Source: Thermotoga sp. SG1 (lineage in GTDB: Bacteria > Thermotogota > Thermotogae > Thermotogales > Thermotogaceae). From it: 64,000 bases of DNA. The stretch covers positions 62,001 to 126,000 of the forward strand of contig NZ_LNDD01000002.1 in assembly GCF_002865985.1 (NCBI RefSeq), given 5' to 3'. The position numbers and the translations under genes were made by a program. The notes beneath the pieces were generated by a model. The model was not told the DNA's origin. It ran no database searches and saw only the letters and a program-made list of their open reading frames with translations. Below are positions 1-64,000 of the stretch, piece by piece; position 1 is the stretch's first letter, and each line of letters opens with the position of its first letter.

Positions 1-1
1 C

Positions 2-700
2 GGCTACAGAACACTGTACGCTCATTTGAGCAGGTTTGCAAAGAAACTCGAAGTGATCGTTGATTCTCTGAAAGAAGAATTTGGAGATGTGAGGATCGTT
101 GTGGAGTTTCCAGAAAGAGAGATCTGGTTTGAAAAGGGAGAAGTTCTAGGATACTCCGGTACTACCGGGGAAGCGCCCATACCGCACGCCCACTTTGAGA
201 TAAGAGATAAAAAAGAAGAAATCTCTTACGATCCATCGAATTTTCTGAACCTTCAAAAGCCCGTGGACGAAGATATCTTCCTGGAAAAGTTGAAAATAGG
301 AGACAACGTTTATGACTTCATTGAAAACAGAACCTACCCTTTCACTGGAAACTTCCCGGTTCTTTCCATAAAGGCCTATTCAAGAGGATTCAACAACACT
401 CTGGGGCTCAAAAAGATCTCACTTCTGATGGAAGGAGAAGAGATCTATCAGATCTCCTTTGAACAGATCCCATGGTCTGAGTTTACAAATGTCTGGGGAG
501 TGTACGACAGAAAGTCCGTATCGGCGGCGTACAGATTTGAACTCTGGTACAAACTCTTTCCAGAGACGTTCTCCTCCCTTGTGAAGGTCAATAAATTTCC
601 AGAAATCGGAAAATTCCCAGACTTTGCCAAGTACACCATCGTGCTGGAGGATACATGGGGTATGAAAAAGGAGTTTTCCTTCTATCTGCAAAGGAGGTGA
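2..700 (+). CDS. M23-type peptidase, C-terminal fragment (5' end outside window)
   Basis: The frame is open at the left edge; reading from base 2 gives GYRTLYAHLSRF, so any internal start is only apparent. The LYAHLS stretch, a glycine-rich turn (LGYSGTTGEA) and PHAHFEIRD (His 62 and 64 of the visible part) are the second half of a LytM/M23 zinc metallopeptidase domain. That family cuts peptidoglycan cross-bridges outside the cytoplasmic membrane. The first zinc motif (HxxxD) would lie upstream. About 160 residues after the domain match nothing I recognise. The terminal AGGAGGTGA holds both the stop codon and the ribosome site of the next gene. An inactive relative is possible because only one metal motif is visible. 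Confidence 0.8.
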   Translation, partial: GYRTLYAHLSRFAKKLEVIVDSLKEEFGDVRIVVEFPEREIWFEKGEVLGYSGTTGEAPIPHAHFEIRDKKEEISYDPSNFLNLQKPVDEDIFLEKLKIGDNVYDFIENRTYPFTGNFPVLSIKAYSRGFNNTLGLKKISLLMEGEEIYQISFEQIPWSEFTNVWGVYDRKSVSAAYRFELWYKLFPETFSSLVKVNKFPEIGKFPDFAKYTIVLEDTWGMKKEFSFYLQRR

Positions 701-704
701 AGAG

Positions 705-1031
705 GTGCTCTTTTTATTCTTCGGGAAAAGGAAAAAGAACCTGGACAGGGATCCTTTCTACAGAGAAAAAGGGGCCCTGGTTGTTTACATAAAGTGTGAA
801 CGGTGTGGAGAGATGTTCAGAAGTCATCTGAGGAGAGGATACGACTTCATTGTGGACTATGACAATCCAGGCGTTCCCTACAGGATAGATAAGCTCTACG
901 TGGGCTCCAAATGCCCCAACAAGATCCATCTTGTTGCCACGTTCACATCTTCTTACAAGCCGGTGTCGGTCTCCATCGAGGGTGGCAGTTTCATCACCAA
1001 AGAAGAGTACGAAGACGCTCAAAAACAATAA
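705..1031 (+). CDS. Small conserved hypothetical protein with Cys motif
   Basis: A 108-residue protein starting at GTG, 4 nt after the M23 stop and using AAGGAGGTGA as ribosome site, so probably co-translated with it. A basic N-terminus (FGKRKKN) is followed by KCERCGEMF and, about 45 residues later, a single KCPNK cysteine. That could be a degenerate zinc ribbon, but only three cysteines are visible. No signal peptide or membrane segment. Function not recognised. Confidence 0.7.
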   Translation: MLFLFFGKRKKNLDRDPFYREKGALVVYIKCERCGEMFRSHLRRGYDFIVDYDNPGVPYRIDKLYVGSKCPNKIHLVATFTSSYKPVSVSIEGGSFITKEEYEDAQKQ

Positions 1032-1104
1032 CGTAACCTTCTTTTAAGAGAAGATATGATAAACTATCAAGGCTGTCATACGACCAGCGAAAGGAGGATG
1101 GGAG

Positions 1105-2292
1105 ATGAGAAGACTTTTCACCAGTGAAAGTGTCACAGAAGGTCACCCTGACAAGGTTGCAGATCAGATCTCGGATGCTATACTGGACGCTATGCTCGAG
1201 CAGGATCCAAGGAGCAGAGTCGCAGTTGAAACACTCGTAACCACAGGGCTGGTCATTGTAGCAGGAGAGGTTACAACGAGGGCGTACGTGGAGATACCAG
1301 ATATCGTGAGAAAAACGATCCTTGAGATAGGATACACGAGGGCAAAATATGGTTTCGACGGAGAAACGTGTGGAGTGCTCACAAGCATACACAGCCAGTC
1401 TCCAGACATAGCACTCGGTGTGGACAAAGCTCTTGAGGTAAAGAGCGGAGAAGAGGTAGCGGACGAACTGGAGGCACTTGGTGCGGGAGACCAGGGAATC
1501 ATGTTCGGTTACGCTACAAACGAGACACCCGAGTACATGCCACTTCCAATCACGCTAGCTCATCGTTTGGCCATGAGACTTGCTGAGGTCAGGAAGAAGG
1601 GTATTCTTCCATTCCTCAGGCCAGACGGGAAAACACAGGTGACGATAGAGTACGAGGACGACAAACCGGTGCGTGTCGACACCGTCCTCATATCCACACA
1701 GCACGATCCCGACATCTCCCAGGCGGATCTGAGAGAGGCGATCATCGAACACGTTATAAATCCTGTCATACCGGAAGAATACAGAGATGACAAAATGAAA
1801 ATTCTTGTCAATCCAACTGGAAGGTTCGTTCTTGGTGGCCCAATGGCTGACACGGGTCTCACCGGCAGAAAGATAATAGTTGACACCTATGGAGGATGGG
1901 TACCACACGGAGGAGGAGCCTTCAGCGGTAAGGATCCAACGAAAGTTGACAGATCGGCTCACTATATGGCAAGATATGTAGCGAAGAACGTGGTTGCTGC
2001 AGGTCTTGCAGATAAGTTCCTCATACAGCTCTCTTATGCCATAGGTGTCGCAAAACCCGTTTCCATATTGATCGACACGTTTGGAACAGCAAAAGTTGAC
2101 GAAGAAAAGCTCCTCAAAGTGATCACAGAGCTCTTCGATTTCAGACCGGGGGCTATAATAAAGAAACTCAATCTTCTTAGACCCATTTACAGAAAAACAG
2201 CCGCCTACGGTCATTTCGGCAGAAACGAGGAGGAGTTCACCTGGGAAAAGCTTGATATGGTCGATGAACTGAAAAGAGCCTTCAACATGTGA
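1105..2292 (+). CDS. metK: S-adenosylmethionine synthetase
   Basis: Methionine adenosyltransferase makes S-adenosylmethionine from ATP and methionine in the cytoplasm. The 395-residue length is normal. Diagnostic motifs are GHPDK (His14), [12 protein letters not shown] (126-137) and the P-loop-like GGGAFSGKD (269-277). The ATG follows AAAGGAGG. The 73-nt leader is too short for a SAM riboswitch and I see none. rpsT follows after 15 nt, so the two probably share a transcript. Confidence 0.97.
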
Positions 2293-2307
2293 GGGAGGGA
2301 TTGAGTA

Positions 2308-2607
2308 GTGCCTAACACGAAATCTGCTAAGAAGAGAGTCAGGGTTTCTGAAAAAAGAAGACAGAGGAACAAAGCTTATAAGACCTTTTTCAAAAACAGA
2401 ATAAAGGAAGTCATCAAAGCTATTGAAAACGGAGAGCCAAAGGAAGTGGTTCTAGAGCTCGCCAAGAAGGCACAGGCTGCCATCGATAAAGCAGTATCAA
2501 AGGGAGTTATTCACAAAAACCAGGGAGCGAGGAGAAAGGAAAGACTCTTCAAAAAAGTGAACGAGTATCTGAAGAGCCTGGAAAAAGCCGAAGCGGTTCA
2601 GGAGTGA
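2308..2607 (+). CDS. rpsT: 30S ribosomal protein S20
   Basis: A 99-residue, very basic protein with the S20 pattern: N-terminal [11 protein letters not shown], then helical Lys/Arg repeats ending in [16 protein letters not shown]20 binds 16S rRNA in the small subunit. The start is GTG behind GAGGGAGGG. A hairpin terminator follows. Confidence 0.96.
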
Positions 2608-2631
2608 CTTTGTCCTCTGCTTTGAAATCCA

Positions 2632-2660
2632 GCCCCCTCAGTGGGGCGTTTCTGGTTTTA
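2632..2660 (+). terminator. Rho-independent terminator after rpsT
   Basis: GCCCC and GGGGC arms with a 6-nt loop are followed by a T-rich stretch (GTTTCTGGTTTT). It separates metK-rpsT from the membrane protein gene. Confidence 0.65.
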
Positions 2661-2679
2661 ATATTGAGGAGGGATACCT

Positions 2680-3342
2680 ATGGAAAGGGTGATAGGGGAT
2701 TTTTTGAAACTGGTTGTTGAGAACTGGTACTTTTCCCTTCCTGCAGCCCTCTTTCTGATGTTCGCCTCCAGGTACGTTGAACACGTTGCGTTTGCCGTGC
2801 TGGGATTTGTGATGGGAATCAACTTCGTGTTTCCTCTTCTATCAAAGATAGAGGTCTTGAACAATTATCTTTCCAATGAGAACGTACGAACGATCGTCAT
2901 GGTGGCTGTTGGTGTTTTGACAGCGGTTGTGATATACGTTCTGTACAAGTACCTGGTTTTTCTAGCAGCTTTCGTTGTTGTTTCTTTTCTTGCCTATTAT
3001 GTGATAAACTTCATGGTGAATTCTTTCAACATCCAGAATGTGCAGTATATGGACTGGATAGTGCTGGGCTTATCTGTTCTGATAGGCTTTCTTGCAGGAA
3101 TCACGGCCTATAGAAAGGAAAAGGACTTTGCAAGAATGCTTTCGGTGATAGTAGGTTCCGCTGTTTTGGCAGCTCTGGTCCTTCAATATCTGGCAGGGCT
3201 ATTCAACATGGAATTTCGCCCGGAAAGCTTTTTCGAGAACAAATCGATGGTGCTTTTCTATGTTTCACTTTTTCTTCTGTTTGTGTTCGTTGCCTCTTGG
3301 TACACGTTCAGGAAGAGACTGTCTTCAAAATCTGAATCGTAA
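2680..3342 (+). CDS. Polytopic membrane protein, DUF4203-like
   Basis: A 220-residue protein with about six or seven hydrophobic segments separated by short polar loops, ending in a basic tail (FRKRLSSKSES). The glycine-bearing helices (VLGFVMGINFVFPLL, LSVLIGFLAGITAY) resemble DUF4203/TMEM198-type membrane proteins. Substrate and function are unknown. The ATG follows GGAGGGATACC. Confidence 0.6.
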   Translation: MERVIGDFLKLVVENWYFSLPAALFLMFASRYVEHVAFAVLGFVMGINFVFPLLSKIEVLNNYLSNENVRTIVMVAVGVLTAVVIYVLYKYLVFLAAFVVVSFLAYYVINFMVNSFNIQNVQYMDWIVLGLSVLIGFLAGITAYRKEKDFARMLSVIVGSAVLAALVLQYLAGLFNMEFRPESFFENKSMVLFYVSLFLLFVFVASWYTFRKRLSSKSES

Positions 3343-3401
3343 TGTTAAAATAGTATAGAAATCACATGAAAGGAGGTGTGCCCCTCTCAGGGGGATTGAA
3401 A

Positions 3402-4121
3402 ATGGCGAAGAAGAAGATCCTTGTTGTCGATGACGATCCTGCAATTCTGGAACTGGTAGGATACAACCTGGCAAAGGAAGGTTATGACGTTCTGAAGGCG
3501 TACGATGGAGAAGAAGCGCTGAAGCTTGCCAACGAAGAAGACGTGGATATGTTCATAGTGGATATCATGCTTCCAGGAATGGATGGTTTCGAGCTGGTCA
3601 GAAAGATCAGATCCATGGAAAAATACAGAAACACCCCTGTCATCTTTCTGAGCGCAAAGGGTGAAGAGTTCGACAAGGTTCTTGGACTGGAACTTGGAGC
3701 CGATGATTACATAACGAAACCTTTCAGTGTGAGAGAACTCCTTGCGAGGGTGAAGGCTATATTCAGAAGACTGTCTGTTGCTGTGCAGAGCAAAGAAGAA
3801 AGACCAAAAAAGATCACAGCCAAAGACCTCGAGATCGATGTGGAGAAATACGAAGTGAAGGTAAGAGGAAAGAAAGTGAACCTCACGCCTTTGGAATTCG
3901 AGCTTTTGAGATTTCTGGCGGAAAACGAGGGAAAGGTTTTCAGCAGGGATGTACTTCTTGACAAACTGTGGGGATACGACTATTACGGTGACACAAGAAC
4001 GGTTGATGTGCACATCAGAAGGTTGAGAACGAAAATAGAGGAAGATCCATCGAATCCGAAGTACATCATCACCGTTCGTGGAAAAGGTTACAAGTTCAGA
4101 GATCCAGGAAAGGAAGAGTGA
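3402..4121 (+). CDS. drrA: OmpR/PhoB-family response regulator (DrrA-like)
   Basis: Receiver domain (1-120) with acidic pocket DDD at 10-12, phosphoacceptor Asp54, Ser84 and Lys106, then an OmpR-type winged helix (about 135-239) ending RGKGYKFRDP. The 239-residue length from ATG 3402 equals remembered T. maritima DrrA, the first-described Thermotoga response regulator. An upstream in-frame ATG at 3366 is less likely because it lies before the AGGAGG. It sits directly before its kinase gene with a 3-nt gap and is probably activated by it. The input signal is unknown; the PhoB resemblance is only at family level. Confidence 0.93.
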   Translation: MAKKKILVVDDDPAILELVGYNLAKEGYDVLKAYDGEEALKLANEEDVDMFIVDIMLPGMDGFELVRKIRSMEKYRNTPVIFLSAKGEEFDKVLGLELGADDYITKPFSVRELLARVKAIFRRLSVAVQSKEERPKKITAKDLEIDVEKYEVKVRGKKVNLTPLEFELLRFLAENEGKVFSRDVLLDKLWGYDYYGDTRTVDVHIRRLRTKIEEDPSNPKYIITVRGKGYKFRDPGKEE

Positions 4122-4124
4122 TCC

Positions 4125-5363
4125 ATGGAATTGTTTTTGATCGTAGCAGGAATCGTGCTGTTCGCCCTGCTTGTTTTCTTCTTCAGAAAGAGATTATCTG
4201 AGTATAGGATATTCATAAAAAAAGTGGCGGATATGCTGGGGGAAAGGGATGTTCCCCCACTTTATCTTTTCGAACGTTTGAAAAAGTACATCGACAATTT
4301 GAAGGATAGAATCGCCCGTGTGGAAGTTAGCCGGGACAATTTTCTCACCATACTCGACAGTCTCAGTGAACCCATATTCATCCTCGACAGAGAGGGCAAC
4401 ATCACATTTTTGAACGAAGCCGCTCGCAGACTCGTTCAGGATAGGATCAATCCTGAGGGAAGGCGCTACTACGAAATATTCGAGGATTACTACATAAACG
4501 AAATGGTCGAAGAAACCATAAAAAGCCTGGAACCGCAGGAAGGAACACTGGTTACATACATAGAAAACGACAAGAAGTACTTTCACGTGAAGGTGATTCC
4601 AGTTGACCTGAGGAGCGGTGACAAGATCTTTGTCATTCTCTTCCATGATGTGACAAAGGAAAGGAAGCTGGATGAAATGAGGCGCGAATTCATCGCAACG
4701 GTCTCACATGAACTCAGAACGCCTCTCACTTCCATCCATGGATACGCAGAAACGCTGCTGGAAGACGACCTCGAAAACAAAGAACTCGTCAGAAGGTTTC
4801 TCAAAATCATAGAGGAAGAATCAGCGCGCATGACACACCTCATAAACGATCTGCTGGACCTTGAAAAGATGGAAGAAAGCTCTTTTGAGTTTGAGATGAA
4901 AGAGCTCGATCTATGTGAAGTGGTGGATTACGTATACAGGATAGTTCAGCCCATTGCGGAGGAAAACGAAGTAAAGCTTGAGATCGATTGCGAGGATGTT
5001 ACTGTCAAAGGAAACAAAGAAAGACTCATCCAGATGCTCCTGAACCTTGTAGACAACGCTATCAAGTACACTTCTCTCAAAGAAAAAGGAGAAAAGAGAG
5101 TCTGGGTGAGAGCTTACGATACACCTGAATGGGCCGTTATAGAGGTGGAAGATACTGGTCCAGGTATCCCTAAAGAGGCGCAGAATAGAATCTTTGAGAA
5201 GTTCTTCAGGGTGGATAAAGCAAGATCGAGGAAGATGGGAGGTACCGGCCTTGGACTGACGATAGTGAAAACGATCGTCGACAGACACGGTGGAAAGATA
5301 GAAGTAGAAAGCGAAGTTGGACAGGGTACCCTCATGAGAGTGTATCTGCCCAAGGACAGGTGA
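4125..5363 (+). CDS. hpkA: Sensor histidine kinase (HpkA-like)
   Basis: A 412-residue kinase, the partner of the upstream regulator. One N-terminal membrane helix (3-20) has no periplasmic loop, so the signal is probably sensed in the membrane or cytoplasm. A PAS domain (about 73-176) precedes the H-box SHELRTPLTSIHGY with His195, the N-box NLVDNAIKYT (Asn311), the G1 box DTGPGIP (343-349) and GGTGLGL (372-378). All catalytic boxes are intact. Its end overlaps the phosphorylase region. Confidence 0.93.
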   Translation: MELFLIVAGIVLFALLVFFFRKRLSEYRIFIKKVADMLGERDVPPLYLFERLKKYIDNLKDRIARVEVSRDNFLTILDSLSEPIFILDREGNITFLNEAARRLVQDRINPEGRRYYEIFEDYYINEMVEETIKSLEPQEGTLVTYIENDKKYFHVKVIPVDLRSGDKIFVILFHDVTKERKLDEMRREFIATVSHELRTPLTSIHGYAETLLEDDLENKELVRRFLKIIEEESARMTHLINDLLDLEKMEESSFEFEMKELDLCEVVDYVYRIVQPIAEENEVKLEIDCEDVTVKGNKERLIQMLLNLVDNAIKYTSLKEKGEKRVWVRAYDTPEWAVIEVEDTGPGIPKEAQNRIFEKFFRVDKARSRKMGGTGLGLTIVKTIVDRHGGKIEVESEVGQGTLMRVYLPKDR

Positions 5364-5368
5364 TAAAC

Positions 5369-6673
5369 GTGAGGGCTTACGATGTTATTTTGAAGAAGAG
5401 AAACGGCGAAAAACTATCCAAAGAAGAAATAAAGTTCATGGTGGAAGGATTCGTGAAAGGAGAGATTCCAGATTATCAGATGGCAGCGTTTCTGATGGCG
5501 ATCTTTTTTCGCCACCTAGATGAAGAAGAGACCTACTATCTCACCGAAGTTATGATGAGATCTGGAGAGATCCTGGATCTTTCAGAAATACCTGGAAAGA
5601 AGGTCGACAAACACTCGACGGGAGGAGTTGGTGATAAGACCACCCTTGTCGTTGCTCCACTCGTTGCCTCCTGTGGAGTTCCCATCGCAAAGATGTCCGG
5701 GCGTGCTCTTGGGCACACTGGAGGAACGATCGACAAACTGGAGTCCATACCGGGGTTCAGGACGGAACTTTCTATAAATGAGTTCGTTGAAAACGTGAAA
5801 AAATACGGTATAGCGATTGTTGGGCAGACAGGAAATCTTGTTCCTGCGGACAAAAAAATATACGCTCTGCGTGATTCCACGGCGACCGTTGATGAACTCT
5901 CACTGATTGCATCGAGTATAATGAGCAAAAAACTTGCGGCCGGAAGCGATGCGTTCGTTCTGGATGTGAAGTTTGGAACGGGTGCCTTCATAAAAGACAT
6001 AGAAGAATCCAGAAAACTTGCCAGTTTGATGCTGGAAATAGCAAGGCGTCACGGTAGAAGAGCGGCCGCCGTCCTTTCGAACATGAACCAGCCACTGGGC
6101 CGTTTCATAGGAAACTCTTTGGAAGTGGTAGAGGCTATAGAAACCCTCAGAGGAAATGGCCCAGAAGATCTAGAGGAGCTTTCAATCACCCTTGGAGCTT
6201 TGATGCTCGAGCTTGCGGGAGTTTCTGAATTTGAAGATGGGAAGAAGATTTTGAAGAAAAAGATCGAAACGGGAGAAGCCCTCGAGAAGTTTCGCGTACT
6301 CGTAAAAGCACAGGGCGGAGACGAGAGAGTGGTTGACGATCCATGGAAGTTTTTGCCTGTTTCGAGGAGAGTAGAAGAGTTCAAGGCCGAAAAAGAAGGA
6401 TACGTATCCTTCATAGACACCGAAAAAGTAGGAACGGCCTCCATGCTCTTGGGTGCCGGAAGAAAGAAAAAAGAGGATAGAATAGATCACAGTGTGGGAA
6501 TAGTCGTTGAGAAAAAACTGGGAGACTTCGTGGAAAAGGGAGAAACTATCGCAAAACTTTATGTTTCAAAAAAGAGCGACCTACAAGGTGCTATGAAACT
6601 TCTGAAAGAAGCCTATGTGATATCTGATACCCCACCGGAGCCCTTCAGAGTGGTAGAAGAGGTGATCAAATGA
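5369..6673 (+). CDS. pdp: Pyrimidine-nucleoside phosphorylase
   Basis: Splits uridine, thymidine or deoxyuridine with phosphate to free base plus (deoxy)ribose-1-phosphate, for salvage. The family signature covers KVDKHSTGGVGDK (78-90) and KMSGRALGHTGGTIDKLE (108-125). The 434-residue length from GTG 5369 matches Pdp/DeoA proteins and gives MRAYDVILKKRNG, like the Bacillus Pdp start. GTG 5360 is an alternative. The start lies just behind the hpkA stop and uses AGGTGA. Pdp and thymidine phosphorylase cannot be separated by eye. Confidence 0.92.
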   Translation: MRAYDVILKKRNGEKLSKEEIKFMVEGFVKGEIPDYQMAAFLMAIFFRHLDEEETYYLTEVMMRSGEILDLSEIPGKKVDKHSTGGVGDKTTLVVAPLVASCGVPIAKMSGRALGHTGGTIDKLESIPGFRTELSINEFVENVKKYGIAIVGQTGNLVPADKKIYALRDSTATVDELSLIASSIMSKKLAAGSDAFVLDVKFGTGAFIKDIEESRKLASLMLEIARRHGRRAAAVLSNMNQPLGRFIGNSLEVVEAIETLRGNGPEDLEELSITLGALMLELAGVSEFEDGKKILKKKIETGEALEKFRVLVKAQGGDERVVDDPWKFLPVSRRVEEFKAEKEGYVSFIDTEKVGTASMLLGAGRKKKEDRIDHSVGIVVEKKLGDFVEKGETIAKLYVSKKSDLQGAMKLLKEAYVISDTPPEPFRVVEEVIK

Positions 6674-8331
6674 AACAATTGATGTTCATTTTTCTTCTTC
6701 TTGCCTGTCTTTCCTTTGCCTCCTATGTGATCAGCGGAAAAGAGGCGTTTCCCATAAGAAGCGTCTTCAGGGATGGTGTCTACTACGTTTATGTGGAAGA
6801 TCTTTCGCCGGTTGGTGTTGGTTACATACACGCAAATGGTTATCACTACGTTGTCTACGATGATCACGTGCTTTTTGTGAAAGAAAAAGAGATGGTACTG
6901 GATTTTGTGAAGAAACTTTCTCCGCCCCTTTTTCTAGAAGGAAAACTCTTTCTTCCGATCGATGCAGTAAAGGAGCTTATGGAAGACTTTCAAATTCATA
7001 CAAAAGGAGAAAATGTTCTCATCTACAACTCCCTGCCTATTCTTCTTTCCGCCACAAAAGAAAAAGACAGGATAATCATCTCTTACACGGGTGTTCTCGT
7101 ACTGGACATGGTGGAAGTCGAAAAGAGCATGGGCAGGGTTGTCTTGAAGATCTCTCCTGTGGTGGAAAACATCCCCATGGTCTCAGAGGGAATAGAGGTG
7201 AAGCCGGGGAAAAATGAGATCACCCTCACTGCCAGTGTGGGAAACTTCTATCCCGATGTGAAGTTGACTTTTGAGAAGAACCGCCTCGTTTGTCAACTGG
7301 CTCTGATCGAAGGGTTTTTCGGGAAGCTTGAGATAGCCGATGGTGTTGTGTTCGAACGTAAGATAGAGGAATTCGGAAAGGGAGAAAAAACGGTTGTGAA
7401 CTACTTGATCATGGATCCAGAAAAGGTCGAGGTGAAACCCGTCATAGCCGAAAAGGGCTTTGGTTCGCTTGAAAAACTGGACGATATGGTGAAGAGGGTC
7501 GGTGGTGTGGCTGGTATAAACGGAAACTATTTTGATCCTGTGACGAAGTTTCCCATTGGCCTTGTCGTGATAGATGGGAAGCCTTATTCTACGATGTTTT
7601 CCGGAAGACCCATTTTTGCGATTACAGAAGAAGGAGACGTGTTCATAGGAAGGGTACTTGTGGATGTCACCCTGACGGTGAACGATGTACTCTTTCTCGT
7701 CAAGGGAATCAACACGCTCGGAGAGGGAGAAGTTCTGGTTTACACGAAGGAGTTCTCAGGTACTATTCCAAAAAAAGATGACAAGTTGTATTTCGTCGTG
7801 GAAGAAAACACGGTGAAATATCTTGGATACAAGGAAAAAGCAGAAGGTTCAGAGAGTGTGATAGCCGTCTCGAAGAAATACGAAACTTACCTTTCCAACC
7901 TGAAGATAGGAGACAGGGCTTATCTTTCGATTCAGCCGAATCTGCCGATTCGAATAAGACAGGCAGTGGAGGGAGGCCCTCTTCTGATACAAAATGGTGC
8001 TCCGATTCCCGATGCCCAGGAAGAAAAGGCAAGATACGGTGGTGGTATCGCCTATGCGAAGGCACCGAGGACGGTTGTTGCTACAAAAAATGGAAAGCTT
8101 TGGTTTATCGTCTTCGAAGGTTATAATCATATAACGAGAGGGTTGAACTACGATGAACTCGTTGATTTTCTTCTTTCCAGAGGGTTCGAAGATGCCATGT
8201 GTGTCGATGGGGGAAGTTCTTCAGTAATGGCGGTGGACGGAAACCTCTTTGGAAAGGCAGAAAATAGCACGGCAGCCATACCTGTGGGGATCGTTGTTTG
8301 GGAGAAAAAAAGCACGGAGGTGGGTGAGTGA
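6670..8331 (+). CDS. Exported phosphodiester-glycosidase (NAGPA-domain) protein
   Basis: A 553-residue protein overlapping the phosphorylase stop by ATGA. It has a signal peptide (LMFIFLLLACLSFASYV), an N-terminal region resembling copper-amine-oxidase-N/stalk modules (about 20-115), and a C-terminal domain with GINGNYFDP (about 281-289) and VDGGSSSVMAVDG (512-524). These two motifs mark the NAGPA/DUF2233 family, whose animal member uncovers mannose-6-phosphate diesters. Bacterial members are thought to act on envelope glycans. The real substrate is unknown. The gene overlaps the EF-G paralogue start. Confidence 0.8.
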   Translation: MKQLMFIFLLLACLSFASYVISGKEAFPIRSVFRDGVYYVYVEDLSPVGVGYIHANGYHYVVYDDHVLFVKEKEMVLDFVKKLSPPLFLEGKLFLPIDAVKELMEDFQIHTKGENVLIYNSLPILLSATKEKDRIIISYTGVLVLDMVEVEKSMGRVVLKISPVVENIPMVSEGIEVKPGKNEITLTASVGNFYPDVKLTFEKNRLVCQLALIEGFFGKLEIADGVVFERKIEEFGKGEKTVVNYLIMDPEKVEVKPVIAEKGFGSLEKLDDMVKRVGGVAGINGNYFDPVTKFPIGLVVIDGKPYSTMFSGRPIFAITEEGDVFIGRVLVDVTLTVNDVLFLVKGINTLGEGEVLVYTKEFSGTIPKKDDKLYFVVEENTVKYLGYKEKAEGSESVIAVSKKYETYLSNLKIGDRAYLSIQPNLPIRIRQAVEGGPLLIQNGAPIPDAQEEKARYGGGIAYAKAPRTVVATKNGKLWFIVFEGYNHITRGLNYDELVDFLLSRGFEDAMCVDGGSSSVMAVDGNLFGKAENSTAAIPVGIVVWEKKSTEVGE

Positions 8332-10382
8332 TGGGAGACATCCGGAATGTGCGCACAGCAGCTTTGATAGGTCACAACGGGTCTGGGAAGTCTTTGCTTC
8401 TTTCTCGCATTCTCCACAAGTTGAATATGATCGACAGGCCGGAAACGAAGTACGTGGACTACGATCCCGTTGAGGAGGAGAAAGGTGCGAGTTTTTCCTC
8501 ACACGTGGCATCTTTTGAATGGAAGGGCAAGAGAATGTTTTTGATAGATACCCCGGGGTTTGCAGATTTCATCTCTGAAGTCATAAATGCGATCTTTGTT
8601 GCGGAAAACGTAGTGTCAGTGGTGAACGCTGTGGCGGGTGTGGAGATACAGACGGAAAGGACTTGGAACCTGGCCGAAGAGATGAAAAAACCCATTATGG
8701 TGTTTGTGAACCAAATGGACAAGGAAAGGGCAAACTTTGACAACGTCGTTGCGGAGTTGAAAGAAAGATTCTCAAGGAAAATACTGCCCCTTGTTGTTCC
8801 AATCGGTGCAGCGGAGAATTTTGAAGGTGTTGTTGACCTTCTGAAGAAGAAGGCTTACAGATACAACGGAGAAGAGCCGATGGAAGAAGATATGCCATCT
8901 GAGTTCAATGAGTTGCGATCGGAGATCCTCGAAGACATAGTGGAGCAGGACGAAGAGCTCATGATGAGATACCTCGATGGAGAAGAAATAGGATACGACG
9001 AACTCGTGAAAGTCCTCAGAGAAAGCTACAGAAAAGGTGAACTGGTACCTGTGATAGCAGGTTCTGCTCTGAACGGAATCGGCGTTGATGTGCTTTTGGA
9101 CTATCTGGAAAACATAGGTGTCTCCCCGGCAGAGGCGAGCCCCTACAGGGCAACGATGGAAGACGGTAAAGAAGTGGAGATACCTTTTTCTGAAGAAGAA
9201 CCCTTCTGTGCCTACATCTTCAAATCTGTTGTTGACCAGTTCGTCGGAAGAATAACCTTTGCAAAAGTCATAGCGGGCACTCTGAAGAGTGGAGATACCA
9301 TCGTCAACGTTCAGAAAGACACCTCGGAAAAAGTTGGACACATTTATCTTCCCGTTCTCAAGCAGCAAAGAGAAGTCGAATCTATTGGACCGGGCGAAAT
9401 TGTGGTACTTCTGAAACTCAAAGAGGGTGCTGTTGGAGAAACACTTGCCCACAAGGATAGAAGGGTGAAGATAATCGCTCCTTCTTTCCCGGAGCCCATG
9501 TTCTCTCGTTCTGTCCATCCAAAGTCCAAGTCGGACATCGACAAAATCAGTGGAGGACTGTCCAGACTCTCCGATTCCGATCCCACTTTTGTGTGGGAGT
9601 ACGATCCGGAGACTGGTGAAACGGTGATCTCTGGTCTTGGTGCAATGCACCTTGACGTTATGGTGGAAAGACTGAAGAAAATCTTCGGAGTCGATGTCGA
9701 AATTGGAAGGCCGAAGATCGCATACAGAGAAACAATCACCGCAACAGCCATTGCAGAGCACAAACACAAAAAACAAACTGGTGGTCATGGTCAGTACGGA
9801 CACGTGAAGATACAACTGGAACCTCTGCCAAGGGGTCAGGGATACGAATTCGTTGACAAGATCGTTGGAGGTGTGATCCCCAGAAACTTCATTCCTTCCG
9901 TCGATAAAGGTATCAGAGAAGCGATGAAAAAGGGTGTCCTTGCAGGCTATCCTGTCACGGACGTCAGGGTCATCCTCTTCGATGGTTCCTATCACGAAGT
10001 GGACTCCTCCGATATTTCGTTCCAGATAGCAGCGATACAGGCCTTCAAGAAAGGAATGGAAGCGGCAAAGCCTGTGATATTGGAGCCAATCATGGAGGTG
10101 GAGGTCTTCGTCCCCGAAGAGAACGCAGGAGACGTGATGGGTGAGATCTCCAGCAGAAGAGGAAGGCCTCTTGGTATGGAACCTTCCGGCAAGGGCATGG
10201 TGAAGGTGAAAGCGGAAGTTCCCCTTGCAGAGATGCTTGACTTTTCCAACAAACTTTCTTCCATCACCAGTGGAAGAGGTTACTTCACCATGAGATTCCA
10301 GAGGTACGAGATAGTGCCTCCGAACATTCAGGAGAGGATCATCGAAGAGAGAAGAAGAGAGATGCAGGAACAGGAGAAATGA
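8331..10382 (+). CDS. EF-G paralogue (FusA2/EF-G-2 type GTPase)
   Basis: A 683-residue translational GTPase with EF-G domain order: G domain, domain II, domain III, domain IV with GGHGQYGHVKIQLEP, and domain V near PLGMEPSGKG. The G1 loop is GHNGSGKS (14-21) instead of the AHIDAGKT of canonical EF-G; DTPGF (about 73-77) and NQMD (about 127-130) are present. Such EF-G-2 proteins occur beside true EF-G; some lack normal translocase activity. The start is ATG 8331 behind CGGAGGTG; GTG 8328 is also possible. It is stop-start coupled to the upstream gene. Confidence 0.88.
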   Translation: MGDIRNVRTAALIGHNGSGKSLLLSRILHKLNMIDRPETKYVDYDPVEEEKGASFSSHVASFEWKGKRMFLIDTPGFADFISEVINAIFVAENVVSVVNAVAGVEIQTERTWNLAEEMKKPIMVFVNQMDKERANFDNVVAELKERFSRKILPLVVPIGAAENFEGVVDLLKKKAYRYNGEEPMEEDMPSEFNELRSEILEDIVEQDEELMMRYLDGEEIGYDELVKVLRESYRKGELVPVIAGSALNGIGVDVLLDYLENIGVSPAEASPYRATMEDGKEVEIPFSEEEPFCAYIFKSVVDQFVGRITFAKVIAGTLKSGDTIVNVQKDTSEKVGHIYLPVLKQQREVESIGPGEIVVLLKLKEGAVGETLAHKDRRVKIIAPSFPEPMFSRSVHPKSKSDIDKISGGLSRLSDSDPTFVWEYDPETGETVISGLGAMHLDVMVERLKKIFGVDVEIGRPKIAYRETITATAIAEHKHKKQTGGHGQYGHVKIQLEPLPRGQGYEFVDKIVGGVIPRNFIPSVDKGIREAMKKGVLAGYPVTDVRVILFDGSYHEVDSSDISFQIAAIQAFKKGMEAAKPVILEPIMEVEVFVPEENAGDVMGEISSRRGRPLGMEPSGKGMVKVKAEVPLAEMLDFSNKLSSITSGRGYFTMRFQRYEIVPPNIQERIIEERRREMQEQEK

Positions 10383-10383
10383 T

Positions 10384-11652
10384 ATGAACCTCAAAAACCT
10401 GATAATATACGAAGCCTTCGCAAGGGCTTATCCGGGTGAAAAAGGGAAAAAGTTTCTCTCTCTTGAAAAAGATCTGGAAAGACTGAAAGGGATGGGCATC
10501 AACACGGTGTGGTTGATGCCCATTCATCCTACCGGTGTGAAAGAAAGAAAAGGAACCCTTGGCTCTCCGTATGCTATTCGAGACTACTACGAGATAGATC
10601 CTTTAATCGGAACAAAAGAAGATTTCAAAAATTTTGTGAAGAGAGCGCACGAACTGAACATGTACGTTCTGATGGACATGGTGTTGAACCATGCTGCCGT
10701 CGATAACGTCTTAGTGAAGAAACATCCCGAGTGGTTTCTCAGAGACGAGAGCGGAAACTTCGCAAGAAAGGTTCCTGACTGGTCAGATATCGTCGATTTT
10801 GACTATTCGAACGGAGAGTTGAGGGAGTACATGATCAGCATGATGAAGTACTGGGTCGAGGAGTTCGACGTGGATGGCTTTCGATGTGATGTGGCAGGCC
10901 TTGTTCCTCTGGATTTCTGGATTCAGGCAAGAAAAAGTCTTGATCCTGTGAAAAGACTCATATGGATATCTGAAACTCATGACCCATACATGTACCAGGC
11001 GTTTGACATCACTTACGACTACGACGGTTATTACAGGTTCAGGGATTTCATAGAAGGGAAAAACAGTTTAAGGGAGTACATCGATTTTTTGAGGATGCAG
11101 GATCACATTTATCCAAGAGGATACATAAAGATGAGGTTTCTGGAAAACCACGATCAACCCAGAGTAGCGAAGTTCATCTCTCAAGAATCACTGATGCACT
11201 GGATCGCTTTTCTCTTCACAGTGAAGGGAGTACCTCTTGTTCATAACGGACAGGAATACGGTCTCAAGGAAGATCTTGACATATTCAACGAGTACACGCT
11301 TCCCATCCCAGGAGAAGAAAACAAAATATTTTCCCTACACAGAAAACTTGCCCACTACAGGCTCAAAACGAACGTGTTTTCAGACGGGGAGATGATCTTC
11401 ATAAGAAACGATCAGCCGGAGAGGGTGATATCCTATCTCTGGAGGTACAAAAACAGGTTTATTCTCTGTGTCTTGAATCCTCTTTTGGAGAACACATCCG
11501 TTACTCTGGATTTTTCCGGCATATGGGAAAGCGTCTGTATTCACTCCAAGAATGTGTTCAACGATGATATTGTGAGAGTGAGCGTGAAAAATTCCAGAGC
11601 GAGGATAGAAGTTGGAAGAGAACCTCTGATACTTTCTTTCGTGCTCTACTGA
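10384..11652 (+). CDS. amyB: Cytoplasmic GH13 alpha-amylase (AmyB-like)
   Basis: A 422-residue GH13 enzyme without signal peptide, so it acts on imported maltodextrins inside the cell. The (beta/alpha)8 motifs are DMVLNHAA (98-105), DGFRCDVAG with nucleophile Asp169, WISETHD with acid Glu197, and FLENHDQPR with Asp257. It starts 1 nt after the EF-G paralogue. This compact form matches remembered T. maritima AmyB (TM1650). Exact specificity cannot be read from sequence. Confidence 0.9.
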   Translation: MNLKNLIIYEAFARAYPGEKGKKFLSLEKDLERLKGMGINTVWLMPIHPTGVKERKGTLGSPYAIRDYYEIDPLIGTKEDFKNFVKRAHELNMYVLMDMVLNHAAVDNVLVKKHPEWFLRDESGNFARKVPDWSDIVDFDYSNGELREYMISMMKYWVEEFDVDGFRCDVAGLVPLDFWIQARKSLDPVKRLIWISETHDPYMYQAFDITYDYDGYYRFRDFIEGKNSLREYIDFLRMQDHIYPRGYIKMRFLENHDQPRVAKFISQESLMHWIAFLFTVKGVPLVHNGQEYGLKEDLDIFNEYTLPIPGEENKIFSLHRKLAHYRLKTNVFSDGEMIFIRNDQPERVISYLWRYKNRFILCVLNPLLENTSVTLDFSGIWESVCIHSKNVFNDDIVRVSVKNSRARIEVGREPLILSFVLY

Positions 11653-11666
11653 GAGCAGGTGGTAGA

Positions 11667-11948
11667 ATGAACATAGGTGTGGTGAGTTTGCGAGTCAGAC
11701 TCTTCGGTGTGAGGTCCTTGAAAGAAAAAAGAGGCATACTGAAAAGACTCATGAACGACCTGAGAAAAAAGTACAACATATCCGTTTCCGAAGTTGGGGC
11801 ACACGATTCGAAGAACTTCTTCGAGATAGGAATCGCCATGGTGAACACAGACAAGGCATTCATAGAGAGGGTGTTTGACGCCATCATAGATTATCTGGAA
11901 CTCTATCCCGGTATGGAGGTAGAGGAAACAGAGAGAGAGGTGTGGTAG
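11667..11948 (+). CDS. DUF503 (YlxP-like) small protein
   Basis: A 93-residue protein with the DUF503 pattern: beta-strand start (IGVVSLRVRLFGVRSLKEKR), then LMNDLRKKYNISVSEVGAHDSKNFFEIGIAMV. The family (YlxP in Bacillus) often lies in translation operons; function unproven. ATG behind GGTGG; the next gene starts 3 nt after its stop. Confidence 0.85.
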   Translation: MNIGVVSLRVRLFGVRSLKEKRGILKRLMNDLRKKYNISVSEVGAHDSKNFFEIGIAMVNTDKAFIERVFDAIIDYLELYPGMEVEETEREVW

Positions 11949-11951
11949 AAA

Positions 11952-12548
11952 ATGACACTGGTCATAGATGAACTGGAAGCGATCCTGAACAGAATCCTTT
12001 CAAAAAAAAGGATCGTTCATGTAAAGTCTGTGGTGGATTTTTCGAAAAGACTGGGAGAGATATACAACGTGGATCTGAACAGACTGGAACTTGCCGCTTT
12101 GTCACATGATATGTTCAGAGACGTGCCACCCCGAAAACTCTTGAAGATGTCCAGGGCTTACGGTTTGGAAATATCGGATCTGGAAAAGGCTCACCCTGTT
12201 TTGCTCCATGGAAAGGTAGCGGCAGAGTTTTTGAAAAGACGCTTCGGCGTGGACGACGAAGAGATACTCATGGCCGTTGCTTATCATACTTCAGGACATG
12301 TTGGTTTCAGGGAAATAGGAAAGATCCTCTTCATAGCCGACTCTTTGGAGTTCACACGAGACTTCCCAGGGGTTGATGCTCTAAGGAAGATAGCGTTTCG
12401 AAACTTGGAGGAGGGATTCTTCCAGGTTTTGAAGAATAAGATCTTCTACGCGGTTGGGAGAGATCTTTTGCTCATACCTGAGACGGTAGAGCTCTGGAAC
12501 AGCATTCTCATGAGCAGAGGAGGTCATGTGGATGAAGAGGTCGAGTAA
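11952..12548 (+). CDS. yqeK: YqeK-type HD-domain hydrolase
   Basis: A 198-residue HD protein. Metal ligands are the early HVKSVV (His23) and SHDMFRD (His52, Asp53), followed by HPVLLHGKVAAEFL and the conserved YHTSGHVGF. YqeK proteins hydrolyse symmetrical dinucleoside tetraphosphates and often sit beside NadD and RsfS. Here the neighbours are DUF503 and an unknown membrane protein. The 3' end overlaps the next gene. Confidence 0.83.
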   Translation: MTLVIDELEAILNRILSKKRIVHVKSVVDFSKRLGEIYNVDLNRLELAALSHDMFRDVPPRKLLKMSRAYGLEISDLEKAHPVLLHGKVAAEFLKRRFGVDDEEILMAVAYHTSGHVGFREIGKILFIADSLEFTRDFPGVDALRKIAFRNLEEGFFQVLKNKIFYAVGRDLLLIPETVELWNSILMSRGGHVDEEVE

Positions 12549-13188
12549 GATACTACTCATCGTTGTCTTTGTGGTGGTAGCTGTTGTCGCCGTTGGATTT
12601 CTCTATTACAGATCTTTCCATTCTTCTCCAGATTACAGAGCTGAAGAAATACACTATCTTTTCAGAGTTGAAGACGAAAGCTATTTTGTGAGAATAGATG
12701 ACGCCAAAAGGATGGTCTACGTCGTTTCCTTCCCAAAGGAGTCCTACGATCCAGAAAGAAAAGAGTCGCTCTTTTCTGAAAGACCTCTGAGCGATCTCGA
12801 AAAGATAGAAAACCTGCTGAAAGTAAAGGCGGAAAGGGTCTTCTACTCGGTGATGTCGAAAGAGGAGTTTTTGAAACTCTCTCAGAATCTTTTTGGAAGA
12901 CAGGTTGAAAGTTTCGCGGATTTTGTCAAAGAACTTTCGAAGAGAAAGGTGAAATTCTTCGATTTTCTGTTTGTGGGAAGTTGGGTGAAGAATTTTGGAT
13001 TCAACAACCTGAACAGGTTTTCCCTGTACAAGTTCCTGGAAAAGGTATCGAGTTATGCGATCGACATCTTCGAGGCACCGACAATAACGAAAGCGCCTGT
13101 CATCGTAAAGGTTCAGGGAAAAGAGTATCAGAGGTTGTACCTTGACCCTGAGAAACTGGAAGTTATCACCGAGGAGATGAAAAGGTGA
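12532..13188 (+). CDS. Membrane-anchored protein of unknown function
   Basis: A 218-residue protein from ATG 12532, the start best spaced behind AGGAGG; ATG 12526 is too close. MKRSSK is followed by one hydrophobic helix (ILLIVVFVVVAVVAVGFLYY), then about 190 soluble residues expected outside the membrane. Two SKRKVKFFDF/SKEEFLKL-like Lys-rich parts are visible but no motif I recognise. It overlaps yqeK by 17 nt and the next gene by 4 nt, so all belong to one transcript. Confidence 0.65.
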   Translation: MKRSSKILLIVVFVVVAVVAVGFLYYRSFHSSPDYRAEEIHYLFRVEDESYFVRIDDAKRMVYVVSFPKESYDPERKESLFSERPLSDLEKIENLLKVKAERVFYSVMSKEEFLKLSQNLFGRQVESFADFVKELSKRKVKFFDFLFVGSWVKNFGFNNLNRFSLYKFLEKVSSYAIDIFEAPTITKAPVIVKVQGKEYQRLYLDPEKLEVITEEMKR

Positions 13189-13643
13189 GGATAGACCCTC
13201 TCGGAGGGGAATCTCTGAAAAACCAGGAGGTCAAAGGGAAAAAATCCAAGAGAACTTCCAGAACCGGAGAGGTAGAGAAAAAGGAATTTTTCGATATAAT
13301 GAAAGACATCAGTGTTGAGCAATTTGAAAAACTCCTCGAAGAAGCCGTCGAGGAAGTGATCGAGTCCGGGAATGAACTTGTGAGGTCTCCCACTCCCTCT
13401 AACCTGAAAAGGTATAAAAACGCCATAAGGGAATTTCTGAAACTTGTTGAGAAAAAGCTCTACAAACTGTCCGGTAGTTTCGATATGACAAGTGGAAAGG
13501 CAAAACTACACGTTGTAGTGGAGGAAGTGAACGAAAAACTGATGAACCTCACCGAAAAGATTATGAAGAACGAGTGGCAGACGATAAATCTGGCTGCCAG
13601 GATAGAAGAGATCAACGGACTCATACTAAATCTTTATCGCTGA
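13185..13643 (+). CDS. DUF327 (YaaR-like) protein
   Basis: A 152-residue, highly charged, mostly helical protein from GTG. A disordered Lys-rich head is followed by helices ending in ARIEEINGLILNLYR. It matches the DUF327/YaaR family, remembered as T. maritima TM1646 with a solved helical structure. Function unknown. It overlaps the end of the convergent nadC by 10 bp and no terminator hairpin is evident. Confidence 0.78.
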   Translation: MRIDPLGGESLKNQEVKGKKSKRTSRTGEVEKKEFFDIMKDISVEQFEKLLEEAVEEVIESGNELVRSPTPSNLKRYKNAIREFLKLVEKKLYKLSGSFDMTSGKAKLHVVVEEVNEKLMNLTEKIMKNEWQTINLAARIEEINGLILNLYR

Positions 13644-14455
13644 ATCTCAAGTGAAAGGTCCACAAAGACTTCACTCAAAGTCAGGCGGCTTGTTGAGATC
13701 ACATCCACTGTTTCCATATCGTAATCCGATACGTTCTCTTCTGTGATTCCTCCGGACACCTCCACCACGACGTTTGGGTTCATTTCTTTGATCTTCTTCG
13801 ATACCTTCTTTACCATCTCCGGCGACATGTTGTCCAGCATGACGATATCTGCTCCCATCTCAACGGCCTTCAAGGCGTCTTCCATGTTTTCAACCTCGAT
13901 TTCGATCTTTTTGGTGAAGGAAGAGATTTTTTTTACTTCCTGGATCGCTTTTTCCACACTTCCGTAGAGTTTCAGATGGTTGTCCTTTATCATGACGCAG
14001 TCTCCCAGATTGAACCTGTGGGTGTCTCCTCCTCCGTGCATCACGGCAAGTTTCTGAAAAAGAGAAAAACCAGGAATCGTCTTCCTCGTGGCGGCTATCT
14101 TTGCGTGTTTGAGTTTTCTGGCAAACCTTCTTGTAACGGTGGCTGTTGAAATCATCAGTGACAATGTGTTGAGGAGAGTTCTTTCGATCAAAAGCAGGTT
14201 GTACGTGTTGCCTTCTATTTCACCTATTTCACCCTTTTTGGGTATGAACTCACCATCCTTCACGTAGAAGATAGATTTCAGATGGTACTTTTCCAGAAAT
14301 CTCTGGGCAAGTTCTATTCCGGAAGCGACCACGTTTTCTGTTTTCAGAAAAACGGCCGCTTTGGATATCGTGTTTCGAAGGGGAAAAGAAGCAATATCCA
14401 GATTTCCCTCGTCTTCCTTCACATGTGATGAAAGGATCTCCAGGAGCTTTTCCAC
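13634..14455 (-). CDS. nadC: Nicotinate-nucleotide pyrophosphorylase (quinolinate phosphoribosyltransferase)
   Basis: Third step of de novo NAD synthesis: quinolinate plus PRPP gives nicotinate mononucleotide. The protein has EGNTYNLLLIERTLLN, AATRKTIPGFSLFQK, HGGGDTHRFNLGD, VMIKDNHL and EVSGGITEEN, all typical. The GTG at 14455 gives 273 residues, the length of remembered TM1645, and VEKLLEILSSHVKEDEG at the N-terminus; the longer frame back to 14551 is nadA read out of frame. It starts 4 nt after the nadA stop. Confidence 0.95.
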   Translation of the reverse strand: MEKLLEILSSHVKEDEGNLDIASFPLRNTISKAAVFLKTENVVASGIELAQRFLEKYHLKSIFYVKDGEFIPKKGEIGEIEGNTYNLLLIERTLLNTLSLMISTATVTRRFARKLKHAKIAATRKTIPGFSLFQKLAVMHGGGDTHRFNLGDCVMIKDNHLKLYGSVEKAIQEVKKISSFTKKIEIEVENMEDALKAVEMGADIVMLDNMSPEMVKKVSKKIKEMNPNVVVEVSGGITEENVSDYDMETVDVISTSRLTLSEVFVDLSLEIQR

Positions 14456-14459
14456 ATTA

Positions 14460-15356
14460 TCACCCCATGATTTCAAACATTTTGAGGATGGGTCTTCTGG
14501 CTTTTTCGATGATGTCTTCAGGAAGAGTGACTTCGAAACTTTCTGTCTCAAGTGCCAAAAGTGTGTTTTCCAAAGTGTTTTTCTTCATGTTCACACAAAT
14601 GGCGCTTTCCAGTGGAACAAAGTTTCTGTCTGGGAATTTCTTTTTCAGTTTATGGATCATACCAATTTCTGTTCCTATCACAAAGGTCTTTGCAGGGTCT
14701 TTCTCTGGTATCCTTTCCATCTGGCCGGTGCTTCCGACGTAATCGGCTTTGTCCCTGACCGGTTTTGGGCACTCTGGATGAACCACTACCCTGGCATCTG
14801 GATATTTTTTCTTTGCAACATCAACGGAACTTTCGCTGAACTGATGAACGGGGCAGTGACCATCTTCGGGCATGGCAACGATTTTCTTCCCTGTCTTCTC
14901 GGCCACGTACTCTGCCAGGTTTCTGTCCGGACCAAAGAGAATCACGTCCGATTCGATTCTTTTCACAACTTCTACCGCGTTTGCGGAGGTGCATATGACG
15001 TCCGCAAGAGTCTTGCACTCGGCTGTGCTGTTCACGTAAAGGACAACAGGAGCATCTGGAAACCTTTTTTTGTACTCCTTGATCATCTCTGGTGTCAGGC
15101 GATTTGCCATAGGGCAGGTTGCACTTCTGTCGGGGACTATGACCTTCTTTTCGGGATTCAGTATCTTGACCAGTTCTGCCATGAAATCCACACCGAGGAA
15201 AAGAATCTTTTTTTCTTCCAGATCCATGGCCTTCCTTGCAAGTTGCAGTGAGTCTCCAACAAAATCTGCTATATCTTGAAGTTCTGGAATTTGGTAGTTG
15301 TGAGCAAGTATCACATAGCCTTTTTCTTTCTTCAGTTTCAGGATTTTGTCTACCAC
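14460..15356 (-). CDS. nadA: Quinolinate synthase
   Basis: Condenses iminoaspartate with dihydroxyacetone phosphate to quinolinate using a [4Fe-4S] cluster. The 298-residue protein begins [21 protein letters not shown] from GTG behind GAGGGACGAAA. Cluster cysteines lie in SATCPMANR, in the [10 protein letters not shown] or CVNMKK region, and [16 protein letters not shown] is also conserved. It sits between nadX and nadC with 12-nt and 4-nt spacing. Confidence 0.96.
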
Positions 15357-15368
15357 TTTCGTCCCTCC

Positions 15369-16097
15369 TCATCCAAAGACAATTTTGGAGTTCAGACTTT
15401 CGATGGTTTTCAAAATGGAATAAACCGTTACCATACTTGTTTTGGGATTTTCTGGAGATGGCAGGTTTTCTATTTTGAATTCATATTTTCCAACATCGGA
15501 AATAACACTTATGATGTGTACGTTGTTTGAGAGAGAAGAATCGGCTCTTATGATCACCTTTACCTTTTCAAAGCCAGCGATGAGGCCAACAGTTGAAGCG
15601 ATGTTTATGTTTCTGGGAAAAAGCTTTGCAGCCTCTTCCACACTTCCCTCGAAGACGGTCGTTTCTCCTTCAATGTTTATCCCAAGACTTCTCGGGTGTT
15701 TTCTCGTCTCGATGAACACTTGCTGTACGTTTTTTCTTATCGCTGCCAGCAAATCAAGTCCACCGATCGCGCCGGAAGGAAAAAACACCCTTGCGGGTGA
15801 AACCTTAAGTTCTTCGAAAAACGACTCTCTGAAAGCTCTGTCGGCAAAAGCGCTGGTGCTGATGATCAGATAGTTCACGGGGCTTTTTAGTATCTGAAAG
15901 GAGTACTCTTTAACCGCTTCTGGGGAAGCACATTCGATCACTGTATCCACATCCTCCGGAATGTGGAACTCCTCAAGCCAGTAAATATCTGGAATGTTAT
16001 CTTTTTGGAATTTGTCGAAGGCATAAACTTTCTCAAAGTGAGTCATCTTCAAAATTTGTTTCCCGATGTTGCCAACTCCTATGATGAGAACTCTCAT
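15369..16097 (-). CDS. nadX: L-aspartate dehydrogenase (NadX type)
   Basis: Oxidises aspartate to iminoaspartate with NAD(P), replacing the oxygen-dependent NadB in this anaerobe and feeding NadA. Rossmann motif GVGNIGKQ is near residue 7, followed by ECASPEAVKEY, FFPSGAIGGLD and NINIASTVGL. ATG 16097 gives 242 residues and good spacing to GGGGGTGA; the start at 16112 overlaps that ribosome site. First gene of nadX-nadA-nadC. Remembered homologue TM1643 was the founding enzyme of this family. Confidence 0.94.
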   Translation of the reverse strand: MRVLIIGVGNIGKQILKMTHFEKVYAFDKFQKDNIPDIYWLEEFHIPEDVDTVIECASPEAVKEYSFQILKSPVNYLIISTSAFADRAFRESFFEELKVSPARVFFPSGAIGGLDLLAAIRKNVQQVFIETRKHPRSLGINIEGETTVFEGSVEEAAKLFPRNINIASTVGLIAGFEKVKVIIRADSSLSNNVHIISVISDVGKYEFKIENLPSPENPKTSMVTVYSILKTIESLNSKIVFG

Positions 16098-16115
16098 TGT
16101 TCTCACCCCCAACTA

Positions 16116-16144
16116 ATTTTACACCTGCTGTAAACAACTGACAA
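16116..16144 (-). promoter_or_regulatory. nad operon promoter with candidate operator
   Basis: On the minus strand TTGTCA (16144-16139), 17 nt, TAAAAT (16121-16116). The imperfect dyad TGTCA-N5-TTACA (16143-16129) covers the -35 box. A NAD-responsive NiaR-type repressor is a possible ligand, but the operator assignment is inference. Confidence 0.6.
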
Positions 16145-16704
16145 GAGATGTTGTGTAGATGTTAGTTAAAAATTGATTGTTCTACTAAAATTATGTTTTA
16201 TTCATAAAAACTAGGTAAGTTCCATTTATTCACAAAGTGGGATGTGTTTGTATTTGGCACTGGATGTGTGATATAGAGTATGCAATTACCGGTAACGGAA
16301 AATTTCATGCGCCTTTGTGGTACCGGAAGCTATGCAATAAAAAAGGAATAATGAGCGAAAAAGAAAAACAACTACTCAGAAATAACTTGAACATGAACTT
16401 ATGATTTGACGACAAATAAAGAAGCGACATACTTATCCTTTAACACTTTAAGGTAGACCTTTTTACGAGAATTTGTGAAAACAAGAACTAGTTGATTTTC
16501 CCCTGAAACACCCCAAAATGGCCCGACCTAGGTTAGGGTAATTTATCTTTTGTTTTTGCCATGGTTTAGGCTTTTCATTGACTATGCAATTATTCCATTT
16601 TTCCAAACAGTACTTGACTGACCCTTTCTGTGTGTTAGAATCACCTATGATGAAACACCCTCTCTATCTTCTTATATACTCTTGCTTTCTGATATGTTCT
16701 GTGG
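16145..16704. other. Long non-coding, AT-rich interval left of the CRISPR array
   Basis: No credible ORF on either strand. It contains three copies of TATGCAAT (16279-16286, 16331-16338, 16583-16590), the perfect palindromes TTACCGGTAA (16286-16295) and ACCTAGGT (16526-16533), and a promoter-like TTGACT-N16-TAGAAT (16614-16641, plus strand). It may be a long CRISPR leader, a decayed region at a rearrangement junction, or hold an undetected RNA gene. Confidence 0.5.
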
Positions 16705-16710
16705 TATAAT
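16682..16710 (+). promoter_or_regulatory. Promoter-like sequence pointing into the CRISPR array
   Basis: TTGCTT (16682-16687), 17 nt, TATAAT (16705-16710). Eighteen bases separate it from the first repeat. Transcription from here would give repeats in the orientation opposite to the usual ATTGAAAC crRNA tag, so its role is unclear. Confidence 0.45.
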
Positions 16711-16728
16711 TTCTTTGAAATCCAACGG

Positions 16729-19286
16729 GTTTCAATACTTCCTTAGAGGTATGGAAACAGCACACGATTGAACTCTTCGAGAATCAGTTCTGCAAGGTTT
16801 CAATACTTCCTTAGAGGTATGGAAACACTAGTGACGACTTGGTCATTGGTCTTATTGAGACAGGTTTCAATACTTCCTTAGAGGTATGGAAACGGAGGTG
16901 ATACAATGAGTAACATGCTATGGGGAGGTGGTTTCAATACTTCCTTAGAGGTATGGAAACTTACACCACCTCCTATCAAAATCCACTTCCAGTCAAGTTT
17001 CAATACTTCCTTAGAGGTATGGAAACCTTTTTTTATACCACTATCTTGCCACGTTGTCAAGTTTCAATACTTCCTTAGAGGTATGGAAACTCCCCCTCCT
17101 CTCTCCAGCCTACTTCGTTCCAGCCGGTTTCAATACTTCCTTAGAGGTATGGAAACTAGGTGCGATTGAAGAAATCCCGCAACCGACCACGTTTCAATAC
17201 TTCCTTAGAGGTATGGAAACTTTGTTATCTCGAACGTTATTCTGACAACTCCGTCATGTTTCAATACTTCCTTAGAGGTATGGAAACAATTCTATAACCC
17301 GTGGAAATTTCTGCAAAACAAGTGTTTCAATACTTCCTTAGAGGTATGGAAACGTTTTTCCTATTTCTTGAAATAATTTTTTCCACTCCGTTTCAATACT
17401 TCCTTAGAGGTATGGAAACCCGTGGTCATTGGTGGTGGAACATCCACGGTCACGAGTTTCAATACTTCCTTAGAGGTATGGAAACTCCATGAATCTGATT
17501 CGGTTTTCGTGAGTAATGAACCCCGTTTCAATACTTCCTTAGAGGTATGGAAACACAACTATATCTATTTCCTCCACTTTTAGACTCGTAGTTTCAATAC
17601 TTCCTTAGAGGTATGGAAACCTATCTGCTCGGTCAGGATCGGAAGCAGCGTGTCGTGTTTCAATACTTCCTTAGAGGTATGGAAACACAATCTCTCCCTC
17701 TTCAGTGATAAAATCCTTTTCCAGTTTCAATACTTCCTTAGAGGTATGGAAACTATATTTGTGCGTGGGATTGTGCGAGTGAATGAAAGTTTCAATACTT
17801 CCTTAGAGGTATGGAAACTATCTGAACGATGCTACAAATTCAGCAACTGTTTCAAGTTTCAATACTTCCTTAGAGGTATGGAAACTGTTCCACCCCTTGA
17901 AGACAAGAGAAACATGATCCATTTCCGTTTCAATACTTCCTTAGAGGTATGGAAACATTGAGGGAGCTACGTGAAAAGGTGGGTTTGTCTGGTTTCAATA
18001 CTTCCTTAGAGGTATGGAAACTTCAAGTTTGCCGTTGTGGCTCCTTCTAATGTTCGAGGTTTCAATACTTCCTTAGAGGTATGGAAACCGTATTCTGTAA
18101 AGCTCTTTTCAAGGCTTTTTATTCGTTTCAATACTTCCTTAGAGGTATGGAAACGCATACAGACGCTCGCCTATTTTCTTCACAGTCACCTTGTTTCAAT
18201 ACTTCCTTAGAGGTATGGAAACGTGTGGTGCAGAACATCGGGCTTGGACAAACCAAGAGTTTCAATACTTCCTTAGAGGTATGGAAACAAGCTGGACGGT
18301 GAAAAAGAAGGCGGTGAGTAAGTAGTTTCAATACTTCCTTAGAGGTATGGAAACGCGTTGTTCTTGCATCGCTTGTAATGGGGAGCGTGAGTTTCAATAC
18401 TTCCTTAGAGGTATGGAAACTAGTCCTTGAGGATACGAGTCTAAAAGTGGAGGAAAGTTTCAATACTTCCTTAGAGGTATGGAAACCTTGGAACGAATAC
18501 TTCGTTGTTTTTTTCGTCAACTCGTTTCAATACTTCCTTAGAGGTATGGAAACACGTCCTTCACAAACGTGGTGTGAGACTGTTCCCGCCCGTTTCAATA
18601 CTTCCTTAGAGGTATGGAAACGTCTCCGGGGGAGCGAGATGCTCGCAAATGCACAAGGTTTCAATACTTCCTTAGAGGTATGGAACCCCCCAGCCCGTTT
18701 CCAAAGCGGCTTGGGCAAGCATAGTTTCAATACTTCCTTAGAGGTATGGAAACTTTCTGATCCCTCCTCCACAACGTCCCGGTACCTGGTTTCAATACTT
18801 CCTTAGAGGTATGGAAACACTGCAAGGAAAAATTGTATATCTTTCTGTAAGAACGTTTCAATACTTCCTTAGAGGTATGGAAACATCTCCTCTCTGTCTT
18901 CACCGTCGTGAATTTTCTTGTTTCAATACTTCCTTAGAGGTATGGAAACCGTCTACACCTGAGGAGCCTGTACGAGTTCTAAGAATGTTTCAATACTTCC
19001 TTAGAGGTATGGAAACTTGGCTATGAGGTGTACAATGTCAGCTTGGCGGCGGGTTTCAATACTTCCTTAGAGGTATGGAAACTCTACAAGGGCGTTGAAC
19101 AGTCTTCTCGACATGATACTCCCGTTTCAATACTTCCTTAGAGGTATGGAAACCCCATGAATTCATAAACATGGATTCGTCCAGTTGCTGGTTTCAATAC
19201 TTCCTTAGAGGTATGGAAACGAGACAGAAGAGACTTCCGAGACTGAATAAACTCCTGTTTCAATACTTCCTTAGAGGTATGGAAAC
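16729..19286 (-). CRISPR. CRISPR array, 39 repeats and 38 spacers
   Basis: Thirty-base repeats begin GTTTCAATAC and end GTATGGAAAC on the plus strand; I located 39, the first at 16729 and the last at 19257. Spacers are 34-41 bp. All repeats look identical except the one at 18658-18687, where the penultimate base is C instead of A. Read on the minus strand the repeat ends ATTGAAAC, the classic 8-nt crRNA 5' tag of type I-B and III systems, so I place the transcript on the minus strand with the leader at the right. That is inference, because the clearest adjacent promoter points the other way. No cas gene lies within the window, so processing must depend on cas genes elsewhere. All ORFs within this interval are repeat-encoded artefacts. 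Confidence 0.98.
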
Positions 19287-19304
19287 AGAATCTTTCCTTT
19301 CCTC

Positions 19305-19334
19305 GTTTCAATCTCTTCTCGGTAAGAACTCCCA
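19305..19334. repeat. Degenerate CRISPR repeat remnant
   Basis: GTTTCAAT is followed by diverged sequence, 18 bp beyond the last full repeat. Only the tag-bearing end (ATTGAAAC on the minus strand) is preserved. Confidence 0.5.
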
Positions 19335-19369
19335 GTAATTTTTCAAGCCAGGATGTTTCTTTTTTTTAT

Positions 19370-19398
19370 TTGACAAATATATGCAAAATGTATATAAT
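19370..19398 (+). promoter_or_regulatory. Strong promoter of the ferredoxin/NifX unit
   Basis: TTGACA (19370-19375), exactly 17 nt, TATAAT (19393-19398). The spacer carries an imperfect dyad (ATATA...TATAT around GCAAAATG) that could be an operator. A start about 7 nt downstream would put the 5' end of the RNA almost on the GAGGTG ribosome site at 19405. Confidence 0.75.
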
Positions 19399-19416
19399 TT
19401 CTTTGAGGTGAAAACC

Positions 19417-19455
19417 ATGAGAAAAGTGTGCTGGTGTTGGTGGTGTGGTTATTAA
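19417..19455 (+). CDS. 12-residue Cys/Trp-rich leader peptide (upstream ORF)
   Basis: ATG-led ORF encoding MRKVCWCWWCGY then TAA. GAGGTG lies 6 nt before the ATG and is the first ribosome site after the promoter. Three Cys and three Trp in 12 codons is far from chance composition. The stop lies 2 nt before the 5' arm of a hairpin that would sequester the ferredoxin ribosome site. It may be a regulatory leader peptide or a functional metal/redox micropeptide. I know no family for it. Confidence 0.65.
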   Translation: MRKVCWCWWCGY

Positions 19456-19457
19456 TG

Positions 19458-19502
19458 CTCCCTCCCTATTGCAAAAAGATAAAAAACAGGCTTGGGAGGG
19501 AG
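19458..19502 (+). promoter_or_regulatory. Hairpin sequestering the ferredoxin ribosome site
   Basis: CTCCCTCCC (19458-19466) and GGGAGGGAG (19494-19502) are perfect 9-nt complements flanking an A-rich 27-nt loop. The 3' arm contains the ribosome site for the ATG at 19509. A ribosome terminating at 19455 would cover the 5' arm and expose the site. The structure is visible; the regulation is inferred. Confidence 0.65.
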
Positions 19503-19508
19503 ATTGGA

Positions 19509-19862
19509 ATGGAATCCAAGAACACTCCGGTGATTGGAAAAGATGTCCTTGGACGAGAAGTGCGTGATCTTTCTAAAATTCCCTGGTGGGGTGTAGATAG
19601 AAAAGCAATAGAGTGGTATCCAGTCATCGACTACGACAAATGCACATCGTGTGGCATTTGCTTTGTAACTTGTGGAAGGCGAGTATTTGACTTTGACAGA
19701 AAAGAAGGGAAAGTGATGGTAGCATGTCCTTACAATTGCATGGTTGCATGTCAGACATGTATGAATCTTTGTCCAACAGAAGCAATAAGTTTTCCTGATG
19801 TTTCTTACATAAAGAAATTGGTCGCACAGAATAAAATCGTAAAAAAGCTTTTGAAATTATAA
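19509..19862 (+). CDS. 4Fe-4S polyferredoxin-like protein
   Basis: A 117-residue protein from ATG 19509, well spaced behind GGGAGGGAG. An N-terminal region (GREVRDLSKIPWWGVDRKAIEW) precedes CTSCGICFVTC and then CPYNC, CQTC and MNLCP motifs, enough cysteines for two [4Fe-4S] clusters with two extra Cys. It is probably a cytoplasmic electron carrier; there is no signal peptide. A longer frame back to GTG 19428 overlaps the leader peptide and lacks a ribosome site. Its neighbour is a NifX-like protein, which suggests a role in Fe-S or metal handling. The remembered neighbour of TM1816 in T. maritima is similar. Confidence 0.85.
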   Translation: MESKNTPVIGKDVLGREVRDLSKIPWWGVDRKAIEWYPVIDYDKCTSCGICFVTCGRRVFDFDRKEGKVMVACPYNCMVACQTCMNLCPTEAISFPDVSYIKKLVAQNKIVKKLLKL

Positions 19863-19937
19863 AACCCCTGCTCTCTGATGAACATCTATCAACAAAAGAA
19901 ACGGAAACTAATCCTGAACCATGGAGGAGGTGAAGCG

Positions 19938-20261
19938 ATGATCATTGTTATTCCCGTTTCCGAAAACAAGGGAAAAGACTCTCCCATCTCGGAACACTTC
20001 GGAAGAGCCCCCTATTTTGCGTTCATGAAAGTGGAAGATGGTAAAATACTGGATATCTTTGTTGAAGAAAACCCCTTCGCGCAGGATCATGTTGCCGGTG
20101 CTGTTCCGAATTTTGTGAGGCAAAAAGGAGCAGACCTTGTCATAGCAAGAGGAATTGGAAAGAAAGCAGTTTCTGTTTTTGAATCCTCCGGTGTAAAAGT
20201 AATAAGAGGAGCTTCAAGAACAGTGGAGGAAGTAGTGAGAAAATACCTGAGTGGAGAGTAG
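19938..20261 (+). CDS. NifX/NafY-like (dinitrogenase cofactor family) protein, shortened tail
   Basis: A 107-residue single-domain protein: [28 protein letters not shown] and [15 protein letters not shown] are typical of the NifX/NifB-C-terminal fold, which binds Fe-S or FeMo-cofactor precursors; in non-diazotrophs the role is unknown. It starts at ATG behind GGAGGAGGTG. The remembered T. maritima homologue TM1816 (solved structure) continues into a His-rich tail. Here TAG at 20259 stops translation, but the following in-frame codons read KDSDYKGHHH before TGA, a relic of that tail. Probably co-transcribed with the ferredoxin. Confidence 0.88.
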
Positions 20262-20300
20262 AAGGATTCAGATTACAAAGGTCATCATCATTGAAATCAA

Positions 20301-20324
20301 AGAGGGGCCAAAGCCCCTCTTTTT
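20301..20324. terminator. Bidirectional terminator between NifX-like gene and valS
   Basis: AGAGGGGC and GCCCCTCT arms with a CAAA loop, followed by TTTTT on the plus strand and CTCTTTGATTT on the minus strand. It serves two convergent units. Confidence 0.9.
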
Positions 20325-22921
20325 CACTCTAGATCTTTCAGTATTGCTTCCAGTCTTTTGATGCGTTCTATGTTGCTTTCCAGCCTCTCTTTTGTCTCTT
20401 CGACCACTTCTTCGGGGGCTTTTTCCAGGAAGTCCTTGTTGGAAAGTTTCTTTTCGAGGCGATCGATCTCTTTCTTGATTTTTTCCATATTCTGTTTCAA
20501 TCTCTCTTTTTCTTTTTCGAAATCAATCAGGCCACCAAGATTGACGTACACTTCCACGTTTTCCTCAACGTATGCGGTTGCTGTTTTTTGAGGCTTTTCA
20601 TTCACAATGGTTATCTCTTCTATGTTTCCGAGACTCTTGAGGAGAAGATCCATTTCATTCGTGATTTCAAGTCCTTTTACGAAAATTTTCACTCTCTGAG
20701 ACTGGGGAAGGTTCATCTCCGCCCTCACGTTTCTGACACCACGAATCATGTTCATGAGCCTTGTGAATTCTTTCTCCGCTGTTTCATCGATGTGTTCTTC
20801 TTCCACTTCGGGCCATTTTGCTATCGTTATCGATTCACCATCAACGGGGAGTTTTTGCCAGAGTTCTTCTGTGAGAAACGGCATGAACGGGTGAAGGAGT
20901 CTCAGAGAGGTATCGAGTGTTTTCACCAGAATCGTTTGAACAAGGTGCCTTTCCCCTGTTTTGAGTCTTGGTTTTGATGCTTCTATGTACCAGTCACAGA
21001 ACTCATCCCAGAAGAAGTTGTATACGGCTCTTGCCGCTATGTTGAAGTCGTAATTCTCCAGGGCACTGGTCACCTCTTTGACCGTTTTGTTGAGTCTTGC
21101 GAGTATCCACTTGTCCACTGTCTTGAGGTTTTCAAGTGGAACTTCTCTGTAATCTTCAAGGTTCATCAAGACGAATCTTGTGGCATTCCATATCTTGTTT
21201 GCAAACTTCTTGTAGGCGTCAAAGTACCTTGGATCGAGTTTTATGTCCCTTCCCTGAGCGGCAAGAATGGCAAGGGTGAACCTCATGGGATCTGCTCCAT
21301 ACTCATCTATCACTTCAAGAGGATCGATACCGTTTCCAAGGGACTTGCTCATCTTTCTTCCATATTTGTCTCTGACCAGTTGGTGAATGTACACGTGACT
21401 GAACGGTTTTTCGTTCATGAACTCGTACCCCATCATGATCATTCTTGCGACCCAGAAGAAGATGATGTCAAATCCTGTGACGAGAAGATCCGTTGGATAG
21501 TATCTATTGAGATCTTCCGTTTCCTCGGGCCAGCCAAGCGTTGAAAAGGGCCAGAGAGCAGAAGAAAACCACGTGTCGAGTACGTCTTCGTCCTGTTTCA
21601 GATTGGTGGAACCACATTTTTCGCACTTTTCTACATCCTCTTCGGAAACGTTGATGTGTCCACAGTCCTGGCAGTACCATACAGGAATCCTGTGGCCCCA
21701 CCACAACTGTCTGGATATACACCAGTCTCTGATCTCGTACATCCAGTTGAGGTAAACCTTCGTCCATCTTTCCGGGAAGAATTTGATTTCTCCCTTTTCA
21801 ACGGCTTCGATGCCTCTCTTCGCCAGAGGTTTTGTGGCGACGAACCACTGGTCTGACAGCTTCGGCTCTATCACGGTATCACACCTGTAACAGTGGCCAA
21901 CGGAATGCGTGTAGTCTTCTATTTTCACAAGAAAGCCCTGCTCTTCAAGATCTTTCACGATCTTTTCTCTTGCTTCGTATCTGTCGAGCCCTCTGTACTT
22001 TCCACCGGTTTCGTTTATTCGTGCGTTGTCGTCGAAGATTTCCACCATCGGAAGATCGTGCCTCTGTGCAATGAGGTAGTCGTTCGGGTCGTGAGCCGGT
22101 GTTACCTTCACTGCTCCCGTTCCAAACTTTGGGTCAACGTATTTGTCCGCAACAACCGGGATCTCCCTTCCAACGAGTGGAAGAATGAGAGTTTTGCCAA
22201 CAAAATCCTTGTACCTTTCATCCTCTGGATGAACGGCCACCGCGGTGTCTCCAAGCATCGTTTCAGGCCTTGTGGTTGCAACGACTATGTATTCATCAGA
22301 GTCTTTGACGGGGTATTTCACATAGTAGAGTTTGGACTGGTGCTCTTTGTGCTCTACCTCTTCGTCTGAGAGCACGGTTTTGCATCTTGGACACCAGTTC
22401 ACAATGTATTTTCCTCTGTATATCAAACCTTTTTTGTAGAGTTCAACGAAGACCTTCCTGACGGCTCTGCTGAGCCCCTCGTCGAGGGTGAAGCGCTCTC
22501 TTGTCCAGTCCACCGATGCTCCAAGAGCCTTTATCTGTTCTCTGATTTCTTTTCTGTACTTGTTCGCCCATTCCCAGGTGATCTCGAGGAACTTTTCTCT
22601 TCCTATCTCCTCTCTTGTTTTTCCCTGCGTTTGAAGAAGGAACTTCTCCACGGCGTTCTGTGTGGCAATTCCGGCGTGGTCTTCACCCGGAACCCACAGA
22701 ACGTCGTATCCTTTCATCCTCTTGTACCTTACCACTATATCCTGAAGCGTTATGTTAAGAGCGTGTCCCATGTGGATTCTTCCTGTGATGTTCGGTGGTG
22801 GTATCACGATGGAGAACTTTTCACCGACACCTTTGGGAGTGAAGTAACCCTTTTCCTCCCAGTACCTGTACCATTTGGTTTCTATCTCGGCTGGATTGTA
22901 TCTGGTCGAAAGTTCTGCCAC
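20324..22921 (-). CDS. valS: Valyl-tRNA synthetase
   Basis: Class I aminoacyl-tRNA synthetase charging tRNA-Val with valine, with editing. HIGH motif as PPPNITGRIHMGH (41-53), KMSKS near residue 525, zinc-knuckle-like Cys pairs (CPRCKTVL; CQDCGH with CEKCGS) and a C-terminal coiled coil from about residue 800. GTG 22921 gives 865 residues and MAELSTRYNPAE, well spaced from GGGAGGTG; the frame back to 22978 is unlikely. Confidence 0.96.
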   Translation of the reverse strand: MAELSTRYNPAEIETKWYRYWEEKGYFTPKGVGEKFSIVIPPPNITGRIHMGHALNITLQDIVVRYKRMKGYDVLWVPGEDHAGIATQNAVEKFLLQTQGKTREEIGREKFLEITWEWANKYRKEIREQIKALGASVDWTRERFTLDEGLSRAVRKVFVELYKKGLIYRGKYIVNWCPRCKTVLSDEEVEHKEHQSKLYYVKYPVKDSDEYIVVATTRPETMLGDTAVAVHPEDERYKDFVGKTLILPLVGREIPVVADKYVDPKFGTGAVKVTPAHDPNDYLIAQRHDLPMVEIFDDNARINETGGKYRGLDRYEAREKIVKDLEEQGFLVKIEDYTHSVGHCYRCDTVIEPKLSDQWFVATKPLAKRGIEAVEKGEIKFFPERWTKVYLNWMYEIRDWCISRQLWWGHRIPVWYCQDCGHINVSEEDVEKCEKCGSTNLKQDEDVLDTWFSSALWPFSTLGWPEETEDLNRYYPTDLLVTGFDIIFFWVARMIMMGYEFMNEKPFSHVYIHQLVRDKYGRKMSKSLGNGIDPLEVIDEYGADPMRFTLAILAAQGRDIKLDPRYFDAYKKFANKIWNATRFVLMNLEDYREVPLENLKTVDKWILARLNKTVKEVTSALENYDFNIAARAVYNFFWDEFCDWYIEASKPRLKTGERHLVQTILVKTLDTSLRLLHPFMPFLTEELWQKLPVDGESITIAKWPEVEEEHIDETAEKEFTRLMNMIRGVRNVRAEMNLPQSQRVKIFVKGLEITNEMDLLLKSLGNIEEITIVNEKPQKTATAYVEENVEVYVNLGGLIDFEKEKERLKQNMEKIKKEIDRLEKKLSNKDFLEKAPEEVVEETKERLESNIERIKRLEAILKDLE

Positions 22922-22952
22922 TCTCAGCACCTCCCTCTCTTGAGATATTTTA

Positions 22953-23453
22953 TCAGAACCTGAGAAGAGCCCCCACAAGACCGCAACCGAATATGATCAC
23001 AAGCGGATGAACCTTCATGAAGGAGCACAGAAAGGCAATCACACCGAAGATGATCATGATGGGACTTCTGATACTCCCCATGAGAGAAAAGAGCGTAACG
23101 ATCATGAGGGCGGTGGTGACACCTTCAAGTGCCTTCATCAATCTCTTTCTTTGAAACTTCAAGTACTTTCCAAGAAGAATAGCGAAAGAGAGCACCAGGA
23201 TCGGTGCTCCAAGGAAAGCGAGCGTGTTCAAGACGGCTCCGGCAAGTCCGAAGAACTTGTATCCTGTGTAGGTTGCCAGGTTTATGGCCACAGGTCCCGG
23301 TGTCATCTGAGCGATCGAGACGGCCTGAGAAAATTCTTCAAGAGTGAGAAATCCTCGAGAGACAAGTTCTTCCTTCAAAACACCAACGATTGTCCAACCA
23401 CCACCGAAAGAGAGAAATCCTACCTTAAGAAAAACAAACGCAAGATACCACAA
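22953..23453 (-). CDS. chrA2: Chromate transporter-family half protein (second)
   Basis: A 166-residue hydrophobic protein with the ChrA-domain signature: FLSFGGGWTIVGVLKEELVSRGFLTLEEF then QMTPGPVAINLATYTGY. About five or six membrane helices. It follows its paralogue by 3 nt; the two probably form a heterodimer equal to one long-chain ChrA. Family members export chromate or related oxyanions in some hosts; the substrate here is not proven. valS follows downstream on the same strand. Confidence 0.85.
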   Translation of the reverse strand: MWYLAFVFLKVGFLSFGGGWTIVGVLKEELVSRGFLTLEEFSQAVSIAQMTPGPVAINLATYTGYKFFGLAGAVLNTLAFLGAPILVLSFAILLGKYLKFQRKRLMKALEGVTTALMIVTLFSLMGSIRSPIMIIFGVIAFLCSFMKVHPLVIIFGCGLVGALLRF

Positions 23454-23456
23454 GAT

Positions 23457-23981
23457 TCACTCCTCCTTCAGATAGAGTAAAAAGGCAAGCAAAACGATCA
23501 CCGGTATGACAAGTGATTCCCAAAAAATCAGAAAAAGAGCAGAAAGCGTCACAAGAGAGAGTCTGTACAGATTCCAGCGCTGATTCCTCACAAGTCTGAA
23601 AAGAACACTTCCCACAAGTCCGACGATGGCAACGTATGCTCCTCTCAAAAAACTTTGAACATAACTGACTTCTGAGAAAGACTGTATGATCTCTGCTACA
23701 GCGACGATGGCAAAAAACGGTGGTAGAAAAACGGCCACTCCGGATGCGATCGCACCGGGCAGTCCCGAAAGTCTTTTCCCAACCAGAACGGCCGTGTTGA
23801 AGGCTATGGGACCTGGTATCACCTGTGCTGTGCTGACTATCCGGAAAAATTCCTTCTCCGTCAAAAGACCAGATTTTTCCAGTTCCCATTTCATCACGGG
23901 GATCATCGCGTATCCTCCACCTATTGTCAGGGCAGATATTCTGAGGAACAGAAAGAAAAGCCTCACAACCAAATCACCCAC
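23457..23981 (-). CDS. chrA1: Chromate transporter-family half protein (first)
   Basis: A 174-residue paralogue of the next gene: RISALTIGGGYAMIPVMKWELEKSGLLTEKEF and QVIPGPIAFNTAVLVGKR, then hydrophobic helices. Short-chain ChrA proteins occur as pairs with opposite topology, as here. The annotated GTG lies only about 1 nt from GGAGG, so TTG 23972 (nine bases in) may be the real start. The intergenic region to guaA (divergent) is 85 bp. Confidence 0.83.
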   Translation of the reverse strand: MGDLVVRLFFLFLRISALTIGGGYAMIPVMKWELEKSGLLTEKEFFRIVSTAQVIPGPIAFNTAVLVGKRLSGLPGAIASGVAVFLPPFFAIVAVAEIIQSFSEVSYVQSFLRGAYVAIVGLVGSVLFRLVRNQRWNLYRLSLVTLSALFLIFWESLVIPVIVLLAFLLYLKEE

Positions 23982-24066
23982 CTCCAGATTCGATTCTAGT
24001 TCAACACAAATTTCCTTCGGGTTAAATTTGTATATGATTTAATAGAATCAAAAGAGTCGGGAGGGG

Positions 24067-25578
24067 ATGGATTTGGTACTCGTGGTGGACTACGGGTCAC
24101 AGTACTCTCGATTGATAACAAGAAGAATCAGAGAAAACGAGGTTTACTCCGAGGTGGTCTTTCCAGACGATCCTGTGGACCTTTCCAGGGTGGACGCGGT
24201 GATCTTCTCGGGCGGTCCAAAGAGTGTCTATGAGGAAGGCGCTCCAGGACTTCCAGAGTGGTTTCACGAGTACAGAGGACCTGTGCTTGCCATCTGCTAT
24301 GGAATGCAGCTAGTTGTGAAAGAGTTCGGTGGAGAGGTGAGGAGAGGAAGAGGAGAATATGGAAGAACCCTCGTGGAACTCTCGGAAGATCCTCTTTTTG
24401 AGGGAATCCCAAACAGAATCCATGTGTGGATGAGTCACGGTGACGAGGTGGTGAAACTCCCGGAGGGGTTCCATCCGATCGCTCTGTCTGAGACCGGGGT
24501 AATCGCTGCTGCCACAGATGGAAAGAGGTTCTGGCTTCTTCAGTTTCACCCGGAGGTTCATCACACAGAGCACGGTGATCGGATGATTTCAAATTTTCTT
24601 TTCAAAGTGTGTAAACTCCAGAAAAACTGGAAGATAGGAGACCTTGTCGAAGAGAAGATAAGACAGATAAGAGAAACCGTGGACGGCAAAAAAGCGATTC
24701 TTGCCCTGTCGGGAGGTGTTGATTCCTCCGTTGCTGCCGTTCTCACACACAGGGCAATCGGAAAGAACCTCGTGTGTGTCTTTGTGGACCATGGCCTTTT
24801 GAGGAAGAACGAAAGGGAAGAAGTTGAGAAGGTGTTCAAGGAACACTTCGATATGAACCTTGTTGTTGTGGACGCAAGAAGGCGTTTTTTGGAAAAACTC
24901 AAAGGAGTGACTGATCCGGAGAGAAAAAGAAAGATCATCGGAGAGGAGTTCATAAGGGTTTTCGAGGAGGAGGCAAAGAAACACGACGTGGAGTTCCTCG
25001 TTCAGGGAACGATCTACTCGGACGTGATAGAAAGTGCAGCATCCGGTAAGACAACGGCAAAGATAAAGAGTCATCACAACGTTGGGGGACTTCCAGAAAA
25101 GATGAACCTGAAACTCGTGGAACCGCTGAGGGACCTCTTCAAAGATGAAGTGAGAAAGGTGGGTAAATACCTTGGCATTCCAGACAGGATCATAAACAGA
25201 CATCCTTTCCCAGGTCCGGGTCTTGCTGTGAGGGTGCTGGGAGAAGTGACAGAAGAGAAACTTGAGATACTCAGAGAGGCGGATTACATATTCATAGAGA
25301 CTCTCAGAAAGCACGATTACTACGACAAAGTGTGGCAGGCGTTCGCTGTTCTTTTGCCGATAAAGAGTGTGGGAGTGAAAGGAGACGCAAGATCGTACGA
25401 GTACGTGATCGCACTTCGAGCCGTAAACAGTGTTGAGGGAATGACGGCGGATTGGTCAAGGATCCCGCATGATATACTGGATGAGGCGGCACGAAGAATC
25501 ACACGGGAAGTGAAGGGTGTAGGAAGGGTCGTCTACGACATCACTTCTAAACCACCTGCAACCATAGAGTGGGAGTGA
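24067..25578 (+). CDS. guaA: GMP synthase (glutamine-hydrolysing)
   Basis: Aminates XMP to GMP with ATP and glutamine. N-terminal class I amidotransferase with catalytic Cys78 (AICYGMQ), His161 and Glu163 (FHPEVHH); PP-loop LALSGGVDSS (212-221); C-terminal dimerisation domain ending DITSKPPATIEWE. The length, 503, is normal. ATG behind GGGAGGGG. The ogg gene follows after 4 nt. Confidence 0.97.
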   Translation: MDLVLVVDYGSQYSRLITRRIRENEVYSEVVFPDDPVDLSRVDAVIFSGGPKSVYEEGAPGLPEWFHEYRGPVLAICYGMQLVVKEFGGEVRRGRGEYGRTLVELSEDPLFEGIPNRIHVWMSHGDEVVKLPEGFHPIALSETGVIAAATDGKRFWLLQFHPEVHHTEHGDRMISNFLFKVCKLQKNWKIGDLVEEKIRQIRETVDGKKAILALSGGVDSSVAAVLTHRAIGKNLVCVFVDHGLLRKNEREEVEKVFKEHFDMNLVVVDARRRFLEKLKGVTDPERKRKIIGEEFIRVFEEEAKKHDVEFLVQGTIYSDVIESAASGKTTAKIKSHHNVGGLPEKMNLKLVEPLRDLFKDEVRKVGKYLGIPDRIINRHPFPGPGLAVRVLGEVTEEKLEILREADYIFIETLRKHDYYDKVWQAFAVLLPIKSVGVKGDARSYEYVIALRAVNSVEGMTADWSRIPHDILDEAARRITREVKGVGRVVYDITSKPPATIEWE

Positions 25579-25582
25579 GAGT

Positions 25583-26206
25583 TTGGAGGAACTTCTGAAA
25601 GAACTGGAAAAGATAAGAAAAGAAGCAAAACCTCTCGTTGAAGAAAGGTTCGAGGAGTTCAAAAAACTTGGAAGAGAAGGAACGGAAGAGGATCTGTTCT
25701 GCGAACTGTCCTTCTGTGTCCTCACAGCGAACTGGAGCGCAGAAGGTGGTATAAGAGCTCAGAAAAAAATCGGGGATGGCTTTGTTCACCTTTCTCTTGA
25801 GGAGCTCGCAGAGAAATTGAAAGAGGCGGGACACAGATATCCTCAAAAGAGAGCAGAATTCATCGTGGCAAACAGATGGTTGATAGGAAAATTGAAGGAT
25901 CTGGTGAACGGAGATCCCTTTCTCTCAAGGGAATTTCTTGTCAAGAACGCAAAAGGAATAGGTTGGAAAGAGGCGAGTCACTTTCTCAGAAACGCGGGGG
26001 TGGAAGATCTTGCCATCCTGGACAAGCATGTCTTGAGACTGATGAAAAAGCACGGTTTGATCCAAGAGATTCCAAAGGGCTGGACCAGAAACAAATATCT
26101 CTACGTTGAGAGTATTCTGAGAAGGGTGGCAGAAAGGTTTGGTGAGCCTCTTGGAAAGTTCGATCTCTACCTCTGGTATCTTGTGAAGGGAAGGGTGGAT
26201 AAATAG
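25583..26206 (+). CDS. ogg: 8-oxoguanine DNA glycosylase/AP lyase (Ogg2 type)
   Basis: Removes 8-oxoguanine and nicks the abasic site. A 207-residue HhH-GPD enzyme, compact as in archaeal Ogg2: hairpin NAKGIGWKEASHFLRN with Lys129 as Schiff-base nucleophile and Asp147 in LAILDKHVLR. TTG start 4 nt after guaA. It matches remembered T. maritima Ogg (TM1821) closely. Confidence 0.93.
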   Translation: MEELLKELEKIRKEAKPLVEERFEEFKKLGREGTEEDLFCELSFCVLTANWSAEGGIRAQKKIGDGFVHLSLEELAEKLKEAGHRYPQKRAEFIVANRWLIGKLKDLVNGDPFLSREFLVKNAKGIGWKEASHFLRNAGVEDLAILDKHVLRLMKKHGLIQEIPKGWTRNKYLYVESILRRVAERFGEPLGKFDLYLWYLVKGRVDK

Positions 26207-26217
26207 GGGGTGAAGAG

Positions 26218-27144
26218 GTGAAAAAGTACGTGTGGATAGTTGTTTTCATTGCTTTGGGAATCTACTTTCTCACCGGTGTGTATCAAGTGGGACCGTCCGA
26301 AGTTGCCCTTCTCAAGACGTTCGGTAAATTCACGTCTGTTGTTCCTTCGGGAATTCACTATCGACTTCCGTATCCATTCCAGTCACACGTGACAGTCGAT
26401 GTCACAACGGTGAGGAAGATAGAGATCGGCTTCAGAAGTGTTCAAAGAGGTGACAGGATATCTTATGAACCGATTCCAGAAGAGTCCATCATGATCACCG
26501 GTGACAACAACCTCGTGAGTGTCGAAGCGGTGGTGCAGTACAGGGTGAAAGATCCAGTGGCATTCGCCTTCAACATCACGGAAGCAGATTCGATCGTGAG
26601 GTTCACAACAGAATCTGTTCTTCGAGAAAAGGTAGCCATGCGAAGCATCGATGATGTCCTCACCACCGGAAGAGATGAGATAGGTTTTGAAACGGCTCAG
26701 ATGCTTCAGCAGATTCTCGATTCTTACAACTGCGGTGTGAAGGTGGAAAACGTTTATCTTCAAGAAGTGGTCCCTCCAGATCCAGTGGTGGATGCCTTCG
26801 ACGATGTGAACAACGCAAGACAGGACAAGGAGCGTCTCATAAATGAAGCAAGAAAGTACGCCAACGACATCGTACCGAAAGCCCAGGGACAGGCACAGGA
26901 AATTTTAAGACAGGCAGAAGCCTATGCTCAGGAGGTCTATCTGAAAGCGCTCGGAGAAGCAAAGAGGTTTGAAGAGATACTGCAGGAATACTCAAAGGCA
27001 CCGGACATCACAAAAAAGAGGATGCTTCTTGATGCCCTCCAGTCCATACTCGAAAAGACTGGAAACAAGGTTATCTTTGTGGGAAGTGGTGAGACCCTGA
27101 ATGTTCTGAATCTTTCTGATCTGTTGAAGGAGATGGGAAAATGA
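26218..27144 (+). CDS. hflK: HflK-like SPFH membrane protein
   Basis: A 308-residue protein with one N-terminal membrane helix (4-20) and an SPFH/band-7 domain (VYQVGPSEVALLKTFGKF through VYLQEVVPPDPVVDAFDDVNNARQDKERLINEARKYAN). HflK and HflC form a complex that encloses FtsH and modulates its proteolysis. GTG start. It overlaps the hflC-like gene by 4 nt. Confidence 0.88.
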   Translation: MKKYVWIVVFIALGIYFLTGVYQVGPSEVALLKTFGKFTSVVPSGIHYRLPYPFQSHVTVDVTTVRKIEIGFRSVQRGDRISYEPIPEESIMITGDNNLVSVEAVVQYRVKDPVAFAFNITEADSIVRFTTESVLREKVAMRSIDDVLTTGRDEIGFETAQMLQQILDSYNCGVKVENVYLQEVVPPDPVVDAFDDVNNARQDKERLINEARKYANDIVPKAQGQAQEILRQAEAYAQEVYLKALGEAKRFEEILQEYSKAPDITKKRMLLDALQSILEKTGNKVIFVGSGETLNVLNLSDLLKEMGK

Positions 27145-27992
27145 AGGTTTGGGTGTGGGCTCTGGTGATCATATTTGTGATAGCGGGTGCTATCCTTCTG
27201 TTTTCTTCGTTCTACGTTCTGGATCAGACTCAGCAGGCAGTTGTTTTGAGGTTTGGAAAGATCGTTTCGGTTGAGACAGAGCCAGGGCTTCACTTCAAAC
27301 AGCCGTTTGTGGACAACGTGGCGAGGTTCGACAAAAGGATCCTTCTCTACGACATCGAACCGGAAAAGATCATAGCCACCGACAAGAAAACCCTCGTTAT
27401 AGACACCTACGTTCTCTGGAGGATAAAGGATCCGGAGACGTTCATAAAATCTCTGAAAAGTGTAAAACTTGCCCTTCCCAGAATAGATGATGTCGTTTAT
27501 TCTCATGTGAGAAACATCTTCGCAAAAGTAAACTTCGATGAAATCATCTCGGAAAAAAGAGAGGACCTTCTGAAAGAGGTCACGGAACTTTCGAGAGAAG
27601 ATCTGAAAGACTTCGGGATAGAAGTGGTCGATGTGAGAGTGAAACACGCTGACCTTCCCGCAGAAAACGAAAAGGCGGTTTACGACAGGATGAAGGCTGA
27701 AAGATACAGTATAGCAGCTCAGATCAGAGCAGAGGGTGAAAAGGAGGCAAGAAAGATAAGGGCAGAAGCTGATAAAACCGCAAAGATCTTGCTTGCTGAG
27801 GCGCAGAGTAAAGCAGAACAGATAAAGGGAACAGGAGAGGCAAGTGCTGTGAAGATTTACGCGGAGGTTTTCTCAAAAGACAAAGACTTCTACGAGTTCT
27901 GGAGAACGATGGAAGTTTACAGATCTGTCGAAGGTGGAGTTCTCATCGTTGGTGATGAACTGGACGCTTTGAAATACTTGAAATCCCAATGA
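27141..27992 (+). CDS. hflC: HflC-like SPFH membrane protein
   Basis: A 283-residue partner of HflK: one N-terminal helix, then LDQTQQAVVLRFGKIVSVETEPGLHFKQPFVDNV, VDVRVKHADLPAENEKAVYDRMKAER and a long Ala/Glu/Arg helix, all typical HflC. The FtsH gene is not in the window. The convergent putative glycosyltransferase ends 2 nt away. Confidence 0.9.
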   Translation: MKVWVWALVIIFVIAGAILLFSSFYVLDQTQQAVVLRFGKIVSVETEPGLHFKQPFVDNVARFDKRILLYDIEPEKIIATDKKTLVIDTYVLWRIKDPETFIKSLKSVKLALPRIDDVVYSHVRNIFAKVNFDEIISEKREDLLKEVTELSREDLKDFGIEVVDVRVKHADLPAENEKAVYDRMKAERYSIAAQIRAEGEKEARKIRAEADKTAKILLAEAQSKAEQIKGTGEASAVKIYAEVFSKDKDFYEFWRTMEVYRSVEGGVLIVGDELDALKYLKSQ

Positions 27993-27993
27993 T

Positions 27994-28800
27994 TCATTGT
28001 TTCCTGAACAGGTTTGCAACAAAGAAAGATACCCTGAACATCCAGATGTTAAACCGGTTCAACTTGTTCTTTCCAGGGCCGTATCCGAAATTTTTCACAG
28101 GTCTTAACAACTTGAACCTTCCTGCGTTGTGGACGATGGGAATTATTTCTCCGCTCTCAAGGAAGAATTTTGAGCCTTTCACGAAGAACTTTTCTTTTGC
28201 CGTCGATGGAATGAAGTTGTACTTTGAAGGAAGTTCAACGTGAGGACTTTTGTATATCACGTAGTTTATCAAAACGGTGTCTCCACCCCAGACGTTCATG
28301 TTTTTCAAGATCATTTTCATCACTTTCGCAAGTTCGAGGAAACCTTCTCTTGGTGCCAGGATCACTCCAACGTTGAAGAATTTCTTCCCATAAAGGAATG
28401 ACTTGATCTCTTCACCATTTGCAAGATCGTCTTTTTTCACAACGAGGTCTATCGGCGGACTTATCTGTTCCACAACTGCTCGAAACGCTTCTCTGTGCTC
28501 CTTGAAAAGATGAGAGATATCGCTCTGAAAGATGACATCACCACCATCACAGAAAAGAACCTGATCGTACTCAGGGTGTCTTTCAAGAAAAAGGGCAAGG
28601 TTAAGAAACCTTGTGTTGTTTATGAGACCCTTCTCGACGGCGGGAAAGTCTATCACATCCTCTGGAAGGTCAGACAGTCCATAATTTATGACCAGAACGT
28701 CCGTTTCTGTCAGGTCTACGTTTTCTTTTAACGATCTGTACCAGTCGTTCACAAGGAAATCCCGTATCTTTTCATTGCCTGCTGTTGCTATGAGATTCAA
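27994..28800 (-). CDS. Putative glycosyltransferase (GT-A fold, DxD-like)
   Basis: A 268-residue soluble protein. LFCDGGDVIFQSDI (82-95) is a DxD-type metal/nucleotide-sugar motif, followed by FNVGVILAPREGFLEL and VHNAGRFK, as in GT8-like transferases. Acceptor and donor are unknown. Its ATG lies inside the 3' end of ribH (29-nt overlap), so it is translated from the riboflavin operon transcript, an unexpected companion for vitamin genes. Confidence 0.65.
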   Translation of the reverse strand: MNLIATAGNEKIRDFLVNDWYRSLKENVDLTETDVLVINYGLSDLPEDVIDFPAVEKGLINNTRFLNLALFLERHPEYDQVLFCDGGDVIFQSDISHLFKEHREAFRAVVEQISPPIDLVVKKDDLANGEEIKSFLYGKKFFNVGVILAPREGFLELAKVMKMILKNMNVWGGDTVLINYVIYKSPHVELPSKYNFIPSTAKEKFFVKGSKFFLESGEIIPIVHNAGRFKLLRPVKNFGYGPGKNKLNRFNIWMFRVSFFVANLFRKQ

Positions 28801-29272
28801 GAAAATCCCTCCTGAGTTTCTTTCTAAGATTTGCCATCTCTATCGCCACCATGGCTGCTTCGAAGCCCTTGTTTCCACTTTTTGCTCCCGCTCTGTTGAG
28901 TGCCTGTTCCAGAGTATCGGTGGTGAGAACACCGAACACGATCGGAACATCCGAACTCATATTGAACTGTGCCACCGCTTTGCCTATTTCGTTTGCCACC
29001 ACGTTGAAGTGGTAAGTCTCCCCTCTTATAACAGCGCCAAGAACGATTATAGCATCGTGAATGTTGAGATCCACGAGTTTCTTCAGGGTGTATATCGCTT
29101 CCATGCTTCCTGGGATTTTCACAACGGTGATATCCTCCTCCGACACGCCGTGTCTTTTGAGACCGTCCAGTGCTCCTTCCAGAAGTTTTGAGGTGACGAG
29201 ATCGTTGAAACGGGGAACGATCACGGCGATCTTCAGACCTTCTCCTTTGTAGTCTCCCTGAACGACCTTCAT
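28772..29272 (-). CDS. ribH: 6,7-dimethyl-8-ribityllumazine synthase
   Basis: Joins the ribityl pyrimidine and dihydroxybutanone phosphate to make lumazine; the family forms icosahedral or pentameric shells. The 166 residues include VPRFNDLVTSKLLEGALDGL, KIPGSMEAIYTLKKL, VLGAVIRGETYHFNVVANE and VPIVFGVLTTDTLEQALNRAG. Overlaps ribBA by 4 nt. Last enzyme gene of the operon. Confidence 0.96.
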   Translation of the reverse strand: MKVVQGDYKGEGLKIAVIVPRFNDLVTSKLLEGALDGLKRHGVSEEDITVVKIPGSMEAIYTLKKLVDLNIHDAIIVLGAVIRGETYHFNVVANEIGKAVAQFNMSSDVPIVFGVLTTDTLEQALNRAGAKSGNKGFEAAMVAIEMANLRKKLRRDFLESHSNSRQ

Positions 29273-30435
29273 GAATTCACCTCCCTGAGGATCTCTTCGA
29301 GTTTGTGTCCGAGTTTTCTCATTTTCGTAGAAAGATAGAACCTGTTGTGGGAAGTCACCCTTCCGTACAGTCTTTTTGTTTCAACAACTTCGATACCGTA
29401 TCTTTCAAGATCAACAGCCTTTCTCTGATTGTTTGTAAAAAGAAGGACTTTCCTGATGCCAAGGGCTTTCAATATCTGTGCAGCGGGAGCGTAATCCCTT
29501 TCATCTTCGGAGAACCCAAGAGCCCTGTTTGCCTCCACCGTGTCCAGTCCCGTATCCTGGAGAGAGTAGGCTGCTATCTTGTTCGAAAGACCGATCCCCC
29601 TTCCCTCCTGTCTCAAGTAGATCAGAACACCTCCGTGGTTGGAGATGTATTTGAGAAAGTTCGCAAGTTGTGAACCACAGTCACACCTCAAAGATGAAAG
29701 AACATCTCCTGTTACACACTCCGAGTGAATTCGCACCGGAACTACTTCTCCAAAGGGTTCTTTGACGACGGCAAAATGTTCTTTGCGGTCAAGATGATTC
29801 TCAAAGGAGACGATCTTAAAGACACCAAAATCCGTTGGAAGGAGGGCTTCTGCTTTCTTCGTTATGAGCTGTTTTTTTCTTATGAATTCCTGCCAGACCT
29901 CCTCCATCTCTATAACAGGGAGTGAGAATTTCTCTGCAATACGAAAAACAAAATCCAGATCATGGGAATCTCCTCGATCGTTCAGAATCTCAATTATCAC
30001 TGCATACCGGTTGTATCCTGCCAGTTGTACGACTTCTAAAGATGCCTCCGTGTGTCCTTGGCGCCGTTGAAATCCCACACCTCCGAGTACTGCGACATGA
30101 CCCGGGTATCTGAACTCGTGGAAGAACTTTCCTTCTGCTACCTTCCTGCACGTTTCTGCCCTTTCGGATGCGGAAATTCCCGTTCCATTTCCCCAGTCCA
30201 CTGGCAAGAAGTAGTTGGCCCGGTAGTTGGTGGAAAGTTTTACAAAGCCCCTTCTTAGAAGATCCTCTTCATCGGCTGCTATGCAAAAAAGCCCTTTTCC
30301 GTGAGTGACGAAGAAATTTGCAACCTCTTCTGTGATCAGTTGAGCCGGAAAGACAAAATCTGCTTCTTTTTCTCTCTTCCTGTCAACAAGAACGGCGGGT
30401 TTACCACTTTCGAAGAATTCTCTCAGACTTTCCAC
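29269..30435 (-). CDS. ribBA: Bifunctional DHBP synthase / GTP cyclohydrolase II
   Basis: The N-terminal RibB domain (about 1-195) has GNGTGISASER and HTEASLEVVQLAG (His128) and makes dihydroxybutanone phosphate. The C-terminal RibA domain (about 200-388) opens GTP; zinc cysteines are 240, 251 and 253 in HSECVTGDVLSSLRCDCGSQ, then RQEGRGIGLSNKI. The usual DDEDRENEGD loop of RibB is here VDRKREKEADF: the key Arg, both Glu and Asp remain but surrounding residues are changed, so activity is likely but worth testing. It overlaps ribE by 35 nt. Confidence 0.94.
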   Translation of the reverse strand: MESLREFFESGKPAVLVDRKREKEADFVFPAQLITEEVANFFVTHGKGLFCIAADEEDLLRRGFVKLSTNYRANYFLPVDWGNGTGISASERAETCRKVAEGKFFHEFRYPGHVAVLGGVGFQRRQGHTEASLEVVQLAGYNRYAVIIEILNDRGDSHDLDFVFRIAEKFSLPVIEMEEVWQEFIRKKQLITKKAEALLPTDFGVFKIVSFENHLDRKEHFAVVKEPFGEVVPVRIHSECVTGDVLSSLRCDCGSQLANFLKYISNHGGVLIYLRQEGRGIGLSNKIAAYSLQDTGLDTVEANRALGFSEDERDYAPAAQILKALGIRKVLLFTNNQRKAVDLERYGIEVVETKRLYGRVTSHNRFYLSTKMRKLGHKLEEILREVNS

Positions 30436-30982
30436 TCTCTACCACTCCCTTCAGATAACGTGCGATGATGTCTATTTCGTAGTTGACAGGATCTCCCGGA
30501 ATCAGAAACCGAAGATTCGTGTTGTGGAAGGTGTGTGGAATCACCTGGACGCTGAAGGTGTCCAGAGATGTTTCAACAACGGTAAGACTCACTCCGTTCA
30601 ACGCAATGGAGCCCCTGGGAACCACAGCCCACCTTTCTTCTGGCATGGAAAAGAACATGAAGACACTGCCGCCCCGCCTTTCTGAGCCAACAAACCGTAC
30701 CACACCGTCCACGTGCCCTGTGACCAGATGACCACTCACTCTGCTTCCAAAAGTCAAAGCCTTCTCTAGGTTGTAGTATCGAGACACAGAAAGGTTCGTC
30801 TTCCTTTTTGTCTCTTCTCCCACATCGAACCAGTACTCGTTCTTCGAGACTCCAGAAACGGTCAAACACACTCCGTTCACAGCTATGCTTTCTCCCAGTT
30901 CAACCTCCCACGTTCTTTTGAAAAATAATCTTCCTTCCCTGAACACACCTTCTTCTACCCTCTGGACTATTCCCGTGAACAT
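30401..30982 (-). CDS. ribE: Riboflavin synthase, alpha subunit
   Basis: Dismutates two lumazines to riboflavin. A 193-residue protein with two lumazine-binding repeats: MFTGIVQRVEEG with SIAVNGVCLTV, then GHLVTGHVDG with SIALNGVSLTVVE. The 3' end overlaps ribBA and the 5' end overlaps ribD by 16 nt, so translation is tightly coupled. Confidence 0.95.
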   Translation of the reverse strand: MFTGIVQRVEEGVFREGRLFFKRTWEVELGESIAVNGVCLTVSGVSKNEYWFDVGEETKRKTNLSVSRYYNLEKALTFGSRVSGHLVTGHVDGVVRFVGSERRGGSVFMFFSMPEERWAVVPRGSIALNGVSLTVVETSLDTFSVQVIPHTFHNTNLRFLIPGDPVNYEIDIIARYLKGVVESGKSERILRKW

Positions 30983-32013
30983 GGTCTCATCTCCAGGAAA
31001 AGTTCTGTACTGGTATGTTCTGATCGCACTATTTTGAACCTCGGTGGATCATTCACAAAGGATCTGTAACCAGAAAAAACATCCAGTCCTTCTCCGAATA
31101 CCTTCGTAGAGTAAAACGCAAAAACTACATCTGCGTATTCGAGAAACTCCCCGAGCACCTCAGAACCTCCCTCCACAAGAACAGAGTCCACACCCTTTTC
31201 GTAGAGAACCTTCAGGATACCATCTACAGAACAATCACCCGGCACTTTTTCCACGTGGGCCGGATAGTTTGCTTCTTCGTTTTCTGTGAAAACGATCACT
31301 CGAGCGTTGTTTTCAAATACTCTGTAGTTTTCTCCGCTCAGAATTCCTCGGCGATCGAGGATAACCCTTGTGGGATTCCTTCCGCCTTTCAGTCTGCAGG
31401 TCAGTCTGGGATCATCTTTCAGAACGGTTCTGGCACCGACAAGAACGGCAGAATACACGTTTCTCATCTCGTGGACTTTGTGTCTCAAGTCCTGTGTAAT
31501 CCATTTGGAGTTTCCTTCAGCGTCGGCTATCTTTCCATCGAGAGTTGAAGCGTACTTTAAAGCGATGAAAGGCCTGTTTTTTGTTACGTATGTGATGAAG
31601 AATTCGCAGAGTTTTTTCACCTCTTCTTCCAGCACTCCTTCGACCACTTCTATTCCGTGTTTTTTGAGTTTTTCTATACCACTTCCTGAAACAGGATTTG
31701 GATCTCTCATTCCGATTACTACTTTTTTTATCCCACTTTCGATGATCAAGTCTGTACACGGAGGGGTTTTTCCGTGGTGATCACAGGGTTCAAGGGTGAC
31801 CACAAGAGTGGATCCTCTCAGGTCTTCTCCTTTCCTTTTTGCGTTTTCTATCGCCACCCGTTCAGCGTGTGGCCCACCGAAATAGGGATGAAACCCTTCC
31901 GATATGATCCTTCCCTCTTTCACAACGATGGCACCGACGGGGGGATTGGGGTTCACTCTTCCAAGTCCTTTCTTTGCAAGTTCTATTGCTCTCTTCATGA
32001 ACCTTTCGTACAC
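30967..32013 (-). CDS. ribD: Riboflavin deaminase/reductase
   Basis: N-terminal cytidine-deaminase-like domain with His49-Ala-Glu51 and zinc cysteines 77 and 86 (LEPCDHHGKTPPC); C-terminal reductase domain (about 150-348) with KYASTLDGKIA and VEGGSEVLG. Carries out steps two and three of riboflavin synthesis. GTG start behind GGGGTG, directly after the riboswitch. First gene of ribD-ribE-ribBA-ribH. Confidence 0.95.
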   Translation of the reverse strand: MYERFMKRAIELAKKGLGRVNPNPPVGAIVVKEGRIISEGFHPYFGGPHAERVAIENAKRKGEDLRGSTLVVTLEPCDHHGKTPPCTDLIIESGIKKVVIGMRDPNPVSGSGIEKLKKHGIEVVEGVLEEEVKKLCEFFITYVTKNRPFIALKYASTLDGKIADAEGNSKWITQDLRHKVHEMRNVYSAVLVGARTVLKDDPRLTCRLKGGRNPTRVILDRRGILSGENYRVFENNARVIVFTENEEANYPAHVEKVPGDCSVDGILKVLYEKGVDSVLVEGGSEVLGEFLEYADVVFAFYSTKVFGEGLDVFSGYRSFVNDPPRFKIVRSEHTSTELFLEMRPCSRE

Positions 32014-32033
32014 GTTTTCACCCCTTTTTTAAA

Positions 32034-32059
32034 GAGAAAAGGGACCCTCTCGGGTCCCT
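32034..32059 (-). terminator. Riboswitch-controlled terminator before ribD
   Basis: GGGACCC and GGGTCCC arms with a GAGA loop, then TTTTCTCTTT on the minus strand. It lies between the FMN aptamer and ribD and is the likely expression platform. Confidence 0.75.
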
Positions 32060-32074
32060 GATGGTCTACACTCT

Positions 32075-32193
32075 TCGCTCTCTCCCATCCGGACTTTCAC
32101 CGTCGGCCCCGGAATTCCACCGGGTCAACCCCCAGAAAGGGGGCTCGCGGGCTTTCACCGCCGGTCGGGAATTCCACCCTGCCCCGAGAGCGA
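32075..32193 (-). ncRNA. FMN riboswitch (RFN element)
   Basis: The conserved RFN blocks are present on the minus strand: GGGGCAGGGTGGAATTCCC, ACCGGCGGTGAAAGCCCGCGA, the GGTGGAATTCCGGGGCCGAC segment and GGTGAAAGTCCGGATGGGAG. The closing helix pairs GAGAGCGA (32193-32186) with TCGCTCTC (32082-32075). FMN binding is expected to switch off the rib operon. A TACAAT -10 box is at 32224-32219 upstream. Confidence 0.96.
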
Positions 32194-32251
32194 TCTTCGA
32201 AACTATTCAGTTTCTTTCATTGTATCGGTTTCTCTTTTCTGGAAGATGAAT

Positions 32252-33721
<1,470 letters not shown>

Positions 33722-33776
33722 CTAATTACACTATACAACTTGTACAGGATTTTTTAGAAAATTTATGTACTTCGTC

Positions 33777-33808
33777 AAGAAAAAACAAAAGCCGGCTTTT
33801 GCCGGCTG
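33777..33808 (-). terminator. Terminator of the mal operon
   Basis: AGCCGGC-AAAA-GCCGGCT followed by TTTGTTTTTTC on the minus strand, between the cyclomaltodextrinase gene and aglA. Confidence 0.9.
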
Positions 33809-33827
33809 TTAAGGACCAGAATTTTTT

Positions 33828-35249
33828 TCACACTCTCTTGTACAATCTGTACCTTCCAACTCTGAGGTCGATCGGCTTTAAGATCCTGAACGATCTTCTT
33901 CCAAGGGGCACCTTCACGACTCCTCCATCCACATGGAACTTCTCACCGGTGAAGATGTCGAAAAGAGGAGTTGCGTTCATGATCTTTCCATCCGGAAGGG
34001 AGAGAACAACGTTTTTTTCCTCTTCAGGGTTTACCACAACGATCGTGTTTTGAAGAGGGTGTGGTGCTTTTCTCATGAAAGCAAGGGGTTTTTCTTTCAA
34101 AAGTATGAACTCGCCAAATCTCAAGCCAGGATCGGTTCTCCTGAACCTGATCATCTTCTTGTAGAACTCAAACAACTCCATATCCCACTTTTCCCTGTTC
34201 CATTCCATGGTGGCTCGACACTCCGGATCTTCTCCTCCTGTGAGACCTATCTCTGTTCCGTAATAGACGAGCGGAACACCCGGGTATGTGAACTGAAGCA
34301 CTATAGCGAGTTTTCTGAGATCTTTGTCTGGGACCGTCGTTGCAAGCCTTGGAGTATCGTGGCTGTCTAGCATGTTCCAACACCCGAAGATGTTCTTTGT
34401 TTCTCTGTAGGCCCTTTCGAGTTCTGTCCCTATGGAATCTGTTTCTCCGTTCACATAGCTCAAAACAAGGCTTCTGAAATTGTAGTTCATCAATCCATCG
34501 ACCATTTCCCATCCTGCAGGGTAAGTCCATATCTCACTGACAAGGTACTTTTCCGAAGAGAACTCCTTTACTTTCATGTTGATCCATAGGTTGACCAGGG
34601 GTCCAAGGTCGTGACCACAGTCAAGCCTCCAGCCGTCCACACCCATTTCCAGGTAGTGTTGAACGACCTTCAGTATGTACTCTTTCACCTCTTCAACTTC
34701 CACGTTCAGTTCGGGCAAACTTCCCACGTTGAACCACGATCTGTGCTTGTCTCTGTAAAGAAAGAAACGGTTCACGTATTCAGGATCTTTCTTCCTTGCC
34801 TTTTTGAACCAGGGATGCTGACTTCCAACGTGGTTGAACACACCATCCAGAATGAGTTTGATGTTCCTGCTGTGAAGAACTTTCAGAAGGTGTACAAAGG
34901 CTCGTTTTCCTCCGAACTGTGGATCGATCTTGAAATAATCTATCGTATCGTATTTGTGGTTCGTGTCGGAAAGAAAGATGGGAGTGAGGTAAATTGCGTT
35001 AACTCCGAGTTCTTCTAAGTAATCGATCTTCTCTGCTATTCCCCACAGATCTCCTCCGTAGAAGATCTTCACGTGCTGAGCGTTGGGAAGTTTTCGAGGG
35101 GGAACTCCCCATCTTTCGATGGTTCCCCCTCGTTTCAGATAAAGATCTTTTTTGTCTTCGACGGTCCTTCCTTTGCCGATGAAAAACCTGTCCGGGAATA
35201 TCTGGTACACAATACTGTCATATACCCAGCTCGGTATGGGGTACATCAT
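33828..35249 (-). CDS. Cyclomaltodextrinase/neopullulanase-type GH13
   Basis: A 473-residue cytoplasmic GH13_20-like enzyme acting on cyclodextrins and maltodextrins. YQIFPDRF at the N-terminus, [20 protein letters not shown] (nucleophile Asp), [11 protein letters not shown] (acid Glu), [10 protein letters not shown]. The [11 protein letters not shown] start equals remembered TM1835; the frame back to 35360 would overlap malG by 115 nt and has no ribosome site. Its start overlaps the malG stop. No N-terminal domain typical of dimeric cyclomaltodextrinases is evident. No signal peptide. Confidence 0.92.
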
Positions 35250-37744
35250 CCTTTCACCGATCCTTTCGTTAGACCACCGACTATGTACTTCTGAAGTGAC
35301 AGGAACAGGATTACCATGGGTGTCATACCAAGAAGAGCAGCTGCTGTAAAGAGTCCCCACTCTGTTTCATACGCTCCAGTTGAGAACGTCCAGAGACCAA
35401 GGGCATAGGTGTAGTTCTTCACGTCCTGGAGGATGATTCTGGCAAGGACGAATTCGTTGAATGTTCCTATGAATGTCAATATCACAACAACAGAGAGAAT
35501 GGGAAGTGCTAGTGGAACGACTATCTTGTAGAACGTCTGAAAACGCGTAGCACCGTCTATCATGGCGGCTTCTTCCAGAGATGAGGGTATCGTATCGTAG
35601 AAACCTTTTATGAGATACATGTTGTACGCTATGTTACCAAGGTAAGCGAATATCAAACCGCCCAGGGAATCGAGTCCCAAAAACGGTAAGAACTGCCCGA
35701 TGAGTTTCAGAAGTCCGTATATAGCGACCATGTACATGATGGCCGGAAACATTTGTATCAAAAGGAGTGCCATGATTCCGTACTGTCTTCCCCAGAACCT
35801 CATTCTACTGAACGGATACGCTGCGAGCGCACAGACAGTTGTTGTAATTATGGAAACAAGTCCTGCAACGACGACAGAATTTGCAACCCATCTGAGGAAG
35901 TAATGTCTTGTCTTCTGCTCCCAGATTTGTGCCATCCTGTAAAGGTTCCCATCTATCTTCTTGAAATCTCCCTTGAGCTCCTTCAAAGGCACGATGTCCA
36001 TAAGGGATCCGGCTTTTCTCGAAGCAACGGCGGTGTTGGTGAGAACTTCCTGGACGAAGTTCATTTTCACCATATCGTAGAGCATCTGAAGATGTTCAGA
36101 CGAGACGAAAACTCCTCTGTACGAAAGATCGAGAAGGTTTGAATAGCTTTTTTTGAAATCGTAAAGCACTCTCCTGGTATTTTCAAGGATGTTCAAAGCG
36201 TTTTTGTAGCCAGTTTCCACTCTTCTGCTGAATTCTCTGTAATCCTCTATCCAGGAAAGTTCCGATACCATTTTTCTTACCGCTTGAATGAAGTTGTCAT
36301 TTCCGTATTTGGAAATGTAAAGGCTGACGAAATCTTTGCAAGATCTGTACAGGGATAGAAGCTTTATCTGATCTGCGTTGTTGAAAGATTTGATTCCTTC
36401 AACGACTCTCTTTTTATCTTCTATCTCATGGAGGAACACCTTGAAATCCACGTACTTGTTTGCTAGAGACAGGTTGCTTTCCTTCTGAGAAACAGTGTTT
36501 TCGAGTGTGGCCAGGCTCTTTTTCAAACCTTCCAGTTTGGCATTCAGGAAAGATAGTTCGTTCTGAAGAGCTTTTAATTCCCTTGTTTTTTGAGTGAACA
36601 CATCAACATTTTCACTCAATTGTTTCAAAACACCATCTACGGTTGGCATTACTTCCTCAAATGACTGGACGAAGTCTTTGTAAAGAGATTTTTTTGTTAT
36701 GTTTCCATCCTGAAGGAGAAGTTCCTTCATCTCCAAAAATGAGTCTTTCATTTTTGATACCTTGCTGGCAAGATCTTCCATGTCAGAAAAGGTGGATATC
36801 TTTTCGTGCAAAATAGACAGTTCAAAAATCGCTTTCTCAATAGAGTCTTTCACAGAGCTATCATCAGGAGTGAAAGTGCTTTTTATTTCGCTTCTACTAA
36901 CGTTTCGAAGCATTTCTGTAAGATCAGACAGTATCTCGACGGCAAAGTCAATGTCTGGTTTCAAAACATTGAGAATTTTCTGTTTGTCCAGGATTTCTTC
37001 TTCGACGATAGTTCTTTGTTTTTCAAGTTCAGAGATTTTTTCCTGCGTTGCTGATATATCTTTGCGAAGTTTTTCGATATTTTCCCTTACTGATCCGATC
37101 TCCTTTCGATAGATCAACTCCAGGTCGGAAAAGGCATTTACAAAATCATCCTGTGTATTCACGGGATAGCCAACCAGTCTCTCGAGGTCATCTTTCAAAG
37201 CGGAAAATTCCGAACTTTTCAAACTTTTTCCTGCCAGTTTCTCGTGCAAAGAGATCGCAAGTTCATTAGGATTGGGAACGGGTGTTTTTTCTAGTTCTTT
37301 CTGTACGGTGCTTTCTATCTTTCTCAAGACCCCTTCTGTATAAGCTTTCACTTCTTCTACTCTTTCTGAGAGGGTTTCTTTTATCTTTGTGTATCTTCTG
37401 TAAGAATCCTCCAAAAGTTTATTAGTTTCATTCAGATATCCATCGAACCTGCTGATGCGATCTTCGATGAGTTTTTCTGCTTTTTCTCTTGTCACATCTT
37501 TGAATGGTTCAACACGTGAGACAAGACTCTGCATCTCCTGGATCAGAACAGGAAGGTTCTTCTCCGGTGCCACAAGGTCTTTGTAGTGTTGCAGTGTAAG
37601 ACGGGAAGAAAAGAGTTTTGGAGAAAAGGCTGCTTCATCCCTTCTGAAAGAGGTGGACACCACCCAGACTATCGGGAAGAGAACAACTATTACCAGAACG
37701 ATCAAAAGAATGTGTGTCAATAGCCTGCTTTTTCTCACCATCAT
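35246..37744 (-). CDS. malG: Maltodextrin ABC permease MalG with giant coiled-coil insertion
   Basis: An 832-residue inner-membrane permease; ordinary MalG has about 280-300. Residues 1-55 are the usual N-terminus with TM1 ([21 protein letters not shown]). Residues about 60-600 are a charged, heptad-like, mostly helical stretch (for example [23 protein letters not shown]). Residues 614-832 are the normal permease core with the EAA loop [21 protein letters not shown] (about 720-741). By topology the insert is outside the membrane. It is in frame, and the remembered T. maritima MalG1 has the same length, so it is not a local error. Overlaps malF by 4 nt. Confidence 0.93.
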
Positions 37745-39477
37745 TCACTCACCTCTTCGAATGCCCCAGAGAGTTTGAAGTTTACAAAACTAATTCCACC
37801 GACTAAAAAGAATATTATTATAGATATGGCACTTGCGAATCCAAAGTCCTGGCCTCTTCCACCTTCGAACGCCAGTTTGTAGACGTAAGAGATGAGAATA
37901 TCCGTGTGTCCAACAGGTGTTGTGGCACCCGCCATTGCAGGACCACCACCGGTGAGAAGGTATATGTTCACAAAGTTATTGAAGTTGAAGGCAAAACTTC
38001 CAACAAGCAGAGGTGCCACTGTTGTCATCAAAAGAGGGAAGGTGATAGTCCAGAACCTTCTCCATTTTCCGGCACCATCGATTGCTGCTGCTTCATACAA
38101 CTCTTCTGGTATACTCTGCAGTGCTCCGAGAGAAACAGCCATCATGTAAGGAAAACCAAGCCACGTGTTAACGGTGAGAACCGCAACTTTTGCCCAGAAT
38201 GGGTCATTGAACCATTTTACAGCTTCTAAACCAAGAAGCGGCAAAACAAACCTGTTCAGTATTCCGTAAGTCTCGTTGAACATACCATTTCTCCAGACCA
38301 AAACGGAGATGAACGCTGGAACTGCCCATGGAATTATGAGCAATGTTCTGTAAATGTTTCTTCCACGAAGGGTCCTGTCGTTCAAAACCAATGCCAGGGA
38401 AAGACCAATTGCAAACGTAAAAAGAACGCTCAGGGCAGCCCATGTAAATGTCCAGGTGAACACTTTGAAAAACGGCCCGGAAATCTTCGGATCGGTGAAT
38501 ATCCTTGAGAAATTCTTGAAACCAATGTAATCCATGTATCCGGCAACGAAGATTTCTTTTCCATTCTTGTCGTAATCATAGAAAGCACCGTCTTTTTCAA
38601 TCAGTTTTCTCCCTGTGAGGTTGTTTTTCACCACCAGTTTTGTGACAATCTTTCCGTTTTCAAAAGATTCTTCCAAAGAAAGCGAATAGAGTCTTTTCAC
38701 CGGATAGAAATACCATTCTCCGCTTTCGCTTATCCTCAGCATTAGCATCTGATCGTTGTACCAAAATTCTGCTCTGTTTAGGTACTTTTGAGCGATGTTC
38801 ACCTTGAAAAACGGCTCGTTTTTCTTTAAGGAAGGATCATCGGGAGAATAGAGTGGTTTGTAAACCTTCCCATTTGAGGTGATCGCGTCCACATCCTCCA
38901 GTGAAGAAAAAGGCCATGGAACAAATTCGTACGCAGCGCTATCCAGCTGAGCAGTTCCTTCTTTTATCGGAAAAAGAGAAGATTCTCTTAAAAGAACCTC
39001 CTTCCCGCTCTTTTTAGTTACAACAGGTTTTTTAGCAAGGTACACTTTTCCATCAACTTCAAACAAGATCAAAAAATCTTCCGTTGGTTTCAATCCTTCG
39101 TAAACGCTGAAAACCCTGTAAGCAACAGGGTTTACATCTTCTGGTACATAAGTGAAATTCGGGTCGAATAGAATCCTCTCTATCGCTTCCTGCCGTGTCA
39201 TCAAGTGTCCTGTTCCGTAGTTTGTAAACGCGATCTTCACGGTGAAGTATATTGGATACAACACGAGTACGAAAAGCAAGATGAGGGCTGGAATGGTGTA
39301 TCTGTAGGGATAGGCTCTGGGGTTGAATACGAAGAAATCTATGAGAACAAGAAGAGTTAAAAGCACAATTCCCAGCTCATAATAAGCGTTTTGAAAAAGA
39401 AAAACGCCGGCCCAGGCTATTCCAGCATTGAAGAGTGCAAGAAGCATTATCAAAAAGACTTTTAGAATGCCTCTCAC
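37741..39477 (-). CDS. malF: Maltodextrin ABC permease MalF
   Basis: A 578-residue inner-membrane permease, partner of MalG. N-terminal helices (to about residue 85), a soluble loop of about 230 residues (TNYGTGHLMTRQEAIERIL to KNGKEIFVAGYMDYIG) like the P2 domain of E. coli MalF, then the core helices and the EAA loop PEELYEAAAIDGAGKWRRFWTITFPLL. The ATPase (MalK) gene is absent here and probably shared. A terminator-like hairpin separates it from malE, which should lower its expression relative to the binding protein. Confidence 0.94.
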   Translation of the reverse strand: MRGILKVFLIMLLALFNAGIAWAGVFLFQNAYYELGIVLLTLLVLIDFFVFNPRAYPYRYTIPALILLFVLVLYPIYFTVKIAFTNYGTGHLMTRQEAIERILFDPNFTYVPEDVNPVAYRVFSVYEGLKPTEDFLILFEVDGKVYLAKKPVVTKKSGKEVLLRESSLFPIKEGTAQLDSAAYEFVPWPFSSLEDVDAITSNGKVYKPLYSPDDPSLKKNEPFFKVNIAQKYLNRAEFWYNDQMLMLRISESGEWYFYPVKRLYSLSLEESFENGKIVTKLVVKNNLTGRKLIEKDGAFYDYDKNGKEIFVAGYMDYIGFKNFSRIFTDPKISGPFFKVFTWTFTWAALSVLFTFAIGLSLALVLNDRTLRGRNIYRTLLIIPWAVPAFISVLVWRNGMFNETYGILNRFVLPLLGLEAVKWFNDPFWAKVAVLTVNTWLGFPYMMAVSLGALQSIPEELYEAAAIDGAGKWRRFWTITFPLLMTTVAPLLVGSFAFNFNNFVNIYLLTGGGPAMAGATTPVGHTDILISYVYKLAFEGGRGQDFGFASAISIIIFFLVGGISFVNFKLSGAFEEVSE

Positions 39478-39496
39478 AGCGCTCAGACCTCCCTAG

Positions 39497-39528
39497 ATTT
39501 TTAAAAGAGGGGGAATACCCCCTCTCTC
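39497..39528 (-). terminator. Intraoperonic hairpin between malE and malF
   Basis: AGAGGGGG and CCCCCTCT arms with a TATT loop, then TTTTAAAAATC on the minus strand. A partial terminator would explain excess binding protein over permease. Confidence 0.8.
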
Positions 39529-39548
39529 TATATTACTTGTGGGTTGAT

Positions 39549-40727
39549 TTATTTTTCGATCTGTGTTCTGATCTTTTCAACAGCTTCTTTCAATGCATCT
39601 TCAACGGAAGCCTGGTCGTTTATTATGATGCTCAGAGCATCTCCCATGGCAGACCAAACAGGAGCCATCTCTGGAACGTTGGGCATCGGCACTCCCATGG
39701 AAGCACTCTGTGTGAATGCAACAACATCAGGATTGTCTTTTACAAGCTCAAGGACGTCTTTTCTTGCGGGAAGTCTTGGATCTGCAAGGTAAAGTTTGTA
39801 CATGGTGTCTTTTTTAGCGATGAAGTTCGTGAGAAATTCGATTGCAATCAGTTTGTTCGGAGATTTTGCGTTGATCATGAATCCCTGAACACCGACGAAT
39901 GGTTTTGTGGGAACGCCCGGTTCGAGTTCTGGTATGGGTGCAACTTCGTAGTTGATACCGGCGTCTTTATAAGACTTTATAGCCCACGGACCGTTGATGA
40001 TCATGGCAGCAAGACCCTCTTTAAACATGGAGTCCATTGTTCCGTAATTATCGCCTGGTGTGAGAATTCCTTCGTCTATCATTCTCTTTATGAGTTTGGC
40101 ACCTTTTACAGCTCCTTCATTTGCAAGACCGATGTCTGTTACATCCAAGCCTTCATCTGTCTGTTTGAATACGTATCCACCGTATCCAAGAATGAATGGT
40201 GCAGAGAAATAGAAGTTTGCAACATCGTAGATGAAGCCTCTGACTTCTCCGCCGTATTCTTCATCGATCTGTTTTGCAAGATTGATGAGTTCCTCCATGG
40301 TTTTCGGTGGTTCAGCAACGTAATCTTTGTTGTAAATGAGAGCAACCGCTTCCATTGCGTACGGAACACCGTAGAGTTTTCCGCCGTAGGAAAAGGCATC
40401 TAGAGCCGTTTCATAGAAGTTTTTCAGATCAGCGAAATTCGGAATGGGTTCTATCAAACCGTTGACAGCAAGTTCTCCAACCCAGTCGTGTGCACCGACG
40501 ATGATATCTGCACCCTGTCCCTGTGGAGCGGCGGTCAGGAACTTGGACTTGATGCTACCAAAATCAACGTATTGAACTTCGACAGGTACCCCATATTTTG
40601 CTTTGAACTCTTCTCCGAGTTTCTGAAGGATGTCAACTTGCTTTTCGGAACACCAGATGGTGAGTTTAACCTGCGCTAACATCAAGGCAGACACCAAAAC
40701 CAGCATCAAAACAAGAACCCTTTTCAC
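39549..40727 (-). CDS. malE: Maltose/maltodextrin-binding protein
   Basis: A 392-residue periplasmic receptor delivering maltodextrins to MalFG. Signal peptide MKRVLVLMLVLVSALMLAQ, then KLTIWCSEKQVDILQKLGEEFKAKYG and the family signature AMIINGPWAIKSYKDAGINY. GTG 40727 has correct spacing to AAAGGAGG; GTG 40736 overlaps the ribosome site. First gene of the minus-strand mal operon. Near-identical to remembered T. maritima MalE (TM1839). Confidence 0.96.
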   Translation of the reverse strand: MKRVLVLMLVLVSALMLAQVKLTIWCSEKQVDILQKLGEEFKAKYGVPVEVQYVDFGSIKSKFLTAAPQGQGADIIVGAHDWVGELAVNGLIEPIPNFADLKNFYETALDAFSYGGKLYGVPYAMEAVALIYNKDYVAEPPKTMEELINLAKQIDEEYGGEVRGFIYDVANFYFSAPFILGYGGYVFKQTDEGLDVTDIGLANEGAVKGAKLIKRMIDEGILTPGDNYGTMDSMFKEGLAAMIINGPWAIKSYKDAGINYEVAPIPELEPGVPTKPFVGVQGFMINAKSPNKLIAIEFLTNFIAKKDTMYKLYLADPRLPARKDVLELVKDNPDVVAFTQSASMGVPMPNVPEMAPVWSAMGDALSIIINDQASVEDALKEAVEKIRTQIEK

Positions 40728-40793
40728 TGTGGACACCTCCTTTTGTTAATAAAAGTTTCACTATCACGAAATTCGTACAACGTTCCACCCAGG

Positions 40794-40833
40794 ATTTTAA
40801 CACCAATTTTTTATTGTGTCAATTTGTGTCAAT
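40794..40833 (-). promoter_or_regulatory. malE promoter with duplicated -35 element
   Basis: Minus strand: TTGACA (40822-40817), 17 nt, TAAAAT (40799-40794). The -35 lies in a perfect 10-bp tandem repeat, ATTGACACAA twice (40833-40814), so a second TTGACA sits one helical turn upstream, as expected for an operator or activator site. Confidence 0.75.
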
Positions 40834-40914
40834 CCACGATTAATAAAAACTACCTCGTGAAATTGTCAATATATCGAGTTTTTGATCATAATACCCAGAA
40901 TTTTGTTAACTCTC

Positions 40915-40943
40915 TTGACATGATGTGAATTCAGGGTTAATAT
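40915..40943 (+). promoter_or_regulatory. amyA promoter
   Basis: TTGACA (40915-40920), 17 nt, TAATAT (40938-40943), divergent from malE. The RNA then carries a GAGGAGGTG site (40952-40960) with a tiny ORF TTG-ATG-CTG-TAA before the amyA ribosome site. Confidence 0.75.
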
Positions 40944-41006
40944 AAACAGTCGAGGAGGTGTTAATTTATTGATGCTGTAATGTTTTGCCAAAAAGGAGGA
41001 ACATTT

Positions 41007-42641
41007 ATGAAAAAATTCCTTCTTATAGTGTGCTTAATTCTCTTCATCTTCGTTTCCTCCTGTACTCGAACAATTGAACAACAATCCCAGCCATTGATTT
41101 TCTTCTTTTCCAACTCTTCTAATCCTAAATATCCAGTAATTTATGAAATATTCATAAGGTCTTTCTATGACAGCGATGGTGACGGCATAGGGGATTTCGA
41201 AGGAGTAACGCAAAAGATCGATTACCTTAAAGGACTGGGAATAGATGCTGTCTGGTTCATGCCTTTCAATGAGTCTGTCTCATATCATGGTTACGACGTT
41301 GTTGATTACTACGATGTAGAAGATGATTATGGAACAATGGAAGACTTTGAAAATATGGTTCAAGAACTTCATAGAAACGGCATCAAAGTTATTATGGACC
41401 TTGTAATCAATCACACCTCCGATCAACATCCCTGGTTCAAAGACGCCGTAGAGAATACAACGAGCTCATCGTACTGGAACTACTACATCATGAGCCTTGA
41501 AGACCACTCCGGCCAGGATCATTGGCACTGGAAGGTGAATTCAAGAGGGCAAAAGGTATGGTATTTTGGGTTGTTTGGTCATACGATGCCAGATTTGAAC
41601 CACGATAATCCAAAAGTGAGAGAAGAAGTGAAAAATATAGTTGATTTTTGGTTAGGAAAAGGAGTAGACGGTTTCAGAATAGATGCCGCGAAGCACATAT
41701 ATGGATGGTCTTGGGACGACGGAATTGAGTCATCGGCAAACTATTTCTATTGGTTCAAAGATTACGTTCTTTCTAGAAAGTCCGATGCCGTAATTGTGGG
41801 TGAAGTACTTAGTGGGAGCACATACGACCTTTCGATCTATCCCATCCCTGTTTTTAACTTTGCTCTTATGTATGGTATAAGAAGCAACATCGAAGGAATC
41901 GATGGGCTTTTGGAAAACAACTGGGTTGAAAATTCATTCCCTTTTCTAGAAAACCACGATTTAAATCGGTTCTTCTCACACGTCCAGGATGTATATAACA
42001 TGTTTGATACATCCTATTACGAATCTGTAAAAAAGCGCGTAGCCCTGTGGTATTTCCTAATTTTCACAGTAAAAGGTCCTCCTGTGATTTACTACGGAGG
42101 AGAGATAGGAACAAGGGGGTTCAAGTGGTACGGTCCCGTCTACGATGAGCCATTAAGAGAACCCATGCAATGGTATTCAAGTGGAAGTGGAGAAGGGCAA
42201 ACTTTCTGGACCAAAGAGGTGTATCAAAAGGAAAATGTAACATTTGGAGACGCAAACGTTGACGGATGCATATACGATGATCCATTTGATGGTTTTTCTG
42301 TTGAAGAACAGGAAAAAGATTCACAAAGCCTTTTGAATTTCTTCAAATTCATGTTGAATTTCAGAAAAAAGCACAACGCCATTTTGAATGGAGATCAGAA
42401 AATCTTCAGAGACTGGAAAAACCTAATAGCTTTCTATCGGATTTCCAGTGATGAAGAATTACTTGTGGTTTTGAATCCTGATCCAACATGGCAAAATACT
42501 TTCACTTTCGAAAAGGATATGGTCATGATCCTTGAGGTGGATTTTAAGAGTTTCACTTGGAATGAAAATAAAAGATCTTTCTCAGCCGGAGAAACATTCA
42601 CGGTTTCTCCAATGAAGGCATACATATTCATCAAAGAGTGA
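41007..42641 (+). CDS. amyA: Lipoprotein alpha-amylase
   Basis: A 544-residue GH13 endo-amylase. Lipoprotein signal MKKFLLIVCLILFIFVSSC with lipobox VSSC; Cys is the anchor. Motifs: DLVINHTS, DGFRIDAAKH (nucleophile), VGEVLSG (acid), PFLENHDLNR, and a Ca-like DSDGDGIGDF near the N-terminus. Expected in the outer envelope (toga), cutting starch outside. ATG 41007 has an ideal AGGAGG; ATG 40980 would put extra residues before the signal peptide. Base composition looks more AT-rich than flanking genes. First gene of the plus-strand starch operon. Confidence 0.95.
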   Translation: MKKFLLIVCLILFIFVSSCTRTIEQQSQPLIFFFSNSSNPKYPVIYEIFIRSFYDSDGDGIGDFEGVTQKIDYLKGLGIDAVWFMPFNESVSYHGYDVVDYYDVEDDYGTMEDFENMVQELHRNGIKVIMDLVINHTSDQHPWFKDAVENTTSSSYWNYYIMSLEDHSGQDHWHWKVNSRGQKVWYFGLFGHTMPDLNHDNPKVREEVKNIVDFWLGKGVDGFRIDAAKHIYGWSWDDGIESSANYFYWFKDYVLSRKSDAVIVGEVLSGSTYDLSIYPIPVFNFALMYGIRSNIEGIDGLLENNWVENSFPFLENHDLNRFFSHVQDVYNMFDTSYYESVKKRVALWYFLIFTVKGPPVIYYGGEIGTRGFKWYGPVYDEPLREPMQWYSSGSGEGQTFWTKEVYQKENVTFGDANVDGCIYDDPFDGFSVEEQEKDSQSLLNFFKFMLNFRKKHNAILNGDQKIFRDWKNLIAFYRISSDEELLVVLNPDPTWQNTFTFEKDMVMILEVDFKSFTWNENKRSFSAGETFTVSPMKAYIFIKE

Positions 42642-42653
42642 GGAGGTGCGAAA

Positions 42654-44006
42654 ATGAAGAAGTTACTTTTGGTTTTGCTGGTTGTTTCCTTTGTGCTCTA
42701 TGGATGTCTGAGGACACCGCCGGTGGTTAAAGGGATGGTTTCTGTGGATGGGGATTTGAATGACTGGGGAGACAAAGTAAAATCCGATGCCGCTGACGAT
42801 TCAAAGTGGGGCTCGGACAACGAACTTTTGAAGGCAGGGCTTTTGTTCGATGGAGAAAATGTCTACATTTCTGGCGAATATGTTCTTGGTGGTGACGGCA
42901 ATCAAAACGTGTTTCTGGCTTTGGTCGACCTTGTTGGTGTGAGTGGATCTCAGACAGTTTCTTACACGGGTTTAAACAATGCAACAAGAGAGTTCAAGAA
43001 TGAATATGGAGACATAGACATCATAGTCGAAGTAGCCCAGGATAACAGTTACAAAGTCTGGAGAGTAGCGCAAGACGGCACGCTGACAGAGATAACAGAT
43101 CAGGTGAGTGCGCAGTTTGGAACAGGTTCTACAATAGTTGAGCTTTCAATTCCCATCACCGAACAGGTTGATCAGGTAAAGGCCGCCTTTGCCATCAGTG
43201 GTGGAACAGGCGGAGGAAACCAGTGGATTGGAGACTTCTATCCTAATCATCCTGATCACGATGCAACATCGGATGGTGGTCTTCCACAGCCAGCATCCGT
43301 TGTGAACTTCGTTGTGTGTGACAGCCAGGGCAATGTGACAGAAGAGGCAAATCAGACAGAACCCACTCCAGAAGAACCCACCACCCCAGAACCTTCAACT
43401 ACAATCGTTGTAGATGGAGATCTGAGTGATCTTGGAACTCCCGTTGCAACGAGTACAAATCCTGGTGGAGGAAACGGTGCAGACCTGTACCAGCTTTATG
43501 TAACTTACGATGCAACATATCTCTATATAGGATTTGATACTCGAAACTCAGAATCTTGGGGTGCTGCTTATGGAATAGGTATCGACACAAAACCAGGCGG
43601 TTATTATACTGGAGACAATGATGCATGGGGAAGAAAGATAAACTTCGATGCTGGATATGCTGTGGATTATGAGATCTACTTCTGGTGGGACGGAGGATCT
43701 GGTTTAGGCAGTAACAATTTCTGTACGTTTGATGGTTCTAGCTGGGATTACAAGACGATAACCGATATTTCAGGAATATTTGCTCATACAGGAGACACAA
43801 CGAATGGTCTTCAAACGATGGAGATCGCTATTCCCTGGGAAAAAATTGGTGGAAAGCAGGATATAGCTTTGATTGTCTGGGTGGCAGGAGGCGACAATTC
43901 TTCAGCTGTGGATAGTATTCCTGATGATAGTACTGTTGGTGATAACGCTAATGAATGGGGTGATTCTGACACGTTCACAAGCTTGTACTTTCTTTCTGTA
44001 AATTGA
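42654..44006 (+). CDS. Lipoprotein with two carbohydrate-binding-like beta modules
   Basis: A 450-residue protein: lipobox VLYGC (Cys18), then two repeats each beginning with the DOMON/CBM9-like VDGDLNDWGD or VDGDLSDLGT motif (about 31-220 and 255-450), joined by a Pro/Thr/Glu linker (TEPTPEEPTTPEPSTT). The second resembles the glucodextranase/amylopullulanase C-terminal binding module (YQLYVTYDATYLYIGFD). No catalytic motif. By position between amylase and pullulanase I infer surface starch binding. 12 nt after amyA. Confidence 0.78.
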   Translation: MKKLLLVLLVVSFVLYGCLRTPPVVKGMVSVDGDLNDWGDKVKSDAADDSKWGSDNELLKAGLLFDGENVYISGEYVLGGDGNQNVFLALVDLVGVSGSQTVSYTGLNNATREFKNEYGDIDIIVEVAQDNSYKVWRVAQDGTLTEITDQVSAQFGTGSTIVELSIPITEQVDQVKAAFAISGGTGGGNQWIGDFYPNHPDHDATSDGGLPQPASVVNFVVCDSQGNVTEEANQTEPTPEEPTTPEPSTTIVVDGDLSDLGTPVATSTNPGGGNGADLYQLYVTYDATYLYIGFDTRNSESWGAAYGIGIDTKPGGYYTGDNDAWGRKINFDAGYAVDYEIYFWWDGGSGLGSNNFCTFDGSSWDYKTITDISGIFAHTGDTTNGLQTMEIAIPWEKIGGKQDIALIVWVAGGDNSSAVDSIPDDSTVGDNANEWGDSDTFTSLYFLSVN

Positions 44007-44019
44007 GGAGGTGAGTATC

Positions 44020-44673
44020 TTGAAAAAGATAATTTCTGCTCTTTTGCTAGTTGTGTTTCTTTCTGGTTGCATGACTTTGCTCAATATAAAGCTTCCAGAT
44101 GGGGTTTACGTCGTTGGGGACTTTTCAAACGGAGTACCGAATCCAGAGTACAAAATGACGCTTCAGGGTGATTTTTACACCCTGGAGCTTTCTTCCTCCG
44201 TTTTGAACTTTGAAAATGACATCGCATGGTATCAGGTCGTGGTCGTCGAAAATGGAGAGGTGGTGAAGACCTCTTCTGGGATTCCATTGTGGAAGCAACT
44301 TGTAGGAGATAGCGTTACAGTGTACGCAACACCGAACTTGATGGAAAACAACACGGCAAAAGGAGTGGGAGACTCAGAAAAAGAAACACCTCCCTGGTAC
44401 TGTGCTGGAGATTTCAACAACTGGGCACCTGAAGAGATGACCCTTCAAGATGGAAAGTTCATACTGAACACGGGATACACCATCTCTGCTAGTGAAACGG
44501 TAAAATACAAAATCGCAAGAAGCGAGGACTGGAAGCCGTACGAAGAACAGTTCGATGGGACAAGTTACAACGCTGGATACGGTATGGACGCAACCTTCAC
44601 CGCCGACAAAGATGGAACGCTCGTCATAGAGTACGATCCAAGGACAAGCACGCTTCAAGCACGTGTAGAGTGA
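44020..44673 (+). CDS. Lipoprotein with CBM48/X25-like starch-binding module
   Basis: A 217-residue lipoprotein: MKKIISALLLVVFLSGC, lipidated Cys17. The N-terminal part (KLPDGVYVVGDFSNGVPNPEYKM) and C-terminal part (WYCAGDFNNWAPEEMTLQDGKF to YDPRTSTLQARVE) look like two E-set modules; FNNW is the hallmark of CBM48/AMPK-type glucan binders. TTG 44020 is preferred because GTG 44011 is inside the ribosome site GAGGAGGTG. Probably cell-surface starch binding. Confidence 0.75.
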   Translation: MKKIISALLLVVFLSGCMTLLNIKLPDGVYVVGDFSNGVPNPEYKMTLQGDFYTLELSSSVLNFENDIAWYQVVVVENGEVVKTSSGIPLWKQLVGDSVTVYATPNLMENNTAKGVGDSEKETPPWYCAGDFNNWAPEEMTLQDGKFILNTGYTISASETVKYKIARSEDWKPYEEQFDGTSYNAGYGMDATFTADKDGTLVIEYDPRTSTLQARVE

Positions 44674-44683
44674 GGTGAGAAAG

Positions 44684-45829
44684 ATGAAAAAACTCTGGAT
44701 ATTCATCTTCAGCGTGTTGATTTTGAGTTATGCGTTTTCGTTCTCCCCGTCAGGATCCATGAAGGTTGGCTATTCCTACGGTCTGGAAAATCAAACCGGG
44801 TCGAGCTACACAGAACTCTATCTTTCGGGGAACAACCTCTCCGGTGAGTTCACAACGAAAGACCTGAAACTCGACTCCGGATACATAAACCTCGATACAG
44901 ATCTGATAGACCTGAAGGCATATTACAACAGGTTGTTTGGTTCTACAGGAGACTGGATGGGAATATACACCTTTGACGACGATGGAGAGCAGAGAAACGG
45001 TGTTGAGGTCACATCCTTTGGATTCAGGGGCGTGATCGCAGGCGATGTTCAGTACCTTCAGTACCGTGGTGGTTTTTCTGATATTTCTTTCAGCATGATG
45101 GCAGGAAAACATTCCACGGTCAACGACCTTTACTTTGATTTCAACTGGGAGCCCAACCTGAGATACTTTGGAGAAATCGGCGTGAGTTACGAGGAAAAAG
45201 TGGGCGCAGAGAATTTCTTCTACATGATGGGAATCTCTTCCGTTGACTGGAGACACGGTGCGAAGATAACTGGCGTTGGATCCGAAACACGTCTGGATTA
45301 CTGTGACTTCGTGAACGACAATAGCCTGAAAGGGGAGATACTCGCAAACCTCTGGACAACACTGGGAGATTTCAAACTCTGGATGGATTACAGGTTCAAG
45401 TCAAAAACCCCAAAGTACGGTTTTGAGTACTCAGCAAACGACCTCTGGTTCAAAGTCTGGAAAGAAGGAACGAAGTTTGACTCCGATATTCTCAACTGGG
45501 ACGATTTTGGAATGGAAGTTGGAAAGAACTTCACTTTTATAGGCTTCAATGGAAAGGTCTCCTACAGGTTTGGAAAGCCCGCTCACGATTCCACAACGGC
45601 CATGGGAGAGGTTTTCTACGCAGAACTTTCCAGATCCTTTGGGAGCATAAATTTCTTCGCCAAATGGCAGTACTTGAACACGCTCTACACAGAGGCGTAC
45701 ACAGCCTATTACGAGTTGAAGGTGTCCCAGGGAAATTCTGAGTTCAAAATCGCCCTCGGTGATGGAGATTTTTCAAGCAAAACGACGTTTCAGAAAAAGG
45801 TTACCCTTGAATTTTCAACATGGTGGTAA
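44684..45829 (+). CDS. Predicted outer-envelope beta-barrel protein
   Basis: A 381-residue exported protein with signal KKLWIFIFSVLILSYAFS. The mature part is rich in short amphipathic strands with aromatic residues alternating (MKVGYSYGLENQ, SFGFRGVIAGDVQYLQYRGG, INFFAKWQYLNTLYTEAYTAYYELKVSQG) and ends in LEFSTWW, an aromatic C-terminus as in outer-membrane barrels. No catalytic motif. It may be a maltodextrin porin or scaffold. ATG 44684 suits GAGGTGA better than GTG 44675. Confidence 0.62.
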   Translation: MKKLWIFIFSVLILSYAFSFSPSGSMKVGYSYGLENQTGSSYTELYLSGNNLSGEFTTKDLKLDSGYINLDTDLIDLKAYYNRLFGSTGDWMGIYTFDDDGEQRNGVEVTSFGFRGVIAGDVQYLQYRGGFSDISFSMMAGKHSTVNDLYFDFNWEPNLRYFGEIGVSYEEKVGAENFFYMMGISSVDWRHGAKITGVGSETRLDYCDFVNDNSLKGEILANLWTTLGDFKLWMDYRFKSKTPKYGFEYSANDLWFKVWKEGTKFDSDILNWDDFGMEVGKNFTFIGFNGKVSYRFGKPAHDSTTAMGEVFYAELSRSFGSINFFAKWQYLNTLYTEAYTAYYELKVSQGNSEFKIALGDGDFSSKTTFQKKVTLEFSTWW

Positions 45830-45844
45830 GGAGGTGCTTGGGGC

Positions 45845-47827
45845 ATGAAAAAGATCCTGCTTTTTGCTGTTTTGCTGATGAGTATCTTCGCGTTCTCTGA
45901 TGTCTTCGTCGAAAACGGCAAGGTGGTTTTCACCTTCGAGTGGGAAGGTGCAAAAGTGGTTTATCTTGCCGGAACTTTTAACAACTGGAGTCCAACGGCC
46001 CTTCCAATGGAAGAAGTTGAATCCGGACTCTGGAGAGTAGAGCTTGAACTTGAACCTGGAACGTACCAGTACAAGTACGTGATAGATGGCACCATGTGGA
46101 AGGAAGATCCACGCGCTCCAGGATACGTGGACGATGGATTTGGGGGCTACAACGGAATATTCACCCTCGTAGAAAAAGACGGAGAACTCTTTATCGTTGG
46201 CCCTCAGAAGAAAGGAGAGGAAAAAGAATACGAACCCAATCCAGAAAGGGAAGACACCATATTTGTTGAAGATGGCGTTGTGGTTATCAGATACTACAAC
46301 CCCGATGCTGAGTTTGTAACCATAGCCGGAAATTTCAACAACTGGAACGCAGAGGAGATAGAAATGTACCCAATAGAGGACGGCTGGTGGGAGGGAGTTC
46401 TGGAACTTGGTCCTGGTATCTACGAATACAAGTTTGTTGTCAACGGAGAAAAATGGGTCACAGATCCAAATGCGTTCGCGTTCGTTGACGATGGATTTGG
46501 AGGAAAAAATGGAGTTTTCGAAGTCTATGAAGAGAACGGGGAACTGAAGGTGAAATCTCCTGTTGAAAAGGAAAAGAGCATCGCTGAAGAAAAAGAACCT
46601 GTTGTTCAGGAAAGCACTCTCAAAGAGGGTCTCACTGTGGAAGGTGGATACGTCGTTTTTGCCGTTAAGAAACCAGAAGCTTCTGAAGCTTATGTTGCTG
46701 GAAGCTTCAACAACTGGAGTACAACGGCAAACCCAATGGAAAGAAAGGGAGATCTGTGGGTAGCAAGGATCAAATTGACACCAGGAACCTACCAATACAA
46801 ATATGTCTTCACGATAGCAGGAAGCCAGGTCTGGCAGGAAGATCCTTACGCTCCTTCCTATGTGCCCGATGGTTTTGGAGGAAAAAATGGTGCCTTCAGG
46901 CTCGTGGAGAAAGATGGAGAACTGGTGATAGAACCACTTGAGGAGAAAACAAGCGGTGAAACACCGTTCTTTGGAAAATACTCCATTTACTTGACTTATC
47001 AGTATGCAACGGATACGTTTTTGAATCCTCTCGTAGGCTCTCATAATCTCACTCTTGGAGTGCGAACCGATCTTTTGAAGGCAACTCTCAGTTTCAACCC
47101 TGGTGGATCTTTGCTTGAAAGTGCAAAGATAGATGTGGAAAGCGATGGTTTCAAGGTCTTTGGTCACTACAACGCACCCATTCTGGGTGAAGAAACACCT
47201 TACGAAGGATGGTTCCACAAAACCGGTTTTGGTCTGGGAATTTCCGTTCTTTCGTACGAGATCATAGCTGATGTAGGATTCGACACCGATGCCAAAAAAG
47301 AAAGATTTCTCCTTGGTGTTTCAGGAGAAAACTTCGGTGCGTATTTTGGTATCAACTACCTTCTTGGAGTGGAAAAGGTGAATCTTTTGGGCTTCTTCTC
47401 CTTTGATCTTCTCGGTGCCACGACGACCATCTGGACAGGAACGATTTTCGACAAGCCTGTTCTTTATTTCGTGAATCTTTCAATCGATGCCGATGCCTAC
47501 GATCTGAACTACCTCTATTACGAGAAAACCTCCACCGACGATAAAGGCCTTCTGAAGGCCAGTCTGGATATCTTCAATCTGGAACTTTATGGAGATTACA
47601 ACATGAACAACAACACCTACACCGTGAGTGCAGGATACGTGTTCGATGATACTTATGTTCTTGGTCTTTCCTACAGATATGGTGATTACAACAATTTTGA
47701 AACTGATCCTGACTGGATTTCTGTCTTTGGAGAACTCAGAAACGACACGGCAAAGGCAAGGCTCAGTGTTATATACGATGCCTACAAGAACATCTATATG
47801 AACTTCTACGGTGAAGTCAATTTCTGA
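45845..47827 (+). CDS. Triple starch-binding-module protein fused to a barrel-like C-terminus
   Basis: A 660-residue exported protein (signal MKKILLFAVLLMSIFAFS). Three homologous E-set/CBM48-like modules lie at about 20-118, 139-236 and 260-363, each with FNNW (45-48, 164-167, 289-292), a conserved DP and (V/P)DDGFGG-like motif, and Glu/Lys-rich linkers. Residues about 370-660 are strand-rich and end in NIYMNFYGEVNF, suggesting an outer-envelope barrel. I know no standard family with this fusion. Placed between the barrel-like gene and pullulanase, it could hold starch at the toga. The modules are visible; location and barrel are inferred. Confidence 0.78.
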   Translation: MKKILLFAVLLMSIFAFSDVFVENGKVVFTFEWEGAKVVYLAGTFNNWSPTALPMEEVESGLWRVELELEPGTYQYKYVIDGTMWKEDPRAPGYVDDGFGGYNGIFTLVEKDGELFIVGPQKKGEEKEYEPNPEREDTIFVEDGVVVIRYYNPDAEFVTIAGNFNNWNAEEIEMYPIEDGWWEGVLELGPGIYEYKFVVNGEKWVTDPNAFAFVDDGFGGKNGVFEVYEENGELKVKSPVEKEKSIAEEKEPVVQESTLKEGLTVEGGYVVFAVKKPEASEAYVAGSFNNWSTTANPMERKGDLWVARIKLTPGTYQYKYVFTIAGSQVWQEDPYAPSYVPDGFGGKNGAFRLVEKDGELVIEPLEEKTSGETPFFGKYSIYLTYQYATDTFLNPLVGSHNLTLGVRTDLLKATLSFNPGGSLLESAKIDVESDGFKVFGHYNAPILGEETPYEGWFHKTGFGLGISVLSYEIIADVGFDTDAKKERFLLGVSGENFGAYFGINYLLGVEKVNLLGFFSFDLLGATTTIWTGTIFDKPVLYFVNLSIDADAYDLNYLYYEKTSTDDKGLLKASLDIFNLELYGDYNMNNNTYTVSAGYVFDDTYVLGLSYRYGDYNNFETDPDWISVFGELRNDTAKARLSVIYDAYKNIYMNFYGEVNF

Positions 47828-47845
47828 AGGTGAGGTGATCTTTTC

Positions 47846-50377
47846 ATGAAGGTCAGACTCTGGATCCTGCTTGTTCTTCTTTTTGCTGCACTGATCTTTT
47901 CCGAAACCACCATAATAGTTCACTACCACCGGTACGATGGAAAGTACGACGGATGGAACCTCTGGATATGGCCTGTAGAACCCGTCTCCCAGGAAGGGAA
48001 AGCCTACCAGTTTACAGATGAAGACGACTTTGGTAAAGTTGCTATAGTGAAACTGCCTCTTGATCTTACAAAGGTGGGGATCATCGTGAGACTCAACGAG
48101 TGGCAGGCAAAAGACGTTGCAAAAGACAGATTCATAGAGATAAAAGACGGAAAAGCAGAAGTGTGGATCCTTCAAGGAGTGGAGGAGATATTCTACGAAA
48201 AACCAGACACATCTCCTCGAATCTTCTTTGCACAGGCAAGATCGAACAAAGTGATAGAGGCATTTTTAACAAACCCGCTTGATACCAAAAAGAAAGATCT
48301 TTTCAAAGTTACAGTAGACGGAAAAGAGATTCCCATCTCCAGGGTGGAAAAGGCAGATCCTACGGATGTGGATGTGACAAACTACGTGAGGGTCGTTCTC
48401 TCTGAGCCTTTGAGGGAAGAAGATCTCAGAAAAGATGTGGAGCTGATCGTGGAAGGATACAAACCTGCAAGGGTCATCATGATGGAGATCCTGGACGATT
48501 ACTATTACGACGGTGAACTTGGAGCCATTTACTCTCCTGAGAGAACGATCTTCAGAGTATGGTCTCCCGTTGCAAAGTGGGCGAAGGTGCTTCTTTTCAG
48601 AAACGGAGATGACGCAGAACCGTTCAAAGAAGTGGATATGGACTACAGAGGAAACGGCGTGTGGGAAGCGGTGGTGGAAGGAAATCTGGATGGAGTTTTC
48701 TATCTTTACCAACTGGAAAGTTATGGAAAGGTGAGAACAACGGTCGATCCTTATTCCAAAGCAGTTTACGCAAACGGCAAAAAGAGCGCCGTGGTGGATC
48801 TCTCTAAAACGAATCCAGAAGACTGGGAAAGCGACAAAGGGCCACAGATCGGAGGATATGAAGACGCTATAATCTACGAGATTCACATAGCAGACATAAC
48901 CGGTCTTGAAAACTCCGGAGTGAAAAACAGAGGACTTTACCTTGGACTCACAGAGGGGAACACTAAAGGGCCTGGTGGAGTGACAACGGGCCTTTCACAC
49001 CTTGTGGAACTTGGTGTTACGCACGTTCACATACTGCCTTTCTTCGATTTCTACACGGGGGATGAACTGGACAAAGACTTCGAAAAGTACTACAACTGGG
49101 GCTACGATCCTTACCTTTTCATGGTACCTGAAGGGAGATACTCAACGGATCCAAAGAATCCATACACGAGAATCAGAGAAGTCAAAGAGATGGTGAAAGC
49201 CCTGCACAGAAACGGTATAGGCGTGATTATGGACATGGTGTTTCCTCACACTTACGGTATTGGAGAACTCTCTGCCTTCGATCAGACGGTACCCTACTAC
49301 TTCTACAGGATCGACAAGACAGGAGCATATCTGAACGAAAGCGGAGTAGGAAACGTCATCGCAAGTGAAAGACCCATGATGAGAAAATTCATCGTGGATA
49401 CTGTGACATACTGGGTAAAAGAGTACCACATAGACGGTTTCAGATTCGATCAGATGGGTCTTATAGACAAAAAGACCATGTTGGAATTGGAGAAAGCCCT
49501 CCACAAGATCGATCCAACGATCATCATCTACGGTGAACCCTGGGGCGGCTGGGGTGCTCCCATAAGGTTTGGAAAGAACGATGTTACCGGCACACACGTA
49601 GCCGCCTTCAACGATGAGTTCAGAGATGCAATAAGAGGTTCTGTGTTCAATCCAAGCGTCAAAGGATTTGCGATGGGTGGATATGGAAAAGAGACCAAGA
49701 TCAAAAGAGGTGTTGTGGGAAGCATCAACTACGATGGAAAACTCATAAAGAGTTTTGCTTCAGACCCCGAAGAGACCATCAACTACGTTGCTTGTCATGA
49801 CAACCACACCTTGTGGGATAAAAACTACCTTGCCGCAAAAGCAGACAAAAAGAAAAAATGGACCGAAGAAGAGTTGAAGAACGCTCAAAAGCTTTCTGGG
49901 GCAATAATACTCACTTCTCAAGGGGTTGCCTTCCTCCACGGAGGGCAGGATTTCTGCAGGACGAAGAACTTCAACGACAACTCCTACAACGCTCCCATCT
50001 CGATAAACGGATTCGACTACGAAAGAAAGCTTCAGTTCATAGATGTGTTCAATTATTACAAAGGGCTCATAAAACTCAGAAAGGAACATCCTGCATTCAG
50101 ACTAAAAACTGCAGAGGAGATTAAAAAGCACCTGGAGTTTCTGCCTGGTGGAAGAAGGATCGTTGCGTTCATGCTCAAAGATCACGCAGGTGGAGATCCG
50201 TGGAAAGACATAGTGGTGATTTACAACGGAAATCTAGAAAAAGAAACATACAAACTTCCGGAAGGAAAGTGGAACCTCGTTGTGAATGGACAAAAAGCGG
50301 GTACAGAAGTGATCGAGGTTGTAGAAGGAACGATCGAACTGGAACCACTCTCTGCCTACGTTCTGTACAGGGAATGA
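47846..50377 (+). CDS. pulA: Type I pullulanase
   Basis: An 843-residue debranching enzyme cutting alpha-1,6 links in pullulan and amylopectin. Signal peptide [19 protein letters not shown]41 (about 20-115: [23 protein letters not shown]), CBM48 ([20 protein letters not shown]), then GH13_14 with [23 protein letters not shown] (nucleophile near 535), IIYGEPWGG (acid near 563) and [10 protein letters not shown]. The exported form matches an outer-envelope enzyme. Same length as remembered T. maritima PulA (TM1845). Confidence 0.96.
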
Positions 50378-50400
50378 AGGAAGTGATAAAATGCCACAAG

Positions 50401-50424
50401 AAGCCCCAGCATCTGCTGGGGCTT
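50401..50424 (+). terminator. Hairpin after pulA
   Basis: Perfect 11-bp stem (AAGCCCCAGCA/TGCTGGGGCTT) with a 2-nt loop, but only a short T run (TTTG). It may act as a partial terminator or stabilise the mRNA 3' end ahead of the WD40 gene. Confidence 0.65.
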
Positions 50425-50453
50425 TGAGATTCAATTCGGGAGGTTGATTTACG

Positions 50454-52196
50454 ATGAAAAAACTGGTATTCGGTATCCTGGTTCTTGCAACGGTGCTTCT
50501 CTTTCCACAGACTTTCCACCTGGAGAAGATCCTTGGGTTCAGTGAAGTCTCCGCCATGACGTTTAAAAATGGTTATCTCATACTTGGAACGGGAAATGGA
50601 GAAATCGTTGTCTACAAAGATGGATTCTATTACATGGCATTTAAAGTCCATGAAAATAGGGTAAACAGTGTCGTGTACAGTGATGGTTTCATTGTGAGCG
50701 CATCTGACGATAAAACGGTCGGCGTTACAAACATCGAAACGGGAGAGATTTCTTTGCTCAAAGGTCATATGAAGGGGGTTTCTTCTGTTACTGTTTCGGA
50801 CGGGAAGATCCTCAGCGCCTCCTTCGATGGAACAGTGAAGATATGGTCTTTCCCAGACGGAAAGGAGATATCTAACCAAAGATTTGGACCTTCTGTCGTC
50901 CAAATTGCTGCAAGTGGCAGCAGGTATGTGGTTGGTTTAGCTAATGGACTTGCTGTGATCAGAGATCTTTCGAATCCATCTCTTTCTATTCCTCTCAAAG
51001 CCCATCCAGAAGGGATAAAGAAGATTGTCTTCTCTGAAAATGGCAAACTCATAGCCACGTGTGGAGGAAACTCGGTGAAGGTATGGGATGCTTCGAATGG
51101 AAAACTCGTTCTTCAAAAAGACCATGTCATAACAGTGAATGATGTTGATTTCCTCGGCAACGACATGGTTGTTTTCGTAACAGACGACTACAAAGCCGTG
51201 ATCCTGAACGTTGAAAACGGAGAGACGGTAAAATCTGTGAACGCGCACAACAACTTTGTCCTTCTGGTCTCATCAGACGATGACACCATAGTCACCTATG
51301 GAATGGACGGCATTGTGAACGTCTGGAGTGCACAGCTGGAACTCAAGTACTCTCTCTTTGGGCACAAACTTTCGGTGAATGCGCTGGCAATTTCAGACGA
51401 TGGAAAGACACTGGCCAGTGGCGGCGACGATAGAGAGATACTTGTCTGGAACGTGGAAGAAGGAAGGGTAACACACAGAATCAAAGCGCTTGCAAGTGTG
51501 AGAAAACTTCTGATAGTTGAAAACACCATCATTTCCTGTCTGGACAGCAACACAATCAAGATATACAACCTAGAAAATGGAAAACTGATCAAAAGGTTAA
51601 AAGTTGGAACAACCAGTACCATGGACATAGCTCTTTTCAATGGGAAAATTGCTGTTGGCTTTTACGATGGAAGTGTTGCACTGTTCGATTATCCTTCCTT
51701 CAACGAGATATGGAGAAAAGATACAGAGCACGAGATCGTTCAAACTATCGATATGAATGAAAAGTTCGTTGCGATTGGAGTATCTTACTCAGATCCAAAG
51801 GGAAAAACAGGATATGTGGAAGTTCTTTCCATGGAAACGGGTGACAAGGTGTTCTCTCTTGATGCCCATGAAGGAAATGTGAACGTCGTAAAGTTCTCAG
51901 GGAATTACCTTGTGTCCGGTGGTGAAGATGGAAAGATCGTACTCTGGAGTTTGAACACGGGTTCAAAGGTGAAGGAGATCTCTCTGGGTGAGGCCGTATC
52001 TTCCTTGCTCTTCAGCGAAGAAAATCTTTTTGTCGGAACATGGAACGGAAACCTGTATGTTTTCGATTTTCCGGAACTAACTTTGAAAACCAAACTGAAG
52101 GTATCGGATCAAAAGGTGGGACATTTTGTGAAGGTAGGCAGTCAACTCTTGATTCCCTGTGGAGATGGAAAGATAAGAATCTTCGAAGAGAAATGA
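50454..52196 (+). CDS. Exported WD40-repeat protein
   Basis: A 580-residue protein with signal peptide KKLVFGILVLATVLLFPQ and about 12-14 WD40-like blades (for example VNALAISDDGKTLASGGDDREILVWNVEEG, VVKFSGNYLVSGGEDGKIVLWSL), so probably two propellers. WD40 proteins are scaffolds; an exported bacterial one beside starch genes could organise envelope enzymes, which is inference. It is transcribed with the same polarity as pulA, 76 nt after its stop. Confidence 0.85.
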   Translation: MKKLVFGILVLATVLLFPQTFHLEKILGFSEVSAMTFKNGYLILGTGNGEIVVYKDGFYYMAFKVHENRVNSVVYSDGFIVSASDDKTVGVTNIETGEISLLKGHMKGVSSVTVSDGKILSASFDGTVKIWSFPDGKEISNQRFGPSVVQIAASGSRYVVGLANGLAVIRDLSNPSLSIPLKAHPEGIKKIVFSENGKLIATCGGNSVKVWDASNGKLVLQKDHVITVNDVDFLGNDMVVFVTDDYKAVILNVENGETVKSVNAHNNFVLLVSSDDDTIVTYGMDGIVNVWSAQLELKYSLFGHKLSVNALAISDDGKTLASGGDDREILVWNVEEGRVTHRIKALASVRKLLIVENTIISCLDSNTIKIYNLENGKLIKRLKVGTTSTMDIALFNGKIAVGFYDGSVALFDYPSFNEIWRKDTEHEIVQTIDMNEKFVAIGVSYSDPKGKTGYVEVLSMETGDKVFSLDAHEGNVNVVKFSGNYLVSGGEDGKIVLWSLNTGSKVKEISLGEAVSSLLFSEENLFVGTWNGNLYVFDFPELTLKTKLKVSDQKVGHFVKVGSQLLIPCGDGKIRIFEEK

Positions 52197-52220
52197 GGGG
52201 GAGTTCCCCCTCTTTCTTTT
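52195..52220 (+). terminator. Terminator after the WD40 gene
   Basis: GAGGGGGA-GT-TCCCCCTC followed by TTTCTTTTAT, overlapping the stop of the convergent ROK gene. Confidence 0.88.
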
Positions 52221-53367
52221 ATACCAGTTTCTCACTTATCATCATAGAAGAAAGGATCGAAGTTCCGACCAGAACCACTTCTTTGTTCGAAAAGCTTCCT
52301 TTTTCAACAGAAACTTCTTTGTCCATGGGATGAACCTGTCTTTTTGTCTCCGATACAATTTTCTCAAAAACACTTTCGGGAAGAAACACTCCTTCTCCTC
52401 CAACGATTACTATTTCTGGGCTCAATATGTTTACAAGGTTTACAATCCCATCTATCAGGATGGTTGTGAACTCGTCCAGGATCTTCTTTGCAAGGTCGTC
52501 CCTTTCGTACAGACTGCACAGAGCTTCGAATTTCTCGTACATGGTCTTTCCAGGAAGGGCTTTTTCCTTTTCGTACTGATGCACACAGTGGGATATGGAT
52601 GTATTCGCCTCCCAGCACCCCACTCTTCCGCAGAAACAGGGCCCTCTGTCGTACATCTTCATGTGGCCTATTTCTCCAGCTGCGTTGAACGATCCCTTGT
52701 ACAACCTTCCTTCAATGATTATTCCTCCACCTATTCCTTCCCTCACGAGAATGTACACGATGTTTTTTCGATCTCCGAAGTGTTTGTTTTTCATCGTCTC
52801 TGCAAGGGCTGCAAGATTTGCATCGTTTTCCAGATAGACTTCGAACACCTTGAAGTACTTCTCTACATCGACGTCTCGCCATCTGTTCAGGTTCGGAGCG
52901 AATGCCAACTTTTTGTGGGTCTTGTCAACAGATCCAGGAACACCTATCACGATGAGAGGAAACACACCGGGGAATCTGGAAATTCTCTCCGTCAGAACTT
53001 TAAAGCATTCTTCTGGTGTATCCGGTGTGTCGAATTCATCGATGACCTCTACAGAACCATCGAAAAAGGAAAGTCCCACAAGAGAGTGTGTCACTCCAAG
53101 ATCGACCACTACCGCTCTGGAAAATTCTCTGTTCACATATAACCTTTTGGAATGCCTTCCGAGTTTGGAAGGGAGAATTCCCTTTTCGTAGATCATCTTC
53201 TTTCTCTTCATCTCGTTCACAAGCTTTGTAACGGTGCTGGGATCAAGCCCTGTTTTTTCCGAGATCATGTTTCGAGTGACCCCCGGTTCAAACCTTATTG
53301 TGTTGAGAATTCTCAATTTATTGATCGTCCTTGTCTGTTTCAGAGAATATATTTCCATGTTTTGCAA
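52219..53367 (-). CDS. ROK-family transcriptional regulator
   Basis: A 382-residue ROK protein. N-terminal winged helix (TINKLRILNTIRFEPGVTRNMISEKTGLDPSTVTKLVNEM), then the sugar-kinase-like fold with DLGVTHSLVG and the zinc motif GPCFCGRVGCWEA (about 245-257). Usually binds a sugar or oligosaccharide and represses transport genes. TTG start behind AAAGGAGGT. Being the last gene of the CUT2 transporter cluster (14 nt after rbsA-like), it likely controls that operon, or the neighbouring cellobiose genes. Confidence 0.9.
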   Translation of the reverse strand: MQNMEIYSLKQTRTINKLRILNTIRFEPGVTRNMISEKTGLDPSTVTKLVNEMKRKKMIYEKGILPSKLGRHSKRLYVNREFSRAVVVDLGVTHSLVGLSFFDGSVEVIDEFDTPDTPEECFKVLTERISRFPGVFPLIVIGVPGSVDKTHKKLAFAPNLNRWRDVDVEKYFKVFEVYLENDANLAALAETMKNKHFGDRKNIVYILVREGIGGGIIIEGRLYKGSFNAAGEIGHMKMYDRGPCFCGRVGCWEANTSISHCVHQYEKEKALPGKTMYEKFEALCSLYERDDLAKKILDEFTTILIDGIVNLVNILSPEIVIVGGEGVFLPESVFEKIVSETKRQVHPMDKEVSVEKGSFSNKEVVLVGTSILSSMMISEKLV

Positions 53368-53381
53368 TTTGTGAACCTCCT

Positions 53382-54869
53382 TTACCCATTCAATCCAGCT
53401 GCGAGTTTCATAATTTTTTCTTGAGAAGCCTCTTTAGCGTCGATGATACCGGCGAGTTTTCCAAAACTCATCACAGCGATTCTATCACTCATTTGAAGAA
53501 CTTCTGGAAGTTCAGAAGAGATCATGATGACTCCTACTCCCTCTTTTGCAAGATGCGACATGATTTTGTAGATCTCCGCCTTTGCTCCGACATCTATTCC
53601 TCTTGTAGGTTCATCGAGTATGAGGATCTTTGGTTTCAGAGCGAGCCACTTTGCAAGTACCACCTTTTGTTGGTTTCCTCCGGAAAGATACAGAACCTTC
53701 CTGTCCGGATACGGAGGTCTTACATCGAATGTTTCAATCGCCCACTTTGCCAGTTCTTTCTCCTTCCTGAACGATATGAATGGTCCTTTCTTTATCCTGT
53801 CAAGACTGGGAAGCGATACGTTCTGCATGATACTCATGATGAGTATGAGCCCAAGTCTTTTTCTATCTTCTGGCACAAGTCCCATTCCATGTTCTATCGC
53901 ATCCAGTGGATGGTTTATCTCAACTTTCTTTCCTTCTATGTATATCTCCCCACTCTTCTTTGGTCTGAAACCAAATATCGTTTCCATCAACTCTGTCCTT
54001 CCTGCCCCAACGAGCCCTGCAAATCCAAGGATTTCTCCTCTTCTCAAGTTGAACGATACATTCTCAAAGCCCTCTCCAGAAAGGTTCTTCACCTCCAGTA
54101 CCACTTCCCCAGGTTCGTGTTCTTCTTTTATGTAAAATTTCTCAAGTTTTCTTCCCACCATCATCTCCACGATCCTTTCTTTCGTCAGGTTCTCTATTCT
54201 GTCTGTTCCTATGTACTCTCCATCCCTCAGAACGCTCACTCTGTCACATATCTCGAAGATCTCCTCCAGTCTGTGTGATATGAAGAGTATCGCAACTCCT
54301 TTCTCCTTGAGTTTCTTCACCACCTCAAAAAGTTTCTCCGTCTCTTTCTGTGTGAGAGAGGATGTTGGCTCGTCTAAAATGAGTACTTTCGCCCTCTTGT
54401 AAACTGCCCTCGCTATCTCCACCATCTGCTGGATCGCTATGGAGTATCTCCCCAGTTTCTCCTCAGGATCTATCTCTATCCCAAATTCTTCTCTCATGAA
54501 TCTTTCCGTCTCTCTGTACATCTTCCTGTAATCTACGAATATCCCTCTCTTTTCTTCGTCCCCCATGAACATGTTTTCCGCCACAGACAGATTATCCATC
54601 ACCGATAGCTCCTGAAACACCGTCACTATCCCCGCTTTTATCGCTTCGCTCGGATGACTCCATCTTACACTTCTGCCATCGTATATGATCTCCCCTTCAT
54701 CGGGTTCATACACCCCTGCTATGATCTTCATCAACGTGCTCTTTCCCGCTCCGTTCTCTCCCACTATCGCATGTACCTCTCCTGGATAAAACTCCATGCT
54801 CACTCCCTTGAGTGCGTGTACCCCGGGGAATCTTTTGTGTATCCCCCTCACCTCAAGTATGGGCTTCAT
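53382..54869 (-). CDS. CUT2-type sugar ABC ATPase (RbsA-like)
   Basis: A 495-residue double ATPase. First domain: GENGAGKST Walker A, RYSIAIQQM signature region (degenerate), VLILDEPTSSL; second: degenerate GLVGAGRTE, LSGGNQQKV and ILILDEPTRGID. Energises import of a ribose-, xylose- or similar sugar. Substrate not determinable. Overlaps the permease stop by 4 nt. The 5' half uses many G-ending codons, unlike the 3' half. Confidence 0.93.
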   Translation of the reverse strand: MKPILEVRGIHKRFPGVHALKGVSMEFYPGEVHAIVGENGAGKSTLMKIIAGVYEPDEGEIIYDGRSVRWSHPSEAIKAGIVTVFQELSVMDNLSVAENMFMGDEEKRGIFVDYRKMYRETERFMREEFGIEIDPEEKLGRYSIAIQQMVEIARAVYKRAKVLILDEPTSSLTQKETEKLFEVVKKLKEKGVAILFISHRLEEIFEICDRVSVLRDGEYIGTDRIENLTKERIVEMMVGRKLEKFYIKEEHEPGEVVLEVKNLSGEGFENVSFNLRRGEILGFAGLVGAGRTELMETIFGFRPKKSGEIYIEGKKVEINHPLDAIEHGMGLVPEDRKRLGLILIMSIMQNVSLPSLDRIKKGPFISFRKEKELAKWAIETFDVRPPYPDRKVLYLSGGNQQKVVLAKWLALKPKILILDEPTRGIDVGAKAEIYKIMSHLAKEGVGVIMISSELPEVLQMSDRIAVMSFGKLAGIIDAKEASQEKIMKLAAGLNG

Positions 54870-55816
54870 CTCTCTTTCGCCCTCCTGATCTGGTCTATCG
54901 CTATCGCTATGATGATCACTATTCCTATCACTACCTGCTGCCAGAACGATGATACGCCAAGCAGTATCATCCCGTTCCTCAAAACTCCCATTATCACCGC
55001 TCCCAAAAATGCACCAAGTATCGTTCCTTCCCCTCCTGACAGACTGGTCCCTCCTATCACCGTCGCCGCTATCACGTCAAGTTCGTATCCCTGTCCCGCA
55101 TTAGGCTGTGCCACACCAAGCCATGCCGTCAACAGAAAACCAGCAAATGCCGCCAAAAATCCGTTTATTGTGTACACCATGATCAATATCCTGTCCGTCT
55201 TAATCCCAACCAGCCTGGATGCTTCTTCGTTCCCCCCTATCGCATAGATCCTCCGCCCCGTCACTGTGTACTTTAAAAATATGTGGCTGATCACACCTAT
55301 CACTGCCATGTAGATCACCGGAACGGGTACAGGACCTAGCATTCCCTGACCGTGTATCGTGAAGCTCTCCGGAAACGGTGATATCGGCCATCCACCGCTC
55401 AGTACGTATGCAAGCCCCCTGCCCACACTGAGCATACCAAGTGTGCTGATGAACGGTGCAAGTTTTGCCTTTGTGATCAAAAGACCGTTCGCAAGACCAA
55501 ACCCCACACCAACTAAAAGCCCCAAAACTACGCTCCAAAAAGGTGATATTCCCCTCTCGTTCATCAAAAGCCCCATCACCACGCTTGCTACACCCAACAC
55601 CGACCCAACCGAAAGATCTATCCCTGCTGTGATGATCACCATCGTCATCCCAAACGACATGATCGCTATGAACGATACGTTCAGTATCACCGTGAATATG
55701 TTCTCCACCGTCAGAAACTCTTCCGTCGTTATCCCCAAAAATATCACGATCGCTACCAGTATCAAAAATATTCCCGCTTCTTTTGCCTTGAACAACCTCT
55801 TCCACAACTCAACCAC
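54866..55816 (-). CDS. CUT2-type sugar ABC permease (RbsC-like)
   Basis: A 316-residue polytopic membrane protein with the RbsC signature: TAGIDLSVGSVLGVASVVMG, ANGLLITKAKLAPFISTLGMLSVGRGLAYVLSGG, GGNEEASRLVGIKTDRILI, VIGGTSLSGGEGTILGAFLGA. The start is GTG 55816, very near GGGAGG; TTG 55807 is an alternative. The codons strongly favour GGG, ACG, TCG and GCG, unlike the binding-protein gene just upstream, suggesting recent exchange. Confidence 0.93.
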   Translation of the reverse strand: MVELWKRLFKAKEAGIFLILVAIVIFLGITTEEFLTVENIFTVILNVSFIAIMSFGMTMVIITAGIDLSVGSVLGVASVVMGLLMNERGISPFWSVVLGLLVGVGFGLANGLLITKAKLAPFISTLGMLSVGRGLAYVLSGGWPISPFPESFTIHGQGMLGPVPVPVIYMAVIGVISHIFLKYTVTGRRIYAIGGNEEASRLVGIKTDRILIMVYTINGFLAAFAGFLLTAWLGVAQPNAGQGYELDVIAATVIGGTSLSGGEGTILGAFLGAVIMGVLRNGMILLGVSSFWQQVVIGIVIIIAIAIDQIRRAKER

Positions 55817-55842
55817 GCCTCCCTTGTATTTGTTCTTTAATA

Positions 55843-55862
55843 AAGGGGGGATAACCCCCCTT
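55843..55862 (-). terminator. Intraoperonic hairpin between binding protein and permease
   Basis: AAGGGGGG-TTAT-CCCCCCTT then TATTAAAG on the minus strand, 19 nt after the binding-protein stop. A likely partial terminator. Confidence 0.75.
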
Positions 55863-55881
55863 CTGTGTTGATTCTACATCG

Positions 55882-56913
55882 TTAACGCTTGGAGTAGATC
55901 TTCTTTGCGTATTCGTAAAATTGGTCAACGTTTTCTTCTGTAACAACGTCCACACCTGTGTCAATGATGTAGTCAACTGTTCCATCCTCTCTGACAACTT
56001 TCGGTAATATCTTCAATGTGTTCTCAACACCAACTTTTGCCATGTTATAGAGAACAAGGACAGAGAGATAACCCATATCATAAGGCCTCTGGCCAACAAG
56101 TCCTTTGACGGCACCGGCTTTGACGAGTTCGAGTTCTGGAAGCAGAGTATCAAAGCCAACCACTAGTAAGTCTTTCATTCTTTCAGGACCACCAAGAGCA
56201 GAGATGACGGTTTCCTTTGGAGCAAAGAGAGGCCATCCGCCAGACATGAACCAACCATCAAGGTCTGTGTATTTTCTGGTCACATCTCTGATGATCTGAA
56301 TAGCCTTTGCGGAGTCGTCATCGCATGGGAATGGGTCAGCTACATAAACGATCTCTCTTCCACTCTGTTTGGAATATTCTTCAAGAGCGTCCTTGAATCC
56401 CCTTATTCTCTCATTCAAATTGAGAGCGGCGAGTCCTCCTGTGAGTATGGCAAGTTTGATGGTCTTTTTCTCAGGTTTGTACTTTTCTATGAATTGTGCC
56501 ATCAATTTTCCTGCCTCGTATCCTGCGTTGTAGTTGTTGGTTCCTATGTACACATACCTTCCACTATCTGGAGAATCAGAGTCAAACATGATCACTGGGA
56601 TTCCTTTGTCAAATGCCCTCTTAACCACAACTTTTATCGCTTCTGGGTCGTTTGGAGAGATTCCTATTCCGTCGACACCTTTCACAATGTAACTCAGTAT
56701 CTTCTCAGCCTGTTTCGCAGCGTCTGCTTCAACGGGTGCGTCAAAAGTTGCTTTGATTCCAAGCTTCTCCGCTGCATCCTTCATTCCGTTTTCCACTGCA
56801 AACCAGTACGGGTTGTTGAGAGACTTAGGAGCAAGAAGTATACTGATGTCTTCTGCAAAAACGAACACGGAGAATGCAAGTATCAGTCCAAGTAAAACCA
56901 GACCCTTCTTCAT
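55882..56913 (-). CDS. CUT2-type periplasmic sugar-binding protein
   Basis: A 343-residue periplasmic-binding-protein-like type I receptor (RbsB class). Signal peptide MKKGLVLLGLILAFSVFVFAED, then ISILLAPKSLNNPYWFAVENGMKDAAEKLG, GVDGIGISPNDPEAIKVV, VIMFDSDSPDSGRYVYIGTNNY and VGFDTLLPELELVKAGAVKGLVGQRPYDMG. ATG 56913 is well placed behind GAGGAGGTG. Not RbsB itself: sequence differs from the remembered T. maritima RbsB. Ligand unknown. Confidence 0.92.
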   Translation of the reverse strand: MKKGLVLLGLILAFSVFVFAEDISILLAPKSLNNPYWFAVENGMKDAAEKLGIKATFDAPVEADAAKQAEKILSYIVKGVDGIGISPNDPEAIKVVVKRAFDKGIPVIMFDSDSPDSGRYVYIGTNNYNAGYEAGKLMAQFIEKYKPEKKTIKLAILTGGLAALNLNERIRGFKDALEEYSKQSGREIVYVADPFPCDDDSAKAIQIIRDVTRKYTDLDGWFMSGGWPLFAPKETVISALGGPERMKDLLVVGFDTLLPELELVKAGAVKGLVGQRPYDMGYLSVLVLYNMAKVGVENTLKILPKVVREDGTVDYIIDTGVDVVTEENVDQFYEYAKKIYSKR

Positions 56914-56966
56914 AAAAAACACCTCCTCAACAAAGAGTGTAATCTAAATTTAACGTATAATTATGA

Positions 56967-56994
56967 TTGTTTGGAAAACAAGCTTTATTAAAGC
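56967..56994 (-). promoter_or_regulatory. Paired dyads upstream of CUT2 operon, candidate operator
   Basis: Two adjacent inverted repeats: TTGTTT-GGA-AAACAA (56967-56981) and GCTTTA-T-TAAAGC (56982-56994). The first overlaps a -35-like TTGTTT on the minus strand followed after 16 nt by TATACG. The downstream ROK protein is the natural candidate ligand (inference). Confidence 0.5.
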
Positions 56995-57178
56995 AAAACG
57001 GTGATGTAAATTATTAATTTCCGATGGAATCAAATTAATTCGTGCTATATTATTGCACATAGGATCCTTGTTTTTCAAATTGCTTTTTGACTAGAAAAAA
57101 GGAGATCGAAGGAGATTTCATAACATGATTGGAAATAATTCACTGTAAAAGTAAATAATCACCAAAAATGACTGATTA

Positions 57179-58015
57179 TTAACCCTTCACAGCCCCTGCA
57201 CTCAATCCTGCTATGATCCTGTTCTGGAAGATCAAGACGAGAATGACAAGCGGAAGTGTGACAATGACAGCGGCAGCCATGAGCTGACCCCACGGTATCT
57301 CGTACTGGGAAGCACCTTTGAAGAGAGCAACTGCAACTGGGACGGTGTACAAATTCGGCCTTTGCATAAAAGTGAGTGCGAACAGGAACTCGTTCCAGGC
57401 TGCAATGAACGTCAAAAGTCCTGTTGCCACAAGTCCTGGTGCAGACATGGGAAGAACGATGGACCAGAGCGTTCTCAGTTTTGAAGCACCATCAATGAAG
57501 GCAGATTCTTCAACTTCTTTGGGAAGTTCTCTAAAGAAACTCTGAAGTACCCAAACTGTCAAGGGCAGGTTCATAGCCGTATAGGGTATGATGAGCCCGG
57601 TGTAGGTGTTTATCAGTTTCATGCTTCTTAAGATCAAAAAGAGTGAACCAAGTATTGAAACCTGCGGGAACATGCTCACCGCAAGGATCAGCGACATCAC
57701 GACAACCTTTCCCTTGAATTTGAGCCTCGCGATGGCGTATCCGGCAAGAGACCCAATGGTCAAAGCCACAACAGTTGTCACACCCGCCACTATGATACTG
57801 TTTTTGATGTTTATGTGAAAAGGCCTTTCCTTGAAGACCTTCACATAGTTTTCAAAGGTGACTCTTTTTGGGAAAAGGGAGGGGTTCTTTTCGAAAAGAT
57901 CCTGATCTGGTTTTATCGAAGAGACAAAAGCCCAGTAGAGAGGAAAAACACACCACACAAGAATGAAGACAACGGCAACGTAAAGAAGTATCTTCTGTGT
58001 TAAAGAACGACTCAT
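57179..58015 (-). CDS. CUT1-type sugar ABC permease (MalG-like)
   Basis: A 278-residue inner-membrane permease of ordinary MalG size: PLYWAFVSSIKPDQDLF, six helices, EAA loop PKEVEESAFIDGASKLRTLWSIVLP, and C-terminal AGLSAGAVKG. Partner of the upstream MalF-like gene (12-nt gap). No ATPase gene is nearby, so a shared MalK/MsmK-type ATPase is needed. Confidence 0.93.
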   Translation of the reverse strand: MSRSLTQKILLYVAVVFILVWCVFPLYWAFVSSIKPDQDLFEKNPSLFPKRVTFENYVKVFKERPFHINIKNSIIVAGVTTVVALTIGSLAGYAIARLKFKGKVVVMSLILAVSMFPQVSILGSLFLILRSMKLINTYTGLIIPYTAMNLPLTVWVLQSFFRELPKEVEESAFIDGASKLRTLWSIVLPMSAPGLVATGLLTFIAAWNEFLFALTFMQRPNLYTVPVAVALFKGASQYEIPWGQLMAAAVIVTLPLVILVLIFQNRIIAGLSAGAVKG

Positions 58016-58027
58016 TGCTTTCCCTCC

Positions 58028-58909
58028 TCAGTCGAGTCTCAACTTCAAAGACTTTATGTAGAGGATCGCAAAGATCGAGATGAGAACGAATATGAACACA
58101 GAAATCGCCGAACCGTACCCGAACCACGCGCCGGTGAAAGCCCTGTCCATCAGAACGTGTCTGTTGTACACGGCCAGGGTTTCCGTGTTCACCGCTCCTC
58201 TTGTCATGATGTACACAACATCGAACACACGCAGTGCATCGAGTGTTCTGAAGATCAAAGCCACTCCGATTGTTGGTGTTATAAGTGGAAGAGTGATTCT
58301 GAAGAATCTTTGTATTGTCCCTGCTCCATCTATCCTCGCTGCCTCATAGATGTCCTCGGGTATCACCTGAAGCCCAGCGAGTATCAGAAGAGCCATGAAT
58401 GGTGTTGTCTTCCAAACATCAACGAATATGATTGCCCACATAGCAAGTCCAGGTGTTCCCAGGATAGGGGTTCCAGGATCTATTATCCCCAGTTTTTCCC
58501 AGAGCCTTGACATTATTCCAAACTGATCGTGAAACATCCATCTCCACATCTGAGAAGAGATGGCGGTTGGTATTGCCCATGGAACGAGCATAGCAGCCCT
58601 TACAATTCCTCTGAGGGCAAACCTTTGATGAACAACGATGGCAATGAGTACACCGAGAATCGTTTCGAGTGCTACCGAAACGACCGTGAAGAAGATCGTG
58701 TTCTTCAAAGCCATGATGAATCGAGTATCTTGGAAAAGCCTGAAGTAATTTTGAAGCCCTACGAATTTTCTTTCTATACCGGGTCTCAACCCGAAACTGT
58801 AAAAGCTATCATAAAAGGTCTTGAAAAGCGGGAAAAAGGCTATTATTGAGATGACAAGAATGGTTGGCAAGATCATCCAAAACGCTGTCCAACCGCTTCT
58901 TTTTTCCAT
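58028..58909 (-). CDS. CUT1-type sugar ABC permease (MalF-like)
   Basis: A 293-residue permease: WTAFWMILPTILVISIIAFFPLFKTFYDSF, EAA loop PEDIYEAARIDGAGTIQRFFRITLPLI, six helices. Second gene of a binding-protein-MalF-MalG unit. Close in type to trehalose/maltose permeases. Confidence 0.93.
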   Translation of the reverse strand: MEKRSGWTAFWMILPTILVISIIAFFPLFKTFYDSFYSFGLRPGIERKFVGLQNYFRLFQDTRFIMALKNTIFFTVVSVALETILGVLIAIVVHQRFALRGIVRAAMLVPWAIPTAISSQMWRWMFHDQFGIMSRLWEKLGIIDPGTPILGTPGLAMWAIIFVDVWKTTPFMALLILAGLQVIPEDIYEAARIDGAGTIQRFFRITLPLITPTIGVALIFRTLDALRVFDVVYIMTRGAVNTETLAVYNRHVLMDRAFTGAWFGYGSAISVFIFVLISIFAILYIKSLKLRLD

Positions 58910-58940
58910 GTTTTTTCCTCCTCGCTTCTTCTAAAGATAA

Positions 58941-58960
58941 GCGAGGGGGTGACCCCTCGC
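58941..58960 (-). terminator. Intraoperonic hairpin after CUT1 binding-protein gene
   Basis: GCGAGGGG and CCCCTCGC arms with a 4-nt loop; the tail TTATCTTTAG is weakly T-rich. Same position relative to the binding-protein gene as the hairpins in the other two operons. Confidence 0.6.
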
Positions 58961-58964
58961 ATCC

Positions 58965-60200
58965 TCACTGGCTGAGTAAGAACTTCAGCTCTTTTGCGAT
59001 GTTCTTTATCGCCTCTTCCGATGTTGCTTGCCTTGTCAGTGCAGCGTGCACATACCTCTGAATGACATCGGAAACTTCACTGTAGTTTGCAACTCTTGGT
59101 CTTGGAAGGGCGTTCAAGAAGACACTGAGAAGCTCAACCATGAAAGGAGCAGCTTCCTTGAGTTTTGGATCTTTGTAAACGGCTTTCCTTGTTGGATTCT
59201 GACCAGCGTTTATGGCCTTGTAGAGCTGCTGTTCATAGCTTGTGAGGAACTTTATGAGTTTCTTTGCCGCCTCTTTTTCTTCAGGAGAAGAGAAGCTGTT
59301 TATTCCAAGCATCCAGCCACCGAGAGTTGCCGCCCTTCTTCCGCCGGGTCCCATCGGAAGAGGTGCTACTCCTACTTTTCCTTTGATCGGAGATTCGTCG
59401 CTGTTCACAAGGGACCATGCGTACGGCCAGTTTCTCATGAAGACTGCCTCTCCGTTCTGGAAGATTCTTCTTGCGTCTTCTTCCATGTAGGTGGTAACAC
59501 CTTCGGGTGTGACTTTGTGTTTGTAGATGAGATCAACCATGAATTGAAGCGCATCAATAGCCTGCGGTGAGTCGATCACAACGTTTCCGTTTTCATCCAA
59601 AACGTCTCCTCCGAAGGACCAGAGATACTCGAGGAAATCGCAGACAAGTCCTTCGTACCTTGCACCCTGCCAGACGAACCCGTGAATACCTTCGGCCTGG
59701 GAGATCTTCTTTGCCATCTCAACGAGTTCATCCCATGTTCTTGGAGGATGATCGTATCCGTACTTTTCGAGAAGATCTTTTCTGTAGTAAAGAAGGCCAG
59801 CATCGGTGAACCATGGAACGGCAACGATCTTTCCGTTGACTGTAGCAGCCATCACCGTTCCAGGGAGGAACTCACCGAGTTCGAAGTAGTCTTTATCGGC
59901 CGTCAGGTCCTCGAGGAACGGTGCAAACTCTGCCGGCCAGATCACGTCGAGCATGAGAACGTCTGGATCGCTTTCACCGGCAGCAAAGTACGTGACGTAA
60001 AGGTCGTGTCTTTCGGTTGAACTGTCCGGCATGGGTATGATCTCCACTTCGATATCTGGATACTGCTGTTGAAACATCTCGATCTGCTTCTTCAAAACCT
60101 CGAGTTCCTTTCCAACCCCTCCAGATGTCATGGTGATCTTCACTGCGAAGAGACCACCAACCAGAAGAACAGTAAGAAGTAGAGCAAAATACTTTCTCAT
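58965..60200 (-). CDS. Trehalose/maltose-type sugar-binding protein
   Basis: A 411-residue periplasmic receptor, signal MRKYFALLLTVLLVGGLFA. Long shared stretches with the archaeal trehalose/maltose-binding protein as I remember it: DAGLLYYRKDLLEKYGY, GFVWQGARYEGLVCDFLEY, MRNWPYAWSLVNSDESPIKGKVGVAPLP, AATLGGW. Hence trehalose, maltose, sucrose or glucose are likely ligands; gluco-oligosaccharides are possible from the nearby GH1/GH94 genes. ATG follows AAGGAGGTG. Similar to remembered T. maritima TreE but not confirmed. Confidence 0.9.
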   Translation of the reverse strand: MRKYFALLLTVLLVGGLFAVKITMTSGGVGKELEVLKKQIEMFQQQYPDIEVEIIPMPDSSTERHDLYVTYFAAGESDPDVLMLDVIWPAEFAPFLEDLTADKDYFELGEFLPGTVMAATVNGKIVAVPWFTDAGLLYYRKDLLEKYGYDHPPRTWDELVEMAKKISQAEGIHGFVWQGARYEGLVCDFLEYLWSFGGDVLDENGNVVIDSPQAIDALQFMVDLIYKHKVTPEGVTTYMEEDARRIFQNGEAVFMRNWPYAWSLVNSDESPIKGKVGVAPLPMGPGGRRAATLGGWMLGINSFSSPEEKEAAKKLIKFLTSYEQQLYKAINAGQNPTRKAVYKDPKLKEAAPFMVELLSVFLNALPRPRVANYSEVSDVIQRYVHAALTRQATSEEAIKNIAKELKFLLSQ

Positions 60201-60385
60201 GATGAGAACACCTCCTTAAGTATGAGTTAAATGATGATACAATCAAATTAACCTACTAGATATTTTGCCAGACTCATCGTTTCAATGCAAACGAGATATC
60301 GGGAGAAAACAGGAGATTTTTTTCGTTAAATGAAAATAATTGGGGATAATTACCCGGGATGGACAGATAGGAAGGAAAATGAGGT

Positions 60386-60420
60386 ATCAAAAAGAAAGGG
60401 CGGATTGCTCCGCCCCTTTC
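60386..60420 (-). terminator. Terminator after the GH1 gene
   Basis: AAAGG(G)GCGG and CCGCCCTTT arms, then CTTTTTGATACC on the minus strand, at the end of the beta-glucosidase gene. Confidence 0.8.
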
Positions 60421-61753
60421 AATCTGCCAATCCGTTGTTTTTGATCACGTTCGAGTACCAGTGCCCACTGTCTTTTATGATTCTCTTCTGTGTGCTGTAG
60501 TCCACGTAAACTATACCGAACCTCTTCGAATATCCCTCCGCCCATTCGAAATTGTCAAGGAGTGACCATACGAAGTAACCCTTCAGTGGGACCCCATCCT
60601 GGATCGCCCTCCAGACCTGTTCGATGTGGTCTTTCAGATAATCTATCCTGTTCTGATCGTGAACTTTTCCGTCCTCACTCACCACGTCGTCGAACGCTGC
60701 TCCGTTTTCTGTGATGTACACCTCTTGTGGGTTGTACTCTTCTTTGACACTTTTGAGAATCCAGTAGATACCCTCAGGAACGATCTCCCATCCCATGGCG
60801 GTTTTAGGAAGGTTTCTTTCGACGAAGGACACCTTGGCCGGTGAGTTTGGATCGTACTTCACCATGTGACCTGAATAGTAGTTCAGTCCAACAAAATCGA
60901 TCTCTTGCTTTATCTCTTCCATGTCCTCTTCGTAGTTTCTGGGAAGGAACTCTTTTGCAAATTCCAGGACAAGATCCGGGTACTCTCCTTTGTAGATGGG
61001 GTTCAAAAAGAGCGGGTAGTTGTTGAACTGGTGCATGAATCTTGCGGCTCTGATATCTTCTTCTTTTTCGCTTGCAGGTTCGAAGTATCCGTTGTTGAAA
61101 ACAATCCCTATCTTTCCGTCTTTCACCATTTCTCTGAACACCTTCACGGATTTTGCGTGCGCTCTCAAGAGGTTGTGAACCGCATGGAATGCTACGTAGA
61201 TGTCTCTCATCCCAGGGGCATGGACTCCGTACAGATGTCCCACTATGGCAACGACCCACGGTTCGTTCAGAGTGATCCAGTGTTTGACGCGGTCACCGAA
61301 ATTTTCAAAGAGAACCCTTGAGTACTCTGCGAACCAGTCGGCTATGTCTCGATTTGCCCAGCCACCCTTCAACTGCAGAGAAAAGGGAAGGTCCCAGTGG
61401 TAGATGGTTATAAATGGTGTTATGTTCTTCTCAAGGAGGGTGTCTATGATCCTGTTGTAGAAGTCCAGACCCTTTTGGTTCACCTTCCCCGTTCCTTCCG
61501 GAAGAATCCTTGGCCAGCTGATGGAGAATCTGTAGGCCTTTGCACCGATTTTTTCGATGATCTCGATGTCCTCTTTCCATCTGTTGTAATGGTCGCAGGC
61601 CACATCTCCGGTGTTACCGTTTTTCACGTTTCCAGGTGTGTGGGAGAAGGTGTGCCAGATGGACATACCTGCTCCGTCTGCGAGGGGAGAACCTTCGATC
61701 TGGTAGGAAGCCGTTGCGACTCCCCAGAGGAACCCTTCGGGAAACTTTTTCAT
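60419..61753 (-). CDS. bglA: GH1 beta-glucosidase / 1,4-beta-glucan glucohydrolase
   Basis: A 444-residue cytoplasmic retaining beta-glucosidase. Acid/base Glu164 in TLNEPW, nucleophile Glu near 349 in YITENGAA; N-terminal FPEGFLWGVATASYQIEG. Strongly like the T. neapolitana GghA and T. maritima BglA I remember. ATG 61753 is 6 nt from GAGGTG; upstream GTG and ATG overlap the ribosome site. Beside cellobiose phosphorylase, so it completes cello-oligosaccharide breakdown. Confidence 0.95.
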   Translation of the reverse strand: MKKFPEGFLWGVATASYQIEGSPLADGAGMSIWHTFSHTPGNVKNGNTGDVACDHYNRWKEDIEIIEKIGAKAYRFSISWPRILPEGTGKVNQKGLDFYNRIIDTLLEKNITPFITIYHWDLPFSLQLKGGWANRDIADWFAEYSRVLFENFGDRVKHWITLNEPWVVAIVGHLYGVHAPGMRDIYVAFHAVHNLLRAHAKSVKVFREMVKDGKIGIVFNNGYFEPASEKEEDIRAARFMHQFNNYPLFLNPIYKGEYPDLVLEFAKEFLPRNYEEDMEEIKQEIDFVGLNYYSGHMVKYDPNSPAKVSFVERNLPKTAMGWEIVPEGIYWILKSVKEEYNPQEVYITENGAAFDDVVSEDGKVHDQNRIDYLKDHIEQVWRAIQDGVPLKGYFVWSLLDNFEWAEGYSKRFGIVYVDYSTQKRIIKDSGHWYSNVIKNNGLAD

Positions 61754-61802
61754 GATCATCACCTCGCCCTTTGCTGTGGTTTGCTTGCCGAACTATTCTA
61801 TC

Positions 61803-61832
61803 ACAAAAAAAAGAAGGGGGTGGCCCCTTTTC
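61803..61832 (-). terminator. Terminator after cellobiose phosphorylase
   Basis: AAGGGGCCACCCCCTT hairpin followed by CTTTTTTTT on the minus strand, between cbpA and bglA. Confidence 0.88.
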
Positions 61833-61866
61833 TGAAATCTGAAGTATTCTGAAGTATGAGGAAAGA

Positions 61867-64000
61867 TTATCCCATCAGAACTTCCACTCTGTGCACTTTT
61901 CCATCGTTGAAAACTGGTAGGATCTGTCCCTCAATTTTCTTTCCGTCGACGATAATCTCTTTTACACCTTTGGAAACGTGGTGAGGATTTTTTACCGTTA
62001 TCTCGTAGGTTGCTCCCCTGAACCTTCTTGTGATTTTGAAACCGTCCCAATCTTCAGGTACGCACGGGTCCACCATGAGACCATCGTAGGTGGGCCTTAT
62101 CCCCAGGATGTACTGAGTTATCGCAACAAAGCTCCAGGCGGCTGTTCCCGTGAGCCAGGAGTTTTTGGCTTCTCCGTGTCTTGGTGCATCTTTTCCTGCC
62201 ACCATCTGTGCGTAGACGTAGGGCTCTGTTCTGTGGATTTCACTTATGTCTTCTAGATAGGCGGGAGTAATCTTTCTGTAGATCTCAAAGGCTCTGTCCC
62301 CCCTTCCAATAACAGTTTCTGCTATCGCTACCCACGGGTTGTTGTGACAGAATATACCAGCGTTTTCTTTGTAGCCCGGAGGATAACTCGAGATCTCACC
62401 GAGTTCTATGTAGTATCTGCTGTAGGCAGGCTGCTGAAGAACAAGGCCGTAGGGTGTATCGAGGTACTTTTTCACAGAATCAAGTGCTTTCTTTGCATAT
62501 CCATTTTCCACTCCGATTCCTGCCATGACACACATTCCCTGCGGTTCTATGAAGATCTTTCCTTCTTCACATTCTTTACTTCCCACTTTCCTTCCAAAGG
62601 CATCGTACGCCCTGAGGAACCATTCTCCATCCCAGCCGTATTCCAGAGTGGTCTCTATCATTTCCTTTACGTGTCTTTCTGCCTCTTTTGCTTCATCCTC
62701 GAGCCCGAGTCTTCTGCAGATCTCCACAAACTCTTTTCCAGCCAGAACGAAAAGTCCTGCTATGAAGACAGATTCTGCCACCCTTCCATCGAGGGCGTTG
62801 ACAGTTGTCTGGAAGGATTCGTCCGGATTTTTGGAAAAACAGTTCAGGTTGAGACAGTCGTTCCAGTCTGCCCTTCCTATGAGTGGAAGGCCGTGGGGTC
62901 CGAGGTTGTTCACGGTGAAGTAGAAAGATCTTTTCAGATGCTCGAAAAGCGTTGCCTTTTTGTCTGGATTGTTGTCGAAGGGGACTTCTTCGTCAAGGAT
63001 GTCCCAGTCTCCCGTTTCCTTGATGTACGCGCTTGTTGAGAGAATGAGCCACAGGGGATCGTCGTTGAACCCACCGCCAATTTCGTTGTTTCCCTTTTTT
63101 GTGAGCGGCTGGAACTGATGATAGGTGCTTCCATCTTCGAACTGTATGGAGGCAAGGTCAAGAATCCTCTGTCTTGCCTTTTCTGGTATCATGTGGACGA
63201 ATCCAAGGATATCCTGATTTGAATCTCTGAAGCCTATACCCCTGCTGATTCCGGATTCGAAATAAGAAGCGCTCCGTGCGATGTTGAATGTGACCATACA
63301 CTGATACTGGTTCCAGATGTTCACCATCCTGTTGAGTTTTTCATCGTGTGTTTCCACCTGTATTCTTCCTAGGAGATCGTCCCAGTATTCCTTCAGTTCT
63401 TTCAGGGCGCGTTCGACATCTTCTTTTGTTTTGAACCTTTCTATCATTTCTTTTGCGCGTTTTTTGTTGATCACTCCTGGTCTTTCCCATTTTTCTTCCT
63501 CTGGATTTTCGACGTATCCAAGTATGAAGATGAGTTCTTTTTCTCCAGAAGGAGGAATCTCAAGTTCAAGATAGTGAGATGCAATGGGTGCCCAGCCGCT
63601 CGCCACCGAGTTTTTGGGCTTTCCTTCCACAACCGCCTGAGGTGCTTCAAAGCCGTTGTAAAGGCCCATGAAAGATTCTCTATCTGTATCGAAACCGTCT
63701 ATCGGATGATTCACGGAATAGAACGCGTAGTGGTTTCTTCTTTCCCTGTACTCTGTTTTGTGGTAGATCACAGAACCTTCTATCTCCACTTCTCCGGTGC
63801 TGTAGTTTCTCTGAAAGTTCGTCATGTCATCGAGGGCGTTCCAGAGACAGAACTCTATGAAGGAAAAGAGTTTGATCTTTCTTGGCTTTTCTGCTCTGTT
63901 TTGAAGTACAAGGTAATGAACCTCTCCCGTGAAATGCCTTGGAACAAAAAAGGTGATGGTTGCCCTCAGACCGTTTCTTTCTCCGGTGATCTTCGTGTAT
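61867..64000 (-). CDS. cbpA: GH94 cellobiose phosphorylase, N-terminus outside window
   Basis: Splits cellobiose with phosphate to glucose-1-phosphate plus glucose in the cytoplasm. The frame stays open to the window edge (the residues before the internal ATG 63825 read [17 protein letters not shown] and [18 protein letters not shown]), so about 100 N-terminal residues are missing from an enzyme of about 813. Motifs include [40 protein letters not shown], and [16 protein letters not shown]. Remembered as CbpA, TM1848. Confidence 0.94.

Follow-up and report, generated by a model that had tools for sequence, protein, structure and literature searches.

A conserved Cys-Trp leader peptide and a repeatedly rebuilt RNA mask suggest translational control of a ferredoxin gene in Thermotogota

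A Leader Locus Upstream of a Ferredoxin Gene

A short reading frame with its own ribosome site (SD) lies directly upstream of a ferredoxin gene in the window analysed here, a stretch of 64,000 nucleotides from Thermotoga sp. SG1, an arrangement found in leader-peptide translational attenuation or coupling. The locus raises the question of whether the peptide is real and, if so, whether its translation governs that of the ferredoxin. The initial annotation, made from the letters alone, had described a promoter, an SD, the frame for MRKVCWCWWCGY, its TAA and a perfect complementarity of 9 bp between CTCCCTCCC and GGGAGGGAG, each of which was recovered in place and exact to the base (Table 1). 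Promoter-like sites of whatever quality average 0.4 in shuffled versions of this stretch, and TTGAC[A/C]...TATAAT occurs at an unchanged position in all five of the other peptide-bearing genomes of the genus Thermotoga, throughout which the GAGGTG SD of the leader is also conserved. From these elements we infer a transcript start at ~19405-19407, and the NifX/NifB-type gene is presumably co-transcribed with the ferredoxin gene.

Table 1. Coordinates of the leader locus and the genes that follow it (window positions).
Feature	Position	Strand	Remarks
Promoter TTGACA-N17-TATAAT	19370..19398	+	Consensus matched at 12/12 bases
Leader-peptide ribosome site (SD) GAGGTG	19405..19410	+	Read directly; 6 nt to start codon
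Leader peptide ORF MRKVCWCWWCGY, 12 aa, ATG 19417, TAA 19453-19455	19417..19455	+	
5' arm CTCCCTCCC (anti-ribosome site)	19458..19466	+	2 nt past leader stop; 9-bp perfect helix with 19494-19502
3' arm GGGAGGGAG, holds ferredoxin ribosome site	19494..19502	+	
Small 5-bp hairpin TTGGA-atggaa-TCCAA, ferredoxin start codon in loop	19503..19518	+	Predicted, MFE and centroid structures
Ferredoxin (TM1815 orthologue), 117 aa, proposed controlled gene, ATG 19509	19509..19862	+	Fer4 and dicluster Fer4 matches
NifX/NifB-type protein (TM1816 orthologue)	19938..20261	+	PF02579 Nitro_FeMo-Co E=6.6e-23; 1t3v and 1o13 matched over full length

No intrinsic terminator was found in the leader region, so the mask would be translational only, and the locus lacks the transcriptional form of a trp- or cys-type attenuator. 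A comparison of the locus with Rfam 15 returned no RNA family above its gathering score. Upstream, a CRISPR array (window positions 16906-19286, repeat GTTTCAATACTTCCTTAGAGGTATGGAAAC) stops ~85 bp short of the leader promoter; in three related genomes (G091, G093, and G094) CRISPR-associated-looking genes, judged by eye, are found upstream of the leader instead (L094, L096, L097).

Coding Constraint on the Leader Peptide

Homologues of the ferredoxin (E<=1e-15) were identified in 32 of the 103 Thermotogota genomes, the searches covering one genome per species. The peptide was found upstream of nine among the closer homologues, and a whole-genome pattern search of the phylum then returned these nine together with one unrelated match that has no start and no SD. 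M-R-K/R-V/I-C-x-C-W-W-[C/R/H]-G-[H/Y/D]-stop is thus present in nine of the 103 genomes, belonging to four genera in three families, and every copy directly precedes the same ferredoxin, with 46, 48, 53, 56, or 76 nt between leader stop and ferredoxin start. Within the genus Thermotoga the variants are MRKVCWCWWCGY (two genomes), MRKVCQCWWCGY (three genomes), and MRKVCRCWWCGH; the more distant copies are MRKICHCWWCGH in G002 (family f5), MRRVCQCWWRGH in G099 (genus g5), and MIRKVCFCWWHGD in G101 (family f11), where the TTG start overlaps the stop of a thioredoxin gene. When M-R-K/R-V/I-C-x-C was searched in Thermotogota without the Trp part, the extra matches were due to chance only (L115, L116, L117).

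Comparison of the nine leaders revealed 4 variable columns at first, 3 at second, and 8 at third codon positions, the changes being mostly synonymous, and 44 pairwise residue differences as compared with 79 +/- 8 when the changes were relocated (permutation P about 1e-4). Judged by this comparison, the leader peptide is real and under coding constraint. Only two Cys and two Trp residues are invariant, residue 6 varying between W, Q, R, H, and F and residue 10 (the third Cys) between C, R, and H, and conservation extends to R2, K/R3, G11, and the short C-terminal tail. This is a different pattern from that of a trp- or cys-type attenuator, in which a run of regulatory codons is conserved and the rest is free to vary.

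On the ferredoxin tree, the deeper forks of which are poorly supported, the distribution of the peptide requires two changes, which can be taken as a single gain and a loss in G089. G095, a further member of the genus Thermotoga (L016/L107), has no leader peptide; its ferredoxin copy is divergent (66% identity), contains an in-frame TAA, and is possibly decayed or foreign.

Masking Helices and Their Rebuilding

The local hairpin in the window has a predicted energy of -23.1 kcal/mol (z = -3.5), and none of 200 shuffled sequences was as stable. Perfect pairing between the peptide ORF (with 14 nt beyond it) and the start region downstream extends over 9 bp at most, a length reached by 2.3% of dinucleotide shuffles and by none of 74 start regions taken from other genes. 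Taken alone, this helix beats chance only moderately, and the relatives therefore had to decide; the comparison of their leader sequences is convincing. A second small hairpin, UUGGA/UCCAA, with the ferredoxin AUG in its loop, may by its predicted fold tighten the mask.

In the genus Thermotoga the 5' arm, located 5 to 15 nt past the stop codon's first base, forms helices of 9, 9, 8, 11, and 9 bp with the ferredoxin ribosome site, the 11-bp helix being that of G096; G093 has an imperfect helix only (7 bp contiguous, P=0.39). Family f11 uses a different anti-SD arm, CCCUCCUCU, just past the stop and also 9 bp long (P = 0.0025). There is no anti-SD arm in f5 and g5, where it is the ferredoxin start codon that is paired instead, with codons 9-12 (W9-[C/R]10-G11-H12), in a helix of 13 bp in f5 and 12 bp in g5, lengths that 0 of 2000 shuffles reach. 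Between f5 and g5, the change of codon 10 from UGU to CGU is matched by a change of its partner from ACA to ACG, a compensatory replacement of U-A by C-G that is synonymous in the ferredoxin. The placement of the 5' arms in these leaders means that the arm is always where a ribosome at the leader end would sit. On the sequences, the masking is preserved as a logic and not as a sequence, the helix having been built in at least three different ways in Thermotogota. In L009 (G002) and L011 (G099) the leader codons for W-[C/R]-G-H and the ferredoxin codons for M-S-T-P are reverse complements of each other; a single RNA stretch is there under a double constraint, from the peptide sequence and from pairing with the start codon.

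The initial annotation had proposed a leader peptide with a structure masking the ferredoxin start, and had named conservation of the peptide and of the pairing in related strains as the check. Both comparisons came out in its favor, the coding constraint supporting the one and the pairings in relatives the other.

Modelled Effect of Ribosome Position

The effect of a translating ribosome was calculated with a one-ribosome folding model that assumes a footprint reaching 15 nt downstream of the P-site, the predicted transcript start, and the energies used for 75 °C. In this model the 5' arm in the window is covered only when the P-site is at one of the last two codons. The energy needed to open the ferredoxin start region is 16-19 kcal/mol at 37 °C with the P-site on codons 1-9, and falls to 7.0 kcal/mol at codon 11 and 5.9 kcal/mol at codon 12; a P-site on the last codon is calculated to lower it from 16.5 to 5.9 kcal/mol at 37 °C and from 8.8 to 2.5 kcal/mol at 75 °C. 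The last-codon P-site lowers the modelled opening energy in all nine Thermotogota leaders, with the smallest drop (about 3 kcal/mol at 37 °C) in G094, G002, and G099.

Pauses further upstream do not act alike. With a ribosome at codons 5-9, the modelled start region stays closed in the genus Thermotoga and f11, whereas in f5 and g5 (G002 and G099) the opening energy is already down from codon 5-6 onward and most pauses open the site. Arrival at the last codon is the sole position predicted to open all nine leaders, so that the masking is relieved, in silico, at one defined position. Because mid-leader pauses differ in their effect, arrival at the leader end is the best candidate for the switch, and attenuation by plain Cys or Trp starvation fits less well. 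The suggestion that completing the peptide opens the ferredoxin site is thus borne out by the model in all nine leaders; the companion claim, that pauses at Cys or Trp codons keep it closed, holds for Thermotoga but fails in G002 and G099, where pauses from about codon 6 are predicted to open it.

Copies beyond Thermotogota

A search of 84,980 genomes with the exact motif pattern yielded 35 stretches, of which four are intergenic and have a ribosome site and a start: two Thermotogota copies, L073 (Syntrophomonadaceae), and L074 (Desulfobacterota). The other 31 were rejected as chance matches, lying inside or opposite long reading frames or having no start and ribosome site. This genome-wide scan used the strict motif and so misses divergent copies, and the copies outside Thermotogota were picked using gene context after the fact. 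The L073 peptide, IRKKRLCPCWWRGH, is encoded between ArsR and TauE genes. At L073 2414-2433 there is a good ribosome site with no ATG, GTG, or TTG, and the only suitably placed codon, ATT, is proposed as the start, reflecting either a rare ATT start or a sequencing difference. The L074 peptide, MKRFTLICRCWWRGY, follows ArsP_1-UspA-Thioredoxin_3 and lies 65 nt ahead of an MFS transporter gene. A second Desulfobacterota copy, MLKKPKRLSVVCSCWWQGG (L134/L205), came from a relaxed search in the order of the Desulfobacterota genome, in which the match count was about equal to that of a reversed-pattern control; this copy consequently rests on its gene company, the order being ArsR-ArsP_1-Thioredoxin_3-small membrane protein-rhodanese-peptide, followed by a repeat-bearing stretch, FmdE, and TauE. 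The ~600 nt of repeat-bearing sequence between this peptide and the next genes has an inverted copy ~4.5 kb away, so the separation may be recent, and the repeat is plausibly an insertion that split the leader from its gene. The repeat is dispersed, with inverted copies at L205 7230-7679 and 11830-12015 that are 93-97% complementary.

Loosened patterns, applied to the order that includes the Syntrophomonadaceae genome and to sampled genomes from the phyla of both outside genomes, yielded no more copies, nor did a relaxed-tail search or a scan around 30 thioredoxin loci, and none of the 69 matches in a scan of viral contigs was convincing.

The RNA pairing is less uniform in these copies. The L074 leader has an 11-bp helix (P = 0.0005) that joins the bases spanning codon R13 to the stop with those immediately ahead of the downstream gene's ribosome site, so that here too the 5' arm lies at the leader end, yet in the model the opening energy hardly changes. 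The longest helix of L073 is not significant (7 bp, P=0.22), and a last-codon ribosome gives no opening in the model.

Gene Neighborhoods of the Peptide

All three outside copies keep the motif within clusters of ArsR, ArsP_1, Thioredoxin_3, rhodanese, and TauE genes, and the position of the peptide varies: it comes after ArsP-Trx in L074 and in G101, after rhodanese in L205, and after ArsR in L073. These clusters tie the peptide family, by gene company, to sulfur- or arsenic-type transport, with ferredoxin not its sole partner. The locus had been annotated as a ferredoxin-NifX device, a description that does not extend to the copies in the two other phyla.

Ferredoxin orthologues without the peptide in Thermotogota, and also that of the peptide-bearing G101, adjoin genes for TusA, DsrE/DsrF, DsrH, and a YeeE-type sulfur transporter, with LbpA-like, dihydrolipoamide dehydrogenase-like, and TauE or SLAC1 genes as further neighbors. 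The G101 ferredoxin gene also adjoins an ArsR-TusA fusion, a repressor joined to a sulfur carrier (L101 3112-3693, reverse complement of the stored locus). Two reports describe ArsR-type repressors responsive to sulfane sulfur in sulfur-oxidation clusters (PMC10451225, PMC12423496).

Proposed Mechanism and Alternatives

In the mechanism that we propose, the RNA would begin just before the leader SD and fold such that bases just past the leader stop sequester the ferredoxin ribosome site in a helix. A ribosome at the last two leader codons or the stop would cover the 5' arm and break this helix, and the opened site would admit a second ribosome, starting translation of the ferredoxin (and NifX). 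Since a terminating ribosome would act in this way in the model, ferredoxin translation is probably coupled to the arrival of a ribosome at the leader end, and we assign this translational switch a probability of about 0.6. Any lingering at the leader end would prolong the opening, and the nascent peptide would set the dwell time there in answer to a signal handled by the neighboring genes, with sulfane sulfur, sulfite or thiosulfate, and a thiophilic metal or metalloid as candidates.

Peptide conservation, pairings, positions, and gene company, as read from the sequences, together with the modelled effect of ribosome position, lead us to infer both arrest and a signal. The ribosome probably stalls at the peptide end, and its dwell time is probably set by the nascent chain, which we consider the most likely control because it is residues and not codons that are conserved over great distances, those of C-x-C-W-W-x-G-x-stop most strongly, and the pairings are rebuilt. 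An arrest that depends on a ligand is possible rather than probable, and a sulfur-type ligand is a guess from the gene company. We tentatively suggest that C-x-C-W-W-x-G-x-stop marks a new family of ribosome-arrest micropeptides spanning several phyla. Within the ribosome, the nascent CxC might sense sulfane sulfur, or else a metal or metalloid with an affinity for thiols, and the paused ribosome might activate transporters of the sulfur/arsenic type or, in the case of Thermotoga, a ferredoxin of low potential together with NifX.

The signal first proposed for this locus was the supply of Cys and Trp: a shortage of the charged tRNAs would slow ribosomes in the leader, and the ferredoxin site would stay closed. 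Three Cys and three Trp codons in twelve, a ferredoxin that is itself Cys-rich, and the modelled closure with a ribosome at codons 5-9 in the genus and f11 all agree with this, but codons 6 and 10 are free to vary beside two Cys and two Trp codons that are not, and a supply sensor has no need of the conserved R2, K/R3, G11, and short tail. In G002 and G099, moreover, a pause at Cys7 or at the Trp codons is predicted to open the site, reversing the response, and we regard sensing by codon pausing as improbable. Plain translational coupling, with the leader read constitutively to its end and expression held at a fixed level, would dispense with sensing altogether. Short coupling ORFs are common, and in the model termination alone suffices to open the site; the conservation of C-x-C-W-W-x-G across phyla beside sulfur/arsenic-type genes is left unexplained, however, and we give this account little credence.

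That conservation at the level of residues, over three phyla and at varying positions in the clusters, would also suit a free-standing micropeptide, whether a binder of metal or sulfur or a partner of ferredoxin, thioredoxin, or the transporter, possibly acting in trans and with the RNA pairing as a secondary coupling. Together with one more Cys or a His, its CxC could coordinate a soft metal. A free product would nevertheless need neither the constant placement of the Thermotogota copies, always 46-76 nt before the ferredoxin, nor a masking helix built repeatedly, and the gap in L205 is filled by a repeat that perhaps arrived recently; such a product seems to us rather unlikely. Hardly credible is a chance ORF, or a longer ferredoxin whose N-terminus would take in the leader region. 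The ferredoxin reading frame can be extended back to GTG 19428, for a product of 144 aa, but the variable spacing between leader stop and ferredoxin start shows that the extended frame is not kept, conservation tracks the peptide frame, and the internal start at 19509 has its own ribosome site. Coupling of ferredoxin translation to arrival at the leader end, with the dwell time there probably set by the nascent chain, is the reading that we prefer.

Relation to Known Systems and Significance

Several known leaders resemble parts of this arrangement. In mycobacteria, Cys-rich attenuating leaders require runs of Cys codons and are otherwise variable in sequence; there, too, a short Cys-coding ORF controls downstream genes, as is proposed here, whereas the present family has just two invariant Cys and a conserved W-W-x-G-x-stop tail. 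In erm-type attenuation (ErmCL), a macrolide stalls the ribosome inside the leader, which frees a masked ribosome site. The position of the leader ribosome would likewise free a masked site here, but it is at the extreme end of the leader that the ribosome would be effective, and nothing points to a drug. SpeFL is an arrest peptide on which a small molecule acts near the peptide end. TnaC also undergoes small-molecule arrest near the end of a short peptide, acting on transcription termination (PMC8429421). Such end-of-peptide arrest is the kind of event proposed for the present leader, which, unlike TnaC, has no terminator and bears no sequence relation to either peptide.

The nearest described system is CutF/CutO of Rhodobacter capsulatus, in which a small upstream ORF carries a motif for metal binding and, at its C-terminus, one that resembles a stall motif, while the gene that follows has its ribosome site covered by a stem-loop, with the nascent chain proposed as sensor and opener; relatives of CutF precede metal-homeostasis genes (PMC9973294). 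The logic is shared, in that a small upstream ORF with a putative metal-binding motif precedes a gene whose ribosome site is shielded by RNA structure. CutF, however, is exported, has a signal peptide and a proline-rich stall motif, and senses copper (PMC9973294), whereas the leaders here are peptides of 12-19 residues with neither a Sec signal peptide nor a proline-rich C-terminal stall motif, and their neighbors are of the sulfur/arsenic type. The initial annotation knew of no described system like this one, and our literature search agrees, having found no mention of the motif and no account of TM1815/TM1816 regulation.

Few bacterial leader peptides with a conserved amino acid signature are known, and recurrence across phyla with consistent neighbors is rarer still. 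The 5' regions of hyperthermophiles are reportedly often too short for leader-based control (PMC3636130). A sensor function would make the peptide a rare case of such control in hyperthermophiles and a means of translational sensing of sulfur or metal stress alongside ArsR-type repressors. With its peptide sequence kept while the RNA lock was rebuilt several times, the family would offer a clean comparative system for telling constraint at the level of the peptide from constraint at the level of the RNA.
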